Source of the DNA: Blastocatellia bacterium
GTDB lineage: Bacteria; Acidobacteriota; Blastocatellia; Pyrinomonadales; Pyrinomonadaceae
Assembly: GCA_003168335.1 (NCBI GenBank)
Contig: PMSM01000006.1
Span: 448,320-512,319 of the forward strand
Length of the DNA stretch: 64,000 bases
Direction of reading: 5' to 3'
The notes under the pieces were generated by a model, which worked only from the letters and a program-made list of their open reading frames with translations, was not told the origin of the DNA and did not search any database. The translations under genes were made by a program, and so were the position numbers. Positions 1 to 64,000 of this stretch are shown here, in pieces (position 1 is the stretch's first letter; each line of letters opens with the position of its first letter).

Positions 1-194
1 ACTATTCGGAAGCAATTGAAGTATACAAGAAGGCAATCGAACTCGATCCTAAACCAGCAGAAACCCACTACGACTTGGGACTGGCCTACCTAAAGACCAA
101 CAACAAAACTAGCGCAATGGAGCAATACGAGGCGCTGAAGAATATGAAATCAGATTATGCGGACGAGCTCTTGAGTGAGATAAACAAGCATTGA
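1..194 (+). CDS. TPR-repeat protein, C-terminal fragment
   Basis: The window opens inside a gene. The open frame starts at base 3 and ends with TGA at 192-194, giving 63 residues. They form one clear tetratricopeptide repeat (YSEAIEVYKKAIELDP followed by a second helix pair with YDLGLAYLK) and a short helical tail. TPRs mediate protein-protein contacts; nothing here tells what the rest of the protein does. The next gene starts about 105 bases downstream with no visible terminator between. Confidence 0.7.
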   Translation, partial: YSEAIEVYKKAIELDPKPAETHYDLGLAYLKTNNKTSAMEQYEALKNMKSDYADELLSEINKH

Positions 195-299
195 AAGTGC
201 CCTCTGCGTACGCAGACTATTAACGGCATTGGCTTTCGTGTTGTACAGCTGGCCTCAAATTTCACATAGCTGTAACATGACCCGTGGCACAATCACCAA

Positions 300-989
300 A
301 TGATTTCTTACGGTCATCACCGTTACCCCGGCCGCCTCTTTGTTGTTGAAGGCACTGACGGCAGTGGCAAGTCGACTCAACTCGCCCTGCTTTACCAGTG
401 GCTGAAGGCCGAAGGCTATCCAGTCTTCTTTTCAGAGTGGAACTCTTCACCGCTGGTGAAGGATACAACCAGGCGCGCAAAGAGGCGCCGCCTGTTTACC
501 CCGACAACTTTCTCGCTGCTGCACGCAACTGACTTTGCCGATCGCACGGAACGCAACATCATTCCGCCGCTGAAGGCCGGTGCCATTGTGCTCGCGGACC
601 GCTACATCTACACCGCGTTCGCGCGCGACGTGGCGCGGGGTTGCGATCGCGCCTGGGTGCGCGAGGTCTACAAGTTTGCCGTCAAGCCCACCGTTGCCTT
701 CTTTTTTCGCGCGCCCCTCGATGTGGCAATCGATCGCATTGCTTCAGCCCGACCGAGCTTGAAATACTACGAGGCCGGCATGGATATGGACTGGTCCGAT
801 GACGAAGAAGACAGCTTTAAGATCTTTCAGGGCAAAATCCTCGACGAGTATGACCACATGGTCAACGAGTTCGGCCTGACGGTGATTGACGGTACTCAGG
901 CGATTCGCACCCAGCAACGCCAGATGCGCGAGATCGTCGGCCGCTATCTAAAAGAAAAACTCAAAGAGAAAGTGGTGCTGCCAAAATGA
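300..989 (+). CDS. Thymidylate-kinase-like P-loop kinase (first of two tandem paralogs)
   Basis: A 229-residue P-loop kinase of the thymidylate kinase fold. The Walker A motif GTDGSGKST lies at residues 18-26 and the DRY motif of the TMK family (ADRYIYTAF) near residue 100. The C-terminal half carries an acidic stretch (DMDWSDDEEDSF) that has a counterpart in the next gene, so the two are paralogs. True TMK phosphorylates dTMP. Here the stop overlaps the start of the second paralog by four bases (ATGA), and that gene in turn overlaps a Ppx/GppA phosphatase, so a role in polyphosphate or nucleotide-phosphate turnover is as likely as dTMP phosphorylation. PPK2 polyphosphate kinases share the same P-loop kinase fold. 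No good ribosome binding site is visible before ATG 300; the start is plausible because the P-loop follows closely. Confidence 0.75.
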   Translation: MISYGHHRYPGRLFVVEGTDGSGKSTQLALLYQWLKAEGYPVFFSEWNSSPLVKDTTRRAKRRRLFTPTTFSLLHATDFADRTERNIIPPLKAGAIVLADRYIYTAFARDVARGCDRAWVREVYKFAVKPTVAFFFRAPLDVAIDRIASARPSLKYYEAGMDMDWSDDEEDSFKIFQGKILDEYDHMVNEFGLTVIDGTQAIRTQQRQMREIVGRYLKEKLKEKVVLPK

Positions 990-1855
990 AAGAGATGAAG
1001 TTCTACGGCACCGCGCTACCCGGTCTTGAGATCGAACCTTACAGCGGCAAACTAATTGTGATCGAAGGCACTGATGGTGTGGGTCGCTCGACCCACGTCG
1101 CCCTCTTGCGCACCTGGTTGGAATCCAGCGGTCACGCAGTGCTCGATACCGGCATGACGCGTTCCGTGTTGGCCGGCCGCGGAATCAAGGACGCCCGCGA
1201 AGGCCACACGCTGGGGCGTCTGACCATGCAGCTCTATTACGCGACAGATTTTGCCGACCGGCTGGAAAACCAGATGCTGCCCGCACTGCGAGCGGGCTTT
1301 GTCGTGCTGACTGATCGTTACATCTATTCGGCCATTGCGCGCGCCGTCGTCCGGGGCGCCGACCCGGAATGGGTGCGGGCGATTTACGGCATGGCTCTGG
1401 TTCCCGACGCGGTTTTCTACCTGCGCCTGCGTTCGACAGAAGAGTTGGCCGGACGCGTGCTGGCCTCGGGCCGTGGTTTTGATTACTGGGAATCGGGCAT
1501 GGATCTCGGGCTGGGAAATGATTACTACGACAGCTTCATTGCTTATCAAAAGTTACTGCTGCGCGAGTTCGATCGCATGAAGGGCGAGTATGGCTTTCAC
1601 GAGATCGATGCGTCTCGTCCCGTCAGGAGAGTCGCTGCTGCACTGCGCCGGTCAGTGGCGCGCGTGATCGACAATGAACCCGCGAGCACCCCGGGCCCTA
1701 AAGCTGAATCGCCGGAAAAGATGAGGACCGACGAGAACCAGACCATCAAGCAAGTCGCCAAGGCCGACTCCCAGGAAAAAGCAAAGACCGGCAGTAGCCC
1801 GACCGTGAGGGAGGGCTCCAAGGCCGACTCCCAGGAAAAAGCAAAGACCGTATGA
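986..1855 (+). CDS. Thymidylate-kinase-like protein with altered Walker A and repeat-built tail
   Basis: A 289-residue paralog of the preceding kinase. Its P-loop reads GTDGVGRST (residues 28-36), with arginine 34 where the catalytic lysine should be, which usually cripples phosphate transfer. The DRY motif (TDRYIYSAIARA) and the family's acidic signature (ESGMDLGLGNDYYDSF) remain. After about residue 230 the protein runs into a low-complexity charged tail in which KADSQEKAKT occurs twice; at DNA level this is a 33-base direct repeat 60 bases apart, separated by half of a palindromic repeat. The gene overlaps both neighbours by four bases, so translational coupling is likely. It may be a regulatory or binding subunit of the first paralog (inference). 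It could still be active if arginine is tolerated. Confidence 0.7.
   Translation: MKEMKFYGTALPGLEIEPYSGKLIVIEGTDGVGRSTHVALLRTWLESSGHAVLDTGMTRSVLAGRGIKDAREGHTLGRLTMQLYYATDFADRLENQMLPALRAGFVVLTDRYIYSAIARAVVRGADPEWVRAIYGMALVPDAVFYLRLRSTEELAGRVLASGRGFDYWESGMDLGLGNDYYDSFIAYQKLLLREFDRMKGEYGFHEIDASRPVRRVAAALRRSVARVIDNEPASTPGPKAESPEKMRTDENQTIKQVAKADSQEKAKTGSSPTVREGSKADSQEKAKTV
1758..1850. repeat. 33-base direct repeats flanking a half palindromic element, in frame
   Basis: Bases 1758-1790 and 1818-1850 are identical. Between them, 1791-1819 matches (in reverse) the interspersed GAGCCCTCCC-type repeat also found at 28982, 31129, 44339 and 60124. The whole array is translated as part of the kinase-like protein's tail. 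Confidence 0.85.
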
Positions 1856-3426
1856 AAGTCGCCGCGATCGATGTCGGGTCAAATTCGATCAAGCTGGTCG
1901 TGGTTGACGCGGCCGCGAGCGACTCGTTCGCGGTGCTCGCCCGGGAAAAAGAGACCGTGCGCCTCGGTCACAACACTCTGCGGCGCGGACATCTCTCAGC
2001 CGCGACGATTGAACGCGCCGCCGACTGCATCAAGCGCTTTCGTTCAATTGCGGAAGCACGTGGCGCCGAACGCATGTTTGCGGTGGCAACTGCGTCGGTG
2101 CGCGAAGCTCGGAACTCAGCTCAATTCATCAAAGAGATCGAGCGGCGCACCGGCGTCCGCACCTCGATTCTCTCGTCAATAGAAGAGGCGCGCCTGATCG
2201 GGATCGCCGCTTCGCACGGCTGCGCCACGCGCGGCGCTACGATTATTAATGTTGATATCGGGGGCGGATCGACTGAGATATCGCTTATGCGAGACGGGGC
2301 ACCCGCCGCCCTTTTTTCCGTCAAGCTGGGCGCGGTGGGATTGACTGAACGGTACCTCACGAGCGATCCGATTAAGCCGAAAGAGCTGCGTCCGTTAGTG
2401 CAAGAAGTCCGGGCCGCGCTGGAACGCCCGAGCCGTGAACTGCGTGGCGCGCGTTGGCAACAAGCGACCGGGACTTCGGGCACAATCATCTCGATCGGCG
2501 AGGCGTTAAGACTACGGGCCAGCGAAGAAGAACGGAAAGCACAGGGCGCGCAGCCGGCCGGCGAGGAAATCGCGCTGAGCAAACTGGCGCGGTTCAACTC
2601 TCGGATGGCCGAGTTGACTGTCTCTGAACGACTGGCCATACCAGGCATCAGCGCTCAGCGCTCTGAGATTATCGTTGCCGGCGGACAGATACTGGAAGGC
2701 GCAATGCGCGCGCTGGGCATCAACGTCCTGCGCACTTGCGGCTGGGCTTTGCGCGAAGGAGTGTTGATTGATCGCTTGCGCGAGATCGAAGCTGAGTCGC
2801 GCCCTCCCGTCCCCGACATCGCCGATCACCGGCTGCGCGGAGTTCATGCTGTCGGCCGCCGCTTCGGTTATGAAGAAGCGCACGCGCGGCGGGTCGCCCA
2901 ACTGGCCGAACGGATCTTCGATCAACTGGTTCAAAGCGAAGCGCCCGCCAAGCTCACCCGCCATCATCGGACCTTGCTCTCGGCGGCCGCATTGCTGCAC
3001 GACGTCGGTTATCACATCGCGCACGAGTCTCATCACAAGCATGCGCTTTATCTGATCAAAAACTCAGAATTGACTGGATTTTCGGAAGCCGAGCGCGACG
3101 TGATCGCGAACGCCGCGCGCTATCATCGCGGGCCCGCGCCCAAAGAACGACATCTTGACTATGCCGCGCTCAACGAAGCCGATCAGGAAACGGTTTTCGC
3201 GCTGGCGGCTATTTTGCGAATCGCCGACGCCATGGATCGTAGCCATGATAATCGCGTCAACGACGTGCGTTGTGTTCGCGATGGCCAACTAGTGCATATT
3301 CAATTGAGCAGCTCTGCCAACTGTGACCGCGAGATCTTGGCGGCCGAACAAAAAGGCGAGATGTTCGAAGCGGTCTTCGACTGCAAACTCTCTTTCAGCC
3401 GGCGCGCTGCCTTGAAACGCGCTTGA
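1852..3426 (+). CDS. ppx: Ppx/GppA family exopolyphosphatase with HD domain
   Basis: A 524-residue member of the exopolyphosphatase / pppGpp phosphatase family, of usual length. The ASKHA-type phosphate motifs are visible: DVGSNS at residues 7-12 and DIGGGSTE at about 135-142. The C-terminal third is an HD-like domain, with LLHDVGY around residues 381-387 and further conserved histidines, as in E. coli Ppx and GppA. The enzyme removes terminal phosphate from polyphosphate and/or pppGpp in the cytoplasm. The start ATG overlaps the stop of the upstream kinase-like gene by four bases, and a CHAD-domain gene follows 70 bases on. CHAD proteins bind polyphosphate, which favours polyphosphate as the substrate. 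Sequence alone does not separate Ppx from GppA activity. Confidence 0.85.
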   Translation: MKVAAIDVGSNSIKLVVVDAAASDSFAVLAREKETVRLGHNTLRRGHLSAATIERAADCIKRFRSIAEARGAERMFAVATASVREARNSAQFIKEIERRTGVRTSILSSIEEARLIGIAASHGCATRGATIINVDIGGGSTEISLMRDGAPAALFSVKLGAVGLTERYLTSDPIKPKELRPLVQEVRAALERPSRELRGARWQQATGTSGTIISIGEALRLRASEEERKAQGAQPAGEEIALSKLARFNSRMAELTVSERLAIPGISAQRSEIIVAGGQILEGAMRALGINVLRTCGWALREGVLIDRLREIEAESRPPVPDIADHRLRGVHAVGRRFGYEEAHARRVAQLAERIFDQLVQSEAPAKLTRHHRTLLSAAALLHDVGYHIAHESHHKHALYLIKNSELTGFSEAERDVIANAARYHRGPAPKERHLDYAALNEADQETVFALAAILRIADAMDRSHDNRVNDVRCVRDGQLVHIQLSSSANCDREILAAEQKGEMFEAVFDCKLSFSRRAALKRA

Positions 3427-3499
3427 TTTCGGGTTCAGCCGTTCAGGGTAGCGATTAGGCAACAGACTAAAAGGCGCGTCTGGTCAAGTTGGTTGAAAC

Positions 3500-4591
3500 G
3501 TGCGTGGTTTCTTCCCCTGGGAGGGGTTAGGGGAGGGTGCAAAGGTTGACGCCGACAAGTCCCTTTCTCATCAGATCGTGGCCAAAGAAAAACCGATCGC
3601 CAATTTGAATTGCCATGATGTTGCCGGCCAGGCAATTCAGGTCGTGCTGGGCGCGCGCATGGAAAAGATGTGTGCCCTGCGCGATCATGCGCTCAACTGG
3701 GACGATCCGGAGGGTGTCCACGACATGCGAGTGGCCTCGCGACGCTTACGCAGCGCGCTCAGCGACTTCAAACCTTATCTGCGCAAACGGAGCATGCCGC
3801 TCAAGGGGCTAAAGGCGATCGCGAAAAGCCTCGGCGCGGTGCGTGATGAAGATGTCGTCCTTGCGGCGCTGGAAGTACTCCGGGCGAAAGCCGACAAGGA
3901 AGTCGCTAAAGGAATCGGGGCGATTGTCGCAGAGCACCAGCGCCGGCGCGTGCAGGCACGCTCCGTACTCAAACACACAATCAGGTCGTCCGCGATCGCT
4001 GAATTCCGCGACGACTTTCGGACGAGACTCCGAACAGCGACAAACATTCCAGACTCAGCCGGAGAAAAAGACGCTAATCAAGTCCTGACTTTCAGTCAGG
4101 CCGGAACGAGAATCATCGGCGATCGCCTGAAGCAACTTAGCGACGCAGGTGATGCCGTCTATCATCCGCTACAGACGAAACGGCTGCACAAGTTGCGCAT
4201 CCTGGCAAAGAGACTGCGTTACGCGGTCGAACTTTTCGCCCCGTGTTGGGGCGACGAATTCAAGAAATCCGCGGCAGAGATCGCGTATTTTCAAACTTCT
4301 CTGGGCGAACTACACGACTGCGACATCTGGATCACCAACCTTGGTGCTCGTCTTAAGAAGGAGACCGGCGCCGGTCTCGATCATCGCCAGACCAATGAAG
4401 CGGCGGTCTGGCTGTTGCGCCACTTCGCCGGCGAACGCACAAAGCATTATTGCCACGCCCTGGCGCGCTGGCAAAAGTGGCAGACCGAAGGGTTTCTGGA
4501 TCGTCTCAAAGCAATGATCGACGCTGACTTCAGACCAGGGGCCGAGCTACCCAAAAGCAAAGGCGCCGCGGAAGAATTAACCACCAGTTAA
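3500..4591 (+). CDS. CHAD domain protein (polyphosphate-binding type)
   Basis: Up to 363 residues from GTG 3500. The CHAD helical-bundle signatures are clear: HDMRVASRRLRS near residue 75, a central LGAVRDEDVVL, the basic HKLRILAKRLRYAVELF, and LGELHDCDIW. CHAD domains carry conserved histidines and arginines on an inner face and bind inorganic polyphosphate, often next to polyphosphate enzymes; the phosphatase upstream fits. The N-terminus is uncertain. The first 15 or so codons are read from a G-rich stretch that looks non-coding, and GTG at 3578 is an alternative start just before the conserved region. There is no signal peptide, so a cytoplasmic protein is expected. Confidence 0.8.
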   Translation: MRGFFPWEGLGEGAKVDADKSLSHQIVAKEKPIANLNCHDVAGQAIQVVLGARMEKMCALRDHALNWDDPEGVHDMRVASRRLRSALSDFKPYLRKRSMPLKGLKAIAKSLGAVRDEDVVLAALEVLRAKADKEVAKGIGAIVAEHQRRRVQARSVLKHTIRSSAIAEFRDDFRTRLRTATNIPDSAGEKDANQVLTFSQAGTRIIGDRLKQLSDAGDAVYHPLQTKRLHKLRILAKRLRYAVELFAPCWGDEFKKSAAEIAYFQTSLGELHDCDIWITNLGARLKKETGAGLDHRQTNEAAVWLLRHFAGERTKHYCHALARWQKWQTEGFLDRLKAMIDADFRPGAELPKSKGAAEELTTS

Positions 4592-4709
4592 GCTCAACGT
4601 AACCGCGGCGTAACGTCGCCGCCCCACAATCCCAACTCAAACCACAAGTACGGTTCGGTGTGCCCCTCGTGTTCCAAACGGCCTGCATAATTGAAAGGAC
4701 CCAGGATCC

Positions 4710-4928
4710 ATGACCCTATTACAAATTGAAGACGCTCTGAGTGATGAAGAGGAACTCGCGCAACAAAATGGTCTGACCGTGAAGTGCAGTTGGTGTGGAG
4801 AGATAATTCAGTTAGACGGCAAAGAACTGACGCTGGCGATGTGTCAGGTTTGTTATGAGCGAATGCTGGCGGAGTTTTTGCGGGCGCAGCAGATGAATCA
4901 GCCTTCCAGTCACGCCAGTGATCGGTGA
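4710..4928 (+). CDS. Small zinc-ribbon protein
   Basis: A 72-residue protein starting at ATG 4710 behind a good ribosome binding site (AAAGGA). It carries two Cys pairs, CSWC and CQVC, spaced as in a zinc ribbon, followed by a short amphipathic helix. Small zinc ribbons of this kind often bind nucleic acid or act as adaptors; the sequence gives no specific role. It lies 118 bases after the CHAD gene and is convergent with the S41 peptidase gene, from which it is separated by about 50 bases. Confidence 0.65.
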   Translation: MTLLQIEDALSDEEELAQQNGLTVKCSWCGEIIQLDGKELTLAMCQVCYERMLAEFLRAQQMNQPSSHASDR

Positions 4929-4981
4929 CGCAAAATTCGTCATGTTGCTCGACGCCGACGACCCGCGCGGGTGAGATTCCC

Positions 4982-6937
4982 CTAGTCGTACCGGTAGGCT
5001 GCGACAAGGTTGTTCGTTCCATCAAACGCTTGCACCAGCAAACCGGTCTTTCGCTGGCGACTTCTCAGAGTGATAGTTCTTGCTTTTATCGAGCCCTCTT
5101 CGGCATCGAAAGTCTTGTAGGGCCGGCCGCCTAAGTAAACGTCCAGTCGAGAGATGTTCTGTCCTTTCTTCCCGGACCGAACCTTCGATCGCGCGCTTAC
5201 GACCACGCCTCTGGAACCTTCTTTCCGCCGCAGGGGTTTCACTGAAATTGAGTAAATTGGCTTCTTCTCCAGGATTCGGGCGGCCATCCTCATCAGATCA
5301 TTATTCCCCTTCAGCAAATCTCGCCTCGTCATATGATGGAGGTGGTCGGGAGTGATTCCTAATTCTTCCAGCGGCCTTCCCGACCGGTGGCCAACACGAA
5401 TGCTCCGGCGAACGGCGACCAGCAGGTCAGCGTCTTTGGGCAACGGCTTAAATGGCGAATTGGGTCCACTGCGAACCGCGTTCATCAAGTCTTCGTACCA
5501 CCACACATTCGCGCCGCCGGCCCCGGTGTTGTTGCTGGTGCCGAGAATCTCACCAACCTCGTTGTCCTGGAAACCGGCCGCGAATATGTCAGTAGTGCTA
5601 TAGGACAGCGCATCGGTTATCAGTATCACCGGCCCGTGGTACACCTGGCCGATGTCATTACAAGATTCCTCGGAGTTAAGCGGAAACCCGCTGGAGTAGA
5701 CGGCGCCGGTAACCACAGATTCGGCGATCGATTCAACCCAGCGGGAAAGGTCCCATCGCTTTGGCGCCAGCCGGCAAATCTCGAGATTCAGAGGGGTGTT
5801 GATGAACTCGAAGAGCTCGGGTTTTATGCGGCGCGGTGTAAACAACTGAAGGAGCCGCTCGCCTGCTCTGATCTTGCCCCCGCCGTTGCCTCGCACGTCG
5901 ATAATCAGACCTTCCTGGGGAAATTCGGCGGCCTGGATTACGCGTCTAAACTCCTTGACGAATTCGTCCGGGTCATCTACATCAAAGCTAAACAAGCGAA
6001 TGTAACCGAGGTCTCGCCCGCCTACCTTGCGGATTTCGGCATAAAATATATCCTCGAAGCGCTTGCGCACGCGCACATCGAGGGGAGCATACAACTTTCT
6101 CTTTAGTTGATTGATCTTGGATTTCTTGATGTCGATCGCGGCCCTTTTCTTGATGGTTGACTTTGCCGCCAACCGTGGTGCCGCGCCCGTCATGTATACC
6201 AACCACTCCTGGGTGAGGGTCAGGATCTTTCCGTTCTTAGCCCGGTAAGTAATGGTCACCCAAGCTTCATCCGGGGGCAGTGACGTGTCCAGCGGTCTGA
6301 TCGTCAGGTTATCGAGTCCCCGTGCAAATCTCGCTTCGAGGTTACTCCCGGACTGCATCTCACCGTTGATCTCGATTACTCTATCGATGGGCACGCCATT
6401 CCAGTAGAGGACCTCAACGCCGGGTTCGAAACAAACCACCTCGGGCCCGGGGTTCGGTGCGCATTGAATGTGCTCGGCCACCACCCGCGAGACCAGGAGT
6501 TTCTCAGTCCTTTCGCCGCTGCTGGTGGTGTCAAAGTACTGTTCGACGAGAAACGGAAGAAAGGCCACTTGATCCTTGAAGGGTGTGGGTAGCAGATACA
6601 TGGTGTGAAGATCGCGAGATGAAGCAAAAATCTCCAGCATCCTTTTGTGGAACTGCATTCCACTTTGAAGTTCGCCTTCCTCACTCTCCATGAGGCGAAA
6701 CTTGAGCAGCTTAAGCCGCTGGATCGGATCAATAGCGTGCATCGCGCGCTTGAGCGGGAGATGCACGTAATTCATCTCGAGCAATAGGAGCGCCTGGTCC
6801 ACTATTCGCAGACGATCCCGCTTCGATAATCTGCACTTCGGATCGATGGATTTGAGAAACTTCGAGAGCGGCATCGTCTTGACCGTGCCCTCGACCTTCT
6901 TGAGCATGGCTCTGGCGCCAATTTCTTTCTCAGCCAT
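4982..6937 (-). CDS. S41 family peptidase without export signal
   Basis: A 651-residue protein with the C-terminal-processing-protease (S41) core. A substrate-loop segment IDVRGNGGGKIRAGERL lies in the middle and the catalytic serine region DALSYSTTD sits near residues 443-451 (Ser447 likely), followed by the GTSNNTGAGG loop. Family members usually sit in the periplasm, but the N-terminus (MAEKEIGARAMLKK) is charged and has no signal peptide or membrane helix, so a cytoplasmic protease is predicted. A basic, beta-rich C-terminal domain of about 100 residues follows. The start is supported by an excellent ribosome binding site (GGAGG) before ATG 6937. It lies downstream of a small Gly/Lys-rich peptide gene and a Ser/Thr kinase on the same strand, suggesting a common function, though a 317-base gap separates it from the peptide gene. 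Confidence 0.8.
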   Translation of the reverse strand: MAEKEIGARAMLKKVEGTVKTMPLSKFLKSIDPKCRLSKRDRLRIVDQALLLLEMNYVHLPLKRAMHAIDPIQRLKLLKFRLMESEEGELQSGMQFHKRMLEIFASSRDLHTMYLLPTPFKDQVAFLPFLVEQYFDTTSSGERTEKLLVSRVVAEHIQCAPNPGPEVVCFEPGVEVLYWNGVPIDRVIEINGEMQSGSNLEARFARGLDNLTIRPLDTSLPPDEAWVTITYRAKNGKILTLTQEWLVYMTGAAPRLAAKSTIKKRAAIDIKKSKINQLKRKLYAPLDVRVRKRFEDIFYAEIRKVGGRDLGYIRLFSFDVDDPDEFVKEFRRVIQAAEFPQEGLIIDVRGNGGGKIRAGERLLQLFTPRRIKPELFEFINTPLNLEICRLAPKRWDLSRWVESIAESVVTGAVYSSGFPLNSEESCNDIGQVYHGPVILITDALSYSTTDIFAAGFQDNEVGEILGTSNNTGAGGANVWWYEDLMNAVRSGPNSPFKPLPKDADLLVAVRRSIRVGHRSGRPLEELGITPDHLHHMTRRDLLKGNNDLMRMAARILEKKPIYSISVKPLRRKEGSRGVVVSARSKVRSGKKGQNISRLDVYLGGRPYKTFDAEEGSIKARTITLRSRQRKTGLLVQAFDGTNNLVAAYRYD

Positions 6938-7254
6938 AAACAGACCTCCTGCAAAGCGACGACATCTGCCAGGGATTTAACCGTGCACACGGGTGCTGAC
7001 AACGGTCGCCAGGCACACCAACTCTTCCCAGGCGGAGCGATTAGGTTCGTGCAGTCGACGCGAGACTTGCGCGCAACACGTGGTCACGTAAATGCGAGAC
7101 CCGAGCGCACGGTTTGGTATCGACGATTCGCTCAGCGCCGGCATCTTTCAGCAAACAATACCGGCCCCTGCGTCGCTATCGCGGTCGATCGCGGCCCACC
7201 GACAGACGCTAACATTCGCCAGGACGCAATAGAGCTTGGGGATGTCTTACGCTC
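6938..7254. other. Non-coding gap between peptidase and peptide genes
   Basis: No convincing gene on either strand. Apart from the peptidase ribosome binding site at the left end, no repeat family of this window, terminator or promoter stands out. It may hold a promoter for the peptidase or an RNA. Confidence 0.4.
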
Positions 7255-7440
7255 TTATCGTTTCTTGCCGCTTTTTTTCTTAGGCTTGGAAGCAGTTTTC
7301 TTGGCAACCTTTTTGGTGGCTGTCCGCTTACCGCCACCTACGCCGCCGCCACCCGGGCCGCCCTGGGTGCCGCCGTCAAACAGCAGGGTCGGCGGTAATT
7401 GGTTACCGTCGTAGTTAGAGATCTGAGTGTAGGGCATCAT
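7255..7440 (-). CDS. Small Gly/Lys-rich peptide of unknown function
   Basis: A 61-residue product in three blocks: an ordinary N-terminus (MMPYTQISNYDGNQLPP), a glycine-rich linker (GGTQGGPGGGGVGGG), and a lysine-rich histone-H1-like tail ending KKKSGKKR. A strong ribosome binding site (GAGGAGA) precedes the start, and the gene begins 31 bases after the Ser/Thr kinase stop, so it is very likely translated with the kinase. The tail could bind nucleic acid or polyphosphate; the Ser/Thr residues between lysines could be kinase targets; the Gly-rich centre could be a peptidase cleavage region. All three are inferences from composition and context. Confidence 0.6.
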   Translation of the reverse strand: MMPYTQISNYDGNQLPPTLLFDGGTQGGPGGGGVGGGKRTATKKVAKKTASKPKKKSGKKR

Positions 7441-7471
7441 AGTTGTTTTCTCCTCTGTGGATTGACTTCAT

Positions 7472-10450
7472 TTACTGCTTCAGGATTTCTGCGATTTGAT
7501 TGCGATAGTTCTGAATATCTGGTCTGCGCAAGTAGCTTTCGTAGGCTTCCTTGCCCCATTTCTGCTCGAGACCCGCACACAAGCTATCAGCCTGTGACGC
7601 ATAGTCCCGCGCCGCGGATTTGTTTGCGGCTAATTCGCTCGCGCGCGCGGCGATGAGTAAAGCGCGCCATTGTGAGTCCTGCTGTCCGGATTGCGCAAGC
7701 ATTTTTTGCGCCTCCAGGGCGTTTTCCAAAGCCCCCTTCGAATCGTTTGCGATCAGTAGAACTTCGGCGAGCGCCAGCAGCCCGCTGGAGATCTGTTGTG
7801 GTGCGTTCACTTTTTTCGCCATGGCCACGGCCTCTTCGCACAACTTTCTGCCCACTTGAGGCGGGCCCGAAAAGGCTTCCGCACGACCTATACAGTACTT
7901 GGCTTGAAGCGTCACGTCCGGAAACTGCGAAGCCGACACGTCCAGAGCGAGTTGAGCATTCTTTTTCGCCTCGGAGTAGTTACGCTCGCTCAAAGCCATC
8001 TGCGCCCGGGTCAGGTGTACCCAGGCCAGCGCTGCCTTGTAGTTCGCCCCAGGTTGGTTGGCGATCTCAAAAGCCTTATCGAGCGCTGCGCGCGCCTCCG
8101 GGTACTTCCCCAACTGCCAGAGAAAGTTGCCGCGATTCATGTGATCAAAACCGAGCCCAACTTTCGCCCCTCGGGCCTCATCAATTTTGACCTTCTCGTC
8201 CAGATGAGAAAGCGCCTCGGGATACATTTCCTGGCCCAGGCCTCGCAGCAGAGCAAGGTTCATGTGTGACTCCCCCAAGCCCTGCTGGTCGCCCGAGTCT
8301 CTGGACAGTTGGAGTTGCTCCTCGAAGATCTTGAGCGCGGTCTCCTCCTCGCCTTTGTCCTGATAGGCGCGTCCCAGCGCGGTCAAGGCAATCGACGCTT
8401 CTTTGCGATAGCCTCCGGGTTTGTAGAAGTTCAGTGCTTCCTGAAGCTGAGAAATAGCTTCGTCGTTGTTACCCAGCTGTTGGTTTAGCCTCCCCAGAGA
8501 CAAAATCGCCTTCACCTCGCTGCTCCGGGATTTATCCTGCCGAGCCAGATCGAGCGCCTGTCGGAAGTACTTGCCGGATTCGTCAAAGTCTCCTCGACTC
8601 ATCAGTGCCAAACCAAGATCGATCAAGCCCTGAGTGGCAATGTTCTTGATGTTGGCGCTCTGCGCCACGCGTATCGCCTCGGCCGCCAACTCCTTGGCCC
8701 GGTCGATGTTTCCTTCATCGCGCGCGACGAGGCTCAATTGCAACTGGGTTCTCACCAGCTGGTACTTGTTGTCGACATTTTTCAATATCTCAAGCACTTG
8801 TTCCAACTGGGCGCTGGCTTCGGGCAGTTTCCCGGTACGGGCGAGCAGCGCGCCACGCTGAAAGAGCACTTCAACCCGTCCCTCATCATTGGACATCGTC
8901 TGATAGAGCTTTTCGGCTTCTTTGAATGCGACTTCTGCATTAGCCGAATCCTGCCGGCGACTGTAGAGGACTGCCAGGCGCAGAAATCCTGCCGGCGATT
9001 GCGGGTCGCGTTTGATTGCTTCCAGGTAGGACTCTATCGCTTTGTCCAGGTTCTCGTTCTTTTCATACGCGCGACCGAGGTCAACATAAGCGTTCGCCTT
9101 TTCGCTGTTCGGCGCCTGATCGAGGATCTTTTGATAGTAACCAACAGCGGCGGCAAAATCCCTTCTTACTGTGGCAGCGGCAGCGTCCAGATATGCGGCG
9201 TCAGCGCTCGCCAACGCGGACCGATCGGGCGCCAGCGACAGGCCGCGCAGCAGCTCCTCCTGGGCCTTTTCCGTACTGTTTATTTCAAGGTACGTCTCGG
9301 CCAGCCGAGCGTGTGAGAGCGCGTACCGATCATCTAATTCAATTGAGCGCTCCAGCCTCTTGCTGGCCTGATAGTAGGTGCCCGAGCGCATTGCGACTAA
9401 GCCCTGATCGTACCAGGTCCTGGCTTCCGGTGAGGGCTGGTGCAAAGACGGATGCCAGATACGCAGAGCTAACAGAATTCCCACGATCAAAAGGGGCACG
9501 ATGAAAGCACCCACCTTAATCGGTTTTCGTTTCCAGGCTCGGGTTACGGCGGCAGTCACCATTGATGAACGAGGCGGGATAGTCAGCAGCCCGCTGCCGA
9601 CGGAAAGCGATGCTTGCAGCTTGCGAAGATCATCGAGCATCGCGTTAGCTGATTGATAACGCGCGTCGACGTCTTTGGCCATCGCTTTGAGGATTATTTC
9701 TTCCAGCCCCGGCGGGATGGCCGGACTGATCTGCGAAGGCCTGGGCGGTTCGACATGAAGCACTTGAGAAGAAATTTCAATCTTGCTGTTTCCGAAGAAG
9801 GCAGGTTTGCCGGTCGCGGATTCATAAAGCGTTACGCCCAGCGAGAACACGTCGCTGCGAGCATCGATGTTGCCTGCCCTTAACTGCTCAGGAGACATAT
9901 ATCCAACCGTGCCCACGATCTGTCCGTGCTCAGTGAGTTGGGTCTCTGTCTTCGCCTCCTTATCTATGGCGCCCTCGCTCTGGAGCTGTTTAGCTAACCC
10001 GAAGTCGAGGATCTTGACCTGACCACGTGGAGTAATGATCACGTTCTGGGGTTTGATATCGCGGTGAACGATACCGTGAGAATGTGCTTCGGCCAGCGCT
10101 TCCGCCGCTTGTATTCCAATATGGACGACTTCCGCGGGAGCCAGCGGATTGTTCCGGACCTTGTCCCACAGCGTTTCGCCCTCGATGTACTGCATTACGA
10201 TGAAGGGATCAGCCCCATCTTCATTCACTTCATGAATGGTGCAAATGTTCGGGTGATCGAGAGTGGCCGCGGCCTTCGCCTCGCGGATCAATCTCTTTCT
10301 GGCGTGGCTATCCTCGATCGATTTAGCCGGCAGGATCTTGATTGCTACTTTGCGCTCGAGCCTTGTGTCCTGGGCCAGAAACACTTCGCCCATGCCGCCC
10401 GCCCCGAGCTTTTTGATAATTTGGTAATGAGAGAGCTGTTGTGAAACCAA
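7472..10450 (-). CDS. Transmembrane Ser/Thr protein kinase with TPR sensor region
   Basis: A 992-residue Hanks-type kinase. The kinase domain covers about residues 8-280: glycine-rich loop LGAGGMGEVF, VAIK with Lys38, HRDIKPQN catalytic loop, DFGLAKQ, and GTVGYMSPEQ in the activation segment. One transmembrane helix (about 313-333) follows, then roughly 600 residues of tetratricopeptide repeats in the periplasm or outside the membrane. Kinases of this build are numerous in Acidobacteriota and are thought to sense protein partners. It is the first gene of a run with the Gly/Lys-rich peptide and the S41 peptidase. A sigma-70-like promoter lies about 120-150 bases upstream. Confidence 0.92.
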   Translation of the reverse strand: MVSQQLSHYQIIKKLGAGGMGEVFLAQDTRLERKVAIKILPAKSIEDSHARKRLIREAKAAATLDHPNICTIHEVNEDGADPFIVMQYIEGETLWDKVRNNPLAPAEVVHIGIQAAEALAEAHSHGIVHRDIKPQNVIITPRGQVKILDFGLAKQLQSEGAIDKEAKTETQLTEHGQIVGTVGYMSPEQLRAGNIDARSDVFSLGVTLYESATGKPAFFGNSKIEISSQVLHVEPPRPSQISPAIPPGLEEIILKAMAKDVDARYQSANAMLDDLRKLQASLSVGSGLLTIPPRSSMVTAAVTRAWKRKPIKVGAFIVPLLIVGILLALRIWHPSLHQPSPEARTWYDQGLVAMRSGTYYQASKRLERSIELDDRYALSHARLAETYLEINSTEKAQEELLRGLSLAPDRSALASADAAYLDAAAATVRRDFAAAVGYYQKILDQAPNSEKANAYVDLGRAYEKNENLDKAIESYLEAIKRDPQSPAGFLRLAVLYSRRQDSANAEVAFKEAEKLYQTMSNDEGRVEVLFQRGALLARTGKLPEASAQLEQVLEILKNVDNKYQLVRTQLQLSLVARDEGNIDRAKELAAEAIRVAQSANIKNIATQGLIDLGLALMSRGDFDESGKYFRQALDLARQDKSRSSEVKAILSLGRLNQQLGNNDEAISQLQEALNFYKPGGYRKEASIALTALGRAYQDKGEEETALKIFEEQLQLSRDSGDQQGLGESHMNLALLRGLGQEMYPEALSHLDEKVKIDEARGAKVGLGFDHMNRGNFLWQLGKYPEARAALDKAFEIANQPGANYKAALAWVHLTRAQMALSERNYSEAKKNAQLALDVSASQFPDVTLQAKYCIGRAEAFSGPPQVGRKLCEEAVAMAKKVNAPQQISSGLLALAEVLLIANDSKGALENALEAQKMLAQSGQQDSQWRALLIAARASELAANKSAARDYASQADSLCAGLEQKWGKEAYESYLRRPDIQNYRNQIAEILKQ

Positions 10451-10568
10451 ACCGGGCCACCTCGCAGCATCAAAGGCATTAAGGAAAGGCTAGTTTACGG
10501 CCTCGGGGTTTTGGGTGATAGACACCTTGAGGTTTGTCACTATGTTGGCCACGCCCGTTTTGCTGTGA

Positions 10569-10597
10569 GTTCTACTCTGAAGCACAACAATTGTCAA
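10569..10597 (-). promoter_or_regulatory. Sigma-70-type promoter for the Ser/Thr kinase gene
   Basis: On the minus strand a perfect TTGACA (10597-10592) is followed after 17 bases by TAGAAC (10574-10569), four of six matches to TATAAT. It points toward the kinase start at 10450. The remainder of the gap 10451-10746 holds nothing else recognised. Confidence 0.5.
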
Positions 10598-10746
10598 TGA
10601 GAGTCTCTTGGCGGTTTCTGAGCTTCGCTGGTGTTGGACCACCGACCTTGTTTGGTTTTCTCCATAGCAAAAAACCTGACTGAAGACGGTACTCTTAACG
10701 TCCGCTGTCCCAACCGGGAGACTCGTCTTGTTTGAGCTATGACAGA

Positions 10747-12588
10747 CTAGGTTGAGCCGTACAGATCGTCGATCAGCTTCCCGTATCGCGCATCAATGAC
10801 GTTGCGTTTTACTTTCAGGGTGGGCGTGAGTTCGCCGCTATCGATCGAAAACTCTTCCGGCAACAACGCCACGCGCCGGACGCGCTCATAGTCGGCCAGG
10901 TGTGCGGTAATTGTCGTCACGTCGCGCTGGATCATTTTAACCACGCTGGTTTGCGTGCTCAACTCGGCATGGGTCCCCGCAACCGCCTCTCCCACCAAAC
11001 GCATGGAACTCTTCACCGCTTCCCAATCAGGAACAATCAGGGCGACCGGATATTTGCGACTGGCACCGACGACTACCACCTGACTAATGAACTCGCTCTG
11101 TTTCAAAAGGCTTTCGATCAGTTGTGGGGCAATGTACTTGCCGTTCGAGAGCTTGAAAAGATCTTTCTTGCGATCGGTCAAGAACAAGTGGCCGGCTTCA
11201 TCTATATAGCCGACGTCGCCCGTGGCGAACCAGCCGTCATGCATCACGGCCAGCGTGGATTCCGGATGGCCGTAGTAGCCGCGCATCACGTTCGGTCCCC
11301 GCACCAGCATCTCACCGTCCGCGGCGATGACCACCTCAATTCCGGCGAATGCTTTGCCGATCGAGCCTACGCGATTGTCGTCGGGACGATTCGCCGAAAC
11401 GACGCAGGTTTCGGTCATGCCATAGCCCTGCAGGATATTGATGCCCGCGCCCAGAAACGAATACGAAAGGGTCGGCGAAAGCGGCGCGCCGCCGGAGACA
11501 AAGTAGCGCAGACGCCCCCCGATCCCTTCGCGCCATTTGGTAAACACCAGCCGATCCGCGACCGCCTGGCGCAACTGGAGCGAAACCGGTATGTGTTGTC
11601 CTTTGTCTTTCAATTCAGCGTAACGCTGTCCGATCGCCAGCGAGCGCGCGAAGATCTTGCTTTTCAAGCCGCCGGCCGACATGCCTTTCTTGATAATGCG
11701 GTGATAGACCTTTTCGAACAGCCGCGGCACGGCGGTCATGATCGTGGGGCGCACCTCGCGCAGGTATTCGCCGACCTGCTCAAACGACGCCGCGTAATTG
11801 ACCGACACGCCGACATAGCAGAAGACATAAAAAACTGTGCGTTCGAAGATGTGCGACAACGGCAACACTGACAGCGAAACATCATTCGGCGAGATCGGCA
11901 GTCCGCTGCTGATCGAAAGCACGTTGGAGATGAAGTTGTCGTGCGTGAGCATGACGCCCTTGGGCTCGCCGGTTGTGCCGGAGGTGTAAATGATCGTCGC
12001 CACGTCGTCACCACGGCCCCGAGCAATCAACTTATCAAAGGCCTCGGCATCATCGTGCTCGATCGCCGCGCCCCGCGCCTCAAGGCTCTCGAGGGCGGTG
12101 GCCCCGTCAAGACCACGGGCCGCCTCAGGATCGAAGACGACCACGTGCTCAAGGTGCCGCACGCCAGCAAATCCCTGGCGCGCATGCTTGAGCACCCGGC
12201 CGCCGGAAATCAAGAGGGCGCGCGTGCCTGAGTCTTCCAGGATGAATTGAATCTGATCGATTGATTGAGTTGTGTAAATTGGAACAGTGACGGCGCCGAC
12301 GCTGAGGATGGCGAGATCCGCGATGGACCATTCGGGTCGATTCTCGGAAATCAGCGCCACCCGATCTTGGGATCGAATGCCCAGGTCTGCCAAACCAAGC
12401 GCGATGTGGCGCACGCGCCGGACGAACTCTGAGGCTGAGATGCGCACCCACTGGTCATGGCGCTTCTCGCTGACCGCGTCCGGCTTGTCATGCCGGGCAA
12501 TGGCCTGCAGACAGACTCCCGCCAGGGTTGACGGAATGCTCGATTGTTCTTGGCCGGGTGAGACCTTGGCGGCTGCTGCCGAAGACAC
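10747..12588 (-). CDS. Long-chain fatty-acid-CoA ligase (AMP-forming)
   Basis: A 613-residue member of the adenylate-forming family, of FAA1/FadD15 type length. The AMP-binding P-loop YTSGTTGEPKG, the motif GYGMTETC, the DRKKDLFKLSNGKYIAP segment typical of long-chain ligases and GELTPTLKVKR near the C-terminus are present. It converts free fatty acids to acyl-CoA with ATP, for degradation or lipid synthesis, probably at the inner membrane. The start is GTG at 12588, supported by AAGGAGA about ten bases upstream. It stands alone on the minus strand, after the polysaccharide genes, with a 138-base gap. Confidence 0.9.
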   Translation of the reverse strand: MSSAAAAKVSPGQEQSSIPSTLAGVCLQAIARHDKPDAVSEKRHDQWVRISASEFVRRVRHIALGLADLGIRSQDRVALISENRPEWSIADLAILSVGAVTVPIYTTQSIDQIQFILEDSGTRALLISGGRVLKHARQGFAGVRHLEHVVVFDPEAARGLDGATALESLEARGAAIEHDDAEAFDKLIARGRGDDVATIIYTSGTTGEPKGVMLTHDNFISNVLSISSGLPISPNDVSLSVLPLSHIFERTVFYVFCYVGVSVNYAASFEQVGEYLREVRPTIMTAVPRLFEKVYHRIIKKGMSAGGLKSKIFARSLAIGQRYAELKDKGQHIPVSLQLRQAVADRLVFTKWREGIGGRLRYFVSGGAPLSPTLSYSFLGAGINILQGYGMTETCVVSANRPDDNRVGSIGKAFAGIEVVIAADGEMLVRGPNVMRGYYGHPESTLAVMHDGWFATGDVGYIDEAGHLFLTDRKKDLFKLSNGKYIAPQLIESLLKQSEFISQVVVVGASRKYPVALIVPDWEAVKSSMRLVGEAVAGTHAELSTQTSVVKMIQRDVTTITAHLADYERVRRVALLPEEFSIDSGELTPTLKVKRNVIDARYGKLIDDLYGST

Positions 12589-12726
12589 TGGAAAACGATC
12601 TCCTTCGATGGGCCAGGGCTACAGTTCTAAGTTACCAGATCGGAAAAGAGCAGGGGACAGACTACATCCTCCCACTGGAAAGATACAACCAAACGGGCGC
12701 TGCTTTCATGAGAAACCACAGGAAAT

Positions 12727-14307
12727 TCAGACTGTTTTTGCGGCGGCAAGCGCCGGGGGCTCGGCTGCGGCAGGCTCCAGCTCAGTGTCACGAGACAGGT
12801 GCCGGCGACGGGGGCCGCGTCGATGAGAGCCTTGATCCACGCGACTGTCCTGGGTGGCCAATGCGGCCAGAATCAAAAACAGCAAAGCGTTCGAGGTGGT
12901 ATGGAGAGTGAAATCGAAAAAGCTGTGGATGAGCACCGCAAAGCAACCGGCGAGCGCTCCAGTGGCTACGCCACGTCTGAACTTGTCGTCCGTTTCGCGG
13001 CGCGTGAAGCCTTTGCCAAAGAGAATTATTAAGAAAGCAAGTCCGAGGATCCCACCCAGGATGCCCCCGTCGGCCAGCGTTTGCAGATAGTCGTTGTGTG
13101 CCTGCTCAAGACGATAGAACCCGTTCCGTGAGTCGTAACGCGTATAGATTACGCTGAATGAACCAAGCCCGGATCCGACTATCGGATAGGCCTTGATCAC
13201 GTCGAGCGTAACGCTCCAAAAATGCGCGCGACCGGTGGTGGGATCGTCGGCATTGACGGTGCCGAGTAAACGACTGAAGACACCAGAGCCGCCGGCGGCG
13301 ATCGTCCCTCCGATCAGAACGGCGATCAGTCCAAAAGCCAATCCGGCACGCAGCAATACGGACCGTATACGTGCGGCCCGTGGCCGGCGTTCGCCATGCC
13401 GCAAGCTCGGGCCGGCGACCACAACCACAAACAGAATCTCAGCCGCAAGACTAATAATTCCGCCCCTCGAATTTGTCATAATCAGGGCCACGCCCATCAT
13501 CATGGCGGCAAACGCGTAAAGCGGACGCTTGTAACTTTCGATAGCTCCTGAGAACAGCAAGCCGAGCGGCAGCGCGATTGCCAACTCCATGTAGCCGGCA
13601 AAGTGATGGCGATTGATGAACGGACCAAAGGCCGTGCTCTGGGTCAACTGGCGAAACCAGTAGACCCGCGTGCCGTCGCTGGTAAACGACTGCGTCAGAC
13701 CGAACATCGCCAACAGGAAACCGAAGATCGTAATGGTTCTGACAATTGTGCGCAGCCGGCGCGGCGTATCGCTGAAAATTAGAGTCGCCACAAAGTAGAT
13801 GAGGAGGGCGGTCATCTGTACCAGGACCAGGCGGGTCGCATAAGGATCCAGCGATAACGTTCGGGCTGGAGACAACGGCAGACCGGCATTGTCGGCGGCG
13901 CGCAGTGGCAACAGTTGAATCAGGCCGAGCACAATCATTCCCAGCAACGGCCACTGCAATGCATTACGACTCAGCCGCACCGAACGCAGTACCAACCCGT
14001 CAACGCACCAGAAACAAATCATGCCGGCAGCGCTCAAGGCAAAAGCCGCCAGCGCCCAGTAGTGCACTGTGCCGTAGGCAAGGGTAGTCAGCACCACCGC
14101 GACGCAGATCGTCAGAAAGGCCAGGCGATTGGCGAGCGTGTGGCGGAACTTGGTTTGCTCAGGTGTCGCGAGCCTAACGCTTGCTGCTTCCAGCGTTTTT
14201 TCGATCGGGACCACCGATACGTTGAAGGTTGAAGTCGTCATACCAGACGGTGCCATAGATTGGACAGATCTGCCCCTCGCCAGGACAAGGAGCCCGATAA
14301 AATCCAA
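12727..14307 (-). CDS. O-antigen ligase / polymerase family membrane protein
   Basis: About 500 residues with ten or more hydrophobic segments and the Wzy_C/O-antigen ligase pattern. A large periplasmic loop contains the segments NRHHFAGYMELAIALPLG and EQAHNDYLQTLADGGILGG, the conserved loop histidine-asparagine-aspartate of the family. It would join or polymerise lipid-linked sugar chains. The longest frame (from 14307) overlaps the next gene by 134 bases. Internal ATGs at 14256 and 14241, or a GTG slightly later, are more credible because the first hydrophobic helix starts at about residue 50. The C-terminal 40 residues are charged and probably cytoplasmic. It belongs with the TPR and WecA-like genes upstream. 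Confidence 0.8.
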   Translation of the reverse strand: MDFIGLLVLARGRSVQSMAPSGMTTSTFNVSVVPIEKTLEAASVRLATPEQTKFRHTLANRLAFLTICVAVVLTTLAYGTVHYWALAAFALSAAGMICFWCVDGLVLRSVRLSRNALQWPLLGMIVLGLIQLLPLRAADNAGLPLSPARTLSLDPYATRLVLVQMTALLIYFVATLIFSDTPRRLRTIVRTITIFGFLLAMFGLTQSFTSDGTRVYWFRQLTQSTAFGPFINRHHFAGYMELAIALPLGLLFSGAIESYKRPLYAFAAMMMGVALIMTNSRGGIISLAAEILFVVVVAGPSLRHGERRPRAARIRSVLLRAGLAFGLIAVLIGGTIAAGGSGVFSRLLGTVNADDPTTGRAHFWSVTLDVIKAYPIVGSGLGSFSVIYTRYDSRNGFYRLEQAHNDYLQTLADGGILGGILGLAFLIILFGKGFTRRETDDKFRRGVATGALAGCFAVLIHSFFDFTLHTTSNALLFLILAALATQDSRVDQGSHRRGPRRRHLSRDTELEPAAAEPPALAAAKTV

Positions 14308-15544
14308 CGGTTATTCCATCGTGTTTTGGGTTCGCAGTGAAATCGAGAGAAATCTTTTGCCAGTCATTCGTTCCGGGTGGCAAAGGGTTTGACGCCACCA
14401 ACGTGGCGTGATCAACGGCGTCGAAAACCGCCAGAATTGGAGTACTGGCGCTGATTAGATCTGCCGTGCGGACGTAGCATTCGAATCGATACCGGACTCC
14501 CGGCTCGACGGTCACGGTCTGCGAAACGTGGATGTTATCGAGGGTCCTCGGGGCCCTGAGGACAATTCGCAAACTCCTTTGGCCACTGTGCGGATGCGAG
14601 TCGATGGCAACCTGCGCCGACGCCCGCGAATCGATTACCCAATCAAAAGTACTGGCGTTCGCGAGCTTGAGATCGCTTTCGAATCCTCCATTCCAGAATT
14701 GTTCCGGCTGCGGCAGGTTTGCGTCCGGCTCCATTTCGCGGATCAGCGCGAGCGCATAGTGAAACTGCTTCGCCTCTATCAAGGACCGCCGCATCTCGTT
14801 AGCGAGTTCGATCTGCCGGCTGCGATCTGCCGGATTGGTAGTGCTCCAAATTCGCATTCCGTCATCAAATTTCTTCCCAGCCACCAGATAGATTGCCAGC
14901 TGCATGCGAGCGGCCGGCGAGACACAAGCGACTTTGGCAATTTCGTTTACGTCTCCATCAAAGACGTTCATGGCCAAATCAAACACCTGGGAGCGCATGA
15001 GATTGTCGGCTTCAGCCGCGTGCCCAAGCTGCTCGAAAGCTTCGCCCAGTTTTCCTTCACGCAGGAGCAAATTACCAAGATGCCAGCGCGGATGAGAGTA
15101 AGCCGGGGCCAACTCGACTGCGCGGCGCAACGCCTTCTCTCCACTCTCTCTGTCACCCGAGGCTTCGAGAGCCCGCCCGAGTTCCATCCAATAGCGATAG
15201 TCGTTGGGAGAGAGGGTTACGGCCAACTGGTATTCGCGCACGGCATCGGCCATGTTCTCTGCGCTAAAAACTTTCTCTTCGAGTGACCCGAGCCTCCAGT
15301 GCGTAAGCGGATCGCCGGGTGCCCATCTCACGGCCATGCGCGCCAAATCGATTCCACCCCCGGCAACGTCAGGTGCATATTCCGCCACGGTGTTGCCGAT
15401 GTACCAACGCACTACGAACCACGCGCCGAGGATCGCGAGCAGCGCCGGCAGCAACAGCAACCAGCGCGTGCCTGAGTTCAGGCGAATCGTAACCACGGAT
15501 GGGGATCTGGAATTCGTCACTTCCGGATTCAGGGGGCTTATCAA
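14174..15544 (-). CDS. Membrane-anchored TPR protein with C-terminal carbohydrate-binding-like domain
   Basis: 456 residues. One N-terminal transmembrane helix (RWLLLLPALLAILGAWFVV, about 27-46) is followed by TPR-type helical repeats to about residue 260. A beta-sandwich-like domain then starts at NGGFESDL and ends WYDDFNLQRIGG, the pattern of a carbohydrate-binding-module-like jelly roll. It likely sits on the periplasmic face and helps exopolysaccharide assembly. The start overlaps the stop of the WecA-CapD fusion gene by four bases, and it runs into the O-antigen ligase gene, so the three form an operon. The exact role is inferred from this context. Confidence 0.7.
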   Translation of the reverse strand: MISPLNPEVTNSRSPSVVTIRLNSGTRWLLLLPALLAILGAWFVVRWYIGNTVAEYAPDVAGGGIDLARMAVRWAPGDPLTHWRLGSLEEKVFSAENMADAVREYQLAVTLSPNDYRYWMELGRALEASGDRESGEKALRRAVELAPAYSHPRWHLGNLLLREGKLGEAFEQLGHAAEADNLMRSQVFDLAMNVFDGDVNEIAKVACVSPAARMQLAIYLVAGKKFDDGMRIWSTTNPADRSRQIELANEMRRSLIEAKQFHYALALIREMEPDANLPQPEQFWNGGFESDLKLANASTFDWVIDSRASAQVAIDSHPHSGQRSLRIVLRAPRTLDNIHVSQTVTVEPGVRYRFECYVRTADLISASTPILAVFDAVDHATLVASNPLPPGTNDWQKISLDFTANPKHDGITVGFYRAPCPGEGQICPIYGTVWYDDFNLQRIGGPDRKNAGSSKR

Positions 15545-17385
15545 TCGTCGTTCGATGCGGCGCGCGCGATTGACGGCAATGGATTGTCGGCCACGCTTTC
15601 AATCCTGATCGACATTCGCTTTAATTCAACATTACGCGCCTCGCATTCGCGGGCGACCTCGGCGAGTCGCGCTGCTGAAATTCGCGGGGTGGAAATCAGC
15701 AATTGCTCGATCTGGTGATCGCTTACGATCTTGCCCAGCATTCCATTTCCACCGAAAACGCGAAAACCGTGGATTACCTTTCCCTGCTTCTTCGGATCGT
15801 CATCCATGAAACCAACCGGAGCATAGCCCAGCTCGCGATTGTTCAGCAGTTCCCGCACCAGCAATTCGCCGGCGTCACCGGCTCCATAGATCAAAACGCG
15901 CCGGCCTTTATCCATGTCCGCCGCCGGCAGGGCCTGGCGGAAGAACCGAAACGCTACCCGGCTGCCGGCCAACAGCATCAACATTACCAACGCGTCGATT
16001 ACAAAGATAGCTCGCGAGAAACCCTGGAAGCGAAACTTGAACAGCACGATCACCAGACTGACGATCGAACCGGCCGCGACCGCTTTCGCGAAGGCCAACA
16101 GATCGTCGATGCTCGTGTACCGCCAGATGCCGCGATAGACGCCAAAGAACAGAAACGCCGCCAGGCGTACCACGACCAAAACCGGCAACGTTCGCAGGAA
16201 GAGTTTCCACGCCGGGCTGTTCGAAAACGGCTCGAACTCGATCGCATATGCCGACCAGTAAGCCAGCACTATCAGAATAACGTCGAGCAGCACTTCGAAG
16301 ATGCGGCGCTTATAAGAGAAATCGACCAGGAAAGCGAACAGCGGCGTATCCCGCGCGGCGCGCACATCTTCTTCTTCGTCGTATCCTTTTACTCCGGCGA
16401 GATACACACCGAGCAAAGTAAGGACGAGCGTAAACCCAGCCAGAAGGGCGAGACTCACATCAGCTTTCAACTGCCGCACCAGGATCGCCAGAAAACCCGA
16501 GAGCCCAGCCAGACCGTAAAGCATCCAGACCGCGCGGCGCTCAGACATCCCCAGGGCCACCAACCGATGGGACGTGTGATCGCGCCCGCCTTGTGAAGCT
16601 GCCCGCCCCGAAAGCTTGCGCAGAATCGTCACAAACGTGGTGTCGAAAATTGGAATGAACAAGACCAGGATCGGCACCGCGAGTACCGGCACGAAGCTGC
16701 GCGAGCGACCGCCCGATACGTTGACCAGGGCCGCGCCCGCCAGAAAGAAGCCGATGAACATCGATCCGCTGTCACCCATGAAGATCGACGCGGGATTTGA
16801 GTTGTAAATCAGAAACCCCAACAGGGCGGCCGCGAACACCGCCATCATCACTGCCTCGGTCATCTGGTTGCTGGTCAAAAAGTTGAAAGTGAGAAAGCAC
16901 GAAGCGATGGCCGCAATTCCGGTGGCCAAACCGTCCATGTTGTCGAGCAGGTTGACAGCGTTGGTGATGCCAATCAACCAGAAGATCGTGATCAGCATGT
17001 TAACCGACAGCGAACGGGTCCACGGCAGGACCAGTCCGTAATTAACCACGATGGCCGCGCCTATGACCTGGCCGATCAGTTTTTGGTAGGGCTTAGCGTG
17101 CAGCCAGTCATCAATCAATCCGACGAAAAACAGAAACGAGGCGGCGCCGACAACCACCCAACCCTGCTTTGTGTGCGGCACCAGCACCAAATAGGTTCCG
17201 ACCACCGCCAGCCAGATTCCGACGCCGCCCATCATCGCCGTGGGGTTCTTATGCCAGCGATCAATTTTCGGTTTGGCGACGAAGCCCCAACGCCGCGCCA
17301 GCGCGCGCACGACCGGCGTCAGGGCCAGCGCCAGCGCCAACGACACGGCGGGCGGAATCAAAATAGAAGCGCTGAAAGGAAACAT
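15541..17385 (-). CDS. WecA/MraY-type glycosyl-1-phosphate transferase fused to FlaA1/CapD-like N-terminal region
   Basis: A 614-residue fusion. Residues 1 to about 340 are a multi-pass undecaprenyl-phosphate sugar-1-phosphate transferase: VGLIDDW (aspartate pair), NLLDNMDGLATG and FMGDSGSMFIGF are the family's catalytic signatures. From about 350 the protein resembles the membrane half of CapD/FlaA1-type nucleotide-sugar dehydratases: four predicted helices, then a Rossmann segment VLIYGAGDAGELLVREL near 496-512 and a domain with MDDDPKKQG. The C-terminal SDR dehydratase domain is absent. The first half would start a lipid-linked glycan; the second may bind a nucleotide sugar. The gene heads the polysaccharide run, with a 247-base gap holding a palindrome upstream. 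Confidence 0.85.
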   Translation of the reverse strand: MFPFSASILIPPAVSLALALALTPVVRALARRWGFVAKPKIDRWHKNPTAMMGGVGIWLAVVGTYLVLVPHTKQGWVVVGAASFLFFVGLIDDWLHAKPYQKLIGQVIGAAIVVNYGLVLPWTRSLSVNMLITIFWLIGITNAVNLLDNMDGLATGIAAIASCFLTFNFLTSNQMTEAVMMAVFAAALLGFLIYNSNPASIFMGDSGSMFIGFFLAGAALVNVSGGRSRSFVPVLAVPILVLFIPIFDTTFVTILRKLSGRAASQGGRDHTSHRLVALGMSERRAVWMLYGLAGLSGFLAILVRQLKADVSLALLAGFTLVLTLLGVYLAGVKGYDEEEDVRAARDTPLFAFLVDFSYKRRIFEVLLDVILIVLAYWSAYAIEFEPFSNSPAWKLFLRTLPVLVVVRLAAFLFFGVYRGIWRYTSIDDLLAFAKAVAAGSIVSLVIVLFKFRFQGFSRAIFVIDALVMLMLLAGSRVAFRFFRQALPAADMDKGRRVLIYGAGDAGELLVRELLNNRELGYAPVGFMDDDPKKQGKVIHGFRVFGGNGMLGKIVSDHQIEQLLISTPRISAARLAEVARECEARNVELKRMSIRIESVADNPLPSIARAASNDD

Positions 17386-17491
17386 GTTAAGGATTTAGAC
17401 GACGAGATAAAAAGCTATTCGATTAGCGCGGCAAAGGCAAGTCAGTGGTTTGCGGTGGTGTCTTGGTTTGCGGGCTTATGAAGACTACGGA

Positions 17492-17592
17492 GTCAGTACC
17501 GGGAGCGGTAGCGGTAGCGACCGGGTCTCAATCCACGTGACGGTCGAGTTTGCTGGAACAATAACCTGGTCGCTACCGCTCCCGGTACTGAC
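17492..17592. repeat. Palindromic repeat, GTCAGTACCGGGAGCGG family
   Basis: A 101-base element with inverted arms 17492-17522 and 17568-17592; the left arm has an extra six-base GTAGCG unit. A related half-arm is translated inside mutS2 at about 23090. It occupies the gap between the WecA-CapD fusion and the epimerase gene. Confidence 0.85.
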
Positions 17593-17632
17593 CTCATCCC
17601 AGAGCACCATCCCAACGAGGTTGACTCGTTTA

Positions 17633-18631
17633 TCAGCGTTGGGCCGAGGTCCCTTTGTTTTCCTGTCCCTGCCGACCGCTGTGAAATTCGATCACGGACT
17701 TCAGAATTCCATCGAGGTCCATCTGCGGCTGAAAGCCGACCTGCTTATTTACTTTCGAGATGTCGGGAACGCGCCGCGGCATGTCTTCAAAGCCTTCTTC
17801 GTAAGCCTCATCGTACGGGACCAGGACGATTTCGGATTCCGAGTTGGCGAGGTCCTTGACCTTCCGGGCGAGATCAGAGATGGTGATCTCGTGATTCGAT
17901 CCGACGTTGAAAACTTCGCCCACGGCCTGCTCGTCATCCATCAATTTCATCAGCGCGCCAACCACATCACCGACATAACAAAAACAGCGCGACTGCTCAC
18001 CGCTGCCGTACACCGTGATCGGCCGCCCGGAGAGCGCCTGCTTCACGAACGTGGGAATCACCATGCCGTATTGTCCGGTCTGCCGCGGACCTACGGTATT
18101 GAAGAGTCGCACCACGACGGTCGGCAACTTTTTCTCGCGCCAGTAAGCAAGGGCGAGAAATTCGTCGATGGCCTTTGAGCAGGCGTAGCTCCAACGTCCT
18201 TTGGTCGTGGCGCCCATCACCAGGTTGCCGTCTTCGCGAAACGGAACTTCAGTACTCAAGCCATAAACTTCGGACGTCGAAGCGATCAGGACTTTTTTCT
18301 TCTTCTTGTTGGCCAGCGCGAGGATTGTTTCCGTGCCCCGCACATTCGTCTCGATCGTGTGCACGGGGCTTTCCACGATCAGCTTGACGCCAACGGCCGC
18401 CGCCAGGTGAAAGATGACGTCGCATTGATCGACCAGCTCGGCGGCTACCGGCTGGTTATGCACGCTCTCGATGGTGTAGTGAAAGCGCGGATGATCCTTC
18501 AGATGGCGGATGTTTTCAAAGCTACCAGTGGAAAGATCGTCGATGATGAATACTTCGTCGCCGCGCTGCAGACACGCGTCGGAAAGATGAGAGCCGATGA
18601 ACCCCGACCCGCCCGTAATCAGAACTCGCAA
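17633..18631 (-). CDS. NAD-dependent nucleotide-sugar epimerase/dehydratase (extended SDR)
   Basis: 332 residues. GGSGFIGSH at 7-15 is the NAD-binding loop; the catalytic pair is Tyr148/Lys152 in YACSK, with STSEVYG upstream. It belongs to the UDP-glucose 4-epimerase / UDP-glucuronate decarboxylase group; sequence alone does not fix the substrate. The position upstream of the exopolysaccharide genes on the same strand implies it supplies a nucleotide sugar for them. The ATG at 18631 opens directly with the MRVLITGG strand, so the start is firm. A GAAAGGATC ribosome binding site is visible just upstream on the minus strand. Confidence 0.88.
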   Translation of the reverse strand: MRVLITGGSGFIGSHLSDACLQRGDEVFIIDDLSTGSFENIRHLKDHPRFHYTIESVHNQPVAAELVDQCDVIFHLAAAVGVKLIVESPVHTIETNVRGTETILALANKKKKKVLIASTSEVYGLSTEVPFREDGNLVMGATTKGRWSYACSKAIDEFLALAYWREKKLPTVVVRLFNTVGPRQTGQYGMVIPTFVKQALSGRPITVYGSGEQSRCFCYVGDVVGALMKLMDDEQAVGEVFNVGSNHEITISDLARKVKDLANSESEIVLVPYDEAYEEGFEDMPRRVPDISKVNKQVGFQPQMDLDGILKSVIEFHSGRQGQENKGTSAQR

Positions 18632-18741
18632 ACGAAAGATCCTTTCAGAAAAGTGCCGCAGATTTCGATTGAGGAGTCTAACACAAACCGTTGACCCCGG
18701 CCGCGATTCGCGGCGGCTCCAGGCCCTGGGTTAGTTTGGCT

Positions 18742-18790
18742 GTGGCACGCGCATCTTGCGCGTGATTCACGGGCGGGACGCCCGGGCCAC
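18742..18790. repeat. Palindromic repeat with two hairpins (GTGGCACGCGC family)
   Basis: The element begins GTGGC and ends GCCAC, and contains CACGCGC-ATCTT-GCGCGTG (18746-18764) plus a GGGCG/CGCCC-type hairpin. It lies in the divergent gap between the epimerase and the cysteine-motif protein, and can be read as a false N-terminal extension of the latter. Confidence 0.75.
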
Positions 18791-18872
18791 TCTTTCAAGT
18801 GAAACGGGTCGATCACACTTCTTGACATGCCCCCGCGTTCTACGGCTTACTGCTCAGACTTACCGATTCACG

Positions 18873-19634
18873 ATGTCGCTCGAATTCACTGTCGAATACC
18901 CATGCAGGCTGCGCGCGCGCTACTCTGAGCGGCATCTGCGCGAGTGGGGGCGCCTCAGCAACCTGCACACAATTCTGACGACCGGCGATCAAAGCGCGCC
19001 CGGCCCTGACAAGATCAAGTGGATCGAAGATGCCGGCGCTGAGATCGAACTGATGCAGAATGAAACCGCCGTCTGCGCAAACTGTCCGGCTTGTCTCCCG
19101 CCAGAGGCCGCCGGAGAAGGCGAAGCGGTCGGCTGTCTGGGCCGCATCAACTATCCCGTCGATGCTCAGTTTGAAAAGTTCATGGCTGACCGGGTTCAGC
19201 TTGCCCTCGACACTCTCGATCCTGAAGACCAGCCGCGCTTGTTGCGTATTCTTGTCGACCGGGAATCACCTTTTGATGGTGAAGCGACCAAAGAGCTGCG
19301 CCGCGTAACGACGGTTGATGGCCTGCGGTTTTTTGCCTCGCGACTGCCGATCAGATTGACGCGTGAAGGATCGCATCTGACGACCGACAACGTGTTCGAT
19401 TTGCTCGCCGGGTTTCGCTCAGAGGATGCCGAGCGCTCCAGCTACACGCGCGAGTTCCCTTTGGCAGCCACGGCCGACTATTACGATTTTCTCGACCTGA
19501 TGCTGCGGAACGATCTGAGCGAGTCCGAAACGTCTCGCCTGCACGCGCGCAGTCGCAACTATGCGCAGTTTCTGCGGTTGCTATCAGCGCTTGAACGCGC
19601 CGAAGCGTTGAACGCTCGCGTGCTGGTGGATTAG
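18873..19634 (+). CDS. Conserved hypothetical protein with a cysteine cluster
   Basis: 253 residues from ATG 18873; the longer open frame from 18756 only translates a palindromic repeat. The striking feature is CANCPACLP near residues 68-76 with another Cys about 14 residues later, which could bind zinc or an iron-sulphur cluster. The rest is mixed alpha/beta with many Arg and Glu and no signal peptide or membrane helix. I do not recognise the family. It stands alone on the plus strand between the epimerase and a repeat-filled gap, so context gives no role. Confidence 0.6.
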   Translation: MSLEFTVEYPCRLRARYSERHLREWGRLSNLHTILTTGDQSAPGPDKIKWIEDAGAEIELMQNETAVCANCPACLPPEAAGEGEAVGCLGRINYPVDAQFEKFMADRVQLALDTLDPEDQPRLLRILVDRESPFDGEATKELRRVTTVDGLRFFASRLPIRLTREGSHLTTDNVFDLLAGFRSEDAERSSYTREFPLAATADYYDFLDLMLRNDLSESETSRLHARSRNYAQFLRLLSALERAEALNARVLVD

Positions 19635-19932
19635 ATTTGGAGTGCGCTGACTTGTCAGCGCTTTGGTAAGCGGCAAATTGTCGCCGCAGAACGATCTAAC
19701 ATGCTGCTGAAAAATGGTAGGGGCGGGCAAAGACATCAGGAACGATCCACGAAATAACACGAAAGAGACTCGAATTCGGTGTCTTCTTCGTGCATGCTTC
19801 GTGTCTGTTCGTGGATCGTATTGGTCTCTGTTCAGGCTGCGAATGTTTGAAAACACCGGCCGCTACGTTGCGGCGCGCTGACTAGTCTGCATTTGAAAGC
19901 GGCGACAAGTCGCCGCACTCCAAACTTTTTCT
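19635..19932. repeat. Repeat-filled gap: two copies of one palindrome flanking another
   Basis: Bases 19636-19690 and about 19873-19924 are two degenerate copies of the TTTGGAGTGCG...CGCACTCCAAA element seen compactly at 62459-62514. Between them is a different palindrome with arms ACGATCCACGAA (19742-19753) and TTCGTGGATCGT (19808-19819). No gene is present. Confidence 0.85.
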
Positions 19933-20667
19933 TCACGCGTTCTCCTCATCCACCTGCCTGAGACTATCCAAAATTAAGTTCGTATTACTCGCGGCCTCGA
20001 TCGTTATCGGAAAAGACTCCGCGGACTTCTGGAAATCGAACGCGCCGCCGGTGATCTCGACGATTTGCCGAAACGCTTCATGGGCGGCGAGCTTCCCGCT
20101 CTCTGCGCCGACGATCTGGCCGTCGTTGAAAAGCACGCGCCCCGCCTGCAGGTTGCTGGTCAGCATTAGGACGCCGGTCGCCCGCGAGTTTTCAATAGCC
20201 TGAATCGCGTCGAACACACTGATGACTGAGAGATCGCCGGCAAACGTGACGCCCGGTTTCAGGCGTAGCCGTTCGATTTTCTGCGCCGGCTTTGCGTGCA
20301 GTTCCGGATGACGGGCGCGCCGAATCGCGTCCAAACCCGTGGCGATCGAGATGCGAGAGTCGAGCTGCCTTGCTTCCAGCAGACGATCGTGGGCAGCGTC
20401 GAAATCATCGCGCTCGATGTAGAGACTGGCCAGCGCCAGGCAGTGGCGCGCGGCTTCCTCGGGGTGTTTGTGCGACGCTGCCACTTCGCGCATGCGCTCA
20501 CGCAGAGGGATAGATCGGGGGTTGTGCTCGAGCGCGGTCTTCAAACGCTTCAGCGCGCGATCAGCCGAGCCATACTTTATGAACAGCTCCGCATCAAGCA
20601 GCGCAGTTTCTACTTCGCCAGTTGGTTCTTTGCGATCGTCACCCATGCAGTATTTTGTCAGTACCAC
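19933..20667 (-). CDS. DUF4388 (PATAN-like) protein with TPR-like N-terminus
   Basis: 244 residues, or 237 from the internal ATG at 20646. Residues about 25-125 form helical pairs of TPR type (ADRALKRLKTALEHNP). From about 140 comes a DUF4388 domain, recognisable by FAGDLSVISVFDAIQ, GVLMLTS, GRVLFNDGQIVGA and a terminal GAFDFQ. This domain is common in signalling and gliding-motility proteins of Acidobacteriota and Myxococcota and appears to be a protein interaction module. No membrane segment is present. The gene is divergent from mutS2, with about 145 bases between. Confidence 0.75.
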   Translation of the reverse strand: MVLTKYCMGDDRKEPTGEVETALLDAELFIKYGSADRALKRLKTALEHNPRSIPLRERMREVAASHKHPEEAARHCLALASLYIERDDFDAAHDRLLEARQLDSRISIATGLDAIRRARHPELHAKPAQKIERLRLKPGVTFAGDLSVISVFDAIQAIENSRATGVLMLTSNLQAGRVLFNDGQIVGAESGKLAAHEAFRQIVEITGGAFDFQKSAESFPITIEAASNTNLILDSLRQVDEENA

Positions 20668-20812
20668 CTACGGAGCGAGTGGACTCTCAACGTTGCGCAT
20701 TTGCGGCGCCTGGCCGTCTCAACTGCGCAGTTTATCACAGGGGGTTTTGGCTCGCCGGACAGGAAATCAGTGCAGTCTTTTGGCGCCGGGCTGCAGTCTA
20801 TAGTGAGCCTTA

Positions 20813-23455
20813 ATGCTAAGATTGACGATTCAAAAGATGAACCGACAGGCTTTCGATACGCTGGAATTCAATCCGCTGCGGGCGCTGGTGCGTCGCGGCG
20901 CGCAGACTGCGATGGGCAGGGCGCGTCTTGATGCGCTGGAACCGTCCGATGATTTGCTTCACCTGCAACATGCCCTCAGAGCAGTTGCAGAAAGTATTGA
21001 GCTGCGTCAGCACGGAAGCCGTCTGTCGTTCGACGGAATTGCCGACGCGACTGATTCGATCTCGCGCTTGAAGATCGAAGGCGCGGCGCTTGAACCGTTG
21101 GCCCTTCTCGATCTGGCGCGCCTGTGCGAGCGCGCGACGGAGACGCGCGCAACGATCCTCGCGGAACGCGACCAGGCTCCGACGTTGTTCGAGATCGTCG
21201 CGGAGTTGCCCGCCGAATTGAAACAGCTGGCGGCACTTTTGAATCGCAAGATTCTACCGGGCGGCGAGCTTGATGACCGCGCCAGCCCGGAACTCGCGCG
21301 GATTCGTCGTGAACTCGCCAGTGCCCGCTCACGAATTACGCGCTCGCTGGAAGGCGTAATGCGCCGCTCGAGCGAAGCGATCCAGGAACAGCTGGTCACA
21401 GTGCGTAATGATCGCTTCGTGATTCCCGTCCGCGCCGATCATCGCGCGCGCATCAATGGCGTCGCGCACGGGTCCTCTTCGTCAGGCGCAACGATCTTTG
21501 TCGAGCCGCTGGAAACAATCGAAGCGAACAACGAACTGCAATCATTGCGGGAAGCGGAGCAACGCGAGATCGCCGAAATTTTATTCGCGCTCTCAGAAGA
21601 GCTGCGACAGGAGTTGCCGGCGATTGAGCGAGGCGCAGAGGCTGTCGCGGAACTTGATTTCATCAACGCGAAAGCGGCGTTCGCCGAGAGATTCAATTGT
21701 GTCGTTCCGGAAGTGGCACAGACTTCAGTCCGTGGTGCTGACGAATCACAGACTGAAGTCTGTGCCACTGACACGCTCGAATTCATCGAAGCTCGGCATC
21801 CTTTATTGGAAGAAACCCTGCGCGCCACCGGCGCTAAGGTTGTTCCGGTTTCATTCAAGCTGGGTGACGAAAATCCGACGATGGTTATTTCGGGGGCCAA
21901 CGCGGGCGGCAAGACTGTGGTGCTTAAAACTGCCGGACTGCTTTCGCTGATGGCGCTTTCAGGCTTGCCGGTGCCGGCGAAACAAGCCCGTGTTCCTTTC
22001 TATCGATCTGTTCTGGCGGACATCGGCGATCATCAATCGCTGGCCGCCAACCTCTCGACTTTTACTTCGCACGTCGCAAACATCGCGTCGATGATCGAGT
22101 CCTGCGCCACGCCGGCGCTGGTACTGCTCGACGAAGTCGGCACCGGAACCGATCCGGAAGAAGGTTCGGCGCTGGGCGTAGCGGTGGTCGATCATTTCAA
22201 ACAGCGCGGCGCGCATGTGCTCGCCACGACGCACTATTCCGGTTTGAAGATGTATGCAGGCAACGAGCCCGGCGTGCTGAATGCCAGCGTTGAGTTCGAT
22301 GAAAAGACGCTACGGCCTACTTATCGTCTGCTGGTCGGCATTGCCGGCTCGTCATCGGGACTGGAAATCGCCCAGCGCTTTGGCATTCCCGCCGCGGTGA
22401 TCGCCAATGCTATGGAACAGGTGAAAGGGTCTTCACGCGCTTCGATCGAGTACCTGCAGCGCATTAAGCGCGAAGCCGAAGAAGCTGAAGCCCTGCGCCG
22501 AGCGTTGGAAGAGGAACGCAGCGCCGTGGCGGAGAAGTTTGCGGCGCTGGATGAACAGGCGGCGAAGCACGAGGCAGCACGCCAGGCTGAGTTAGAAAAA
22601 GAACTCTCCCAGGCGGTAAAGGAATTCGAAGAACGCAGTCACGAGCTTGTGGCTAAGATTGAAGACCGCGCCTCGCGTTTGAAGCTGGACCGCGAAGCTG
22701 CGCGCCGCACGGCTGAGCTAAAACGCGAAGCTCAGCGCGTGGCGGAAGTCGCGAGCAAGATTGAACACGGCTCTCGAGGTTCGTCTTCTCAGGGTTTGTC
22801 CCCGCAGATCCGCGGCGTTCGCGTAATTCGTGATGGCCAGGTAGTCAGTGATCTTCCGGCTGAGGCGGACAAAACAAAACCGATTCAAGCGCGTGTGGCA
22901 CGTGGTGCGCGCGCCGCCCGACAGGATATCCGCGGACCCCTCCGCGATCTGAAAATTGGGGATCGGGTGCGGCTGCTTTCGTTTGGCTCAGTTGGAATAG
23001 TTAATCATATCCGTGACGACGAGGCCGAAGTGCGCGTCGGCTCGCTGCGAATGCGCGAAAAGCTTGAAAATCTCGAGCTTGTATTTGAAGTCAGTACCGC
23101 GAGCGGAAGCCCGCGCGCCAAACCTGACACTCTGGAAGCACTGCGACGACAGGCGCAAACAACTGAAGTTCACCTGCACTCAGATGGGCAGCACCATTCA
23201 GAGTCGGATGTGAAAACGGAATTGAAGTTGATCGGCAAAAAGACTGACGAAGCGGTTGAGCTTACGGACAAGTTTCTCGATGAAGCTTTCTTGAACGGCC
23301 TGACCGAAGTGCGCATAATCCACGGCCACGGCACCGGTGCGCTGCGTCGAGCAATCACGGAATTCCTTAAAGATCATCCGCACGTCGCGCGGTTTGCGGC
23401 CGCGCAACAAGATCAAGGTGGCGCCGGTGCAACGGTAGTTGAGTTGAGACGCTGA
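20813..23455 (+). CDS. mutS2: MutS2 family ATPase/endonuclease
   Basis: 880 residues, somewhat longer than usual MutS2 (about 780). The ATPase has Walker A GANAGGKT at 361-368, LLDEVGTGTDPEEG (Walker B) and the TTHYSGLK motif. A coiled-coil clamp region (about 535-650), a KOW-like segment (KIGDRVRLLSFGSVGIV) and a C-terminal Smr nuclease domain (VRIIHGHGTGALRRAI) follow. MutS2 acts on recombination intermediates and in Gram-positives on collided ribosomes. Residues about 301-320 are encoded by an in-frame palindromic repeat (21713-21768), and EVSTASGSPRAKP near 760 reads through another half-repeat; both help explain the extra length. ATG 20837 is an alternative start. Confidence 0.93.
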   Translation: MLRLTIQKMNRQAFDTLEFNPLRALVRRGAQTAMGRARLDALEPSDDLLHLQHALRAVAESIELRQHGSRLSFDGIADATDSISRLKIEGAALEPLALLDLARLCERATETRATILAERDQAPTLFEIVAELPAELKQLAALLNRKILPGGELDDRASPELARIRRELASARSRITRSLEGVMRRSSEAIQEQLVTVRNDRFVIPVRADHRARINGVAHGSSSSGATIFVEPLETIEANNELQSLREAEQREIAEILFALSEELRQELPAIERGAEAVAELDFINAKAAFAERFNCVVPEVAQTSVRGADESQTEVCATDTLEFIEARHPLLEETLRATGAKVVPVSFKLGDENPTMVISGANAGGKTVVLKTAGLLSLMALSGLPVPAKQARVPFYRSVLADIGDHQSLAANLSTFTSHVANIASMIESCATPALVLLDEVGTGTDPEEGSALGVAVVDHFKQRGAHVLATTHYSGLKMYAGNEPGVLNASVEFDEKTLRPTYRLLVGIAGSSSGLEIAQRFGIPAAVIANAMEQVKGSSRASIEYLQRIKREAEEAEALRRALEEERSAVAEKFAALDEQAAKHEAARQAELEKELSQAVKEFEERSHELVAKIEDRASRLKLDREAARRTAELKREAQRVAEVASKIEHGSRGSSSQGLSPQIRGVRVIRDGQVVSDLPAEADKTKPIQARVARGARAARQDIRGPLRDLKIGDRVRLLSFGSVGIVNHIRDDEAEVRVGSLRMREKLENLELVFEVSTASGSPRAKPDTLEALRRQAQTTEVHLHSDGQHHSESDVKTELKLIGKKTDEAVELTDKFLDEAFLNGLTEVRIIHGHGTGALRRAITEFLKDHPHVARFAAAQQDQGGAGATVVELRR
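21713..21768. repeat. Palindromic repeat inserted in frame in mutS2
   Basis: Arms 21713-21730 and 21751-21768 are inverted, starting GTGGCACAGACTTCAGTC. The last 29 bases recur with one difference at 28702-28730. The element keeps the reading frame and adds about 20 residues (AQTSVRGADESQTEVCAT) before the ATPase domain. Confidence 0.9.
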
Positions 23456-23491
23456 GCGACCGTGTTTCATCAGTTGCGTGGAGGAACAATT

Positions 23492-24236
23492 TTGAACTTT
23501 AACTACCGCGAGTCACAGAAACAACGCGAACTCTTTTTCTTCTTGCGATTCATGGATTCGCATTTTCACGTTCCAAGAGGTCGGCCAAGACAGCTACCAC
23601 CGCCAGAGCCGGACATAATGGTTGAGCGTGCTGGCTTGGGGGTAGAAGTTACTGGAGTTCTACCAAGAACAAAATCTCAAGCAACTTGAGAGCGAGCAGC
23701 AACTCGTACTCGAAAGAGCGCGAACGATGTGCGAAGAAATGGGCTTGCCGCCTATGATTGTGAAAGTCGTTTGGAGCGCCGGTGCTACAACGTCCAAAAG
23801 AGAAAGATCATCTTTAGCGCACCAGTTGGTTAATGCTGTAGCCAAGAATACTCCGCTGGTTGATTCGCAAATTGCGATTGAACAAGATGGCCAAGCTGGT
23901 TCCCCTTTGCCAACTATGGTTGACATTCTTGGCATAGAACGGTGGTCAGTGCACCGAAGTCATCACTGGTTTAGCCCCCGATCCAGTTTCGTAGTCGAGT
24001 CTTCTACCCAAAACATTCAAACTCGAATCTCGGAGAAGAACGCGCGCTTCCGCGATTATCGCGGTGTTTGCGAGCGTCTTTGGCTCTTACTTGTTGCTGA
24101 GGGAATCGGACCTTCTTCGTGGTGTGAGTTACCCAAAAGCACTCGCCTCCACAAATACGATTCCGTTTTCGAGCAAGTGTTTTTCTTTCACCGGCTGGAT
24201 GGGCGGGTGATAAAACTGCCCACAATTCAGAAATAA
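23492..24236 (+). pseudogene. Frameshifted hypothetical gene, possibly nuclease-like
   Basis: Two open frames read as one gene. The first starts best at TTG 23492, eight bases after a GGAGGA ribosome binding site, and runs to 23689. The second carries on in another frame with LLEFYQEQNLKQLESEQQ and reaches the stop at 24236. Removing one base near 23645-23650 joins them into a protein of about 247 residues. The junction region (PDIMVERAGLGVE...) resembles the D...E strand pair of restriction-like nuclease folds, but this is only suggestive. It could be a true pseudogene or a sequencing error in an intact gene. It sits next to a toxin-antitoxin pair between mutS2 and dnaG, an accessory pocket between housekeeping genes. 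Confidence 0.6.
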
Positions 24237-24301
24237 GATGCGCTTCGCGCAAACCCTTCATCGATGACGTTTCGCCTTTGGATCGAGTAGAATGGCGTTG
24301 A

Positions 24302-24538
24302 ATGACTGATAGCGCATACAGGAAACTTTTAAAGCGCGTGGTCGTGAAGCCCGGCGTGTCTGGCGGCGAACCGTGCATCCACGGTACACGGATCAATGTC
24401 GCCGTGATCCTGGATTCGTTAGCCGAAGGACTATCTCCAAAAGAAATCACCAAACACTTCCCACCGCTAACCGAACTGGACGTTCGCGCCGCAGTAGCGT
24501 ACGCGGCAGAGTTAGCGCGCAAAGTTCCGGCCGCATGA
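24302..24538 (+). CDS. DUF433 family antitoxin
   Basis: 78 residues with the DUF433 pattern: VVVKPGVSGGEPCIHGTRINV near the N-terminus, then LAEGLSPKEITKHFP and a helix beginning LTELDVRAAVAYA, a small winged-helix-like DNA-binding fold. DUF433 proteins are the usual antitoxin partners of DUF5615 PIN-like toxins, and such a gene follows with a four-base overlap (ATGA). The antitoxin would neutralise the toxin and bind its own promoter. No clear ribosome binding site is seen before ATG 24302. Confidence 0.85.
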   Translation: MTDSAYRKLLKRVVVKPGVSGGEPCIHGTRINVAVILDSLAEGLSPKEITKHFPPLTELDVRAAVAYAAELARKVPAA

Positions 24539-24894
24539 AAATCAAGTTAGACCAAAATCTCTCTCAATATCTTCGCGATGATTTGACAGCGCTCAAGCAT
24601 GACGTTGATACCGTAGTCGACGAGGGATTGTCGGGAGCGTCTGATGCCGAAGTGCTTAAAGTGGCGACATCTCAGGATCGAATCCTCTTTACGCTCGACA
24701 AGGATTTTCTTGATCTGAAAGCAAATCCACTGGACAGTCATTGCGGCGTCGTGGTCTTTCGTCCTCCTCGTCAAGGCGCATTGGCCGTCGCCGAGTTCGT
24801 CAAGGCCTTCGTACGCAGCACAGACTTGGAAAAGTATTATCGTCGGACAACTGTTGTTGAGCGCAGACGCGCTCGAATTCTAAAGCGTCGATGA
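24535..24894 (+). CDS. DUF5615 PIN-like toxin
   Basis: 119 residues from ATG 24535, which overlaps the antitoxin stop. The PIN-like core shows LDQNLSQYL at the N-terminus (first acidic residue), DEGLSGASDAEVL, and LFTLDKDFLDL (the conserved Asp pair), as in DUF5615 proteins predicted to be ribonucleases. With the DUF433 gene it forms a type II toxin-antitoxin module of VapBC style. The module lies just before dnaG, which begins 15-36 bases after its stop, so dnaG and rpoD may be partly transcribed through it. Confidence 0.85.
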   Translation: MKIKLDQNLSQYLRDDLTALKHDVDTVVDEGLSGASDAEVLKVATSQDRILFTLDKDFLDLKANPLDSHCGVVVFRPPRQGALAVAEFVKAFVRSTDLEKYYRRTTVVERRRARILKRR

Positions 24895-24909
24895 TTTGAC
24901 GTTGTTCGC

Positions 24910-26751
24910 TTGCTGGTTCATAAATCTTCCGTGCGTTTCCCACAAACCTTCATCGATGACCTTAAACGCCAGGCGGATATTGTGCGCGTCGTGCAGGACT
25001 ATGTCTCGCTGAAGAAGAAAGGCTCGAACTGGATGGCCTGTTGCCCTTTCCACAAAGAAAAGACAGCGTCATTTTCGGTTAGTCCGGCGAAAGAAATGTT
25101 CTACTGCTTCGGCTGTCACAAGGGCGGCACCGTATTTACCTTTGTGATGGAAATGGAACGCGTCGACTTTCCGGAAGCGATCAAGATCGTCGCCGAGAAA
25201 ACAGGCGTGCCGCTGCCAAAGATGGTTGACGACAGCCGCTTTGAAGCTCGCAAGAACGAATCCGATCAGTTGATCGAATTGAACCAGTGGGCACTCGTCT
25301 GGTGGGAAGACCAACTCAAAAGCAGATCCGGGCGGGCAGCCGGCGAATATCTCAAAGGCCGCGGCATCACCGAAGAAACCATCCAGACTTTTCATCTGGG
25401 CTTTGCTCCGGACAGTTGGGACGCTCTCTCAACTCATCTTCGCCAAAAGGGCGCGACCCAGGAGCAACTCGAAAAAAGTGGGCTGGTCGTGAAGAAAGAC
25501 GAAGGCGGATCGTACGATCGTTTTCGCGGGCGGCTAATGTTTCCGGTCATTGACGCTCAGGGCCGCCCCATTGCTTTTGGGGGCCGGACGCTGGATCCGG
25601 AAGGCGAGCCGAAGTATCTAAACTCGCCGGAAACAGCGGTCTATACCAAAGGCCGCCATCTGTTCGGGCTCAATCTGACGCGTGATGAAATCCGCCGGAA
25701 CGGCTTTGCCATCCTGGTCGAAGGCTATCTGGATCTGATCGTGCCATATCAAATCGGGGTCAGAAACGTGGTGGCAAGTCTGGGCACGGCGCTGACGCCT
25801 GAGCAGGTGAAACTGATCGCCAGATTTGCGCGTAAGGTGGTGGTGAACTATGATGGTGATCGCGCGGGCGTGCAGGCAGCAAAGCGGGCGATCGAAACGA
25901 TTCTGGCAGAAGATCTTGAAGTCAAGGTACTGGTTCTCCCGGACAACGCCGATCCTGATGATTTCATTAGAAAATACGGCGCGGCGGAGTACCAGAAGCG
26001 CCGAGGCGAGGCACAGCCCCATATACAATTTGTGATCGATCAAGCGGTACGGGATCGTAACCTTCACAGCCCCAGTGATAAGGCTGCGGCAGTTGAGGAG
26101 GCGCTCCCGTTTGTTCGCGCTGTTCGCAGCCGGATTCAGAAGCGCGAGTACTTTGACATCACGATGGACGCCTTGCGCGTGCAACCGGAACAGCGCCGCG
26201 AACTCTGGCAGCGGATCAGAAGCGGCGCCAGCACTGATGCGGCGTCCGTTCAGGAAATGGTCAGGCGCAGTCCGCAGAGCCGGCCGACAGTGGCGGAGGA
26301 AAGACTGCTGGAGCTTTTGCTGGCCAATAAAGAGTTGCGCAAGATTGTCCTGCCGCGACTGGAGACGTCAGATTACGAGAACCTCGCCTCAGCGCTGATT
26401 TTTCGCGCCCTGGTTAGTTTGGACAGGGAGGACAGGGAAGTCGGGTTCGACTCATTGAGCGAAGCCACGGCGGACGATTCGCAAGCGGGCGAGTTGCTGG
26501 CGCGTTTGATGATGACCGACACGACGACTGAGTCTTTCGACGAGTCGCGGGCCGCTGCTGATAGTTGTTTGGATGCGTTGCGCTTGATGAAACTCGATCG
26601 TCGTATCGACGAATTGAGTTCCGAGCTGGCGGAAGCGGACCGGGCCGGCGACAGCGAGCGACGCGATCGCCTGGCAATGGAAAAACTGGAATTGTCGAAA
26701 CAGCGCGGCGGCTTTTTATCGCCGGCGCAATCGGGCAAGACAGTTCATTAG
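24910..26751 (+). CDS. dnaG: DNA primase
   Basis: Up to 613 residues. The CHC2 zinc-binding domain is intact (CCPFHKEKTASF and CFGCHKGG), followed by the RNA polymerase domain with the TOPRIM motifs (ILVEGYLDLI, and YDGDRAGVQAA as the DxD segment). The C-terminal helicase-binding region is short and variable. It makes RNA primers at the replication fork with DnaB. The open frame begins at TTG 24910; GTG 24931 is a more economical start, since the conserved region begins FPQTFIDDLK soon after. rpoD follows 48 bases on, the classical primase-sigma arrangement. Confidence 0.95.
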   Translation: MLVHKSSVRFPQTFIDDLKRQADIVRVVQDYVSLKKKGSNWMACCPFHKEKTASFSVSPAKEMFYCFGCHKGGTVFTFVMEMERVDFPEAIKIVAEKTGVPLPKMVDDSRFEARKNESDQLIELNQWALVWWEDQLKSRSGRAAGEYLKGRGITEETIQTFHLGFAPDSWDALSTHLRQKGATQEQLEKSGLVVKKDEGGSYDRFRGRLMFPVIDAQGRPIAFGGRTLDPEGEPKYLNSPETAVYTKGRHLFGLNLTRDEIRRNGFAILVEGYLDLIVPYQIGVRNVVASLGTALTPEQVKLIARFARKVVVNYDGDRAGVQAAKRAIETILAEDLEVKVLVLPDNADPDDFIRKYGAAEYQKRRGEAQPHIQFVIDQAVRDRNLHSPSDKAAAVEEALPFVRAVRSRIQKREYFDITMDALRVQPEQRRELWQRIRSGASTDAASVQEMVRRSPQSRPTVAEERLLELLLANKELRKIVLPRLETSDYENLASALIFRALVSLDREDREVGFDSLSEATADDSQAGELLARLMMTDTTTESFDESRAAADSCLDALRLMKLDRRIDELSSELAEADRAGDSERRDRLAMEKLELSKQRGGFLSPAQSGKTVH

Positions 26752-26799
26752 ACAACTTTATGAGAGAACCGCAGCGAGCGGTTCAGGAAACAAATAATC

Positions 26800-28530
<1,731 letters not shown>

Positions 28531-28540
28531 TTGAAGGTGT

Positions 28541-28680
28541 TAATGCCGGGAGCGCGGAGGTCTCGTCCGCACTGAGCGCGCAGCGCGAACAAGCGTTCCC
28601 AGGTCACATCAAGTTTAGCGCTAGAGAACTGAGCGAGCCGCGCTCGCTATGCGGACGAGACGTCCGCGCTCCCGGCATTA
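28541..28680. repeat. 140-base MITE-like inverted repeat
   Basis: Terminal inverted arms of 31 bases (28541-28571 and 28650-28680, one mismatch) begin TAATGCCGGGAGCGCGGA and end with the reverse. The centre is GC-rich and itself partly palindromic. There is no coding capacity. It lies between rpoD and the radical SAM gene. Confidence 0.88.
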
Positions 28681-28701
28681 ACTTGTGTGTGATGTACCCA
28701 C

Positions 28702-28730
28702 GACGAATTACAGACTGAAGTCTGTGCCAC
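28702..28730. repeat. Half copy of the ACAGACTGAAGTCTGT palindrome
   Basis: 29 bases matching 21740-21768 in mutS2 with one mismatch. It contains the perfect palindrome ACAGACTGAAGTCTGT and ends GCCAC. It lies eight bases before the radical SAM start codon. Confidence 0.8.
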
Positions 28731-28737
28731 TATTTCT

Positions 28738-30702
28738 ATGAAAAAAATCATCGAAAGCTACAAGCGAAAGCTGGCCGGCGAAGAAGGCTGGGTATTGAAG
28801 CGCGGCGCAGACCTGCGCATCGCGCTTTGCTATCCAAACGTCTACGCGATCGGCATGGCTAACCTTGGCTTTCAGGCGATGTACGAAATTTTCAATAACA
28901 TTCCTGAAGTCTCCTGCGAACGAGTTTTCCTGCCGGACAGTATCAGAAGCCCGCGCGTAAGCAAGGGCTCGGCTGATGATCGAGCCCTCCCTAACGGTCG
29001 GGCTTCTGACACACTTGACGAGCTGCAGGAGTACGAACGCACCCGCACGTCGCTGCTCTCGCTGGAATCACAATCGAAGCTGCGCGACTTTGATGTGATC
29101 ACCTTCTCGATCTCCTTTGAAACTGACTATGTAAACCTGGCGCGCATGCTGCAAATGAGCGGCGTGCCGGTTTGGGCCAAAGATCGAACAAAGCACGATC
29201 CGTTGATAGTCATGGGCGGCGCGGCGTCGTTTCTGAATCCGGAACCGATAGCCGAGTTCACCGACGTGATCGCGGTCGGCGAAGGCGAAATCCTCGGGCC
29301 AAAACTGATCGACGCCCTCCTGGAAAACGGAACGAAGGAAGAGACGTTGTTGGCACTGGCGCGACAAGGTCGCGGCTTCTATGTGCCTTCGCTCTATTAC
29401 GTAAGCTACAAAGACGACGGGACAGTGGCGGCGTACACGCCGCTGGCTGAGGGCGTGCCGCCGCGTGTCGGTCGCGCCGTGTCGGCTGAAAACCCGAAAG
29501 AAGGAAGTTTGCGTCGCGCAATTCGACGTGGACAAACGGACATTGTCGCGCAATTAAAGCGCGATGAAGTCTTCGCGCCCTCGACAACTATCTGGGCGCC
29601 CCAGGCCGAGATGGGTGATCGGTTTCTAATCGAGATTTCGCGCGGTTGTTCGCAGGGTTGCCGTTTCTGCTGGGCTGGTTACAACTACTGGCCACCTCGC
29701 GTGGTGCCCGCGCGGGACATTCTGGCCAAGGCCGCCGCGTGGCGCGGGAAGACCGACAAGATCGGTCTGGTTTCCACCGCCGTGTGCGATCACCCTGAGA
29801 TAAGCGAAATCCTGCAGGGCCTGCGCGCGATGGACTATCGCATTTCGGTTTCGTCCCTGCGCCTCGATCAGATTTCGGAAGAGCTTTTGGATGCGCTGGT
29901 CGAATCACGCGATCAGCAGATCGCGGTAGCGCCAGAAACGGGATCAGATCGCCTGCGTCGTGTCATCAACAAGAACCTGACCAACGATGAGATCGTCGAC
30001 ATCTGCGGCGCCGTTTTCGATCGCGGCATGCTGACCATTAAGCTTTACATGATGGTTGGCTTGCCGACTGAAACCGACGAAGATCTGGCAGAGATGATTA
30101 CGCTGGTCGAGCGCATCAAGGATCGCATGCTGGAGGCGGGCAAACGCTTCGGCAGAGCCGGCAAGATCATTCCGTCGCTCAATGGCCTGGTGCCCAAGCC
30201 GAACACGCCGTTTCAGTGGGAAGCGATCTGCAGCGAAAAGGAATTGAAGCGTCGTCTGAAATGGGTTTCCAAAAACCTGTCGCGCATTCCCAACGTCGAA
30301 GTTCGCGCTATGTCGGCGCGCATCGCGCACGAACAGGCGCTGTTCTCTTCCGGCGATCGACGCATCGCGCGCGTCATCGAAGCTACGGCGCGTTTGAACG
30401 GCGATCTGAATGCGGCGCTGCGCGAAACACAAATCGATCCCGCCTTTCACACCAGCCGCCGGCGCGGCTACGACGAAATCCTTCCCTGGGAGATCGTTAA
30501 CTCCGGGCTGTCGCGCGAGTTCATGCAACGCGAAGACGAACGGGCCCACGAAGCCCGCTCAACTGCCCCTTGTCCTTCCGTAAATCAATGCACGCGCTGC
30601 GGAGTCTGTCCGACTACGTGGCTGGGTGAAGCCCCGATCGCGCTCGTGCAATTGCCGGCGCACGCTACTCATCCTGCCGCGAAAGCCGCGCTGCTTATTT
30701 GA
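28738..30702 (+). CDS. B12-binding-type radical SAM protein (TIGR03960-like)
   Basis: 654 residues. The N-terminal half resembles a cobalamin-binding-type domain (LCYPNVYAIGMANLGFQ, VMGGAASFLNPEPIAEF, VGEGE). The radical SAM motif is CSQGCRFC (Cys304, 308, 311), followed by GSDRLRRVINKNL and MVGLPTETDEDL. The C-terminus ends with a second Cys cluster, CTRCGVC, and lacks the DUF2344 domain often fused or adjacent. The reaction is unknown; relatives are annotated only as uncharacterised radical SAM proteins. Residues about 69-91 are encoded by a full palindromic element (28943-29010), not part of the family core. Confidence 0.85.
   Translation: MKKIIESYKRKLAGEEGWVLKRGADLRIALCYPNVYAIGMANLGFQAMYEIFNNIPEVSCERVFLPDSIRSPRVSKGSADDRALPNGRASDTLDELQEYERTRTSLLSLESQSKLRDFDVITFSISFETDYVNLARMLQMSGVPVWAKDRTKHDPLIVMGGAASFLNPEPIAEFTDVIAVGEGEILGPKLIDALLENGTKEETLLALARQGRGFYVPSLYYVSYKDDGTVAAYTPLAEGVPPRVGRAVSAENPKEGSLRRAIRRGQTDIVAQLKRDEVFAPSTTIWAPQAEMGDRFLIEISRGCSQGCRFCWAGYNYWPPRVVPARDILAKAAAWRGKTDKIGLVSTAVCDHPEISEILQGLRAMDYRISVSSLRLDQISEELLDALVESRDQQIAVAPETGSDRLRRVINKNLTNDEIVDICGAVFDRGMLTIKLYMMVGLPTETDEDLAEMITLVERIKDRMLEAGKRFGRAGKIIPSLNGLVPKPNTPFQWEAICSEKELKRRLKWVSKNLSRIPNVEVRAMSARIAHEQALFSSGDRRIARVIEATARLNGDLNAALRETQIDPAFHTSRRRGYDEILPWEIVNSGLSREFMQREDERAHEARSTAPCPSVNQCTRCGVCPTTWLGEAPIALVQLPAHATHPAAKAALLI
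28943..29010. repeat. Full palindromic element inserted in frame in the radical SAM gene
   Basis: Inverted arms TCAGAAGCCCG... (28943-28970) and ...CGGGCTTCTGAC (28982-29010) of the GAGCCCTCCC family. It adds roughly 22 residues rich in Ser, Arg, Asp and Ala to the N-terminal domain. Confidence 0.9.
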
Positions 30703-30713
30703 TCGCGCGCAGA

Positions 30714-31106
30714 TTATTTGATCGTTAGAAAATTGGCGCTCTTGGCCGTGTAGTCGAATTCGTAGTTGTAAGTAAAGCCGGGAAATGAAATCGGTCGGGT
30801 GAATTGCACGCGCACTTCGATCCGGTTGTCGTTGCGAGCAGGAGTAATTATCGCTTCGGGTGGGACGTGATATTCCGCCTTGCTTTTGTCGAGCTGGTCC
30901 TTGACCCAGGCAGTTTCGAAACCCTGAGTAGCCGCCATGTCGACCTTGTTCTGCATCATATCTTTGAGATAGTAAGCATCCATCGCGACCGGCATATACA
31001 GGTAACCCACGTAAACTACGACGGCGAAAGCCACGACGGCGATTATGAATTTAAGTCGCGCCCCGCCGCGCTCGCCTTGCTTCTTTAACATTCTGTCTTT
31101 GTTCAT
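30714..31106 (-). CDS. Small single-pass membrane protein
   Basis: 130 residues. A basic N-terminus (KKQGERGGARLK) precedes one transmembrane helix (FIIAVVAFAVVVYVGYLYM, about 20-38), and the remaining 90 residues would be periplasmic, with a predicted strand-rich end (VQFTRPISFPGFTYNYEFDY). It resembles DUF4845-type proteins, but I am not certain of the family. It is convergent with the radical SAM gene (11 bases between stops) and lies downstream of aroB on the same strand, separated by a half palindrome. Confidence 0.6.
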   Translation of the reverse strand: MNKDRMLKKQGERGGARLKFIIAVVAFAVVVYVGYLYMPVAMDAYYLKDMMQNKVDMAATQGFETAWVKDQLDKSKAEYHVPPEAIITPARNDNRIEVRVQFTRPISFPGFTYNYEFDYTAKSANFLTIK

Positions 31107-31128
31107 GGTTTCTACAACCGATCAGAAG

Positions 31129-31157
31129 GAGCCCTCCCTGACGGTCGGGCTACTGCC
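31129..31157. repeat. Half palindrome, GAGCCCTCCC family
   Basis: 29 bases beginning GAGCCCTCCCTGACGGTC and ending CTACTGCC, in the gap after aroB; the last bases touch the aroB stop region. Same family as 1791, 28943, 44300 and 60124. Confidence 0.85.
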
Positions 31158-32327
31158 TTAATAGAGTGCTTGCAAACCTGCTCGCAGAGAGGATTGCAGG
31201 AGTCGCTTATCGATTTGGTTTCCCTCAACGATGCGCGCCCGGCCGATTCGTTCCAGCAAAACCCACCTCATTACGCCGCCGACGGATTTTTTGTCGTGTT
31301 TCATTGCCCGGATTATTCCATCTATCGCCAGATCATGGGCCGGGGGTAGTGGCCCGCAGAGGCGCACCGCCTCGCGCAACGATTCTAACTCGCCAGCGGC
31401 GAGCATGCCTACATTTTTTGATATTTCGCCGGCGACCAGCATGCCATAGCCCACGGCCTCGCCGTGGCGAAAGCGCCGGTAACCAGTCGCTTTCTCAAGC
31501 GCGTGGGCTATTGTATGGCCAAAATTGAGAATGCGCCGCGAGCGGTGATCGGCGCGGCTTATATCTTCCTGCTCGTCGCCGGCCACGATTGCAGCCTTGA
31601 AACGACAGTGCGCCGCCACTACTTCATCCAGGTCCGTGGCAAAGACTTTGGTCTGTGCCTCTCTCTTGTTGCCCGGACTAAAGTATCTGCCGCCTGCGCC
31701 AAGAAAGCGACGAGTCTGATCGAACAACTTTCGACTGCCGACCGCGCCCTGCTTCACAGCTTCGCACCATCCCGATGTCGATTCCCGCCGGGGCAGGGTT
31801 CGCAAAGTTTCAGTGTCGATCAAGACGACGCGCGGTTGATGAAAAGCGCCGACGAGATTCTTGCCGGCCGCGAGGTTCACGCCGGTCTTGCCGCCAACTG
31901 AAGCGTCGATCTGTGCGAGCAAGGTTGTCGGCACTTGCACGAAAGCGAGGCCACGCAGATAAGTCGCGGCGGCAAAACCCGCCAGGTCTCCAACGACTCC
32001 GCCGCCCAGCGCGACCACCGCATCGCCTCTCTCGAGTCCGGATGTGGTTAAGAACTCGATCGCCTGTTCCCAGGATCGGAACGACTTGTGTCGCTCACCC
32101 TCGGACATCAACCAGTGTGTGGTTTTGAAATTCCCGGCCTTGAGACTTTGCAGAGCCCGCTTTCCGTAGTGCTCGAACACAATCGGATTTGAGATCAGCG
32201 CGGCGCGAAGTGAGTTTGGTCCAAGCACGGCACGAACTTCACGGCCCAACTGTGACAGCAGGCCCGCGCCAATTTTGATTTCGTAATTTGTTTGTCGCGC
32301 CGGCAAGCGCACCTGAATTCGCGGCAT
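31158..32327 (-). CDS. aroB: 3-dehydroquinate synthase
   Basis: 389 residues from ATG 32327. The NAD/zinc enzyme of the shikimate pathway: GGGVVGDLAGFAAATYLRG and PTTLLAQIDASVGGKTGVN are the signature segments; zinc ligands lie in WCEAVKQG (Glu), NFGHTIAHALE (His) and RHGEAVGYGM (His). It turns DAHP into 3-dehydroquinate. It is slightly longer than usual (about 360) because of an expanded segment around residues 195-225 (LGAGGRYFSPGNKREAQ). It stands without other aro genes; the small membrane protein follows. Confidence 0.93.
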   Translation of the reverse strand: MPRIQVRLPARQTNYEIKIGAGLLSQLGREVRAVLGPNSLRAALISNPIVFEHYGKRALQSLKAGNFKTTHWLMSEGERHKSFRSWEQAIEFLTTSGLERGDAVVALGGGVVGDLAGFAAATYLRGLAFVQVPTTLLAQIDASVGGKTGVNLAAGKNLVGAFHQPRVVLIDTETLRTLPRRESTSGWCEAVKQGAVGSRKLFDQTRRFLGAGGRYFSPGNKREAQTKVFATDLDEVVAAHCRFKAAIVAGDEQEDISRADHRSRRILNFGHTIAHALEKATGYRRFRHGEAVGYGMLVAGEISKNVGMLAAGELESLREAVRLCGPLPPAHDLAIDGIIRAMKHDKKSVGGVMRWVLLERIGRARIVEGNQIDKRLLQSSLRAGLQALY

Positions 32328-32691
32328 GAACTAGACTTTACAGCGAGTAGTGCCTGGCGGGTCAAGCTCCTGGTTCGGAAACGTACTCGAATAGGGCGCG
32401 CCGCATAACCACTTGTGTCCGGCGGGGCGGCTTCGGTTCCGCTGCCTTGGTTCTCCCTGCTCCCTCTTGATGAGGGGCGGCGGGGGAAAAGGGTGCGCAA
32501 GCGTGGGCGGCCTCTGAGCAAGGCATCTCTCCCAACCCTCTCCTAAGGTAGAGTTTCCATTGGAAACCTGTTGCCATTGGCTGTTTAACTTGATAGTTGT
32601 CTCTGGATTTCAGAGTGTTAGGAGTCTAAACTCCTCGAAAATCGCACAGAGGCGTGGCCCGTTGCCCGGCTGCGCCAATAGGAAAGGGTAA
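32328..32691. other. Intergenic region without recognised features
   Basis: 364 bases between the divergent aroB and PKD/OmpA-like genes. It contains G-rich tracts and a small TTTCCATTGGAAA palindrome near 32557. No gene is supported. Promoters for both genes should lie here, but none is near consensus. Confidence 0.4.
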
Positions 32692-33696
32692 ATGATGATG
32701 CCTCGAAAGAGCCTTTGGTTTGGCCTCGCCCTCGCGACGGTCGTCGCCATTTTGGTGTTTGCTTCCGTAGACGCGAAGCCTAAGAAGAAGCAGCAGCCCG
32801 ATCGGCGGACCGGGCCACCGTCGCTTTCTTTAGCGGCTGATCCATCAATGATCAAGGCCTGCAATGACGAATCAGCCCGCGTGCGGCTGGTTGCCACGGC
32901 GCGTTCCTCGGACGGCGCCTCGCTGCGTTATAAGTGGACCACGAATGGCGGCCGGCTGAGGGGCGACGGAGCAAACACCAGCTGGGATCTCGCGGGAGTC
33001 CGGCCCGGCGTCTATCAGGCGTTCGTTGAGGTTGATGAGGGGCGCGATCTTAACTGTGTCGCATTTTCATCTATTTCCGTCATCGTTACTGAATGCCCGG
33101 CACCGCCTCCAGAGATCGTTTGCCCGAACGTAACTGTTTCATGTCCCGATGCTGCCAGCGAAAATGCTCCGGCCACATTTACCGCGACGATCAGCGGTGG
33201 TTCAGCCGGCATTACGCCGACCTATAATTGGACCGTTTCCGCCGGCCGGATCATCAGTGGGCAGGGCACGCCAAACATCTCTGTCGACACCACCGGTTTG
33301 GCGGGTCAGTCCATTCGCGCGAATCTGGACGTAGGCGGTTATGGAATGCGCTGCCCGGCCAGCTGCGCGACATCGATCCCGATCGTAAACAAGCCGCAGA
33401 AGTTTGACGAGTACTATGACATTGCTCGGAATGACGAGAAGGCGCGACTCGATAACTACGCAATTCAGTTACAGAGTGAGCCCGGTTCACAAGCCTATGT
33501 CATCGTTTATCCGTCGCGTCGGGCGCGCTCGAACGATGCGCAGGCCCGCGGACAGCGGATTTCAGATTACCTGGTAAATTCGCGGGGCATCGATTCGCAC
33601 CGCGTGGTCATTACCATGGGCGCGCCGCGAGAGGATTGGTTGGTTGAACTATGGATCGTCCCCGCAGGCGCTCCACCGCCAACTCCGAACCGTTAA
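32692..33696 (+). CDS. Secreted protein with Ig/PKD-like repeats and OmpA-like C-terminus
   Basis: 334 residues behind a GGAAAGG ribosome binding site and three in-frame ATGs. A signal peptide (SLWFGLALATVVAILVFA) ends near DAK. Two Cys-containing beta domains follow, each with a PKD-like strand (LRYKWTTNGGRL; PTYNWTVSAGRI). The last 110 residues (YVIVYPSRRA, ARGQRISDYLV, VVITMGAPRED) look like an OmpA-type domain that could bind peptidoglycan. An envelope or outer-membrane location is likely. A rho-independent terminator follows directly. Confidence 0.7.
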   Translation: MMMPRKSLWFGLALATVVAILVFASVDAKPKKKQQPDRRTGPPSLSLAADPSMIKACNDESARVRLVATARSSDGASLRYKWTTNGGRLRGDGANTSWDLAGVRPGVYQAFVEVDEGRDLNCVAFSSISVIVTECPAPPPEIVCPNVTVSCPDAASENAPATFTATISGGSAGITPTYNWTVSAGRIISGQGTPNISVDTTGLAGQSIRANLDVGGYGMRCPASCATSIPIVNKPQKFDEYYDIARNDEKARLDNYAIQLQSEPGSQAYVIVYPSRRARSNDAQARGQRISDYLVNSRGIDSHRVVITMGAPREDWLVELWIVPAGAPPPTPNR

Positions 33697-33718
33697 AGAC
33701 AAAGTAGAGTGTTGCCTC

Positions 33719-33757
33719 AACCGGCGCGGCCTCAAAAAAGGTCGCGCCGGTTTTTTT
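33719..33757 (+). terminator. Rho-independent terminator
   Basis: A GC-rich stem (ACCGGCGCG... / ...CGCGCCGGT) with an A-rich loop is followed by seven T. It lies 23 bases after the stop of the PKD/OmpA-like gene. Confidence 0.85.
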
Positions 33758-33828
33758 ATCCAGGAGACGGTGACTCGAACGTGGGTTAATGATAAAAGTC
33801 CTCGTGAAATTTCCTGGGAGGAACAATA

Positions 33829-34065
33829 ATGGCCCGGCACAGCTTCCGCGAAATCGTGTTGATGGTCCTGGCGGTGCTTGGCGGACTGGGGATTTTGCTG
33901 CTGATCGGCACCCGTTTGATCCACGTTACGGCGAGTTCCACGCCGGCGGGCACGGGAGGAGTCGGCGCTGTCGCGGGTGGAGTCGGTGTGGGTCTGTTTG
34001 GGCTGGCGATAATCGCCATGGTCGCAATTGTAGTTGTGCTCGCAGTCTTTCTTTGGAGACGCTAG
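33829..34065 (+). CDS. Small two-helix membrane protein
   Basis: 78 residues with a clear GGGAGGA ribosome binding site. Two hydrophobic helices (IVLMVLAVLGGLGILLLI and LFGLAIIAMVAIVVVLAVF) are joined by a Gly/Thr/Ser-rich loop. No known family recognised; likely an inner-membrane hairpin protein. It is preceded by a terminator, so it has its own promoter, and is convergent with the envelope gene at 34117. Confidence 0.6.
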   Translation: MARHSFREIVLMVLAVLGGLGILLLIGTRLIHVTASSTPAGTGGVGAVAGGVGVGLFGLAIIAMVAIVVVLAVFLWRR

Positions 34066-34116
34066 TTCCATTCGCCAGTTGCCGGGTCGTCTCACTACGA
34101 AAGTTCATAGTCCGTC

Positions 34117-34767
34117 TCAGCGATCGGCTGACACCTTCACCACGGTGTCGTTTCGCACGAAGACCACAAAGCGTTTGCCCTGCGGCAGGACGGCGTCATC
34201 TCCGCGCTTGAAACCACTCATCAAAGCCAGTGGTGCGATAGGGAAGAGTGGCGCCATTAAAGCTCCCAACACGATCGTCTTCGTCGCAACTTCGGCTCCG
34301 TGACTTGTGCCTTTGATTCCGTTGCGGCCGTTGGGAAGATCCTTTTCTGGCTGCAGTGGGACGCGAGAGATATCGACCGCCACCACGTCTACTATGGTCC
34401 ACGAGAGCCGGCCGGCTTTGCCCCAGTGTCTGCCGCGCCTGGCTTCGACCACCCGTGCGGTCACCAGCGCGTTCTTTTCAATTACCGTTACGCTGTCGAC
34501 CTTAACCGGAATCAGCACGCGGAAGCTCAAGTAGTCGTTGGGTCTCAGATCGAGTGAACTAACCGTGTACGCCGATTCGATGTCGATAGGCGTACCCGCC
34601 GGGAGCTTAACCTCGCGAGTCGTCAATGGTGTCGATCCGCCGGCAACGGCAATCGATTGCGTCTCCTGGACTGGTTTTGCTGCGCTGGTTTCGACGACGG
34701 GACTCTGGGCTAAACTCGTGGCTGGTAAAAGGTAGGCTACTATCAATAATGAAATCAGTTTTCTCAC
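34117..34767 (-). CDS. Exported envelope protein, paralog of the gene at 35294
   Basis: 216 residues starting at GTG 34767, chosen because a GGAGG site lies nine bases upstream and a signal peptide follows at once (KLISLLIVAYLLPATSLAQS). The mature part shows LPAGTPIDIESAYTVSSLD, VKVDSVTVIEKNALVTARV, a Lys/Arg-rich strand GRHWGKAGRLSWTIVDV, a hydrophobic segment ATKTIVLGALMAPLFPIAP and a final PQGKRFVVFVRNDTVV. The same order of blocks occurs in the frameshifted gene upstream on this strand, so they are paralogs. The function is unknown; a membrane-associated periplasmic protein is likely. Confidence 0.65.
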   Translation of the reverse strand: MRKLISLLIVAYLLPATSLAQSPVVETSAAKPVQETQSIAVAGGSTPLTTREVKLPAGTPIDIESAYTVSSLDLRPNDYLSFRVLIPVKVDSVTVIEKNALVTARVVEARRGRHWGKAGRLSWTIVDVVAVDISRVPLQPEKDLPNGRNGIKGTSHGAEVATKTIVLGALMAPLFPIAPLALMSGFKRGDDAVLPQGKRFVVFVRNDTVVKVSADR

Positions 34768-34919
34768 TGCGGCAATCCTCCGTTCATGGAATGGAACCGG
34801 CCTTACATCGCAAGCTGAGTGCCGCAGAAACATTTCGGCAAAGGCGGGCAAGCCTTTGCGTATGACGAGGGTAGCGGGCCTTGCTAAAGAAGCTTGTCGG
34901 GAGTGATAAACTGTGGGGC

Positions 34920-35225
34920 ATGCCCGCGAGAAAACGTCCCGCCGCAAACAACCATCTTCAGGAAGCCATGGCTTTGCTGATACGAAACCAGGCTGCGTTC
35001 GTCGAGCAGATTGCGCGAAATGATCAGGAACGACTTACGCTTCAACGTAAGAGCGACGTGTGGCAACTGAAGAACGACGAGCGGTGGCGTAAGACTGAAG
35101 AGTGGCAGCGTAGGAGTGAAGAGCGATTTGACAGGATTGAGGTGCGCCTCTCGCGTGTTGAGACCATTCTCCTTCAGCTACCGAAGGCGATCAAGAAAGA
35201 GATCGGATTCAAGGTCCAGAGATAG
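34920..35225 (+). CDS. Small coiled-coil protein
   Basis: 101 residues from ATG 34920. Nearly all of it is charged alpha helix with heptad character (NDERWRKTEEWQRRSEERFDRIEVRLSRVE), so a coiled-coil dimer is expected. No signal peptide. No strong ribosome binding site is visible, and the function is unknown. It lies in opposite orientation between two paralogous envelope genes. Confidence 0.5.
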   Translation: MPARKRPAANNHLQEAMALLIRNQAAFVEQIARNDQERLTLQRKSDVWQLKNDERWRKTEEWQRRSEERFDRIEVRLSRVETILLQLPKAIKKEIGFKVQR

Positions 35226-35293
35226 AGTTAGAGTCATGGATGGTCTTGAAACTTGTCTGGCGGCAGCCCTTCGCAAGAAAGAAGTCCCGCTAA

Positions 35294-36177
35294 CTACGGA
35301 ACCTTATCGAGTTTGGCATCGAGGTTTAAAGTGCTGCCAGCCGTTACCGTGATCGTTCGTTCCCAGGATTTGAATCCCGACTTTGCGAGCCCGATTTTGT
35401 GATCTCCCGGGGCTAGTTGAATTGTCGAGGGAGTCGTACCCACAAACTTATCGTCGACCGTGATTTCAGCTCCGTCCGGCGTTGACTTAATTGCAATTGA
35501 AGACGAACTCGATGCTGAGGCATCCGCTCTTGGTGCGGCGGATTCAACGGCAACAGATTGACTGTTGAATTTCGCCGGATCCAGGGGAGTGTCGGCCGCA
35601 ACATACGCCGTAATCTCTGTTCCCTTGGGAATGGTTATGTCCTTGCCATGCATAAGAAGAAAGAACGGAGCAGCCGGGAAAAACAGGATGCTGGTCGCTA
35701 CGATCGCACCCGTCATCGCTCCGGTATGATTTCCTCCGCTACCACCCTTCACCGCACGCAACGAAGCCTTCTCCCCATCAACGAGTTGAACGTAGTCGAT
35801 ATTCATATTCAACTTCCCGGCACGGCCCATTCTGCGTTTCGGTTGCGCTTCAGTGACTGTCGCTATTGCCATTGCTCCTTGTTTGACTACCACAACATCG
35901 CCACTTTTATGTCCTCAAGGACTTCGAAATCCACTTTCTCGTCAGCCTTTGCGTCCGAAGAGGACATGGTGCGAGTTAGCTTCATCCTTACCGGGGTGTC
36001 TTCGGTTAGGCCAAACGCAAGAGGTGCCCTAGCTGGCGCGGGAGTAGCTGGTGTGGAAGTTTGAACTGGCTCAGGCGTTTTTTTATCCTTCTTACTCGCC
36101 TTCTCCTGCGGAAACGCCAATGACGAACTGACCAAACAAAACACGAGCGGTGCGGCCAATCGCATTGCAGACTTCAT
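35294..36177 (-). pseudogene. Exported PEGA-domain envelope protein, split by a frameshift
   Basis: Two overlapping reading frames form one gene. The first starts at ATG 36177 (ribosome binding site GAAAGGA) with a signal peptide (LAAPLVFCLVSSSLAFPQ), then a Lys/Pro-rich linker and TPVRMKLTRTMSSSDAK...VLEDIKV, and stops at 35887. The second continues in another frame: GDVVVVKQGAMAIATVTEAQ, GHTGAMTGAIVATS-like hydrophobic stretch, HGKDITIPKGTEITAYV, and a C-terminal PEGA domain (IAIKSTPDGAEITVDD...KSWERTITVTAG). Adding one G near 35898-35903 restores a single protein of about 294 residues. Either a recent pseudogene or an assembly error. It is a paralog of 34117-34767, with the PEGA domain as an extra. 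Confidence 0.75.
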
Positions 36178-36277
36178 AGGTATTCCTTTCAGTAGCGGTG
36201 ACGGGAGAGCTGAGCCCGGCATGATTGCCAAGTCTTGAGAGAAGCTTAATTCTTAGGAAAGCGATAGAAACCCGTGG

Positions 36278-38254
36278 CTAGGCTGTTAGGGCTTCTTCCT
36301 CGCGTTCTTCGATCAAATACGGCGAAACAACAATCGGCTTCTCGTCCGCGTCCTCTTCGAGGACGGCTTGGATAATCGGCAGACTCAGGGAGTGTTTCTT
36401 GGAAATGCCGGGGACGTTGTGGCCGGCGGCATAGACCGCATGACGCTCGTTCTGTTCGTACCATTCCGCGAGGTTGGCCGTCTTGTGCATGTTCTCGATT
36501 ATCTGACGCCAACCCACGCCGGTGTTGTAAGCGCAGAATGAAATCTCGCCTTCCTGAGTGCCGTAAGGAATCACGCACATCTCTGTGCGGCGGAAGTCGT
36601 AATTGAAAAGATCTTGAAACCACATGCCTTCGACGCACAGCACGCGCCAGGCATCGTTTAATGTGTCCTGACCCGCGCTTGTCATCCGGTCGTTGCGATC
36701 CGAACTGGAGTTGGTCGAAGACGGTTTGAAGAGATTGATGATTTGCGAGATCGGAAAGCCCTCTGGCGCTCGCCCCGCGTCAAAGTTGCGCATGATCGCC
36801 ATGCCCAACTGCGCGTAGGAAAGCTTCTTGCCGCGCGCCGTGTCGGTAATCACCGCGACGTCCTTCATGAACTGCTCGTAATTAAAAAAGTCGAACAGAG
36901 ATGAAAATGCGCCCGTCTTCTTATTGACCACTATCAAAGTGAAGATGCCGCAGTTCGGATGGCAATTGCACGACGACCAGCCCCACGGAGCGTCCGCGCC
37001 TTGCAGCATGTCCATCACGCTGGTGAATGCGGAATAAGAAGACAGCGGAAACCAATCGCGCAGCGGTTGCAAACGGCCACCCAGTTGATCTTTCAAATCG
37101 TGCGTCATTCCCGAGAGCGTGTAACGCTGTTTGATGCGGACGTCATCAGGGACATCTTCATCCCGGCCGGTAAACGAAACCGGCTGGAAAGCAATCGTCT
37201 GAACCTTGTCGATGTTCTTTGCCGCGAACTCAACGATCTGGCCGATGCCGTCGTTGTTGATGCTGTTGACGATCGTTACTACCAGGGTGACCTTGATGCC
37301 GACGCTCGCCAGGTTTTCAATCGCCCGCACCTTCACATCGAACAGATTGCCGACGCCACGATGCGCATTCTTCTCCTCGCCGACACCGTCGAACTGTAAA
37401 TAGACGCCATGCTGCCCGGCGGCCTTCGCAGCCTTGCAAAACTCAATGTCTTCGGCGAAGCGAATTCCGTTGGTTGCGGCGAGGATGCGATAGAAGCCGA
37501 CCTTCTTCGCGTACGCGACCGCGTCGAGATAATAAGGTGAAATCGTCGGTTCGCCGCCAGAGAAGAGAATGATGACCTGGCGCTTTGGTTTGAATGATAC
37601 GGCGCGATCCAAAATCGCTTTGGTGTCGTCCAACGTTGGCTCATGGACATAACCAACCTGGTTCGCATCCATGAAGCACGGATTGCACATCATGTTGCAG
37701 CGGTTGGTTAGATCGACGGTGAGCACGGCGCCACGGCCAAACTTGATATTTGAAGTTCCGTGCTTATGTACGTGCGAATCTTCAGCCGCTTTGAAGTCGC
37801 GTCCGAAAAATAGCGATTCAATTCGCTCGAGAAACGCCGGGTCGGTCGCCATCACATCGACAAACTCACCGTGCTTCGGGCAGGTCTTGCGCATGACGAC
37901 CTGTCCGTTCTCTTCCACAATCTGTGCTTTGATTTCACCCGGGTGCTCATTCATCAACGACTCGAGAGTAGTCTCGCCGCTGATGACGGCGTCGCGCACC
38001 TCTTTCACGCAGCGCGGGCAAAGCGAATCTGTCTCTCTGGGAAAACCAAGCGGGGGTGCCGATCGTTCATAAGATTTCAGCAGCGGGCCGGGCGCCCATT
38101 TCGGACGAATGGCGTCGCCTTCAGGCAGGCGCTGATTGACTGACTGAAAAGCTTTCCAGGCAACGTCCGAAAGCGTCGAAACCAGCTTCGAGCCTTTGAC
38201 TCCGGTCAACTTACTCTTGTCTGTCTCGCCGCGGCGGAATTGATCACTAAACAA
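36278..38254 (-). CDS. Radical SAM protein of Tes / membrane-spanning-lipid-synthase type
   Basis: 658 residues. The N-terminal region has CPRC (near residue 80) and KTCPKHGEF, a rubredoxin-like metal site; the radical SAM core is CNMMCNPC (Cys186, 190, 193), with FSGGEPTISPYYLDA. Further Cys clusters follow at SSCNCHPNCG and near the C-terminus (MCVIPYGTQEG, SFCAYNTG). This order matches archaeal tetraether synthase (Tes) and bacterial relatives that join lipid tails between sp3 carbons. Acidobacteriota make membrane-spanning iso-diabolic acid lipids, so such a role is plausible. The start is TTG 38254, behind AAGGAGAG. It is divergent from the SIR2-STAND module. Another radical SAM function cannot be excluded. 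Confidence 0.7.
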   Translation of the reverse strand: MFSDQFRRGETDKSKLTGVKGSKLVSTLSDVAWKAFQSVNQRLPEGDAIRPKWAPGPLLKSYERSAPPLGFPRETDSLCPRCVKEVRDAVISGETTLESLMNEHPGEIKAQIVEENGQVVMRKTCPKHGEFVDVMATDPAFLERIESLFFGRDFKAAEDSHVHKHGTSNIKFGRGAVLTVDLTNRCNMMCNPCFMDANQVGYVHEPTLDDTKAILDRAVSFKPKRQVIILFSGGEPTISPYYLDAVAYAKKVGFYRILAATNGIRFAEDIEFCKAAKAAGQHGVYLQFDGVGEEKNAHRGVGNLFDVKVRAIENLASVGIKVTLVVTIVNSINNDGIGQIVEFAAKNIDKVQTIAFQPVSFTGRDEDVPDDVRIKQRYTLSGMTHDLKDQLGGRLQPLRDWFPLSSYSAFTSVMDMLQGADAPWGWSSCNCHPNCGIFTLIVVNKKTGAFSSLFDFFNYEQFMKDVAVITDTARGKKLSYAQLGMAIMRNFDAGRAPEGFPISQIINLFKPSSTNSSSDRNDRMTSAGQDTLNDAWRVLCVEGMWFQDLFNYDFRRTEMCVIPYGTQEGEISFCAYNTGVGWRQIIENMHKTANLAEWYEQNERHAVYAAGHNVPGISKKHSLSLPIIQAVLEEDADEKPIVVSPYLIEEREEEALTA

Positions 38255-38578
38255 TTAATACTCTCCTTGGGTGGCGCTTTAGAGTATTGAGACGCGCCCC
38301 AATTACTAAAAGCCTAAGAAATTAAACAGCGCCACAGCCCGGAAATGCGATCAGGGATAATCAGCAGCGCGAGTCATGATAATTTGCCGGGACAGTCAAA
38401 GGCAAGACCAAAAGCCGTCGCTCGCGCCAACCGGGATCTGACCGAGCAGACGCAATTGGGCCTAAACCCTTTGTTCGCAAAGCTCTTTCTTATTGACACA
38501 CCTGTTTGTCGAGGGTATAAGCATCCACGAACCTTCTGCACATAACGCGGAACTGGAGGCACACAACGGAGGCACCTC
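38255..38578. other. Divergent promoter region of the Tes-like and SIR2 genes
   Basis: 324 bases without a gene. It contains the ribosome binding site of the Tes-like gene at the left end, the strong SIR2 promoter at 38493-38521, and a GGAGGC ribosome binding site before 38579. No palindromic repeat is found here, unlike most gaps in the window. Confidence 0.6.
38493..38521 (+). promoter_or_regulatory. Near-consensus sigma-70 promoter of the SIR2-STAND module
   Basis: Perfect TTGACA at 38493-38498, 17-base spacer, TATAAG at 38516-38521 (five of six). Transcription would begin near 38528, leaving a leader of about 50 bases before the SIR2 start. This is the best promoter seen in the window. 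Confidence 0.8.
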
Positions 38579-39523
38579 ATGGCCGAACCACCTTATGGCG
38601 AGATTGTCGACTTATTAGAGAGCGGACAGGTCGTGCCATTTCTCGGCGCGGGAGTCAATTTTGGTACGCGCCAGCCGCCGGACGCGAAGTGGGACGACAA
38701 GAGCCCGACGTTTCTGCCAAGCGGCGCCGAACTGTCGAGATTCCTCGCTTCGAAAAGTAATTTTCCTTCCGCCGATGAACACGATCGGGCGGACCTCGCC
38801 AAGGTCGCTTCCTACTTTGCCGAAACCAGCGCGCGCAGCCGTCTGCGACAGCGGTTGCACGAAGTTTTTGACCGTGACTTTGAACCGTGCGGAATCCACA
38901 GCTACCTGGCGGAACTAAAAAACCCGCTTTTGATCGTTACTACCAACTATGATGATCTAACTGAACGCGCCTTTGTGAAAGCGGGCAGGCCTTACGATCT
39001 GGTTATTCATCCGACTGATCGCAAAGATGTAGGGGCTTCCGTGCTCTGGTGGCGCTATCAGGCGAAAGAGCCGGAAGCGGTGGCGCCAAACAAGCTTTTC
39101 ATCGACCTCGATAAGACGACGGTGATCTACAAAATGCACGGGACGGTCGATCGCCAGTTAAAGCAGTGGGATAGTTACGTCATCACCGAAGAAGACTATG
39201 TGGACTTCCTTTCACGCATGATGGGCCAAACTGCCGTACCGGCGCAGTTCATGCGCCACTTTCGCACACGTCACTTTCTATTCATGGGTTACGGCCTCAA
39301 CGACTGGAACCTCCGAGTCGTACTCAAGAATCTGCGGTCGGTGCTGCCGGGCGCCGAAGAAAAATCCGCTGACGAAGAAAATGAGGAAGAAGATCTGCGG
39401 TCATGGGCCATCCAGTTCGGTCCTTCGGATCTCGAAGTCGAGCTTTGGAGCGCGCGCAAGGTCAGGATTTATAACGTGGACATCAACGAATTCGCGAAAC
39501 GGATGAAAGCAGAAAATAGTTAG
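38579..39523 (+). CDS. SIR2-domain protein (SIR2_2 type), probable NADase effector
   Basis: 314 residues from ATG 38579, with a GGAGG ribosome binding site. The Sir2-like Rossmann motif is VVPFLGAGVNFG near 18-29; the catalytic pair is Asn123 in TTNYDDLTE and His187 in YKMHGTVD; FLFMGYGLNDWNLRVVL near 236-252 completes the fold. SIR2 domains of this type in bacterial defence modules act as NADases that deplete NAD on infection. There is no membrane segment; the tail is acidic (ADEENEEEDL). A STAND NTPase gene starts 50 bases downstream, which makes a two-gene sensor-effector module likely. The effector role is inferred from family and neighbour. Confidence 0.85.
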   Translation: MAEPPYGEIVDLLESGQVVPFLGAGVNFGTRQPPDAKWDDKSPTFLPSGAELSRFLASKSNFPSADEHDRADLAKVASYFAETSARSRLRQRLHEVFDRDFEPCGIHSYLAELKNPLLIVTTNYDDLTERAFVKAGRPYDLVIHPTDRKDVGASVLWWRYQAKEPEAVAPNKLFIDLDKTTVIYKMHGTVDRQLKQWDSYVITEEDYVDFLSRMMGQTAVPAQFMRHFRTRHFLFMGYGLNDWNLRVVLKNLRSVLPGAEEKSADEENEEEDLRSWAIQFGPSDLEVELWSARKVRIYNVDINEFAKRMKAENS

Positions 39524-39573
39524 ACGCGAGGATAATCCGCCCACTACCAAAGCGGTATTGACCGCGGTACAAG

Positions 39574-41502
39574 ATGAGCCAAAAGCTCCCGCCAGATTTT
39601 TGTCCCTACAAGGGCCTGCAACCTTATACCGAGCAGGATTGCGCGTTCTTCTTTGGCCGCACGCGCGATCAGCAGATCATCATTTCGAATTTGTACGCCG
39701 CTCAACTGACCGTTTTTTACGGAGCGAGCGGTGTCGGAAAAAGTTCGGTGTTACTGGCCGGCACGGTGCCGTTGCTCAAGCTGGAGCCAAACCTTTCCGT
39801 CGTCGTTTTTCGTAACTGGCAGGATCCCAGTTTCACCTCGCAGCTAAAACAGCGCACGCTTGAGGCTGTCAGCAGCAGCACTGGTAAGCAGATCGATGCT
39901 GACCTGTCACTTCCTTTGGATGAATTTCTGGGTCAGGTGGCGCGCGGGTCGCGAGGGCCACTCTTCCTGGTCTTCGATCAGTTCGAGGAGTACTTTCTTT
40001 ACAATCCACCCTCTCCCAATTCCGACACCTTCGAAGCAGAATTCGCGCGGGCAGTAAATCGTCGGGACCTCAACGTGAATTTCCTGCTCTCGCTGCGCGA
40101 GGACGGCCTGAGCAAGCTCGATCGTTTCCAGGGCCGCATTCCGACGCTGATGAACAACATGTTACGGCTCGAACATCTCGACCGTGAGGGCGCCAGGGAA
40201 GCGATCACCAAGCCGCTCGAGGAATACAACCGGCAAATACAAGACAAGACCGGAGCAGTAACAATTGAACCGAGTTTGGTCGAAGCCGTTCTGGATGATT
40301 TGCGAGGCGCGAAAGTGAATTCCGAACAGATGGCGCAAGGCAGAGTCGAAAGCTTGCTCGCAACTGCTCCGGCAGCCGAGATCGAAACGCCCTTACTGCA
40401 GATGGTTTTGACGCGTCTCTGGGACGAAGAGCGCGCCGCGGGGTCGCGTGTGTTGCGCCTGCAAACTTTTGAGAAGCTGGGCCGGGCCGCAAACATTGCT
40501 CGCACACATCTCGATACAGTTATGAAGAAACTAACTGAGTCTGAGTGGAACGATGCGGCCAGCATTCTTCGTTATCTCGTTACGCCTTCAGGCACAAAAA
40601 TCGCCCAGGAAACAGGTGCTCTTGCTTCATGGACTGAATTGGCGGAGCCCAGAGTGCAGGCGATCCTGAATCGACTTAGCGCACCCGACATGCGCATCTT
40701 GCGAACGATGCAAGCCCCGGGACAGCCCATGCGATACGAGATCTTTCACGATGTCCTGGCCCAGGCGATTCTTACCTGGCGGCGGCGCTATGTTGCGCGA
40801 CAACAGGAGGAGAGAGTCAGGCGGGAAGAGCAGGAACGGGTAAAGCAGAATCAAGCCGAAACCGAACGCCGCCTGGAACTGGAACGCGCGCGCCGGTCGC
40901 GCAGAGTCATCATCGCCTTATCTGCAATACTGGTAATCATGGCCGCACAAATGGGCTACGCGTTCTGGCAGCGAACCGAGGCCAGCCGAGCCCGTCAACA
41001 GTTAGCGCCACTGGAGCGCCGCATCGATGAGAAGCAGAAAGAGATTGACGACAAACAGAAAGCGATCGACGGTGTTAACAACCAGTTGGAGAATATCAGC
41101 AAAGCGGCCGAGCACATGCGCAAGGGACAAATATATGTTCAGGCAAGAAAATATTCTGAGGGTATTCAAGAGATCGATAGAGCAATCGAGGATGATCCTA
41201 CCAATCCGAATGCCTATAACCAACAGGGCTATGCTTATTTACGATCCGGAAAATATCAAGAGGCCGTCGACAGCCTGAACCGTTCTCTGGAGATCGACCC
41301 GAACTTCGTTTGGGGGCACTATAATCTGGCCTTAGCCTACTGGGCTCAGAATCAACGCGACCAAGCCGTCAAGGAAGTCGAGGCAGTCTTGAAGATCGAC
41401 CCCAGTTTTCGAGACATAATCAAGAGCGATGGCCAATTTGAGAAGTTCAAAACCTCGCCTGATTACGTCAAACTGATCGAGCCTGCAGATTCCCAGAAGT
41501 AA
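39574..41502 (+). CDS. Membrane-anchored STAND NTPase (nSTAND1) with coiled coil and TPRs
   Basis: 642 residues. The N-terminal YKGLQPYTEQDCAFFFGR is the hallmark entry of nSTAND1 ATPases; Walker A is GASGVGKSS (50-58) and Walker B LFLVFDQFEEY (130-140). A winged-helix-type region (about 340-420, ending EIFHDVLAQAILTW) follows, then a basic coiled coil (RQQEERVRREEQER), one transmembrane helix (about 445-467), a second coiled coil, and two to three TPRs (about 525-625). STAND proteins are switch ATPases that oligomerise when the sensor part detects a trigger. With SIR2 upstream it is likely to gate the effector. The TPRs lie beyond the membrane, an unusual place for a phage sensor. Confidence 0.88.
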   Translation: MSQKLPPDFCPYKGLQPYTEQDCAFFFGRTRDQQIIISNLYAAQLTVFYGASGVGKSSVLLAGTVPLLKLEPNLSVVVFRNWQDPSFTSQLKQRTLEAVSSSTGKQIDADLSLPLDEFLGQVARGSRGPLFLVFDQFEEYFLYNPPSPNSDTFEAEFARAVNRRDLNVNFLLSLREDGLSKLDRFQGRIPTLMNNMLRLEHLDREGAREAITKPLEEYNRQIQDKTGAVTIEPSLVEAVLDDLRGAKVNSEQMAQGRVESLLATAPAAEIETPLLQMVLTRLWDEERAAGSRVLRLQTFEKLGRAANIARTHLDTVMKKLTESEWNDAASILRYLVTPSGTKIAQETGALASWTELAEPRVQAILNRLSAPDMRILRTMQAPGQPMRYEIFHDVLAQAILTWRRRYVARQQEERVRREEQERVKQNQAETERRLELERARRSRRVIIALSAILVIMAAQMGYAFWQRTEASRARQQLAPLERRIDEKQKEIDDKQKAIDGVNNQLENISKAAEHMRKGQIYVQARKYSEGIQEIDRAIEDDPTNPNAYNQQGYAYLRSGKYQEAVDSLNRSLEIDPNFVWGHYNLALAYWAQNQRDQAVKEVEAVLKIDPSFRDIIKSDGQFEKFKTSPDYVKLIEPADSQK

Positions 41503-41533
41503 AGAATTCGCCGCACAATTACCGCCAGGTAAG

Positions 41534-41556
41534 TACCGGTTGACCGGTAGTCCTTT
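41534..41556 (+). terminator. Weak terminator after the STAND gene
   Basis: TACCGG (41534-41539) pairs with CCGGTA (41544-41549), followed by a T-rich GTCCTTTTG. The stem is only six base pairs, so efficiency is doubtful. Confidence 0.35.
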
Positions 41557-41616
41557 TGTGTTTGCCTCGGACTCCGTGATCGGATAAGGTGCGCCGAGAA
41601 CATCAGACCCGATTGA

Positions 41617-42687
41617 GTGAGAATTTTCATGGACGAAGCACGAAGAGCTAAAACTGTCGACGAGTTGGCGGCCCTTGTCGGCGGATGCGTGGTTGGTGAT
41701 CGCACGGTTCTGATTAATCGCGTTAACAGTGTCGCATCCGCGGCGGAGGGCGATATCACGTACGTCGAAGACGAGAAGTACTTCGAGGCAGCGAGCACAA
41801 GCAGAGCATCGTGCGTGATTGCTCCCGTCGGCGCGAACGTAAAGGCGCCGTGCCGCATTGAGGTAGCGAAACCAAAACTCGCATTCGCGCTGATCGCCGA
41901 AGTCCTCCATCCGCCGAAGCGACCTGAACCATCGATTCACCCGACGGCGGTTATCGCCGCAAGCGCAGACGTTGCCTTGACTGCCTTTATCGGGCCGCAT
42001 GTTTGCATCGGCGAGCACAGTGGCGTCGGCGTCAGTACACAGATTCATGCCGGAGCCAGCATTGGAGACAGCGTCACGATTGGCAGCGACTGTGTCATTC
42101 ATCCGAGCGTCGTGATTTACGACAACGTTAGTATTGGGGATCGAGTGATCCTACACGCTGGTGTAGTCATAGGCGCGGATGGTTTTGGTTATGTTCGCGA
42201 CGAACAGGGTTATCACAAGTTTCCGCAGGTCGGCACGGTCGTCATCGAGGACGACGTCGAACTGGGAGCGAACACCTGCGTCGATCGCGCGGCGCTCGGT
42301 CGCACGCGCATCGGCCGGGGCACGAAGATCGACAACATGGTCCACGTCGGACACAACTGTGACATCGGTGAACGCGTGGTAATCGCCGCGCAGACGGGCA
42401 TCAGCGGCAGCGTGATCATTGAAGATGATTGCGTTATTGGCGGACAAGTCGGGTTCGGCGATCACATCCGCGTGCAAAGCGGCGCGATAATCGGATCAAA
42501 GGCCGGAATTCTGCCGGGCAAGATTGTCCGGCCCGGTGTTTGGTGGGGAATTCCGATTCAGCCGTTGGATGAATACAAGCGTCTGAATGCGCACATCAGC
42601 CGCTTGCCGCATGTGCGCCAGGAATTGAAAGAGTTAACTGAGCGTGTCAGAATGTTGGAAAATGAGTTGCGTCAAAACGAGGAATAG
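41617..42687 (+). CDS. lpxD: UDP-3-O-acylglucosamine N-acyltransferase
   Basis: 356 residues from GTG 41617, or 352 from ATG 41629. The N-terminal uridine-binding domain is followed by a left-handed beta helix of hexapeptide repeats (many I-G-x repeats from IHPTAVIAASADV on); the catalytic His lies in MVHVGHNCDIGE. A C-terminal helix (HVRQELKELTERVRMLENEL) closes the trimer. LpxD adds the second acyl chain in lipid A synthesis, which shows the organism has an LPS outer membrane. No other lpx gene is adjacent; this stand-alone copy follows the STAND gene after 114 bases. Confidence 0.95.
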   Translation: MRIFMDEARRAKTVDELAALVGGCVVGDRTVLINRVNSVASAAEGDITYVEDEKYFEAASTSRASCVIAPVGANVKAPCRIEVAKPKLAFALIAEVLHPPKRPEPSIHPTAVIAASADVALTAFIGPHVCIGEHSGVGVSTQIHAGASIGDSVTIGSDCVIHPSVVIYDNVSIGDRVILHAGVVIGADGFGYVRDEQGYHKFPQVGTVVIEDDVELGANTCVDRAALGRTRIGRGTKIDNMVHVGHNCDIGERVVIAAQTGISGSVIIEDDCVIGGQVGFGDHIRVQSGAIIGSKAGILPGKIVRPGVWWGIPIQPLDEYKRLNAHISRLPHVRQELKELTERVRMLENELRQNEE

Positions 42688-42738
42688 GATCGTGGCTGAG
42701 TGTTTTCAGCGCTTTGAAAAAACTGGAAGCGGACGTAA

Positions 42739-42832
42739 GATCTTCCAGAAAATAAATGGAACTCGACGCGTGATCTTCCAAGAAAATAAATGGAATTCAA
42801 TCCATGATCTTCCAGAAAAAAACTGGTTGACA
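42739..42832. repeat. Three tandem repeats of about 33 bases
   Basis: GATCTTCCAGAAAATAAATG-type units begin at 42739, 42772 and 42806. They are AT-rich compared with the surroundings and lie between lpxD and the next gene, within the probable leader. They might be a protein-binding array; no protein is identified. Confidence 0.8.
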
Positions 42833-42905
42833 ACAAGAGATGGTTAGGCGAATCTGAGGTCGAACTTCGCACACCGCGAAGTCCTTCCCTCAGAAAGCTG
42901 CCATC

Positions 42906-44219
42906 ATGAAAAAGCCCTCAATGTATATTCTCATTACGCTAGTACTCTCGGTTGCCGCCGGCTCTCAAGCACAATCATCCAGATCTATCGAATCGATGAC
43001 TCGTCCGCGGGTTGTCGCCGGATCAAAAGCGGCTAGCCCTTCGAAGTCAAAGTATCAGGGTCAGTCTACTCAGCAGCAGACACCCTCTCGTCCGACGGAA
43101 ACCGGAAACCGGTCCATCGAAAAGGCAAGCACGCCTAGCCGACAGCAGCAGGAAGAATCGAGATCGTCATCGCGTGAGGAACCCAACGCCTCTCTTCGCC
43201 ATCTTTCACCCAACCGGATTCGGTCGCGCATCAACGAAGCACAACGCTTGATGAAGATCCGCCCCGTGCCGACTTCGATGATGGCGCCTTCGCTGGATTA
43301 CGTGACCGTGGCCGCATTGTTGCCGGAAACCTCGCAGATTCATCTGATCCGCATTGCGAAGCAAACCTTCCTGACCAAGGGCGCTGAGCTTTCGTCGACG
43401 ACTTCGTTGGGGTTACCGGTCCAGGTCCGCATCGTGCGCGCCAATGGCGTCAACACGGCCGTGACGGTCTTTGACGAAAAGAACCGGTCCTTGTTGCCCC
43501 TGGTGGCGGAATTCCCGATCGAACACCGCGGCGTATTTCGCGAGATGGCTTATTACACGTCGGCCCATCCGGCGCTGTTGTCAGCCGAACTGATGAAGTC
43601 GGGCCAGACCTACGTGAACTCGATGGTTGACCTGGCGGCGAAGCGGCTGCGTGAAAGAGGCGTGAACGTCGCCCCGAACCTCGTGGAAGTTGCCAAGCGC
43701 CTTTGCATCATCGAGCACGTCGATCACGATCGCTTTCGAAATGAAAATCGCATCGCGCTCTTCGAAGAAATTTATACGCTGTACGCGTTGAATGAACTCG
43801 ATACTTATCGTTACTCGGTAAGTTCAGCCGGCGCGGGTGGCATGGTACAGATGATTCCCTGGACCTATGCACTCATGCGCCAGCGCCATCCCGGCGTGGG
43901 TTTGAATCCCGATTTTGTCGCGGGCATGCGCAACCACGGCAATGCGCTGGAAGCGATGTTGCTTTACATGCAGGACACCTGGAACGATCTGTCGGCCAAC
44001 GAAGACGTGCAATCAGCTCTCAGCGCCAGGCAAGCGACCACCACCGAACTGCTGGCTGCCGGCTATAATTCAAACGCCGCCAAGCTGCCCGGCTACATCC
44101 GGCGGGCTGGCGCGGGTTGGCGCACGCTGATTCCGCGTGAAACCCAAATCTATTTACAAATCTATCAGTCGTTGGATAGCTTGATGAAGCCAAAAGAAAA
44201 TCATCGACGGAAGAAGTAA
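42906..44219 (+). CDS. Lytic-transglycosylase-like exported protein
   Basis: 437 residues. A signal peptide (MYILITLVLSVAAGSQAQ) precedes a Ser/Gln/Arg-rich low-complexity stretch up to about residue 100. The C-terminal half has a lysozyme-like pattern: RLCIIEHVDHDRF with a candidate catalytic Glu, then SSAGAGGMVQMIPWTY, comparable to the GAxGxMQxxPxT motif of SLT domains, and AMLLYMQDTW. It would cut peptidoglycan in the periplasm. The motif fit is good but not perfect, so enzymatic activity is inferred. A terminator follows. Confidence 0.7.
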   Translation: MKKPSMYILITLVLSVAAGSQAQSSRSIESMTRPRVVAGSKAASPSKSKYQGQSTQQQTPSRPTETGNRSIEKASTPSRQQQEESRSSSREEPNASLRHLSPNRIRSRINEAQRLMKIRPVPTSMMAPSLDYVTVAALLPETSQIHLIRIAKQTFLTKGAELSSTTSLGLPVQVRIVRANGVNTAVTVFDEKNRSLLPLVAEFPIEHRGVFREMAYYTSAHPALLSAELMKSGQTYVNSMVDLAAKRLRERGVNVAPNLVEVAKRLCIIEHVDHDRFRNENRIALFEEIYTLYALNELDTYRYSVSSAGAGGMVQMIPWTYALMRQRHPGVGLNPDFVAGMRNHGNALEAMLLYMQDTWNDLSANEDVQSALSARQATTTELLAAGYNSNAAKLPGYIRRAGAGWRTLIPRETQIYLQIYQSLDSLMKPKENHRRKK

Positions 44220-44252
44220 GTCGGTTTAGCAGCGAGCTGAGTCAGACTTCTG

Positions 44253-44286
44253 AAACACCCGGTTTCCCATGCCGGGTGTTTTGCTT
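44253..44286 (+). terminator. Rho-independent terminator
   Basis: AACACCCGG (44254-44262) pairs with CCGGGTGTT (44272-44280), followed by TTGCTTT. It lies about 35 bases after the transglycosylase-like gene. Confidence 0.8.
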
Positions 44287-44299
44287 TGCGGTTGAGCGC

Positions 44300-44367
44300 G
44301 TCAGAAGCCCGCCCGTGAGGGAGGGCTCATTTTCCCAGAGGCCTTCCCTCACGGTCGGGCTTCTGAC
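44300..44367. repeat. Full palindromic element, GAGCCCTCCC family
   Basis: Inverted arms 44300-44328 and 44339-44367, beginning GTCAGAAGCCCG and ending CGGGCTTCTGAC. The same length and arms as the copy inside the radical SAM gene at 28943-29010. It lies between a terminator and the cytochrome gene; the remaining gap to 44522 holds nothing further recognised. Confidence 0.9.
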
Positions 44368-44522
44368 ACGAAACTACCGTCCCACAACTTGATCACGTAA
44401 TAATGTCCACACGCCTTCGAGGCTTGCGCATCCGGCGGGCGCAATGTTATATGCAAACCTGTTGCGGACTGAGTCGGTCGGTCCAGATCTTGTTGTTCCC
44501 CTAAAATTATTCGGAGCGAAAA

Positions 44523-45758
44523 ATGAAACTAAATATTCTCAGACTTCTCGTCGTCGCGTTGGCGTGCGCCAGTGCCGTGATGCTTTTCACCAACGTCCGC
44601 GCGCAAAAATCGCCGGTCAACCCGGAGTTCGCGGTTTCGCTATCGAGCCTGGGCATGGCCGTGCCCGCGCAAACACCGGCCGCGCCCGCAGCCCCGCAAG
44701 AGAAGACGGTTGACCAGACGCGCAAGAATATTAAGGTGCTCAAGGGACTGCCTGATTCGCAACTGGGCACCGTGATGAATTTCATCGCCATTTCGATGGG
44801 CCGGCGATGCGATTTCTGTCACGTGAATAAGGGCGGGACGTGGAACTGGGAATCCGACGACAAGGAAGAGAAGCTGACTGCTCGCAAGATGATGACGATG
44901 ACCCTGGCTCTTAACAAGGACAACTTCCGCGGCAGCCCCACGGTGAGCTGCTACACCTGTCATCGCGGCCGCAATTCGCCACAGGGCATTCCGTCGTTCC
45001 CGCTCCCAACACCCGCGCCGCGTCCGCAACCGCAGGCAACGCCGGCTCCCGGTCAACCCGCGGCTACGCCGGCGCCAACTCCGGCGGCGCCGACAGGCGA
45101 TCAGATTCTGGCAAAGTACATCGAAGCGCTGGGCGGGCAGGCAGCCATCGACAAGATGAAAACGCTCGTGATGAAAGGCACCTACGCCGGCTTTAACGGC
45201 ACGGCGGTGCCTTATGAAGTCGATCTGGCCGCGCCTGACAAGTTCTACATCAACGCCACCTCGCCACAGGGAACTATCGAGAGAGGTTTCGACGGCAAAG
45301 CCGCCTGGGAGAAAGGTCCGCGTGGAGTGAATGAGCTTATGAACCCCGTGCTCGACGATCTGAAGTCGACATTCCTGTTCTTCCACAACATCAAACTTAA
45401 GGAACAGTTCACCCGTTTGCGTGGAGGCAGGAAGGACAAGATTGGCGACCGCGACGTTATCGTTGTGAATGGCATGACTGCCGACAACCATCGCGAGCAG
45501 CTTTTCTTTGACGCTGAAACCGGTCTGCTGCGGCGCCGCATTTCTTATCTGGAAACACCAATCGGCGTGATTCCCAACCAGGTTGATTTTGAGGATTATC
45601 GAGACGTTGATGGCGTGAAGGTTCCGTTCACCGTGAAGGTCTCGTCAGTCGAGCCGGGCCTGGTCTCAACTCGCGTCTACACCGAGATCAAACTTAACGC
45701 ACCGGTAGACGATGCGAAATTCAAGATGCCGGCGGCACCGGCGAAGGCGACTCCGTAG
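44523..45758 (+). CDS. Exported two-haem cytochrome c with C-terminal sorting-type domain
   Basis: 411 residues, preceded by CGGAGC. A signal peptide (LLVVALACASAVMLFTNVRAQ) is followed by two haem motifs, CDFCH (96-100) and CYTCH (143-147), in the arrangement of the photosynthetic reaction-centre cytochrome subunit-like family that is common in non-phototrophic Acidobacteriota. A Pro/Ala-rich linker (about 155-190) leads to a beta-rich domain of about 220 residues (ILAKYIEALGGQAAIDKMKTL..., WEKGPRGVNEL, QVDFEDYRDVDGVKVPF) resembling outer-membrane lipoprotein-sorting/LolA-like proteins. Electron transfer in the periplasm is likely; the partner is unknown. Confidence 0.85.
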   Translation: MKLNILRLLVVALACASAVMLFTNVRAQKSPVNPEFAVSLSSLGMAVPAQTPAAPAAPQEKTVDQTRKNIKVLKGLPDSQLGTVMNFIAISMGRRCDFCHVNKGGTWNWESDDKEEKLTARKMMTMTLALNKDNFRGSPTVSCYTCHRGRNSPQGIPSFPLPTPAPRPQPQATPAPGQPAATPAPTPAAPTGDQILAKYIEALGGQAAIDKMKTLVMKGTYAGFNGTAVPYEVDLAAPDKFYINATSPQGTIERGFDGKAAWEKGPRGVNELMNPVLDDLKSTFLFFHNIKLKEQFTRLRGGRKDKIGDRDVIVVNGMTADNHREQLFFDAETGLLRRRISYLETPIGVIPNQVDFEDYRDVDGVKVPFTVKVSSVEPGLVSTRVYTEIKLNAPVDDAKFKMPAAPAKATP

Positions 45759-46132
45759 ACGAATGGGGTCGATCACTTGTCGTGAAGCGTCTCGAAAAGG
45801 AATTCGATCTCACGATGATAGAAACGCACAGGTAATGAGCTTCGGCGGCCCGACGCGATTCATGGCCTGCACGGCTAGCTGACCTGGAGCATAACCCAAC
45901 GATCAGAGTCCGTGGCCCAAGGTAAAGGCCCGGTTTGAGCGGCTAGTTTGTTTTCGTTGAGTTCCACTGCCTTAAGTCCGGCGCGAAGAACCCAACCCCA
46001 TAACACCAACGCCTGTTCTGGTGCTGATGGAATTAGCTCTGATTGGGATGGCGGTAGCTTTCCAGGTTCGCACTTCCTGGTTTCATCAAGTGAATTTCGC
46101 GGGAAGAATTCTGCCTTAGCTAGTCATCGCGG
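45759..46132. other. Intergenic region without recognised features
   Basis: 374 bases between the cytochrome gene and the convergent small gene at 46133. A short hairpin (CACCAACGCCTGTTCTGGTG, about 46002-46021) is the only structure noted. No gene is supported. Confidence 0.4.
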
Positions 46133-46375
46133 CTATTCAAATTCTCTCAACTGCGTGTCCACGTGCGTGAGTGCGGCTTCGAGCTGCGCGCGATACCGCG
46201 CATTGCGGGCCAGTCTTAAACGGCTGAGAATTTGTGAACGCGATAACAGCAGCGATTGCTTGCGCGTCTGTCGCTCGCGTTCCTCCGGAGACAGGAAGGG
46301 TTTTGAGCGCGCGTCCTTTTCAGCCTGGGCGTCGCTGATCTGATCTTCGACTGACTTGCTTTCCCAACCACGCGC
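46133..46375 (-). CDS. Small conserved hypothetical protein (MARGWESKSVE type)
   Basis: 80 residues from ATG 46375. It starts MARGWESKSVEDQ and consists of charged helices (EERERQTRKQSLLLSRSQIL and ARNARYRAQLEAALTHVD). I recall similar short proteins starting this way in Acidobacteriota, without assigned function; this is memory rather than a search. No signal peptide. The open frame extends to 46417, but the inner start is preferred for its similarity. Confidence 0.6.
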   Translation of the reverse strand, partial: ARGWESKSVEDQISDAQAEKDARSKPFLSPEERERQTRKQSLLLSRSQILSRLRLARNARYRAQLEAALTHVDTQLREFE

Positions 46376-46433
46376 CATAGCGGAGAATATCGGTGAAGCC
46401 GTGGGAGCGGCTTCCACCTCGAACGGTTTCTAA

Positions 46434-47018
46434 CTAAGGCATGGTCAAGTTGAATTTGTACCATCCCGATTTTCCAAAGAATCGGCCGCCCTCTTTGTCA
46501 TAAAGGGCCAGGTAAAACTTCAGTTGAAACGTTTCGCCGCTTTCCATGTTAAGAGCGTCATACGGCATGAACATCTGCAAGTCCTCATAAACGGCAGGAT
46601 CGTAGGCCGGCGTGAAATTAACGTGACAAGACACATTTCCTTTCTTGTCGCGATAGTCTGCATCACCTGACTTGAGCGGCGTATTGCCCGCGTCGTCATA
46701 GTAGAAATACGCGATCATCATGCTGGGGACGCCTTTTCCGTATCTAACCCTGAACTTGGCATGAACCCGCATGCCTTTCACACCATCCACCGTGACGTTG
46801 TGGACGATTCGGGCACCTTCATAGATAGCCTCGGGATCATCAAATACCATCGCCGTAATCGGTCGGGCACTGATGGGTTGAATCCCGTTGAGATGGAGCG
46901 CCGGCATAAGAACATTTCCGGGCGTCTTTGCCGCAGTCGCGTATCCCGAAAGCCCGACTACGGTACAAATCAAAGCGGCCGCTGCCACAATTCTGAAGGC
47001 CACGTATCTATTCTTCAT
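46434..47018 (-). CDS. Exported hypothetical protein
   Basis: 194 residues with an excellent ribosome binding site (GGAGAG). Signal peptide at the N-terminus (IVAAAALICTVVGLSGYATA). The mature part is beta-rich: VDGVKGMRVHAKFRVRYGKG, MMIAYFYYDDAGN, and MFMPYDALNMESGETFQLKFYL, the look of an Ig-like or C2-like sandwich. I recognise this general domain from periplasmic proteins but cannot name it. A TATAAC element upstream could be its -10 box. The gene is 58 bases upstream of the small conserved protein on the same strand. Confidence 0.6.
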   Translation of the reverse strand: MKNRYVAFRIVAAAALICTVVGLSGYATAAKTPGNVLMPALHLNGIQPISARPITAMVFDDPEAIYEGARIVHNVTVDGVKGMRVHAKFRVRYGKGVPSMMIAYFYYDDAGNTPLKSGDADYRDKKGNVSCHVNFTPAYDPAVYEDLQMFMPYDALNMESGETFQLKFYLALYDKEGGRFFGKSGWYKFNLTMP

Positions 47019-47156
47019 CTATTCTCTCCTTCTGTCTGTCTTGAAAAGTTATAGTTTGGTTAAGGTCCCGGTGGAATCACCGTTACCCATCTAATTGTTT
47101 CGGTCACTCAAAGGAAACCAATCGCCGGGCATTGTACCTCAAAACCTGAATCCAGA

Positions 47157-47948
47157 TCACAACAAACTTCGCACCCAGCCACCGTCCACTTGCAGCGTCA
47201 CGCCGGTGATGTAAGACGCGCGCTCAGAAGCGAGGAAAGCCACGGCGGCGGCGATCTCTTCCGGTTTGGCCATGCGGTGCATCGGGGCCTGCATCGCCCA
47301 GGATTCTATGATCTCCTGCTTTGATTTGCCCGACCCTTTGCCGCGGACCTCCGCCAGCTCATCTTGTCTCTCCGTCAACGTATAACCCGGCGCAACGTTG
47401 TTCACCGTAACACCTTCAGCCGCGACTTCGCTGGAAACGGTCTTCGCCCAGCCGGTCAAACCTGCGCGCACGGTATTGGACAGCAGCAGTCCTTCGATCG
47501 GTTGTTTGACTGATACCGAAGTGATGTTGATGATTCGTCCCCAACGTTGCTTGCGCATACCTGGCAGGACGAGCTTGGCGAGCCTGATCGCCGAGAGCGC
47601 GTTCTGCTCGAAGGCGCGACGAAACATGTCCATGTCGGTATCGGCAAAAGTCGTCGCCGGAGGCCCGCCCGCATTCGTGACACAGATATCGACGCGGCCC
47701 GCGCGTTCCAGCGCCAGGTTCACAAACGCTTCGGCCTGCCCGCCATCGGTCACATCCGCGGCGATACCTGCCACGTTGGCCCCGGTCTCTTCGTGAATCT
47801 TCTTCGCCGCTTCCGAAGCGCGTCTTTCGTCCCGCGAGCAGAGAAATACGCGCGCTCCTTCGCGCGCCAACTCGCGCGCAGCTGCGTAGCCAATACCGCG
47901 GCTGGCAGCGGCGACTAACGCCACCCGATCTTTTAGCCCTAAGTCCAT
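47157..47948 (-). CDS. SDR-family protein lacking the catalytic Tyr and Lys
   Basis: 263 residues from ATG 47948; the longer open frame only adds translated repeat. The Rossmann motif is ASRGIGYAAARELA, with NAGG and the catalytic Ser in INITSVSV. Where most SDRs have YxxxK this one has SNTVR (in LLLSNTVRAGLTGWAKT), so both Tyr and Lys are replaced. PGYTLTERQDEL and the end DGGWVRSLL are typical of the BKR-like SDR subgroup with this variation. It may act on an unusual substrate or bind NAD without reduction. It is about 30-60 bases from a palindrome and downstream of the SLOG gene. Confidence 0.8.
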   Translation of the reverse strand: MDLGLKDRVALVAAASRGIGYAAARELAREGARVFLCSRDERRASEAAKKIHEETGANVAGIAADVTDGGQAEAFVNLALERAGRVDICVTNAGGPPATTFADTDMDMFRRAFEQNALSAIRLAKLVLPGMRKQRWGRIINITSVSVKQPIEGLLLSNTVRAGLTGWAKTVSSEVAAEGVTVNNVAPGYTLTERQDELAEVRGKGSGKSKQEIIESWAMQAPMHRMAKPEEIAAAVAFLASERASYITGVTLQVDGGWVRSLL

Positions 47949-47965
47949 GTGAGTCGTTTGCCTTT

Positions 47966-48023
47966 CTTTGCGACTTTGCGCCCTGGCGTGCCCATTCTCA
48001 CGCAAAGGCGCCAAGACGCAAAG
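47966..48023. repeat. Imperfect inverted repeat upstream of the SDR gene
   Basis: Arms CTTTGCGACTTTGCGCCCTGG (47966 on) and its degenerate reverse ending GACGCAAAG (48023). It separates the SLOG-fold gene and the SDR gene. Confidence 0.6.
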
Positions 48024-48036
48024 GAGAGCGGGCTCT

Positions 48037-48582
48037 TTATTGAGCTCTGATACGGTTAAGCTCAGAAAGGCAGGCCTGGATCAGTCGCTCCGCATCATCG
48101 TCATGGAATATCCGCGCTTGCGACTGCTTATGAAAAGTTTCGACGAGTCGTTCGACTTCATCCGCCACCCCACCAGTACCGGTCAAGCATCCGATGACTT
48201 TCCCTTCGTCGTAGGCAATCGTGAATTCGTTCAGCGATCCGATCGAGCCGGCGATGAACAGCACGACATCGCACGATCGAACCAGCACGACGTTGCGCCC
48301 TTTCTGACCAAAGCCGGTGTAGATGATCGCGTCGCACGCGTCCACCGGCAGTTGATATCGCTCAACATGTTCGCGCTCATGACCGGCGGGAGAAATGCCG
48401 ATATGAAGGGCGCCGGCGCCATGCGCCGCTTTGCCGGTTTCATAGACCAAGCCGGTGGTCGCGCCAGTCAAAAGGATTAAGTCGCGACTCGCGACGGCCC
48501 TGCCGAGTCCTATCGCTCGCTCGCGCATACCGGTTGTGGTGGTCGGCTCAGCCGAACCCATGACGCCGACTTTGATCTTCAT
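48037..48582 (-). CDS. SLOG/LOG-like nucleotide-binding protein
   Basis: 181 residues with a Rossmann-like SLOG fold: VGVMGSAEP at the N-terminus, LLTGATTGLVYETGKAAHGAGALHIGISPAGHE in the middle (conserved GxxxGLxxxxAxGA), and FIAGSIGSLNEFTIAYDEGKVIGCL, where GSIGSLNE replaces the PGGxGTxxE motif of cytokinin-activating LOG enzymes. It belongs to the TIGR00725/LOG-like group that binds nucleotides; catalytic function is uncertain. No signal peptide. Confidence 0.75.
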   Translation of the reverse strand: MKIKVGVMGSAEPTTTTGMRERAIGLGRAVASRDLILLTGATTGLVYETGKAAHGAGALHIGISPAGHEREHVERYQLPVDACDAIIYTGFGQKGRNVVLVRSCDVVLFIAGSIGSLNEFTIAYDEGKVIGCLTGTGGVADEVERLVETFHKQSQARIFHDDDAERLIQACLSELNRIRAQ

Positions 48583-48615
48583 AACTATGACCGTAACTGA
48601 CCCGCCAGCCCGCCG

Positions 48616-49995
48616 CTAAATTTCAAATCTATCTTTCTCGACGTTGGCCTGACCTTCAAATCCTTCCACAACCAGGGTTGCGCCAGGCGCCTCTCCTTTT
48701 CGATCCCACCACTTTTCAGTCACAAACCAGATCAAACCAGGCAGCACAAAGAAGGCGCCGACGCCCACCGTAACCACCCGCGGTGAGAAGCCAAAACGAT
48801 CCATTAACTCGCCGACTATGTAGTTCGAGGCGGCCATCGTCAACGTCAACAACGCCAACTCCGCCGCAAACACGCGGCCGCGAAATTTATCCTCGACTTC
48901 GCGCTGCAGCAATACGGTCGAAAAGACCCAGAGGATGCTGCCGCCGGTGTGCGCGATGGCCAGGAAGAGCAGCGCGAGCGCAAAACTTCGCGAGATTCCA
49001 AAAGCTATGTAGAAAGCTCCGCCGATCAAAAACCCAATGGCGATCGCGTTCTGCATCTGCCTTCGCGTCTCGCCCGCCCAACGGCGCGCGACCATTGGTC
49101 CGATGGCCGTGCCGATCCCCCGCGCTGTAAACAACACGCCGATACCCGTGGCAGTTTTCCCGGCGACCGGAAACACTCTTTCGCCGAACACGGCCAGCAG
49201 AGTCAGAATGCCCCCACCCATTCCCCAGGCCGGTTTAACCATCAGGTAAGCCAGCACCCGCCGTCGATGCTTTACATAGTGCGCACCTTCGATGGTGTCG
49301 GTGATGCCGAGGGTTTTGCCGATCGTCAGCCGGGCCTTTGGTCGTGGAGGGCGCTTCGGGACGCGTACGCTGGCGATTAGTAGCGCCGACGCAACGAACG
49401 TTAACGAGTCGAGCACGAAAGCCACATCCGTTCCGAACCAGCCGGCGACGAACCCTCCGATCGCCGCTCCGAGCGTCAGCATCGCTGACCAGGTCACAGA
49501 TGCGATCGCGTTAGCCGATAACAACTCGCGGTCGGAAACGATCGATGGAATCGCGGCGGTCTTGGCCGGCTCGAAGAATGCCGAAAACGCCAGCTGCATA
49601 ACGGTCAAGACATAGATCAGCCACATCTGATCGGGACGTCGTATGAATAGGAATCCGAGTACTACGATAGCCCGCAGGACATCCGCCGTGATCATGATCG
49701 AACGCCGGCTGAATCTATCAGCGACGACCCCGGACAATGGTCCCATGACGACGCTCGGAAGAAAGCGCGCGACCATGATCAAAGCCACCGAACGAGTTGA
49801 GCCGGTCAGGCGCAGCGTGATCGTTAAGACCGCGATCGTGTCGAACCAATCGCCCATCTGGCTGACCACCTGGCCCAGCCAGAGAAAACGAAAATTGCGG
49901 TTGCCACGCAGCAGTTCCCCATAGCCGATGGTCGGCGGTCGTTCGCGCCTGGTTTTTGCGACCTTGCTCACGATTTTTGGAAATCCAAGGTGCAC
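48616..49995 (-). CDS. MFS transporter, probable drug/macrolide-efflux type
   Basis: 459 residues with about 12 hydrophobic helices. The first loop shows the MFS signature, GPLSGVVADRFSRRSIMI, and FRFLWLGQVVSQMGDWFDTIAVL opens the first helix, as in MefA/enterobactin-exporter-like members. Likely exports a small molecule across the inner membrane. The open frame begins at GTG 49995 without a convincing ribosome binding site; GTG 49971 is possible. The next gene downstream is the SLOG-fold gene, 33 bases away. Confidence 0.82.
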   Translation of the reverse strand: MHLGFPKIVSKVAKTRRERPPTIGYGELLRGNRNFRFLWLGQVVSQMGDWFDTIAVLTITLRLTGSTRSVALIMVARFLPSVVMGPLSGVVADRFSRRSIMITADVLRAIVVLGFLFIRRPDQMWLIYVLTVMQLAFSAFFEPAKTAAIPSIVSDRELLSANAIASVTWSAMLTLGAAIGGFVAGWFGTDVAFVLDSLTFVASALLIASVRVPKRPPRPKARLTIGKTLGITDTIEGAHYVKHRRRVLAYLMVKPAWGMGGGILTLLAVFGERVFPVAGKTATGIGVLFTARGIGTAIGPMVARRWAGETRRQMQNAIAIGFLIGGAFYIAFGISRSFALALLFLAIAHTGGSILWVFSTVLLQREVEDKFRGRVFAAELALLTLTMAASNYIVGELMDRFGFSPRVVTVGVGAFFVLPGLIWFVTEKWWDRKGEAPGATLVVEGFEGQANVEKDRFEI

Positions 49996-50723
49996 TGTGC
50001 AAACGCGGTTGTCAACACCAAGGATCTGTTGCGACTTTGGAAGAAACGCGTTTGCCTTTGGCGGCTTTGCCGCCTGATGTGCGGAAAGCCTGTGGCTTTC
50101 CGGCGCGGAACATCTTTGTTTCGTGAGGCTACGCCTCCATCTTCCGGCGAGGCACAGCCTCGCCCGAAGAATTATTTAGGGTCACGCGGAAAGGCAAAGC
50201 CTTTCCGCACATCGGGGCAACGCCGATGGCTACTTGCTCAACGATTCTTGACCCTCACTCCTGACCGAACTTTCACTTTGACCTGTCACATTGAAGTGAG
50301 GCACCGCCGGTAAGAGATAGTCACCTTAGGTGTCGTATTAAAACCCGGCTAATCGCGCGGTTTCCGGAGTTTTCCCAACCAGTCGGTTTCGGCACAGGCT
50401 TTGTAAGTCCGCAGACCGCGGCTAGAAAGCGTTAACCGCTGACTGGGCCCACCGCACTGGGCCCGCTAGCCGCACAAGAACAGTTTTTCGTAACGAATGC
50501 ACACATCGCGCGAGGATCAGCATCAGTGAATTGTTACACCCCAGGTGGCGGACGCGTGCCAGCCTCCGTCAACTTGCCCGGTCATGCGCCGGAAGCGATA
50601 AGCCCAGTTGCCGGGACTTCGCTTTCGGCGCAGACGTATTCCCTCATGACGACCGGAAAGGAATGAAGATGCCTTGATCTAATTACCGAACTTTCTTTCA
50701 GAGCTTCTGCGAACCAACCCAAC
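49996..50723. repeat. Long repeat- and hairpin-rich leader region
   Basis: 728 bases without a supported gene. On the left is a palindrome group: arms GATGTGCGGAAAGCC (50077-50091) and GCCTTTCCGCACATC (50199-50213), enclosing smaller hairpins. On the right are two further stem-loops, 50418-50473 (GCGGCTAG/CTAGCCGC) and 50585-50632 (TGCGCCG/CGGCGCA extended by AAGCG/CGCTT). The latter two precede the c-di-GMP gene. Confidence 0.7.
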
Positions 50724-53264
50724 GTGAGCCGTAAAAGAGAAATGAAACTGATCGACATGTCCGACTACAACCGCCCGGCAAGGACCTACTGGACTGTCAT
50801 GGTCATTGCCGGCGCAAGTGTATTCGTGTGGGCGGTCCTAAGTTGTTTCAGTTTCTCGGGAATTCAATGGGCAGGGTTCGCCGGCTTGCTGTCACTGGTA
50901 ATCCTGGCCGGATCAAATCCGATTCGCATCCCCAACGCGAGGTCCAGTTTCACGTCGGGCGATGTCTTCATATTTCTGGGAGTGCTGTTTCTCGGCATCC
51001 CCGCCGCGATTGTGATCGGCGTAGTAGATGCATTTGTAAGCTCGCGCCAGACTTCGAAGCGAGTGGCCAGTTGGCTTGCCGCGCCGGCGATGATGGCGGT
51101 GACAGTCTTGATCGCCGGCCGGGCGTTCTATTTTGCGCTGGCGCATTACGCTCATGTCTCGCAACAGCCGCTGGGCGCAACACCCATGCGTCTCGATCAC
51201 TTGCTCGGCCCCCTCGCCTTGTTAGCCATGCTGCAGTACTTCATTAACGGTTTTACGATTTCGACAATCTATGCGCTGCGGACCAGGCGACCGGTTCTGA
51301 AGTTCTGGCGCGACGGTTATCTGTGGACGTGGTGGTCATTTCTGGGATCGGCAATCGCGGCGGCGGTTGTCTATCTGGCAGTGTCGCACCTGGGATGGGC
51401 CTATGTGCTGCTGAGCGTGCCAATCATCGCGGCTACTTTCTGGACCTACAAGATCTACTTTGAGCGCGTCAATGCCAAAACCCGAGAAGCTGAAGAACTA
51501 AGCCGGCTGCATCTGGCAACTGTGGAAGCCCTGGCCACGGCGATTGATGCGAAAGATCAAACCACGCACTTCCATGTGCGCCGCGTGCAAATTTACGCCG
51601 AAGGACTGGGCAAGCTGCTGCGTCTGTCTGAAGCTGAGATCGCCGCGCTCAACGCGGGGGCCCTGCTGCACGACGTAGGGAAACTCGCGGTGCCCGATCA
51701 CATTCTGAATAAGCCGGGAACTTTAACGCCGGCTGAGTTCGAAAAAACCAAAATACACACTATCGTCGGCGCCGAAATTCTGGGCCGCATCAACTTCCCT
51801 TACCCAGTCCTGCCGATAGTCCGTCATCATCACGAGCGCTGGGATGGAAAAGGATATCCGGACGGCCTGAAGGAAGAACAAATCCCGATCACGGCGCGGA
51901 TCATGTCAGTGATTGATTGTTTCGACTCAGTCCGCGAAGACCGGCCCTTCCGTCCCGGCATGACGCGCGAAGACGCGATTGAATTATTGCGCGGTGATGC
52001 CGGCACGCAATTCGATCCCAGGCTTGTCGATCTGTTTATCGAGCACCTGCCACGATTCGAAGCCCAGATTGCGGCTCGCGGTCTCGCCGATCAGGTTCAC
52101 ATCAGCTCGCCTGGCAGCCCGATCGCTCCGCCGGAAGATCAGTTGGCCCACGCTCGCCAAAACACATCGTTTGCCGCCTACGACCAAATTCGCAACGCCC
52201 ATCGCGAAGTCTACGCGCTGTACGAGATCGCTCGTACCTTTGGATCTTCACTCGAAGTCGAGAACACCCTGTCGGTCCTGGTCGACAAGGTGGGGCAGAT
52301 AGTTCCGTTCGATACGTGCGTGGTGTATCTCCACGACGAAGTCAAAGGTTATGCGACCGCGGCGCTGGCGAAGGGCCTGGACGCCGATCTGCTGCGGGCC
52401 AGATGCGTCGCTCCCGGCGAAGGCGTAACCGGCTTTGCCTTGTCAAACCGGCGACCGGTCAATCGTATTCACCCGAGCCTGGATTTCGCGGACATGAAGT
52501 TCGCGGCCGAGGGAAATTATACTTCGATGGCTTCGCTGCCATTGTGCAAAGACGACCTGTTGCTGGGAGCGCTTTCCGTGTACTCGACGAGCCTAAAAGA
52601 ATACAGCGACGATCAAATCCGTCTGCTGGAAACAGTGACCCGGCTCGCATCGGACGCGCTGGCTAACGCGGTGAATCATGCCCGGGCCGAATCGAACGCG
52701 CTCACGGACTCGCTCACCGGTCTTCCGAACGCACGCAGATTGCACGTTCGTTTTGAAGAGGAAGTGTCGCGCGCGCGACGTACGGGCAGGCCGTTCCAGG
52801 TGATCATGCTCGACCTCGACGATTTCAAGTTGGTCAACGACACGTTTGGGCACAAGCTCGGTGATCGAATGCTGCGCGAGGTCGCAGGTCTGGTTCAGGC
52901 TCAATTGCGCGAGTACGACTTACTGGCGCGCTATGCCGGAGACGAATTCGTCGCGATCGTAAATGATGCGACGGTCGAGCAGGTAGAGGACCTGCGCGAA
53001 CGCATCGAGAAGACTGTCTCAGGTTTCTCGATCGACGTGCGCGCGCAGGGTCGCGCGCGCGTTGGCATCAGCGTCGGCTCAGCCGTCTTCGGAGTTGACG
53101 GCGAGACTCTGGATCAGCTCCTGGTGGCCGCCGATCAAGCCATGTACCGGGCCAAGTCAAACCACAAAACCGGCATGTTCAGCGCTGCGAACAAGCAGCC
53201 CGGTTCCTCCAAGTCTGCGGCAGAACACCCCGACGGTCCGCTGGTAACCAGCGCGATAAATTAG
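50724..53264 (+). CDS. Membrane c-di-GMP enzyme: HD-GYP, GAF and GGDEF domains
   Basis: Up to 846 residues. Six to eight transmembrane helices cover residues 20-250. Then comes an HD-GYP phosphodiesterase domain (LLHDVGKLAVPDHILNKPG, HHHERWDGKGYPDG), a GAF domain (about 485-640), and a GGDEF domain with active-site loop RYAGDEF preceded, five residues earlier, by an RxxD (REYD) inhibitory site. Both c-di-GMP making and breaking activities look intact. The best start is ATG 50742 (behind AAAAGAGA), with GTG 50724 and ATG 50757 as alternatives. The long structured leader could regulate it. Confidence 0.92.
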   Translation: MSRKREMKLIDMSDYNRPARTYWTVMVIAGASVFVWAVLSCFSFSGIQWAGFAGLLSLVILAGSNPIRIPNARSSFTSGDVFIFLGVLFLGIPAAIVIGVVDAFVSSRQTSKRVASWLAAPAMMAVTVLIAGRAFYFALAHYAHVSQQPLGATPMRLDHLLGPLALLAMLQYFINGFTISTIYALRTRRPVLKFWRDGYLWTWWSFLGSAIAAAVVYLAVSHLGWAYVLLSVPIIAATFWTYKIYFERVNAKTREAEELSRLHLATVEALATAIDAKDQTTHFHVRRVQIYAEGLGKLLRLSEAEIAALNAGALLHDVGKLAVPDHILNKPGTLTPAEFEKTKIHTIVGAEILGRINFPYPVLPIVRHHHERWDGKGYPDGLKEEQIPITARIMSVIDCFDSVREDRPFRPGMTREDAIELLRGDAGTQFDPRLVDLFIEHLPRFEAQIAARGLADQVHISSPGSPIAPPEDQLAHARQNTSFAAYDQIRNAHREVYALYEIARTFGSSLEVENTLSVLVDKVGQIVPFDTCVVYLHDEVKGYATAALAKGLDADLLRARCVAPGEGVTGFALSNRRPVNRIHPSLDFADMKFAAEGNYTSMASLPLCKDDLLLGALSVYSTSLKEYSDDQIRLLETVTRLASDALANAVNHARAESNALTDSLTGLPNARRLHVRFEEEVSRARRTGRPFQVIMLDLDDFKLVNDTFGHKLGDRMLREVAGLVQAQLREYDLLARYAGDEFVAIVNDATVEQVEDLRERIEKTVSGFSIDVRAQGRARVGISVGSAVFGVDGETLDQLLVAADQAMYRAKSNHKTGMFSAANKQPGSSKSAAEHPDGPLVTSAIN

Positions 53265-53328
53265 CTTCGCCGCAGTCAGTTTCACAGAGTGATGAGGAAG
53301 ACGTGGCTCCGATGAACGCCGCCGCTCG

Positions 53329-53431
53329 TTCAGCCGCGTTCACGCGGCTTCCCCGAAGGGTTTTTAGCCCAGCCGTTTTACGGCTGGGTCACCAAGCGCA
53401 ACCCGTTCAGCAGCCCGTTTCAACGGGCTTC
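53329..53431. repeat. Three consecutive hairpins before the YgiT gene
   Basis: AGCCGCGTTCACGCGGCT, CCCAGCCGTTTTACGGCTGGG and AGCCCGTTTCAACGGGCT follow each other within about 100 bases. They share an AGCC(C/G)-type start and a TTYA(A/C)-like loop, so they look like related units of one repeat family. Confidence 0.8.
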
Positions 53432-53463
53432 TCAATCGAGGCTTTGGCCACTATGCTGAAGCT

Positions 53464-53697
53464 ATGTACGGCCATCACTGCGAACACTGCGAAGGCACCG
53501 TGCGCCCAAAGAAGGTGCAGCGCGAAGCTTTCAAGCATAAGAAGGGATTCATAATCCTTGAAGATATTGTGATCGGTGTTTGCCACGGATGCGGAGCGAG
53601 ATATTACAGCGCCGACATCCTTCACACCGTGAATGATATTGCCAACGGAACAAAACCCTTCGAGCGAATCGAAGAGATCCCAGTCGCTCACCTCTAG
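53464..53697 (+). CDS. YgiT-type zinc-finger protein (orphan antitoxin-like)
   Basis: 77 residues from ATG 53464. Two Cys pairs, CEHC and CHGC, are spaced as in the MqsA/YgiT zinc finger, with ARYYSADILHTVNDI as the helix that follows. In toxin-antitoxin modules this finger is the N-terminal part of the antitoxin and the toxin gene lies just upstream. Here the upstream 200 bases hold only hairpins, and the C-terminal HTH of full MqsA is absent. An orphan or decayed antitoxin is likely. No good ribosome binding site is visible. Confidence 0.75.
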   Translation: MYGHHCEHCEGTVRPKKVQREAFKHKKGFIILEDIVIGVCHGCGARYYSADILHTVNDIANGTKPFERIEEIPVAHL

Positions 53698-54073
53698 ACA
53701 TCATAGAGACGTTTGCGACGGGTTACTCATTTCGTTCTTCCGATCCCCCCAGCGCCAGACGCCGTATTACACATCACCATTTCCTAACTATCCAAGGGCG
53801 ACTTGCTTCCAAGCGGCACCCAGACCCCGGCTTTTCCTAAAGAAACCCTAATAAACCCTTGACAACTCGGCCCCCACCCGTCAAATTGGAAGAGTGGTAC
53901 GCGGGTCCACGCTCTGTCTAACCCGCGAACGGCCGGCGTTCTGATCGGCCGGCTGAATCCAGCGCCTTTGTCCCAGGCTAGTGACCGCTCGCGATGGCAA
54001 GCGGTTGCGGTAATTACCCCTCCTCATCTGTTCAGGAACGCCACCTCGCAAAGCGAAGGACTGCCACGCGCCC
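53698..54073. other. Intergenic region upstream of the two-component genes
   Basis: 376 bases with no gene. A TTGACA at 53859-53864 has only a weak CAAATT 17 bases on, a doubtful promoter. Short stem sequences (GCGGGT...ACCCGC, GGCCGG...CCGGCC) occur around 53900-53965. Confidence 0.4.
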
Positions 54074-56119
54074 GTGTTACGAAGAATGTCAGTTTTACCC
54101 ACTCAACAAACAACCGGCGCTATTCTGCTGATCGTCGACGACGATCGATCGGCACGCGAAAGTTTGCGTAGCGTTTTCGAAAGCGCCGGCCATCGCACGA
54201 TAGGTGTGTCGGACGCGCCGGCGGCGCTGCGTCTGCTGCAAAAACAACCGTGCGACCTGGTGATGCTCGACGTCGAGCTTCCCGAAGTTGACGGCGTCGC
54301 GCTTTGCCGTCTGCTGCGCGCCCAGCCCGCGCTGAAGCAGTTGCCTCTGGTTGTTTTTTCAGCCGACGACAGCGAAGGCCGCAAAGTCGAAGCCTTCACC
54401 GCCGGCGCCGATGATTACATCGTCAAGCCGTCCACACCGGGCGAGTTGCTTTCGCGGGTTAACTCTCACCTGAACTTTGCACAGCGTGAATCGGAACTAA
54501 TCGGGAGCAATCGCGAGTTGAGCTTTCTCGCCGACCTCGGCCGCGGCCTGTTGCGCACGATCATGCCCGAGCAAGTCGCGAGTCGCGTCGCCGGAGCAAT
54601 CTATGAAGGGACGAACGCTTCACAGAGTGCCTGCGCCATAAAGAACAACGGCAAGGGTCTCGCGGTCTGTGTTTTTGATCGAGAAGGAAGCGCCGGCAGT
54701 TCTGCTCTGATCAATATGGATCGGCTGGAAAGATGGTTGGCCTCTTCGCGTTCCACATCTCCCGCCTGGCTGACAAACAGCCGGGAGTTTTTGCTGCGCG
54801 ACGCACCGCATGAAACGGAATATCTGGTTCCAATTCGTTTCGGCGAAGAGATTCTTGGCGCCATGGTGGTGGCTTTCACCGCGGCAAAGGATTGCACTGC
54901 GGATGAATGCCGGCTAATAAATGCCGCCGCCCAACAGGCCGCCCTGGCGGCGCACATCTCGACGCTCTACCTCGGCGCGCGCGAATCGGCGGCCACGCTG
55001 GCAGAGGAAGTCGACCGCCGCACTGCCGAGTCCGAGATGCAGCAGCGCTTCACCGAAGCGATTATCGATACCCTGCCATTATCTTTGTATGCAATCGATC
55101 GCCAGTATCGCATTGTCGCCTGGAACCGAAATCGCGAACTGGGCGAACTCGGGCTGCCGCGTGGCGAAGCCCTGGGGCGAAACATTTTTGATGTGCTCAC
55201 CAAGCAGAGCCGCGAGTTGCTCGAGCGCGAATTCGGCAAAGTCTTTGCCACCGGCGAGATTCACCGAGTCGAACAGGAGAGCGTGACTGAGTCCGGCGAA
55301 ACCAACCACTGGTTGATTAGCAAGATTCCCATGCGCGCCGATGAAAACGACGAGGTTTCTCACGTGATCACTGTGGGCGAAAACATTACGGTTCGCGTTA
55401 AGGCTTACCGAGCTGTCGCGCGCGCAGAAAAGTTGGCCGCGGTCGGCCGTCTGGCCGCCGGCGTCGTGCACGAAATCAATAATCCGCTGGCGACTATTGC
55501 CGCGTGTGCAGAGTCGCTCGAGAAACGCATCAAAGAAGGCGCCTTTAGCGACTCGCCTGACGCAGAAGACTTGCGCGAATACCTCGGTTTGATTCGCGAC
55601 GAGGCTTTTCGCTGCAAGACTATTACCAACGGGTTGCTTGATTTCAGTCGTTTGCGCGCCGGACAGCGCGTGCCCGTTGACGTGACGGAAGTGATCAAAG
55701 CTGCCGGGCGACTGGTGACCCTTCAAGAGCGGGGTGACAACATCCAAATCGTGGTCGAAGCGGCCGCCGGCCTCCCGCGCGTCTCCGGCGACGTTGGCCA
55801 GCTACAGCAGGCGGTTGTCGCTTTGGCTACCAACGCGATAGACGCCATGCCTGAAGGCGGAACTTTGACGTTGACAGCGATCTGCTCCAACTCTCGGGTG
55901 CTCGTCCAGGTCAGAGATACCGGGATTGGGATCGCGCCTGAGAATATGACCAAGATATTCGATCCTTTCTTTACGACGAAGGATGTCGGCCGCGGCACGG
56001 GGCTGGGGCTGGCCGTTTGTTATGGTATTTTATCTGATCATGGTGGCCGCCTGGACGTGCGATCCACTGTCGGCGCCGGCACCACGTTTACGATCACGTT
56101 GCCGGTCGCGGATGAATGA
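54074..56119 (+). CDS. Hybrid sensor: REC-GAF-PAS histidine kinase, soluble
   Basis: Up to 681 residues (GTG 54074; ATG 54086 is equally good). Domain order: receiver domain (about 18-135, phospho-acceptor Asp66 in VMLDVELP), GAF-like (about 150-310), coiled-coil linker, PAS (about 325-440), HisKA with the phospho-acceptor His466 in VVHEINNPLAT, and HATPase (DTGIGIAPENM, GRGTGLGLAVC). No membrane segment, so it senses cytoplasmic signals and takes phosphate input through its receiver. The partner regulator starts 29 bases downstream. Confidence 0.93.
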   Translation: MLRRMSVLPTQQTTGAILLIVDDDRSARESLRSVFESAGHRTIGVSDAPAALRLLQKQPCDLVMLDVELPEVDGVALCRLLRAQPALKQLPLVVFSADDSEGRKVEAFTAGADDYIVKPSTPGELLSRVNSHLNFAQRESELIGSNRELSFLADLGRGLLRTIMPEQVASRVAGAIYEGTNASQSACAIKNNGKGLAVCVFDREGSAGSSALINMDRLERWLASSRSTSPAWLTNSREFLLRDAPHETEYLVPIRFGEEILGAMVVAFTAAKDCTADECRLINAAAQQAALAAHISTLYLGARESAATLAEEVDRRTAESEMQQRFTEAIIDTLPLSLYAIDRQYRIVAWNRNRELGELGLPRGEALGRNIFDVLTKQSRELLEREFGKVFATGEIHRVEQESVTESGETNHWLISKIPMRADENDEVSHVITVGENITVRVKAYRAVARAEKLAAVGRLAAGVVHEINNPLATIAACAESLEKRIKEGAFSDSPDAEDLREYLGLIRDEAFRCKTITNGLLDFSRLRAGQRVPVDVTEVIKAAGRLVTLQERGDNIQIVVEAAAGLPRVSGDVGQLQQAVVALATNAIDAMPEGGTLTLTAICSNSRVLVQVRDTGIGIAPENMTKIFDPFFTTKDVGRGTGLGLAVCYGILSDHGGRLDVRSTVGAGTTFTITLPVADE

Positions 56120-56148
56120 ATTACCTTCCTTGGTGCGGAGCATAAGCA

Positions 56149-57585
56149 GTGAACGAACAGCGTGACGCAAGGCTATTAATAGCGGAAGACGAAGCCAACC
56201 TGCGATTGGTGTTGCAGAAGGAGCTACAACGCCTGGGTTATCGCGTGCAGGCTGCGGCTGACGGCGAGGCAGCGTTGCGCAAGCTGGAAGAAAGCAATGT
56301 GGACGTGCTGTTGTGCGACATCAACATGCCGCGCATGGACGGCATGGAACTCTTGCGCCGCGTTCACGAACGGCCGAACCCACCGGAAGTAATCATGCTC
56401 ACCGGCCAGGGCACGATCGAAACTGCCGTCGAGGCAATGAAGATCGGGGCCTATGATTACTTGACCAAGCCCTACAGCATTAACGAGCTTGATGTGCGCG
56501 TGCGGCAGGCGGCGGAAAAACGCAACCTGCGCGTTGACAACCAGCGATTGCGTGCGCAACTCGAGCGGCAATCCGCTTTGCCGGAAATCGTGAGCCAGTC
56601 GCAGGCAATGAACGAAGCAATTCGCCTGGTCGAGCGCGTCGCCCCGTCGGAAGCCTCGGTCCTGATTACCGGCGAGTCCGGAACCGGCAAAGAATTAATC
56701 GCCCAGGCCATCCATCGTCTCTCGAGTCGCGCTAATGGATCGTTCATCGATTTGAACTGCGCGGCGTTCCAGGAATCGCTACTGGAATCGGAACTGTTCG
56801 GTTACGAAGCCGGCGCCTTTTCCGGCGCGAAAGCGCGCAAGCTGGGACTGATTGAATTAGCGGACGGCGGCACGTTGTTCCTGGATGAAGTGACGGAGCT
56901 GCCGGCCAGCCTGCAGGCGAAACTGCTGCGAGCAATCGAGACGCGTACGTTTTTCCGCGTGGGCGGCGTGCGCAAAGTTGAGGTCAACGTACGCATCGTC
57001 GCGGCCACCAACCGCAATATTGATTCAGTCGTGGGAGACGGAACGTTTCGCGCCGATCTGCTCTATCGCATCAACAGTTTTCAGATTCACCTGGCGCCAT
57101 TGCGCGAACGACCCGAAGACGTCGAGCCATTGATGCATTACATTTTGAAGCAGCTCGGAGGCGCGAATCCTCCTGAAGTCACGGCGGATGCATTGGGCAG
57201 GATGCGAGCGTACGCCTGGCCCGGTAATGTGCGACAACTGCGGAATTGTTTGGAGCGCGCCATACTCCTTTCGAATGAAGGACGAATTACGTCCAGCGAG
57301 TTGCCTCCGGAAGTCGCTCGCAGCACCAACGGCGCCGCGCCATTCACTGCCGGGATGTCATCCGCGCCGGTTTCCTCGGGCGATGGTTCCGTGCCCATGA
57401 GCGCGGGCGATGGCGGCAGTGTGCCCGGTTCGGGTTCGCTGCGCGATGTCGAGAAACAACAGATAATCGCGGCCCTGGAGCAGACCGGATGGCATCGAGG
57501 CAAGGCTGCTGAGATGCTCGGGATTTCGCCGTCCACACTTTATCGACGGCTTCGCGATTACAACCTCGAAGGCCGATTGCGATAA
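56149..57585 (+). CDS. NtrC-family sigma-54 response regulator
   Basis: 478 residues from GTG 56149, supported by GGAG upstream. Receiver domain with Asp57 (VLLCDINMPRMDG), AAA+ domain with Walker A GESGTGKE, the sigma-54 contact loop GAFSGA (residues 222-227, where GAFTGA is usual), Walker B LFLDEV, and a Fis-type helix-turn-helix at the C-terminus (RGKAAEMLGISPSTLYRRL). A Gly/Ser/Pro-rich linker (about 400-435) joins the last two. It is the likely output of the histidine kinase just upstream, and turns on sigma-54 promoters; none was found in this window. Confidence 0.94.
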   Translation: MNEQRDARLLIAEDEANLRLVLQKELQRLGYRVQAAADGEAALRKLEESNVDVLLCDINMPRMDGMELLRRVHERPNPPEVIMLTGQGTIETAVEAMKIGAYDYLTKPYSINELDVRVRQAAEKRNLRVDNQRLRAQLERQSALPEIVSQSQAMNEAIRLVERVAPSEASVLITGESGTGKELIAQAIHRLSSRANGSFIDLNCAAFQESLLESELFGYEAGAFSGAKARKLGLIELADGGTLFLDEVTELPASLQAKLLRAIETRTFFRVGGVRKVEVNVRIVAATNRNIDSVVGDGTFRADLLYRINSFQIHLAPLRERPEDVEPLMHYILKQLGGANPPEVTADALGRMRAYAWPGNVRQLRNCLERAILLSNEGRITSSELPPEVARSTNGAAPFTAGMSSAPVSSGDGSVPMSAGDGGSVPGSGSLRDVEKQQIIAALEQTGWHRGKAAEMLGISPSTLYRRLRDYNLEGRLR

Positions 57586-57610
57586 ATACAGAACCGCTCG
57601 GGATTCCGAA

Positions 57611-57657
57611 ACAAGAAAGCCGCAGTCAGCATAAGCTGTCCGCGGCTTTTTTCTTGT
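57611..57657. terminator. Bidirectional rho-independent terminator
   Basis: ACAAGAAAGCCGC pairs with GCGGCTTTTTTCTTGT, giving an A-tract on one side and a T-tract on the other. It lies between the convergent regulator and PEP-CTERM genes and can serve both. Confidence 0.88.
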
Positions 57658-57677
57658 GACAAATCGCCAGGTGCTCT

Positions 57678-58370
57678 TCAGCCAATCGCTCGCGCCTTTT
57701 GCTGCTGGCGCTTGCGCCGATAGTAAAGTCCAGCCAGCCCGGTGCCGAGCAGTACCATAGTAGTCGGCTCTGGTACGGTGTTCGGAGTTGTAGTGAAGCA
57801 GAAAGCTATGCCGTCATTCCAGAAGTGACAATCAGGATCGAATCCAAACGCAATGTCGCTGCCATTTAAAAAGTAAGCGCTCAAGACTTTCAGTTGGTCC
57901 GCCGTGAACGTGTAAACGAAATCGTGTCCCGTAGTCGTAAACGACTGCTGAGTCAGAAAAGTATTTGCCGTTCCGGCATTGACCAGCGGATTGTTCAGAT
58001 AACGTGTGCCGGCAAAATCATCGTTGATGTCGATCACTGGGACTTGATTGGCCGGAGCGTCCTGGAACGAAGCCACGCCCGCGTTCTTCGCTGTATCGAG
58101 CAGGTGGATGAACAGCATGTTCTGGTTGGTGTCCCAGTTACTGATGTTTCGAAACGTCAGCGTCGCGCTGGTAATACTCTTACCGGAGAGATTCACGCCG
58201 CCAATTCGCCACGTGTAGGCATCGTGGTGGTCCAGGTTAAACTGGTTAGCTCCGCCCGAGCCCTGATTCGCGCCGGTCGCCGGCGCCTGAAAGGTTATGG
58301 TGTCGGCTGAGGCGACTGTGGGCAAACCGATTAGAATCACCGCCGCCAACAATAGGATTAACTTTTGCAC
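57678..58370 (-). CDS. PEP-CTERM secreted protein
   Basis: 230 residues from GTG 58370, chosen for the GGAAG site upstream and the signal peptide that follows (KLILLLAAVILIGLPTVASA). The mature part is beta-rich (TFQAPATG, SITSATLTFRNIS, FTADQLKVLSAYFLNGSDIAF). The C-terminus is a textbook PEP-CTERM signal: VPEPTTM, a hydrophobic helix VLLGTGLAGLYY, then RRKRQQ. Exosortase would cut near PEP and attach the protein to the cell surface or to exopolysaccharide; no exosortase gene is in this window. The upstream frame to 58484 is unlikely to be coding. Confidence 0.88.
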   Translation of the reverse strand: MQKLILLLAAVILIGLPTVASADTITFQAPATGANQGSGGANQFNLDHHDAYTWRIGGVNLSGKSITSATLTFRNISNWDTNQNMLFIHLLDTAKNAGVASFQDAPANQVPVIDINDDFAGTRYLNNPLVNAGTANTFLTQQSFTTTGHDFVYTFTADQLKVLSAYFLNGSDIAFGFDPDCHFWNDGIAFCFTTTPNTVPEPTTMVLLGTGLAGLYYRRKRQQQKARAIG

Positions 58371-58523
58371 GAGTTTTTCTTCCTCCGTAGTCTTCTTCGA
58401 CTCTCGTTCAAAAGAAATGGTTAGTGGGTATACATTTCCACAAAGCGACTCATTTTTGGCGCTTTTTTGGAAGAAATCAGGCAAGTTAGGGACCGGTTCG
58501 TCCCTGGGATTGACTGAATCGGA

Positions 58524-60104
58524 TTACTTCTTGAGGAGCTTCCGGTCGATTTTGCCGCGATCGTTTTTGGGCAAAGAGGAAACAAACTCGATCCAGCGAG
58601 GATACTTGTAGAGCGCGATGCTTGATTTCACGAACTGCTTGATCCCGTCGGCCACGGCTGCGGTTGGTTCGTGACCGTCACGGAGTACCACAAAAGCTTT
58701 GGGTTTCACCAGCCCATTACCGGCGTCGTGGCCGACGACCGCGCATTCCAGCACGGCTTCGTGTTGCAGCAGACAGTTTTCGATCTCCGCCGGCGCCACA
58801 AAGACGCCGCTGACTTTCAACATGTCGTCGGTGCGGCCGTGACACCAGTAGTAACCATCACTGTCGACGTGAAATTGATCTCCACTCGTGCACCAATCGC
58901 CGGCAAACGTCTCTTTCGATTTCTCGTGCGCATTCCAATAGCAGAGCGCGGCCGAATCACCTTTGATCTTGAGAGTGCCCATTTCGCCGGTGGGTACCTC
59001 GTTCTCTTGCGCGTCGACAATCCTTGCTTCGTAACCTTCGACGATGCGGCCGAGGGTCCCGGGCTTTACATCGCCCGGGCGATTGGTGATGTAGATATGA
59101 AACATTTCAGCCGACCCAATGCCATCACAGATTTCTACGCCGAAAGTTTCCTTCCAGCGATGATAGATCTCCTTCGGCAGCGCCTCGCCTGCCGAATAAC
59201 AAAAGCGAATACTCGACAAGTCATGTTTCGCGGCGGCTTCGGCATTGAGCATGGCATTGATCATCGTCGGGACGGTCGTAAAGACTGTCGGGCGATAGCG
59301 TTCGATCACTTCGAACATCTTTTCCGGTGTCGAGCGTTCGGCAAAAAGCGCCGTGGCGCCGCCCACCGAGAAAGGAAACAGCAGATTGGTGCCGGTGGCA
59401 TAGCCGAAGAAGAGTTTGGGAACGGAGAGGGTCAAATCGCTTTCGTTCACACCCATCGTGCGCCGGGCAAAGACCTCAGTGTTGTAAGGCAAGTCGTGTT
59501 GCAGGTGCACCGCGCCTTTGGGATGACCGGTTGAGCCGGAAGTGAACAACCAGATGGCCATGTCGTCACGATGTGTGTCGGCCGCCCGGCAGACGCTCGG
59601 TTGTGCCGACACACTTTCTGAGAACGAGAGAAACCTGGCGCGGCTGTGTTTCGGATCGATCTGATCTTCGTCCACCGCATCTTCATTGCGAACGACCAAA
59701 GTGGCGCGCAGGTAATTCGCATCCTGGGCAGCCTCAGCAAACGGCTTAATGAAGGACTCGTGAACGATCGCGGCGCGCGCACGTGTGTATTCGAGGTAGT
59801 AACGGTAATCGTCCGCGGGCAACAGCGGATTGACCATCGTGATTACCGCGCCGATGCGCGCCGCGCCAAACCAGGCCCAGACAAACTCTGGACAGTCAGG
59901 CAGGACGATCAGAACGCGATCTCCCATCGCGACGCCGGCTTCACGCAACGCGTTGCCGGCGCGATTAGCCATCCGCGCCGTCTCGCCGTAGGTGTAAGTC
60001 TGATCTTTGAAGTAGAGACAGACTTTGTTTTCCCGACCCTCCTCCAGATTGTGATAGAGGAAGTAGTCGGCCATGTTGAAGCGTTCGGGAAATTCGATGG
60101 TCAT
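58524..60104 (-). CDS. Benzoate/2-aminobenzoate-CoA ligase-type enzyme
   Basis: 526 residues of the adenylate-forming benzoate-CoA ligase group: FTSGSTGHPKG (P-loop), KLFFGYATGTNL, CYSAGEALP, DGIGSAEMFHIY and GRTDDMLKVSG, with Lys in KNDRGKIDRK near the C-terminus. It would activate an aromatic acid with ATP and CoA. Tryptophan 2,3-dioxygenase and kynureninase, which make anthranilate, lie directly upstream on the same strand, so 2-aminobenzoate (anthranilate) is the likely substrate. A segment of about 14 residues (VSAQPSVCRAADTH) before the P-loop is encoded by a palindromic element. Confidence 0.87.
   Translation of the reverse strand: MTIEFPERFNMADYFLYHNLEEGRENKVCLYFKDQTYTYGETARMANRAGNALREAGVAMGDRVLIVLPDCPEFVWAWFGAARIGAVITMVNPLLPADDYRYYLEYTRARAAIVHESFIKPFAEAAQDANYLRATLVVRNEDAVDEDQIDPKHSRARFLSFSESVSAQPSVCRAADTHRDDMAIWLFTSGSTGHPKGAVHLQHDLPYNTEVFARRTMGVNESDLTLSVPKLFFGYATGTNLLFPFSVGGATALFAERSTPEKMFEVIERYRPTVFTTVPTMINAMLNAEAAAKHDLSSIRFCYSAGEALPKEIYHRWKETFGVEICDGIGSAEMFHIYITNRPGDVKPGTLGRIVEGYEARIVDAQENEVPTGEMGTLKIKGDSAALCYWNAHEKSKETFAGDWCTSGDQFHVDSDGYYWCHGRTDDMLKVSGVFVAPAEIENCLLQHEAVLECAVVGHDAGNGLVKPKAFVVLRDGHEPTAAVADGIKQFVKSSIALYKYPRWIEFVSSLPKNDRGKIDRKLLKK
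59573..59614. repeat. Palindromic element inside the aryl-CoA ligase gene
   Basis: Inverted arms GTGTGTCGGC (59573-59582) and GCCGACACAC (59605-59614), 22 bases apart, all in frame with the ligase. It lies just before the conserved HRDDMA segment. Confidence 0.7.
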
Positions 60105-60123
60105 CTAGTGGAAAGTGATCGGT

Positions 60124-60152
60124 GAGCCCTCCCTAACGGTCGGGCTACTGCC
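60124..60152. repeat. Half palindrome, GAGCCCTCCC family
   Basis: GAGCCCTCCCTAACGGTCGG... ending CTACTGCC, 29 bases, in the gap between the ligase and dioxygenase genes. One base differs from the copy at 31129. Confidence 0.85.
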
Positions 60153-60242
60153 CCGCATTCTTCGCAATAGGATTGTCATTAGCCCGTGCCCAAACAAGGG
60201 CTCATTGGTAACAATTGGACGTTCTTTCCGCAAGCTCGATTT

Positions 60243-61100
60243 TCAACTCTTCGCAAACGGACACCCTTCGGCTTCATGTTTGGTGCTGAGGTAGGTGCGC
60301 GCTTCCCAAAGTTCGGGAAAGAATTTTTTGTCGAGAGTTTTTTGCAGATATCCGACGCCCTCCGAACCCCCTGTGCCGGGCTTGGCGCCGACCATGCGCT
60401 CGACCATCTTGATGTGGTGCGAACGCCAGAGCGAGAAGTATTCGTCGTGCTCAATTAGCCCTTCAGCAACCTGGAGTTCGGTGTAGAACTGCTCGTGGTG
60501 CGTGAGCACTTCGACCAGCGCCCGCTGCCGCTTGCCATAATTGCTGCGCCGCTCTTTCGCGTCACGGGGCGAGTCAACCGCGGGAGTGTCAAATCCATGC
60601 CGGCGCAGCAGCGCAAAGAAGGCTTCAGACAGCGAGGGCGCGTTCAGGCGTGCCTGCAGGCGCTGGAAAGCGAAATCGTCGCCGGCGAACGCTCGCAAAA
60701 TCGCTTCATCTTTGAGGCCGGAAGAGAATTCGATTTCGCGAAATTGCATCGACTGAAAACCGCTGGCCGGATTCAGCTCGTCCCGAAATCCGAGAAAACG
60801 AACCGGGCTCATCGTTTCGAGAATATGAATCTGGGCGATGAGCAGTTTTTCGATCTCCACAATGCGACGCAGCGCCTGCGCGGCTTCAGCGGCGCGGTCT
60901 TCCTTCATCAAAGCGATAGCCGCGTCAATTTCGTGCAGGATCTGCTTGAACCAAAGTTCGTAGGCCTGATGCACGGTGATGAAAAGGAGTTCATCGTGCT
61001 GGGCGGGCGACGACAGACAGTTCTGTAAGTCGATTAGCTCAGGCACGCGCAGATACTTGTTATAGGAAAGCGGTGCGTCTTTGCCGTAGTCTTTTGACAT
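60243..61100 (-). CDS. kynA: Tryptophan 2,3-dioxygenase
   Basis: 285 residues. The haem enzyme's signatures are present: HDELLFITVHQAYELWFKQ near residues 37-55, SPVRFLGFRDEL with the substrate arginine, FQSMQFREIEF, and near the C-terminus WRSHHIKMVERMVGAK, which carries the haem-ligand His; GTGGSEGVGYL is the mobile loop. It opens the indole ring of tryptophan to N-formylkynurenine. The gene is flanked on both sides by palindromic repeats. A kynurenine formamidase gene is missing from the window. Confidence 0.94.
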   Translation of the reverse strand: MSKDYGKDAPLSYNKYLRVPELIDLQNCLSSPAQHDELLFITVHQAYELWFKQILHEIDAAIALMKEDRAAEAAQALRRIVEIEKLLIAQIHILETMSPVRFLGFRDELNPASGFQSMQFREIEFSSGLKDEAILRAFAGDDFAFQRLQARLNAPSLSEAFFALLRRHGFDTPAVDSPRDAKERRSNYGKRQRALVEVLTHHEQFYTELQVAEGLIEHDEYFSLWRSHHIKMVERMVGAKPGTGGSEGVGYLQKTLDKKFFPELWEARTYLSTKHEAEGCPFAKS

Positions 61101-61114
61101 TGATTACCTATTTG

Positions 61115-61199
61115 GATGTCCGACAAACTTCAGTTTGTCGACGACCTCAAAACCGGCTGCTTGTGCCTGACAACGACAAACTGAAGTTTGTCGGACATC
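61115..61199. repeat. Perfect 26-base inverted repeat
   Basis: Arms 61115-61140 and 61174-61199, starting GATGTCCGACAAACTTCAG, are exact reverse complements. The right arm abuts the kynureninase stop codon. The core ACTGAAGT is shared with the ACAGACTGAAGTCTGT family at 21751 and 28711. It may also work as a hairpin terminator. Confidence 0.92.
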
Positions 61200-62396
61200 T
61201 CAAAACGCCGCGCCGACTTTTTCACTGACTTCATAAGCCTTCGCGTCGCGAATCTTTTTCATCTCGGCGATTACCAACTCCAATTCTTCGTCCTTCGTAT
61301 AAAAGTGCGGCGAGATGCGCACCCCCGCGCCGGGACGATAGTCAACGATGAATTCACGGCGAATCAACTCTTTGGTAATCGCGGCCGCCTGATCATCCCA
61401 AACCGTGATCGTGCCGCCACGCTGCGCCGAATTCTTCGGACTGGTTACCCGAAACCCGGCCTCCTGGGCGAGTTCGATGAGCGTTCCGGTCTGGCGCACG
61501 CTCTTCTCGCGAATCCTGGCCACGCCAATCTGGTTTATAACTTCATAGCCGGATTGCGCCGCGTACAGGGCCGGGATCGCCGGCGATCCATGCAGAAAGC
61601 GCGTGATGTTTGGAGCGTAACGCAACTCACTCTCAAACGCGAACGGTTGTTCGTGGGCCATCCACCCCGTCGTCTTTGGCTCGAGTCGATCAATCAAATC
61701 CGGTCGCACGTAAAGATATCCCGCGCCCGGCCCGCCGCATAGCCACTTGACTGAGCCACCGGTGGCAAAGTCCACCTGCAGGTCTTTCACGCTGAAAGGT
61801 ACCGTGCCGGCTGATTGGTAAGTATCGAGCACCACCATCGCGCCAACTTCGTGCGCGCGCCGGGTGATTGCTTTAGCGTCCTGCAGAAATGCACTCTTGA
61901 AAAGCACGTGAGAGATTGGCACCAGCAGCGTTTCTTCATCGATCGCGGAGAGCATTCTTTCCAGTGGCACTGTGACGCCGTCGTCGGACTTCACGATTTC
62001 GATGCGCAAGCCGTGATCACGCGCGTGCGCTTCATACACGTACATCACGGAAGGAAAGTTAAGTTCGGAATAAACAATCTTGCGGCGGGTCGATTTTTCC
62101 GGCAGCGGCAGAAAGCACGAGAGAATCAGTGACTGACAAATCGAAACGTTCTGATGCATCACGACCGTATCGCTGTCGGCGCCGATGATGCGTCCAACTT
62201 CGTTCCCCACGGTCACGGGCTTGTTCCACCAGCCTTCGGCCCAGGCGCGCACGCCGCGCGTCGCCCAGATGTCGGCGTATTCATGCAGGCGGTCGTAGGT
62301 GGCGCGCGGCATCGCGCCGAGGCTGTGCGAAATCAGATAGACCGCTCGGTCGAGAATGGGAAACTCAGAACGCCATTTGAGAAGATCATCCGTCAA
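61200..62396 (-). CDS. kynU: Kynureninase-like class V aminotransferase-fold enzyme
   Basis: 398 residues. PLP-dependent fold: the lysine lies in GGSVKWLCGGPGAGYLYV (a typical kynureninase setting), with HSLGAMP near the N-terminus, VVLDTYQSAGTVP (Asp binding the PLP ring), and RISPHFYTKDEEL near the end. Kynureninase splits kynurenine into anthranilate and alanine. The dioxygenase downstream supports this role. An alternative is a related isopenicillin-N-epimerase-like class V enzyme. Confidence 0.83.
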   Translation of the reverse strand: MTDDLLKWRSEFPILDRAVYLISHSLGAMPRATYDRLHEYADIWATRGVRAWAEGWWNKPVTVGNEVGRIIGADSDTVVMHQNVSICQSLILSCFLPLPEKSTRRKIVYSELNFPSVMYVYEAHARDHGLRIEIVKSDDGVTVPLERMLSAIDEETLLVPISHVLFKSAFLQDAKAITRRAHEVGAMVVLDTYQSAGTVPFSVKDLQVDFATGGSVKWLCGGPGAGYLYVRPDLIDRLEPKTTGWMAHEQPFAFESELRYAPNITRFLHGSPAIPALYAAQSGYEVINQIGVARIREKSVRQTGTLIELAQEAGFRVTSPKNSAQRGGTITVWDDQAAAITKELIRREFIVDYRPGAGVRISPHFYTKDEELELVIAEMKKIRDAKAYEVSEKVGAAF

Positions 62397-62458
62397 GAAG
62401 AATTCTCCGTTTGGTTCGAGCTAATTTACCACAGTTGGGCGATCAGACTTGCCCTATA

Positions 62459-62514
62459 TGGAGTGCGCTGACTTGTCAGCGCTTTCAAAAGCGGCGACTA
62501 GTCGCCGCACTCCA
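62459..62514. repeat. Compact palindromic element, TTGGAGTGCG family
   Basis: 56 bases starting TGGAGTGCGCTGAC and ending GCCGCACTCCA, containing two inner hairpins. It is the intact form of the two degraded copies at 19636-19690 and 19873-19924. It lies in the divergent gap between kynU and the OYE gene. Confidence 0.88.
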
Positions 62515-62546
62515 AAAAATGCTCGTCGTGTTAGAGTGAGCATGCG

Positions 62547-64000
62547 ATGTGGAAGTTCGCGAATCCAATCAAGCATCCGATTCCCGAAGCGCGCTGGCCC
62601 ACGGCGGAAGAGGCCACTCGATCATCATTGTTTCAACCCGTCCGTGTCGGTTCGCTCGAGTTGGACAACCGCACCTGGGTGCCGGCAATGGTTCCCTGGC
62701 GCGCAACTGAAGATGGCTTCGTCACCCCGGACAATCTTGATTGGTATCGACGATTCGCTGCGGGCCAGCCGGCCGCGCTGGTCGTCGAAGCCACCGGCAT
62801 ACGCGATATTCCCAGTGGCCCGCTGTTGCGAATTAGCCACGATCGATTTCTTCCCGGCTTGCGGAAACTGGTCGAGACGGTGCGCGAAGCCAGCCAGGGT
62901 CACACCAAACTTTTCATTCAGATCATCGACTTCCTCGCGGTCAAGCGCCGGCCTGAAGCGCAAAAATACTTCCAGCGCTTTCTTGAAATCACTGAACATC
63001 ATCGCCAGGCGATTGCCGAACTCACCGAAGATTCAAAGTGGCTGAGCGCTGACGCAGCAGGCATCCGGGCATTTCTTGGCGAGGCGGCTGATGAAATCAT
63101 TGCCGGTGTCCTCAACGAACGCGAACTGGAATCTCTGCGCTTCGGCTATCGCGAGCGCGTCACCGATCTGCACCTGCCGCACGTTCGCGAATTGCCGCAG
63201 GTTTTGCCGGCGATTTTTGCCGCAGCCGCGCACCGAGCGCGCGAAGTTGGATTTGACGGTGTCGAGTTGCATTACGCGCACGCATACACGATGGCGGGTT
63301 TCCTGAGCGCGTTGAATGATCGCGGTGATGGTTACGGCGGGCCGCGTGAAAATCGCGTACGTCTGCCGCTGGAAGTTTATCGCGCGGTGCGCCAAGCGGT
63401 CGGCGATAATTACGTTGTCGGTGCGCGTTTCCTGGCCGATGAAGTGATCGCCGGCGGCAATCGCTTGGATACGGCCGCTTATTTCGGAGTCGAATTCGCG
63501 AAAGCCGGCCTGGATTATCTTTCCATCTCGAAAGGCGGAAAGTTCGAAGACGCCGAGCAACCAAAGATTGGTCAGGCTGTCTATCCTTACACCGGCCAGA
63601 GTGGTTACGAATGCATGCCGACAACTCTATCGGATGAACGCGGACCGTTCGGCCGCTCCGTACCTCTGGTCGCAAAGATCAAACACGCGGTGAACGCTGC
63701 TGGATTGACTACGCCCATCGTCGCCACGGGCGGCATCACGACTTTTGCACAAGCCGAAGCGATCCTTCAGCACGGTGATGCCGACATTGTCGGGCTGGCG
63801 CGCCAGGCTCTCGCCGATCCTGATTGGTTCATCAAGGTAAAGCTGGGACGTGGCCATGAAATTCGTCGCTGCACTTACACAAATTACTGCGAGGCCCTTG
63901 ATCAGGCGCATCGTCAGGTCACCTGCAAGCTATGGGATCGGAAGGAACTGGACGAAGCGGGGATTGCGATGGCCGCGGATGGGCGGAGAAGACTCTTGCC
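62547..64000 (+). CDS. Old-yellow-enzyme family FMN oxidoreductase, cut by the window edge
   Basis: 484 codons are visible from ATG 62547; no stop is reached. The OYE fold is shown by LFQPVRVGSLELDNRTWVPAM at the start, GFDGVELHYAHAYTMAGFLS in the middle (catalytic His), NDRGDGYGG, and ATGGITT and ADIVGLARQALADPDW near the phosphate-binding region. A 60-80 residue stretch around residues 140-190 is an unusual insertion of charged helix. It is divergent from the tryptophan catabolic genes. In anthraniloyl-CoA degradation an OYE-type domain acts on the CoA thioester, so a role in the same pathway is possible but not shown. Confidence 0.85.
   Translation, partial: MWKFANPIKHPIPEARWPTAEEATRSSLFQPVRVGSLELDNRTWVPAMVPWRATEDGFVTPDNLDWYRRFAAGQPAALVVEATGIRDIPSGPLLRISHDRFLPGLRKLVETVREASQGHTKLFIQIIDFLAVKRRPEAQKYFQRFLEITEHHRQAIAELTEDSKWLSADAAGIRAFLGEAADEIIAGVLNERELESLRFGYRERVTDLHLPHVRELPQVLPAIFAAAAHRAREVGFDGVELHYAHAYTMAGFLSALNDRGDGYGGPRENRVRLPLEVYRAVRQAVGDNYVVGARFLADEVIAGGNRLDTAAYFGVEFAKAGLDYLSISKGGKFEDAEQPKIGQAVYPYTGQSGYECMPTTLSDERGPFGRSVPLVAKIKHAVNAAGLTTPIVATGGITTFAQAEAILQHGDADIVGLARQALADPDWFIKVKLGRGHEIRRCTYTNYCEALDQAHRQVTCKLWDRKELDEAGIAMAADGRRRLL

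Follow-up and report, generated by a model that had tools for sequence, protein, structure and literature searches.

How a strong palindrome came to lie inside a protein gene with the reading frame kept is the question raised by positions 28943-29010 of the window, that is, of the whole 64,000-nucleotide stretch of DNA analyzed here. A preliminary description of this DNA had reported a 68-nt palindrome in frame in a radical SAM protein, and the coordinates, the frame of ORF 28738-30702 and the folding all agreed with that report. Folded as RNA, the element formed a hairpin of −45.7 kcal/mol, compared with −24.7 ± 3.2 for shuffled sequences (z −6.5). It was built from two palindromic units of ~25 nt, arranged as an inverted pair in the manner of a REPIN, and its ends were AGTGTCAGAAGCCCG...CGGGCTTCTGACACT. 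Very probably, the element is a small mobile repeat of the non-autonomous kind: palindromic REP units form a REPIN-like inverted pair, and this pair entered the radical SAM gene with the frame kept, at a surface loop that tolerates changes in length. The host gene, the element and related copies in the window are listed in Table 1.

Table 1. Positions in the window of the host gene, the inserted element and further members of the repeat family
Feature	Position	Strand	Remarks
Single half-unit, GTAG type, in frame near the C-terminus of a dTMP-kinase-like gene	1791..1819	+	between two 33-bp repeat copies
Host gene: TIGR03960-type B12-binding radical SAM protein, 654 aa	28738..30702	+	TIGR03960, PF19864 and PF04055 matches
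Inserted in-frame segment, 25 residues (IRSPRVSKGSADDRALPNGRASDTL)	28942..29016	+	length difference to empty-site orthologues
5′ palindromic half-unit, subtype B (AGAAGCCCGCGCGTAAGCAAGGGCT)	28943..28970	+	pattern match, 0 mismatches
3′ half-unit, subtype A (AGAAGCCCGACCGTTAGGGAGGGCT on minus strand)	28982..29010	-	pattern match, 0 mismatches
Single half-unit, GTAG type, abutting the 3′ end of an aroB-like gene (31158-32327)	31129..31157	-	
Intergenic REPIN-like pair, A-A type	44300..44367		−58.9 kcal/mol, z −8.9; between ORFs 42906-44219 and 44523-45758
Single half-unit, GTAG type, intergenic	60124..60152	-	

The host protein scored 429.8 bits against TIGR03960, below the cut-off of 462.3, and matched PF04055 (Pfam Radical_SAM) at residues 298-456. 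Its N-terminal profile matches were interrupted at the insert, and the PF19864 match began directly after it (residue 94, profile position 26). An AlphaFold2 model made from 44 sequences had a mean pLDDT of 80 and a pTM of 0.83, and among solved structures the best Foldseek matches were cobalamin-dependent and other radical SAM enzymes. Residues 70-91 had pLDDT values below 50 and were modeled as a loop between strand 58-65 and helix 95-102, so that the suggested surface-loop position is borne out by a predicted disordered loop. Orthologues from 73 relatives were then compared by the number of residues from Cys60 to Glu-Tyr. This spacing was 13 residues in all scored orthologues outside the genus except L174, and 38 in the window protein; judged by eye, nine outgroup orthologues that the script had left unscored also had this spacing, and L129 was left out of the scoring. 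Relative to this empty site, the insert thus measures 25 residues rather than the previously estimated 22 or so. Orthologues free of repeats but carrying the same residues would have spoken against an inserted repeat; instead, the site was empty in all scored outgroup orthologues but L174 and in the sister species G004. Two further repeats were observed near the host gene. An unrelated imperfect inverted repeat with 49-nt arms (86% complementary) occupied 28539-28682, just upstream of it, and a near-identical 30-nt repeat (97%) with ACAGACTGAAGTCTGT was present at 28702-28731, also upstream, and at 21740-21769 in ORF 20813-23455.

The copy at 44300-44367 had been regarded as the same element and, with the genic one, as the clearest genic and intergenic pair. 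It is intergenic and of the same family, but it is another copy: gaps are needed to align the two, and the 5′ arms differ in subtype (CGCGCGTnAGCAAGG at 28943-29010, CCCGTGAGGGAGG at 44300-44367). A better partner is the nearest copy in the genome, G000:C14:36282-36349, which is intergenic and 96% identical. In the 5.16 Mb genome that holds the window (G000), the half-unit pattern AGnAGCCCGnnCGTnAGnnAGGGCT (~25 nt, up to 3 mismatches) gave 205 matches (97 + 108), and the reversed pattern, used as the control, gave 3 (2 + 1); therefore, chance is excluded. The arms fell into two main subtypes, A (GACCGTnAGGGAGG) and B (GCGCGTnAGCAAGG), and the units occurred in two contexts: pairs had the ends GTGTCAGAAG, and units standing mostly alone lay in CGGGGCAGTAG. 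A sample of ~0.78 Mb contained 39 inverted pairs with spacers mostly of 10-27 nt, 19 of them A-A and 11 mixed (A-B or B-A). The variable base agreed between the two arms in 11 of the 19 A-A pairs, which was above expectation (P about 0.01) and suggests copying between arms or pressure on pairing. In the genomes of the genus, 33-272 half-unit matches were counted per genome when up to 2 mismatches were allowed. The pattern was missing from many further genera of the family, but G022 and G013 were rich in it, and so were G045 and G057, which belong to another family. The related records were soil Acidobacteria group 4 / Pyrinomonadaceae assemblies; phages were considered as a source of the element and gave no match. 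The window also holds another dispersed palindromic pair at 19635-19688 and 62456-62509 (GCGCTGACTTGTCAGCGC followed by an AGCGGC...GTCGCCGC hairpin, 87% identical) and, between two genes at 61115-61199, a perfect 26-nt inverted repeat with a 33-nt spacer.

Genic copies were then analyzed in the same sample, which consisted of the window and the stretches around listed copies and thereby favours well-preserved copies; genes were called by a gene finder script written for the analysis, on which the genic fractions rest. Of 103 elements scored, 66 were intergenic, 13 lay across a gene end, and 24 (the one at 28943-29010 and 23 others) were wholly inside predicted genes. As 83% of the sample is coding, genic copies are depleted but common. 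The frame encoding (R/S)SPTVREG was used by 14 of the 24; given which frames are free of stops in each copy, 7.8 would be expected (P about 0.004). The resulting peptide, "(R/S)SPTVREGS...ALP(D/N)GRASDT", is polar. The host genes included those for MetRS, BshC, a tRNA-uracil methyltransferase, 2-oxoglutarate dehydrogenase E1 and an ABC transporter ATPase. In MetRS, the insert lay in a linker that was variable in every species compared. An amidohydrolase gene (L088) contained three in-frame inserts: two belonged to the element's family, and the third was a different palindrome (CGTTTAG...CTAAACG), which G003, G005, G006 and each of the ten outgroups inspected lacked. At the two sites of the element's family, most outgroups were shorter, although their loops there also varied in length. 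Two large ORFs, of about 2600-2670 aa within the sampled stretches, carried, in the same local context (AFGV.DRGSSPTVREGV), a single unit (L068 4001-4025) and a pair (L101 4001-4075).

Next, the possible route of movement was considered. Duplications of the insertion site between copies, which had been proposed as a check, were not above control: direct repeats flanking the sampled elements, the trait of a MITE moved by a DDE transposase, were no commoner than at random positions. The sole odd case was 1758-1850, where two exact 33-bp copies flank the half-unit and the C-terminal segment is missing from the G001 and G004 orthologues of the dTMP-kinase-like gene; similar flanks were seen at no other sampled element. 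Y1 transposases were present in all seven genomes of the genus. Together with the lack of target duplication and the potential for a single-stranded hairpin, this is consistent with a REPIN whose movement depends on a RAYT-type enzyme acting in trans. At the Y1 loci inspected, from G000 and other members of the genus (±1.5 kb), no Y1 gene was tightly flanked by the element, and the few nearby copies lay roughly 0.8-1.4 kb away. The element at 28943-29010 ends in AGAAG and not in the GTAG of classical RAYT-linked REPs, while AGTAG was confined to the mostly single-unit subfamily. We infer that the element would be copied through a single-stranded hairpin by such a Y1 transposase and inserted without target duplication. 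Genic copies would then be purged by selection unless they offer a frame without stops and fall in a loop that can accommodate them, and the survivors would mostly stand in the frame that gives the polar peptide. The encoded peptide would probably have no function of its own and would drift into unique loop sequence. At L048 1423-2077, a Y1-transposase-like gene was observed between inverted GTTTAGAGGCGGGC repeats resembling the extra palindrome of the L088 amidohydrolase; judging from these repeats, the CGTTTAG...CTAAACG-like family may have its own enzyme.

Within the genus, the same loop was found filled, empty and eroded. The spacing from Cys60 to Glu-Tyr was 51-58 residues in G001, G002, G003, G005 and G006, whose inserts are 38-45 residues long, and 13 in the empty G004. 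Recognisable pairs were present in G002 and G003 and a partial one in G001, whereas the palindrome was no longer recognisable in G005 and G006, with the frame kept. Six of the seven species thus carry an insert at the same codon, with Ser on the left flank and a similar right flank. The arms were of type B-A in G000, A-A in G002 and A-B in G003, and an NGSGYD-like tail was present in G001, G002, G005 and G006 and absent from G000. The extra tail of the G002 insert was considered as a further repeat and rejected, as a second copy was absent across the genus. In a tree of the gene without the insert, G000 was sister to the empty-site G004 (96/98 for protein, 99/97 for DNA). Outside the genus, L174 (genus g8) had a different insert in the same loop; it opens with a copy of ACCCACCCGCTACCGCAGGTGGTACTGAC, which is likewise repetitive (14 matches in the genome of L174, 31 in G000).

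These states could descend from one ancestral insertion in the genus that was inherited vertically, with a precise loss in G004, a shortening in G000 and arm types changed by gene conversion. The shared codon, Ser and right flank of the six filled species agree with this course of events, as do the amidohydrolase sites, which appear vertically inherited, G004 included; moreover, excision of REP doublets is known in Pseudomonas (PMC3116915). However, G004 stands at exactly the empty length although it is the sister of G000, the tail shared by four species is missing from G000, and several linked changes separate the arms of the species. The copy in G000 is closest to one at another place of the same genome (96%), the Ser codon AGT on the left flank could be supplied by the end of the element, and another genus has a different repeat in this loop. 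We regard a single insertion as possible but somewhat doubtful. The tree, the different arm types and the tail missing in G000 would instead favour at least two insertions at the site. On this view, which we hold to be about as likely as not, the loop would be a repeated landing site: REPINs would have arrived independently at the same codon region, as would an unrelated palindrome in another genus, and mobile palindromes would keep providing core enzymes of the family with new loop peptides.

Whatever their number, the insertions might have been kept for a benefit. One candidate is a role of the palindrome as RNA or DNA in the gene (mRNA stability, attenuation or gyrase binding), with the peptide as a by-product. 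The hairpin is strong enough to recommend it, and REPs at gene ends in other bacteria may act in this way (PMC3733652), but the orthologous inserts of G005 and G006 have kept the frame and not a recognisable palindrome, and G004 lacks the insert altogether, which makes such a role very unlikely. Alternatively, the peptide could have been recruited for a function, for example a protein-protein contact, and be under selection. The preferred frame points in this direction, as does the retention of similar peptides at matching sites among related species; nevertheless, sequence and length diverge widely (a spacing of 51-58 residues in the five relatives, 38 in G000), the sister G004 does without the insert, and the frame preference may reflect tolerance of the peptide alone. 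Recruitment is hence also very unlikely.

In-frame palindromes have so far been known mainly from Rickettsia and from a survey of complete genomes. The present one is of a known kind in a new lineage; it is more unusual that one loop has likely been hit more than once and that species of the genus have insertion sites in common. Its main value is that filled, empty and eroded states at one site in seven related species make the life of an insertion traceable, and this series can test whether mobile repeats create protein loops or only burden genes. It follows for annotation that SPTVREG and ALPDGRASDT in acidobacterial proteins are repeat-derived peptides, not domains.

The Rickettsia palindromic elements, according to PMC10969869 and PMC3733652, are dispersed palindromes found in frame in unrelated protein genes and also between genes. 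Compared by description only, they share with the present element the in-frame insertion in unrelated genes, the recurrent peptide and the intergenic copies; however, they measure about 150 bp in one account and belong to Rickettsia, whereas the element here has 68-75 nt in two ~25-nt units and belongs to Acidobacteriota. The REPINs of Pseudomonas fluorescens SBW25 (PMC3116915) are likewise inverted REP doublets with a short spacer, hairpin-forming and dispersed; a high copy number, another trait of REP doublets, is also seen here. The SBW25 REPINs were analyzed as extragenic, in contrast to the element here, where about a quarter of the sampled members (pairs and singles) are genic; a flanking RAYT was not found. 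In the portion of PMC3733652 considered, which makes no mention of the Acidobacteriota lineage of the element, intragenic GTAG/CGTC REP dimers are described from Opitutus terrae, Thauera, R. conorii and others. These add 20-30 residues, occur several per gene and have housekeeping hosts including tRNA synthetases; in one case, the recB of two Xanthomonas, different REPs lie at about the same site. The inverted REP pairs within ORFs, the 20-30 added residues, the occurrence several per gene and the housekeeping hosts, tRNA synthetases among them, recur here. The two differ in that the paired element at 28943-29010 ends in AGAAG, so that the unpaired GTAG tag beside the stem, a trait of the GTAG REP superfamily, is replaced, and in that an empty-site and within-genus comparison is available for the element described here.
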